NCBI GenBank assembly: GCA_017533545.1
Contig: JAFXHW010000092.1
Coordinates: forward strand, 1-6,871
Direction: 5' to 3'
DNA from: Clostridia bacterium
Lineage (GTDB): Bacteria > Bacillota_A > Clostridia > Oscillospirales > CAG-272
Length of the DNA stretch: 6,871 nt
This document shows positions 1 to 6,871 of the stretch, one piece after another. The notes beneath the pieces are model-generated. The model saw only the letters and a list, made by a program, of their open reading frames with translations. It did not search any database and was not told the DNA's origin. A program made the position numbers and the translations under genes. Numbering within the stretch: the stretch's first letter is position 1; every line of letters begins with the position of its first letter.

Positions 1-2
1 GA

Positions 3-1892
3 CTGGGCGATATGAAGGATGGCAAGACCGTGCTTATCGGCGAGGGAGACCTCGATGTCGAAAAGCTGATGGGAGCGCTGTCTTCGCTTAACTACGATGG
101 CTTTATCTGCGCCGCATGGAATGAAGAGATAAGCGATGCCGACATCGTTCTGACCCATTTCACAAACTACATTTCCTCGCTCAACCGCGAGAAAAAAACA
201 TATGATCATGCATACTACAACCGCGCCAGAACGGGAACATTTGTGTGGAAAAAGTACGATGTCATCGACGCCACCTTTTCCGACGTGCTCGATACCATGG
301 CCGAGACCTATCCCGACCAGTATGCTTTCAAATATCCCACACTCGACTATACCCGTACTTATGAGCAGTTCAGACGCGACGTTGACGAATGTGCCGCCGC
401 CCTTATCTCGCTCGGAGTAAAGGCGGGCGATCACGTTGCGGTATGGGCGACGAACGTGCCCGAGTGGTATCTCACCTTCTGGGCGACTACCAAGATCGGC
501 GCTGTATTGGTTACCGTCAACACCGCATATAAGATCCACGAGATCGAGTATCTCTTAAAGCAGTCGGACACACATACACTTGTGATGATTGAATACTGCA
601 AGGACATCAACTATAAGGCTATCATTGAAGAACTCTGCCCCGAGCTGAAGACGCTCACTCCGGGCACTCCCCTTTATTCGAAGAATCTGCCCTTTTTGCG
701 CAATGTAGTAACCGTCGGATTCAATATGGACGGCTGTCTTACCTACGAGCAGATGCTTGACAGGGCCTCCCTTGTTCCTCGTGAGGAGGTGCGCCGCCGT
801 GCATCTCTTGTAAAACCCGACGACGTCTGCAATATGCAGTATACATCGGGTACCACGGGATTCCCCAAGGGTGTAATGCTCACTCACCGCAATATCGTAA
901 ACAACGGCAAGACCATAGGCGACAGAATGGATCTTTCCACTGCCGACCGCATGATGATCCAGGTGCCCATGTTCCATTGCTTCGGAATGGTGCTTTCGAT
1001 GACATCGATGATGACCCACGGCGGCACGCTCTGTCCGATCCCCTATTTCTCGCCCAAATCGTCGCTTTCCTGCGTCAACGATGAGAAGATCACCTGCTTT
1101 AACGGCGTACCCACGATGTTTATCGCCATGTTCAATCATCCCGATTTTGCCAAGACCGACTTTTCCTATATGCGTACCGGAATTATGGCGGGCGCAAACT
1201 GCCCGGCGGATCTTATGCGCCGCGCGGCCGAGGAGATGAATATGCGCGAGATAATCTCCGTTTACGGTCAGACCGAGGCATCGCCCGGATGCACCATGGG
1301 CGAGGTCAACGAGGATATTGACCATCGCGTTGAAACTGTCGGAAGCGCCTTCCCCGGAGTGGAGTGCAAGATCATCGATCCCGAAACGGGGGCCGATCTG
1401 CCCGACGGCGAGAGCGGCGAGTTCGTTGCACGCGGATTCAACATCATGAAGGGATATTACAAGATGCCCGAGGCGACTGCTCAGGCCATCGACCGTGACG
1501 GCTGGCTCCATTCGGGCGATATATGCATGAGAACGCCCGACGGATATTACAAGGTCACCGGCCGACTCAAGGATATGATCATTCGCGGAGGAGAGAACCT
1601 TTATCCGCGTGAGATCGAGGAGTTTTACCTCACAAATCCCAAGGTACGCGACGTTCAGGTCGTCGGCGTGCCCGACGAAAAGTACGGCGAGGAATGCTGT
1701 GCCTGGATAATTCTTCATAAGGGCGAGAGTGCTGACGAAAACGAGATGCGCGAATTCGGAAATGCATCTATTGCGCGTCATAAGGTTCCGAAATATTTCA
1801 TGTTCGTCAGCGAATTCCCCATGAATGCGGCAGGCAAGATTTTAAAATATAAAATGAGAGAAGAATCGGCCGAAAAATTAGGGCTGAAATAA
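3..1892 (+). CDS. AMP-forming acyl-CoA synthetase fused to the end of an isomerase-like TIM barrel (5' partial)
   Basis: This protein should activate a carboxylic acid with ATP to an acyl-adenylate and pass it to CoA in the cytoplasm. Numbering from the Met codon at 12, the ligase hallmarks are all present: phosphate loop TSGTTGFPKG (278-287), YGQTE (418-422), GWLHSGD (497-503), hinge GRLKDMIIRGGEN (517-529) and catalytic Lys609 in NAAGKILK. They resemble the fatty-acyl-CoA ligase (FACL) branch. The frame stays open to the left edge, and no ribosome binding site is visible before the Met at 12. Residues from LGDMKDG through GEGDLDVEKLM and LNYDGF to HFTNY look like the last strands of a xylose-isomerase-like TIM barrel (the HxKD...GEGD...YDGF pattern). 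I therefore infer a two-domain protein whose start and most of whose barrel lie outside the window. The Met at 12 would then be internal. The acyl substrate is unknown. The gene's last 16 codons recur twice just downstream. Confidence 0.9.
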   Translation: MGDMKDGKTVLIGEGDLDVEKLMGALSSLNYDGFICAAWNEEISDADIVLTHFTNYISSLNREKKTYDHAYYNRARTGTFVWKKYDVIDATFSDVLDTMAETYPDQYAFKYPTLDYTRTYEQFRRDVDECAAALISLGVKAGDHVAVWATNVPEWYLTFWATTKIGAVLVTVNTAYKIHEIEYLLKQSDTHTLVMIEYCKDINYKAIIEELCPELKTLTPGTPLYSKNLPFLRNVVTVGFNMDGCLTYEQMLDRASLVPREEVRRRASLVKPDDVCNMQYTSGTTGFPKGVMLTHRNIVNNGKTIGDRMDLSTADRMMIQVPMFHCFGMVLSMTSMMTHGGTLCPIPYFSPKSSLSCVNDEKITCFNGVPTMFIAMFNHPDFAKTDFSYMRTGIMAGANCPADLMRRAAEEMNMREIISVYGQTEASPGCTMGEVNEDIDHRVETVGSAFPGVECKIIDPETGADLPDGESGEFVARGFNIMKGYYKMPEATAQAIDRDGWLHSGDICMRTPDGYYKVTGRLKDMIIRGGENLYPREIEEFYLTNPKVRDVQVVGVPDEKYGEECCAWIILHKGESADENEMREFGNASIARHKVPKYFMFVSEFPMNAAGKILKYKMREESAEKLGLK

Positions 1893-1895
1893 GCA

Positions 1896-1916
1896 CCGGC
1901 TGTGGACGACAGTCGG
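1896..1916 (+). other. Stem-loop in first repeat spacer
   Basis: CCGGCTGT (1896-1903) pairs with ACAGTCGG (1909-1916) through one G-U pair, around the loop GGACG. It sits directly after the stop codon of the acyl-CoA synthetase gene. No T-run follows, so it is not a standard terminator. It may protect the 3' end of the mRNA, but that is inference. A related stem-loop lies in the next spacer. Confidence 0.5.
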
Positions 1917-1970
1917 GTAAAGTATAAGATGCGCGAAGAATCGGCCGAAAAACTTGGGCTTAAGTGAATC

Positions 1971-1991
1971 GGGGCTGTTGACGACAGCTTT
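1971..1991 (+). other. Stem-loop in second repeat spacer
   Basis: GCTGT (1974-1978) pairs with ACAGC (1984-1988) around the loop TGACG, and can extend by three G-U pairs (1971-1973 with 1989-1991). It matches the spacer-1 hairpin in sequence and in position relative to the preceding stop codon. The repeat unit therefore includes about 20 bases downstream of the duplicated gene tail. Confidence 0.45.
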
Positions 1992-2005
1992 CAGAAAAAT
2001 ATAAG
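1978..2005 (+). promoter_or_regulatory. Possible sigma-A promoter inside the repeat region
   Basis: TTGACG (1978-1983) and TATAAG (2000-2005) are each one base from consensus, with a 16-base spacer. If active, it would start transcription near 2012 and drive the MaoC-like and ACT/metallo-hydrolase genes. The -35 element overlaps the spacer-2 stem-loop, and the -10 element lies in the third repeat copy (codons TAT AAG), so the match may be chance. Confidence 0.3.
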
Positions 2006-2065
2006 ATGAGAGAAGAATCGGCCGAAAAACTTGAGCTGAAAGCATAAAAACCGCAAATTTACGCA

Positions 2066-2103
2066 AAATGATGCATAGGGCCGCGCGGTCTTAAGCATCA
2101 TTT
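2066..2103 (+). terminator. Long hairpin before the MaoC-like gene, possible terminator
   Basis: AAATGATGC (2066-2074) pairs with GCATCATTT (2095-2103). A further inner stem, AGGGCC (2077-2082) with GGTCTT (2087-2092), includes G-U pairs and closes on the loop GCGC; one A-A mismatch lies between the two stems. Only a poor T-run (TTTGATT) follows. It could end the acyl-CoA synthetase transcript inefficiently. It could also act as a leader structure, since it ends seven bases before the next gene's ribosome binding site. Confidence 0.45.
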
Positions 2104-2123
2104 GATTATGAAGGTGACAGACA

Positions 2124-2555
2124 ATGTATTTTGACGATCTGAAAGTTGGCATGGAGGTACAATGTGCTCCTGCCGTCATAAAAAAAGAAAAAATGGTCTC
2201 CTTTGCAAAGGATTACGACAATATACCCCTTCACACCGACGAAGAATACGCAAAAAAGACCACGTTCGGCAAGCTTATCGCGCCCGGAGTAATGTCCTTT
2301 ATGTCGGTTTGGGCAAAATATCTCGAATGTGACTTTTTCGGCGAGGAGCTTCTGGCCGGCAAATCCACAAAGATCGAATGGCTGAGACCCGTTTATGCCG
2401 ACGATATTCTGACGGGAAGGGCCAAAATTACAAGGCTTGAAAAAAGAAATGCAAAAAACGGACTTGCCGAGATAAGCATTGAAGCTTTTAATCAAAAGGG
2501 CGAGCTTGTTTTGACGGACGTGACAGAGGCCATTGTAAAATGCCGCTTGGTTTGA
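2124..2555 (+). CDS. MaoC-like (R)-specific enoyl-CoA hydratase family protein
   Basis: This 143-residue protein has the size and pattern of a single hot-dog MaoC/PhaJ-type hydratase. Members add water to trans-2-enoyl-CoA or act on related thioesters, usually as dimers in the cytoplasm. The catalytic Asp-x4-His pair is visible as Asp32 and His37 in DYDNIPLH, followed by the family's TFGKLIAPG stretch (47-55). The usual D-x-N-P-[LIV]-H is altered to D-N-I-P-L-H, with Asp, Pro and His kept. Further on, WLRPVYADDILTG matches the conserved segment that follows the hydratase helix. The ATG at 2124 has the ribosome binding site AAGGTGA (2111-2117) six bases upstream. The next gene starts 29 bases after the stop, so the two are probably co-transcribed. 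The upstream ligase gene suggests a shared CoA-thioester pathway. The substrate is unknown, and a non-catalytic hot-dog protein is possible but less likely because the catalytic pair is intact. Confidence 0.85.
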   Translation: MYFDDLKVGMEVQCAPAVIKKEKMVSFAKDYDNIPLHTDEEYAKKTTFGKLIAPGVMSFMSVWAKYLECDFFGEELLAGKSTKIEWLRPVYADDILTGRAKITRLEKRNAKNGLAEISIEAFNQKGELVLTDVTEAIVKCRLV

Positions 2556-2573
2556 TAAAAAAGCATAAGGAAC

Positions 2574-2579
2574 GGTGAT
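2574..2579 (+). promoter_or_regulatory. Ribosome binding site supporting a TTG start
   Basis: GGTGAT lies five bases before the TTG at 2585 and matches the 3' part of the anti-Shine-Dalgarno complement (GGAGGTGAT). An in-frame TGA at 2576-2578 rules out any longer start. The next Met codon (2609) would remove the first strand of the ACT domain. Together these fix TTG as the likely start. Confidence 0.6.
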
Positions 2580-2584
2580 TAAGC

Positions 2585-4021
2585 TTGAAAAAAACGTATG
2601 TAACATCAATGCCCGACCACATTGGCGCATTTTTAAAGGCAAGCCAATGCTTTTCAACGCTCGGGATCAACATTACCCGCGTAAGCTATAACAAGGCACT
2701 TGACTGCCATACTTTGTTTATTGATGCCGAAGGAACGGCAGATCAGCTGAAAATGGCGGACACAGAGCTTGAAAGAATAGGTTATCTTCAAAACGGCGAA
2801 AGCAAAACGAGCATCGTGCTTATTGAATTTTGTCTTGAAGACAGACCGGGAAGCGTTTACGACGTGCTCGTGCTGATCAATGATTTTAATTTTAATATAT
2901 CATATATAAGCTCGCAGGAAAACGGCAGTGATTATCAGTATTTCAAGATGGGACTGTACGTTGATAATCCCGATATGGTGACCGAATTCCTCAAAGAAGC
3001 CGAAAAACTTTGCCGAGTCAGAGTCATCGATTACAACAGCTCCGAAAAGGTGTATGACAACAGTATTTTCTATAACACCTATGTTATGGGCCTTTCGCGG
3101 ACCATGGGTCTTTCGGAGGACGTAAGGCGCGAGCTTTTGGTATATGTCAATCTGGCAATGCAGACGCTGGACGATAAGGGCCTTTCGCCATACAGAACCT
3201 TTGACAGTATAAGCAGGTTTGCCGAGCTGCTCGGCAAGTCCAAGGGAGGCGGCTTCAACCCGAGGATAAGCACGCATAAAATTACCGAGGCAACGACCGT
3301 TACTCTGATCGAACCGCCCTGCGGCAGCAATACGATCATAATTAACAGCAACGGCGAAACGCTGTTTATCGATTGCGGATACGCTTGCTACCGTGAAGAG
3401 ATGCTTGAAATATTCAGGCGCATCATGCCCGATTTCGACAGCATGAAAAAACAAATACTCGTCACTCATGCCGATTTGGATCATTGCGGCTTACTGCCCG
3501 TTTTCGACGAAATCATCACCTCCCACAAAACTGCACGCTGCCTTGAAAACGAGTACCTCAAAAAGGGCGGATACCGTGAAAGCAATCCGCTTCACAAGCC
3601 CTATATAAATATCTGCAAAATATTGACATCGTACAAAGCGGTCGATCCCGAAAAGATACACGCCATGTGGAATGACACAGAGGAATCGAAGGAGCCGCTC
3701 ACACAGATCGGATTTTTTGATTTCGGCGAGCTTCATTTTGAAGTGTATGAGGGCAGAGGAGGACATCTGCCGGGCGAGATCGTTCTGATCGATTACTCAA
3801 AGCATATTGCTTTTACGGGCGATATATACATCAATCTTCACGCGCTGACTGCAGAACAGGCAGAGTACAATAAGTACGCGCCCATACTGATGACATCGGT
3901 AGATACCGATCCCTCTGTTTGTGCCGAGGAGAGAAGGGCGATAATGCAGCGGCTCGGCGTGGGACAGTGGCAGATATTCGGCTCGCACGGCTTTAAAAAG
4001 GATTATTCGGTTAACGCTTAA
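2585..4021 (+). CDS. Two ACT domains fused to a metallo-beta-lactamase-fold hydrolase, function unknown
   Basis: The protein has 478 residues. Residues 3-68 and 75-150 read as two ACT domains, small ligand-binding folds that often sense amino acids. Their ligand-site turns are PDHIG (10-14) and EDRPGS (85-90). A helical linker follows. From about 240 there is a metallo-beta-lactamase fold with first motif THADLDHCG (294-302), so metal ligands would be His295, Asp297, Asp299 and His300. It continues with His394 in GGHLPGE, Asp413 in FTGD and His468 in FGSHGF. The HxDxDH form, with Asp replacing the usual second His, is known from ComEC-type proteins and supports an active two-metal site. No signal peptide or membrane segment is seen, so the protein is probably cytoplasmic. 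It starts with TTG and follows the MaoC-like gene closely. Its bases look more A+T-rich than those of the flanking ligase genes. The domains are clear, but the reaction is not. Regulation of the hydrolase by an amino acid bound to the ACT domains is inference. Confidence 0.85.
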   Translation: MKKTYVTSMPDHIGAFLKASQCFSTLGINITRVSYNKALDCHTLFIDAEGTADQLKMADTELERIGYLQNGESKTSIVLIEFCLEDRPGSVYDVLVLINDFNFNISYISSQENGSDYQYFKMGLYVDNPDMVTEFLKEAEKLCRVRVIDYNSSEKVYDNSIFYNTYVMGLSRTMGLSEDVRRELLVYVNLAMQTLDDKGLSPYRTFDSISRFAELLGKSKGGGFNPRISTHKITEATTVTLIEPPCGSNTIIINSNGETLFIDCGYACYREEMLEIFRRIMPDFDSMKKQILVTHADLDHCGLLPVFDEIITSHKTARCLENEYLKKGGYRESNPLHKPYINICKILTSYKAVDPEKIHAMWNDTEESKEPLTQIGFFDFGELHFEVYEGRGGHLPGEIVLIDYSKHIAFTGDIYINLHALTAEQAEYNKYAPILMTSVDTDPSVCAEERRAIMQRLGVGQWQIFGSHGFKKDYSVNA

Positions 4022-4063
4022 AGGAAAAAATAGGGCACAGTAATATTTTTTTTGTAAAAAGTA

Positions 4064-4092
4064 TTGACAAATCAACTTTAGTGTGCTAAAAT
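4064..4092 (+). promoter_or_regulatory. Sigma-A promoter for the T-box leader
   Basis: A perfect -35 box TTGACA (4064-4069) and a -10 box TAAAAT (4087-4092) are separated by 17 bases. Transcription should start near 4099, about 20 bases before T-box Stem I. This makes the helix-turn-helix/cupin/ligase gene its own transcription unit. Confidence 0.85.
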
Positions 4093-4098
4093 GTGTAA

Positions 4099-4387
4099 AA
4101 ATTTGAATATCACAAAGAACGACTGCGATGAAGACGGTCGGAAAGTTTTACTTACAGAGAGTTGTCGGACGGTGCGAGACAATAGCGAGATTTTCCATAT
4201 GACCTATCACTTCTGAGTCGGAGGACCGAAAGCCTTGTATGAAAGGCAAGTAGACTCCTTCCGTATTGCTGCGTAAAGGCAAAGGGCTTGATTGAGTCCG
4301 GTAAGTGACGGAAAAAATTCCGTAATTTGAGTGGTACCGCGGGTTTAATACTCGTCTCAAAGAAATTTGAGGCGAGTTTTTTGTTTT
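4099..4387 (+). ncRNA. T-box riboswitch, probably isoleucine tRNA-responsive
   Basis: T-box leaders read through when an uncharged cognate tRNA binds. Stem I has base helix CGACT/AGTCG (4120-4124, 4216-4220), the GATGAAGA side of the specifier loop (4127-4134), helix GGTC/GACC (4136-4139, 4201-4204) and a distal CAGAGAG plus GGTGCGAGA region over stem TTGTC/GACAA. The specifier loop reads TATCACTTCTG. The codon ATC (4206-4208), followed by a purine and ACTTCTGAGT, fits the usual T-box pattern and indicates tRNA-Ile; TAT (Tyr) is a weaker alternative. Stem III is ACGGAA/TTCCGT (4308-4323). The T-box element GAGTGGTACCGCGGG follows. Its bulge TGGT (4332-4335) can pair with ACCA, matching an A discriminator base as in tRNA-Ile. 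The antiterminator pairs TTTGAG (4326-4331) with CTCAAA (4356-4361) and GCGGG with CTCGT. The exact transcript start is inferred from the promoter. Confidence 0.95.
4350..4387 (+). terminator. T-box-controlled intrinsic terminator
   Basis: ACTCGTCTCAAA (4350-4361) pairs with TTTGAGGCGAGT (4366-4377) over 12 base pairs with loop GAAA. Six Ts, a G and four more Ts follow. Its left arm is shared with the antiterminator, so the two structures exclude each other. In the absence of uncharged tRNA this would stop transcription before the ligase gene. Confidence 0.95.
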
Positions 4388-4443
4388 ATTCAAATCGGTA
4401 AACCATTAAACAAAATGTCATTTTTGAAAGGAGACAACTAAAA

Positions 4444-6744
4444 ATGGATTACAGTTTGAAAGATGTCGCGAGAAGAATCAAGGATCTTCGCGAAGCAAAG
4501 GGATATACTCCCGCCCAGCTTGCAAAGCTGACAGGTGTTTCGCTTGAGGATTATATGCTTTTGGAAAAGGGAGAGACCGATTTCAGCTTTACCTTTATCT
4601 ACAAGTGTGCAAAGGCCTGCGATGTTGAGGTTGTCGATCTGCTTGAGGGTCGAAGCTCCACTCTTACATCCTTCGCCGTCACCCGTAAGGGCGAGGGACT
4701 TCAGATAGTAAAAAAACACGGCGTTGTATATAACAATCTTGCGCCAAAGTTCAAGGATAAGCTTGCCGAGCCCTTCCTTGTAAAATTCCCCTATCTTGCC
4801 GAAGAGCAGAATGCTCCCATCAAGCTCAATTCGCATAACGGACAGGAATTTGACGTAATCGTCAAGGGCGCGCTCAAGGTGCAGATCGGCAATCATGTCG
4901 ACACGCTCTACGAGGGCGACTCCATCTTCTACAACAGCCTTATACCTCACGGTATGATCGCTGTCAGCGAGGGAGGCTGCGAGTTCCATGCGGTTGTTCT
5001 GAACCCGCAGGACGGCGAGTTCAGTGAGGAATATCCCGAGAAAACCTTTGTTGCCGCAAAGGCGGTTGAAAAGGAAGAGGACGCGAGCACCGTTGCCGAT
5101 GCCTTTATCACCTCGACCTATGATGAAAACGGTGTATTCAACGGAATTTCCTTCAAAAATGACGACAAATTCAATTTCGCATTCGACTGTGTCGACGAAA
5201 TTGCAAAGAAGAATCCCGACAAGCTGGCTATGATGTGGGTAGCGAACGACAAGACCGACCGCGCCTTCACTTTCGCCGATATGAAGAAATATTCGGCAAA
5301 GACTGCCAACTATTTCGAGTCTCTCGGTATCAAAAAGGGCGATACCGTCATGCTCGTTTTAAAGCGTCATTACCAGTTCTGGTTCTGCATGCTCGCGCTT
5401 CATAAGATCGGCGCTATCGCGATCCCCGCGACAAATCAGCTCGTCGAGCACGATTTTACATACAGATACAAGGCCGCACGTGTAAAGGCGATAGTCTGCA
5501 CCGCTGACGGCGAGGTATCGAACGAGGCCGAAAAGGCAGCAGCCGACTTCCCCGATATGCTCAAGATCCTCGTGGGAGGCAAAAAGGATGGCTGGTACGA
5601 CTTCAATGTTGAAATGGAGCGCTTCAGCACCCACTACTACCGCACCGAAAATACCCCGTGCGGCGACGACCCGATGCTCATGCTCTTTACCTCGGGCACA
5701 ACGGGCTATCCCCGCATCGCGACACACTCTTATAAATATGCGCTCGGACACTATCCCACAGCCAAGCATTGGCATAACGTAAATCCCAACGGACTGCACT
5801 TTACGATCTCCGATACCGGATGGGGTAAGGCACTCTGGGGCAAGCTTTACGGTCAGTGGCTTTGCGAGGCGGCTGTATTTACATACGATTTCGATCGCTT
5901 CCGTTCGGAAGACATTCTGCCGATGTTCAAAAAATACGGCATAACCACCTTCTGCGCACCTCCCACGATGTATCGCTTCTTTATCAAAGAGGATCTGTCG
6001 AAATACGACCTTTCGTCTATCCAATATGCCACGACGGCAGGAGAGGCGCTTAATCCCGAGGTCTTCAACCAGTTCAAAAAGGCAACAGGCCTCACCATCA
6101 TGGAGGGCTTTGGCCAGACCGAGACCACTCTTTCGATCGCCAATTTCGTGGGATCCACACCCAGAATCGGTTCGATGGGTAAGCCCAGCCCGCTTTACGA
6201 CGTTGTAATTCTCGATCCCGACGGAAACGAGTGCAAGACGGGTGACACCGGCGAGATCTGCATCCGCACCAAGGATAACGTTCCCTGCGGACTGTTTATC
6301 GGCTATTACCTCGACGAGGAAAAGACGAAGGAAGCATGGCACGATGGCTATTACCATACCGGCGATACCGCATCGATGGACGAGGACGGATACCTCTGGT
6401 ATGTCGGACGTATCGACGACGTTATCAAGTCGTCGGGATACCGTATCGGCCCGTTCGAGATCGAAAGCGTTATCATGGAGCTGCCCTACGTTCTCGAGTG
6501 CGCGATCACTCCCGTGCCCGATGAGGTCAGAGGTCAGATCGTCAAGGCGACTATCGTGCTTGTCAAGGGCACCGAGGGTACCGACGCGCTGAAAAAGGAG
6601 ATCCAGGAATACGTCAAGACGCACACAGCACCCTATAAGTATCCCAGAATCGTCGAGTTTGTCAGCGAGCTGCCCAAGACCATCAGCGGCAAGGTCAGAC
6701 GCGTTGAGATCCGCAAGAATGACATTGAAAAATTGAATAAGTAA
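4444..6744 (+). CDS. XRE helix-turn-helix / cupin / MACS-type AMP-forming acyl-CoA synthetase fusion
   Basis: The protein has 766 residues. Residues 5-68 form an XRE-type helix-turn-helix, with the turn around YTPAQLAKLTGVSLEDYMLLEKGE. Residues 110-190 form a cupin with likely ligands His131, Glu135 and His169 and turns GALKV and EGDSIFYNSLIPHG. From about 228 there is an AMP-forming ligase resembling medium-chain (MACS) acyl-CoA synthetases: TSGTTGYPR (416-424), GWGKALWGK, FGQTET (556-561), YHTGD ending at Asp641, GRIDDVIKSSGYRIG (655-669) and catalytic Lys750 in TISGKVRR. The usual Lys of the phosphate loop is Arg424. The enzyme should make acyl-CoA from a carboxylate, ATP and CoA. The N-terminal part resembles stand-alone HTH-cupin regulators, so it may bind DNA or only sense a ligand. 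The ATG at 4444 has AAAGGAG (4427-4433) ten bases upstream. Expression should depend on the T-box. A branched-chain acid substrate is possible from that context but is inference. Confidence 0.92.
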   Translation: MDYSLKDVARRIKDLREAKGYTPAQLAKLTGVSLEDYMLLEKGETDFSFTFIYKCAKACDVEVVDLLEGRSSTLTSFAVTRKGEGLQIVKKHGVVYNNLAPKFKDKLAEPFLVKFPYLAEEQNAPIKLNSHNGQEFDVIVKGALKVQIGNHVDTLYEGDSIFYNSLIPHGMIAVSEGGCEFHAVVLNPQDGEFSEEYPEKTFVAAKAVEKEEDASTVADAFITSTYDENGVFNGISFKNDDKFNFAFDCVDEIAKKNPDKLAMMWVANDKTDRAFTFADMKKYSAKTANYFESLGIKKGDTVMLVLKRHYQFWFCMLALHKIGAIAIPATNQLVEHDFTYRYKAARVKAIVCTADGEVSNEAEKAAADFPDMLKILVGGKKDGWYDFNVEMERFSTHYYRTENTPCGDDPMLMLFTSGTTGYPRIATHSYKYALGHYPTAKHWHNVNPNGLHFTISDTGWGKALWGKLYGQWLCEAAVFTYDFDRFRSEDILPMFKKYGITTFCAPPTMYRFFIKEDLSKYDLSSIQYATTAGEALNPEVFNQFKKATGLTIMEGFGQTETTLSIANFVGSTPRIGSMGKPSPLYDVVILDPDGNECKTGDTGEICIRTKDNVPCGLFIGYYLDEEKTKEAWHDGYYHTGDTASMDEDGYLWYVGRIDDVIKSSGYRIGPFEIESVIMELPYVLECAITPVPDEVRGQIVKATIVLVKGTEGTDALKKEIQEYVKTHTAPYKYPRIVEFVSELPKTISGKVRRVEIRKNDIEKLNK

Positions 6745-6745
6745 T

Positions 6746-6781
6746 AAAAAAGCGGGCTTTCGAGAGGGAGTCCGCTTTTTT
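6746..6781 (+). terminator. Intrinsic terminator of the HTH/cupin/ligase gene
   Basis: AAAAAAGCGGGCT (6746-6758) pairs with AGTCCGCTTTTTT (6769-6781) with one G-U pair, around a 10-base loop. The run of six Ts lies in the right arm. It begins one base after the TAA stop, closing a single-gene transcript. Confidence 0.9.
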
Positions 6782-6871
6782 GTGTGTTGATGAGAGGAAA
6801 CAGGAAGCGAATTTTTTGGAGTAACGCTCAAAGCGTGTTGATTTAGAGAAGGAAGTCAAGAGCACCGACCC
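6782..6871. other. Right-edge intergenic stretch, no feature recognised
   Basis: These 90 bases hold no convincing reading frame, promoter or RNA. A five-base-pair hairpin ACGCT/AGCGT (loop CAA) near 6824-6836 is too short to interpret. The purine-rich AGAAGGAAG near 6846-6854 resembles a ribosome binding site, but no start codon follows before the window ends. Confidence 0.4.

Follow-up and report, generated by a model that had tools for sequence, protein, structure and literature searches.

An isoleucine-type T-box precedes a predicted branched-acid:CoA ligase fusion in a Clostridia bacterium, with related Ile/Val switches in its relatives

The evidence assembled here makes it quite probable that an isoleucine-tRNA-sensing T-box controls a 2-methylbutyrate:CoA ligase, the product of which would be reductively carboxylated and transaminated to isoleucine. 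The T-box and the ligase gene lie in a 6,871-nucleotide stretch of DNA from a Clostridia bacterium (the window, by which the whole analysed stretch is meant). The proposed route would involve: accumulation of uncharged tRNA-Ile, which would pair with ATC and UGGU so that the antiterminator can form and transcription reaches the fusion gene; conversion of environmental 2-methylbutyrate to its CoA ester by the ligase; carboxylation of this ester to 2-keto-3-methylvalerate by a ferredoxin-dependent 2-oxoacid oxidoreductase (VOR); and transamination of the keto acid to isoleucine by IlvE. Switching by tRNA-Ile, 2-methylbutyrate as the substrate, the carboxylating direction of VOR and the flow of product to isoleucine are parts of this route that we infer, from support that is good and largely independent. 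The system also looks wider than first proposed, resembling a product-coded T-box regulon for branched-acid salvage.

The window contains four genes on the plus strand, with a leader of ~290 bases ahead of the fourth. Of 562 related stretches in species genomes, the analysis retained the best 80, which are 87-92% identical and all from MAGs; wherever a title states an origin for these it is the herbivore gut. The features of the window are:

3..1892, plus strand: 3' part of a TIM-barrel/FadD-like ligase gene, starting outside the window (Pfam; synteny in 15/80 loci)
2124..2555, plus strand: MaoC-like dehydratase, link to the switch unproven (Pfam; near the fusion gene in 11/80 loci)
2585..4021, plus strand: ACT + metallo-beta-lactamase-fold protein, link to the switch unproven (Pfam; 17/80 loci)
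4064..4092, plus strand: sigma-70-type promoter-like site, TTGACA-17 nt-TAAAAT with TG (consensus scan, 11/12; alone no proof of function)
4116..4362, plus strand: T-box leader, Stem I to antiterminator (RF00230; covariation in 40 leaders)
4206..4208, plus strand: specifier ATC, isoleucine (Rfam alignment; position; orthologue leaders)
4332..4335, plus strand: UGGU of the T-box bulge, predicted to pair with the tRNA acceptor end (position; orthologues)
4350..4377, plus strand: intrinsic terminator hairpin of 12 pairs, then a T run (terminator search; 40 leaders)
4444..6744, plus strand: 766-aa fusion of XRE helix-turn-helix, cupin and AMP-forming acyl-CoA synthetase, Ile type with Gly461 (Pfam, NCBIfam, PDB, residue 461)

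The first-pass annotation had described a full T-box with an ATC specifier, a TGGT bulge and a competing antiterminator and terminator, and at the level of sequence this description is confirmed for the leader upstream of the ligase fusion. An Rfam covariance scan with E-values matches 4116-4362 to all 219 model positions (1-219) of RF00230, at 82.7 bits and E 1.5e-18. At the gathering score the whole window gives no Rfam match (RF00230 reaches 82.7 bits where 93 are required), so a default Rfam scan of the window is silent. Several T-boxes ahead of tRNA synthetase genes in relatives (L132, L140, L147, L157) likewise fall below the gathering score, and the score of the window leader is therefore treated as a sensitivity limit. 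The leader has both the UGGN bulge and the mutually exclusive antiterminator and terminator expected of a T-box, the antiterminator fold using some of the terminator's bases. TGGT recurs in the leaders of the best 80 related loci, found by script in 74 and by eye in 5 more, one leader being truncated. The terminator search returned one terminator, compared with a mean of 0.3 in shuffled sequence. The T run behind it ends at 4387, and the open reading frame of the fusion starts at 4444, giving the 56-base spacing that had been claimed. Promoter-like sites numbered two in the scan versus 1.1 in shuffles, a count that by itself proves nothing.

Covariation was assessed on an alignment of 40 leaders, the window's and those of 39 orthologues. 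Pairing within the proposed stems holds in 95.9% of cells, compared with 31-51% for slid controls, and two-sided changes occur at 18/42 pairs (shuffled mean 6.5; 0/500 shuffles as high). This covariation rules out an artefact as the source of the T-box match. In the terminator stem pairing persists in 98.8% of cells with no two-sided changes, and this stem thus gives no covariation support; the outer stem of the antiterminator is invariant, so that covariation is absent there too.

The specifier columns of the Rfam alignment were assigned from the usual T-box layout together with calibration on other genes. Specifier calls combined an offset rule (NNN, 6 nt, GAG) with reading by eye, as the rule also proposes some spurious candidates among the family genes. 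For calibration, 81 T-boxes from 11 relative genomes were used, of which 80 were tabulated and several had no clean call under the rule; Phe and Tyr leaders of ligases or transporters require one extra base. With genes named by eye from protein starts, the rule places ATC ahead of ileS (L090, L111, L157), GTC ahead of valS (L132), CTC ahead of leuA (L149), TAC ahead of tyrS (L087, L103, L125) and TGG ahead of trpB (e.g. L117). Across the best 80 loci, ATC was called in 67 by script and in 11 more by eye, L007 and L021 being truncated, and a second script found it in 78/78 readable leaders. ATC is preceded by T (57) or C (21) and followed by A (66), C (9) or G (3). As both flanking bases vary, ATC is the sole constant triplet in the specifier loop. 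The isoleucine specificity, put forward as probable in the first-pass annotation, is upheld by the covariance alignment, which puts ATC and no other codon in the specifier position. In the excerpts available, AUC accounts for 99% of the Ile specifiers in TBDB (PMC7778990), and Wels et al. describe agreement of the specifier with verified function in every one of their cases (PMC2494555). No tRNA-Ile was seen among 30 of the 43 tRNA loci listed for relative G001.

In the fusion protein itself, the XRE helix-turn-helix, the cupin and the AMP-binding part all have matches that exceed a Pfam cut-off. The nearest PDB chain to the ligase part is 3etc, at 676 bits over residues 239-760, with the next chain at 379; we take 3etc to be the small-branched-acyl ligase of Methanosarcina acetivorans. 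The best NCBIfam match is MbcS (NF047394), at 453.9 bits over residues 247-763, and the equivalog cut-off of 850 is not reached. These two matches support a ligase acting on branched acids, as had been suggested, and the enzyme likely works like MbcS though it is not classed as MbcS. According to the part of the report consulted (PMC10026030), 2-methylbutyrate and isobutyrate are the acids that MbcS activates, and it uses butyrate and isovalerate poorly. The fused helix-turn-helix and cupin might, as a guess, let the acid or its ester exert a further level of regulation. The first-pass annotation had also set the acyl-CoA synthetase against a classic amino-acid gene. The placement of a T-box in control of an acyl-CoA synthetase stands; since this ligase probably opens a pathway of amino-acid biosynthesis, the contrast needs softening.

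An order-level sample of 295 genomes, with up to 3 candidates per genome scored, gave a fusion match at E<=1e-150 in 194. From loci among the matches listed, 142 family genes were located. A T-box of their own precedes 124 of these, with specifier ATC in 87 (one doubtful), GTA in 34 and GTC in 2, one being unreadable; 18 have no T-box of their own by motif search and cmscan. The motif search misses variants, as cmscan found T-boxes in 7/20 loci called empty, with specifier ATC as read from the alignments. In the last 5 loci cmscan found no T-box for the fusion gene, T-boxes there being ahead of the first gene, on the other strand, at the operon head, or absent. The tabulation was by script for 134/142 genes; 8 that a length filter had removed were added by hand (L258, L260, L263-L266 and L274 without their own T-box, L275 with ATC), and the specifiers of L216 (GTA) and L235 (ATC, doubtful) were read by eye. 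A class-wide sample of 29 newly fetched loci carried ATC in 28/28 readable leaders; these loci are the best-scoring matches among those listed (up to 3 candidates per genome scored) and hence close to the window.

Scattered specifiers among homologues are rejected: across the homologous fusions surveyed, the specifiers are Ile or Val according to clade and tandem position. Two fusion genes stand in tandem in 32 loci, as ATC then GTA (28), ATC then GTC (2) or ATC then none (2), so the gene with the Ile T-box is ahead of the gene with the Val T-box in 30/32 pairs. In a tree built by a quick method from 136 of 208 proteins, with the window's own clade thinned, the Val-labelled genes other than L128 form one clade (SH-aLRT 100). 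Its 43 rows comprise 35 GTA, 2 GTC, 1 ATC and 5 unlabelled, and the specifier label changes 15 times on the tree versus 54.1 when shuffled. The GTC gene of L128 is on a long branch outside the Val clade. The one clear mismatch is L146 (genome G002), where a gene inside the Val clade with Ala461 has an ATC specifier. At two loci (L243 1-190 and L248 76-320, minus strand) a second T-box is oriented away from the Ile T-box leading the first fusion gene. In L110 and in L274 (8992-11289) two adjoining genes encode the XRE/cupin part and the ligase separately, behind Val and Leu T-boxes respectively, which indicates that fusion or fission occurred within the family.

The specifier split is paralleled in the ligase at residue 461 (window numbering), which directly follows a conserved GW and which we take to line the acyl pocket. 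It is opposite the Val of GWVTG in an acetyl-CoA synthetase; the aligned position is Gly in 3etc, which has the GWGK motif of the window ligase, and Ala in 8biq. With L146 and L128 set aside, residue 461 is Gly in 74/74 Ile-type rows and Ala in 38/38 Val-type rows. With both restored, Gly461 is found in 74/75 ATC rows and Ala461 in 39/39 GTA/GTC rows, the exception to the rule being L146. Columns 54, 91, 94, 97 and 111 also differ between the types without overlap, making six with 461. The change at 461 may thus partly follow descent, and descent alone could explain much. L128 combines a GTC T-box and Ala461 with Ile-like letters at 54, 91, 94 and 111, and the unfused ligase of L110, behind its GTC T-box, likewise has Ala. 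These two cases speak for a function of residue 461. The ligase that ends the Leu T-box operon of L274 has Met there.

The carboxylation and transamination steps would require genes outside the window, and in relatives the fusion gene is often just upstream of VorDBAC (2-oxoacid:ferredoxin oxidoreductase), sometimes with an ilvE-like gene. As read by eye from protein starts among the loci listed, many fetched VorB loci carry, downstream of the fusion gene, genes for a ParA-like ATPase, for a small ferredoxin and for three oxidoreductase subunits, and some have a branched-chain aminotransferase after these. Two representatives pass their cut-offs: VorB of L291 (541.5 bits versus 399) and IlvE of L274 (511.6 bits versus 307). 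The 56 VorB places compared were the strongest listed plus G033, from matches in 172 genomes. A fusion gene lies on the same strand within 8 kb upstream in 40 of them, from 38 genomes; of the 16 places without an adjoining fusion gene, 6 are in genomes without a fusion place among the 150 listed and 10 are on other contigs. The Vor operon is itself led by a Leu T-box in L276 and by an Ile T-box in L281. In L274 a single run behind a Leu T-box comprises a LeuA-like gene, the TIM-barrel/FadD ligase, IlvE, the ParA-like ATPase, VorD, B, A and C, the XRE/cupin gene and a ligase.

Genome content follows the same direction. As raw counts that correct for neither kinship nor MAG gaps, VorB is found in 101/110 genomes with a fusion match at E<=1e-250 versus 71/185 others, and ilvC in 24/110 versus 119/185. 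Of the 11 close relatives, 10 have VorB and 3 have ilvC. The occurrence of ilvC in 24 of the 110 indicates that the salvage route is not always a replacement. We infer from these relatives that VOR and ilvE genes would be present in the window's own organism.

The remaining genes of the window offer several separate observations. In some relatives the operon of its first gene is led by a Leu (CTC) T-box, and in L274 the TIM-barrel/FadD ligase of this family follows the CTC (Leu) T-box. In 14 loci (L005, L008, L010, L016, L020, L022, L025, L032, L033, L048, L053, L056, L069, L080) a T-box-like motif is found 4.3-6.7 kb ahead of the fusion gene; the matching upstream T-box in related genomes (L081-L083, L085, L107) has specifier CTC (Leu) and stands before a LeuA-like gene. 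At 1843-2064 of the window, a 70-nt unit from the 3' end of the first gene (KYKMREESAEKLGLK region) recurs twice behind it in diverged form, at spacings of 75 and 77 and with 79% and 67% identity. With the one motif tried, this repeat was not seen in L001-L080. The ACT/metallo-beta-lactamase gene is upstream or downstream of the fusion gene in the 17/80 loci, and its product (2585-4021) is perhaps an amino-acid-sensing hydrolase.

On balance, though with less assurance than for the isoleucine route, we favour a product-coded regulon in which each paralogous acid:CoA ligase is under the T-box of the amino acid rebuilt from its acid, with the single pocket residue 461 (Gly, Ala, Met) following that choice, and which would replace or back up ordinary branched-chain synthesis in gut Clostridia. 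Ile and Val would be among the amino acids concerned, Leu probably so, and Phe perhaps where the ligase is PaaK-like. PaaK-like ligases are seen behind T-boxes read by eye as Phe (TTC) in L099, L100, L101, L109 and L113; that of L099, the only one scanned, scores 528.6 bits to TIGR02155, for which the cut-off is 646. In L112 another acyl ligase is behind a T-box reading Tyr (TAC). Such Phe and Tyr T-boxes on acyl ligases suggest the same logic for aromatic acids. A Geobacter paper, in the excerpt available, tabulates regulatory sequences and names 'iorAB-paaK' among them under tryptophan, which may be a forerunner of the aromatic case.

The main rival to the isoleucine route is lipid supply, which we consider unlikely. 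Here the ligase would make 2-methylbutyryl-CoA as primer for branched membrane fatty acids, with amino-acid synthesis not the goal, and the Ile T-box would respond since that primer is normally derived from isoleucine. MbcS, the best NCBIfam match of the ligase, does exactly this in S. aureus with 2-methylbutyrate and isobutyrate (PMC10026030, in the part consulted). The gene linkage surveyed here is nevertheless to VorDBAC and ilvE-like genes; L274 places two ligase genes, Vor and IlvE in one run behind a Leu T-box; and fusion genomes tend to be without ilvC. Less probable again is a catabolic or general ligase that draws on short-chain acids for carbon, its T-box signalling only starvation in general. 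AMP-forming ligases are often promiscuous, and the window's first gene and MaoC gene resemble fatty-acid metabolism. Against this, the specifiers are non-random, going with residue 461 and with the clade of the ligase; paired Ile and Val switches would not arise from a general signal; and switching on at amino-acid lack fits synthesis, not breakdown.

A further alternative is that the specifier is TAT (Tyr) or CAC (His) and the isoleucine link an accident of reading frame. Both triplets overlap ATC in the window loop, and UGGU is unsuited to the C73 of tRNA-His, which counts against the latter. Specifier frames of T-boxes can be ambiguous, as an excerpt of the TBDB paper notes (PMC7778990), but only ATC is constant across the 78 readable leaders, and the same offset yields the ATC/ileS, GTC/valS, CTC/leuA and TAC/tyrS pairs in relatives. 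A Tyr or His specifier is accordingly rejected on the variation of the bases flanking ATC, and we regard it as the most improbable of these alternatives.

Should the isoleucine route and its paralogues hold, gut Clostridia would be regulated consumers of branched volatile fatty acids. The long-known ability of rumen microbes to build isoleucine, valine and leucine from these acids would gain a genetic basis and a regulator, and uncultured bacteria possibly dependent on them would be easier to mark. The specifier codon would predict the substrate of a loosely annotated ligase, and the matched Ile/Val pairs make that prediction directly testable.

The system both resembles and departs from known ones. 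As an RF00230-type T-box, the leader matches all model positions and has an Ile specifier, UGGU and a competing terminator, while scoring below the gathering score. In the excerpts available, T-box surveys list tRNA synthetases, biosynthesis genes and transporters, whereas here the gene is an acid:CoA ligase (PMC3766115, PMC2494555, PMC11477304). Our literature search found no report of a T-box on this step, though earlier mention in the main T-box surveys is possible. MbcS (NF047394) is the top NCBIfam match of the window ligase, which differs in falling below 850, in its extra helix-turn-helix and cupin and in its T-box control; the 3etc match covers the ligase part only, with these two domains outside it. 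MbcS is tied to membrane lipids in S. aureus, as excerpted (PMC10026030), whereas the fusion ligase family is tied to VOR genes. The proposed chemistry is identical to rumen reductive carboxylation: from 2-methylbutyrate it is a probable isoleucine route in Methanobrevibacter ruminantium (PMC2812497), and 2-methylbutyrate, isobutyrate and isovalerate are described as the sources from which rumen cultures make Ile, Val and Leu (PMC7356843). The excerpts of these two papers do not mention an RNA switch, whereas here the T-box of the product amino acid is placed on the ligase.
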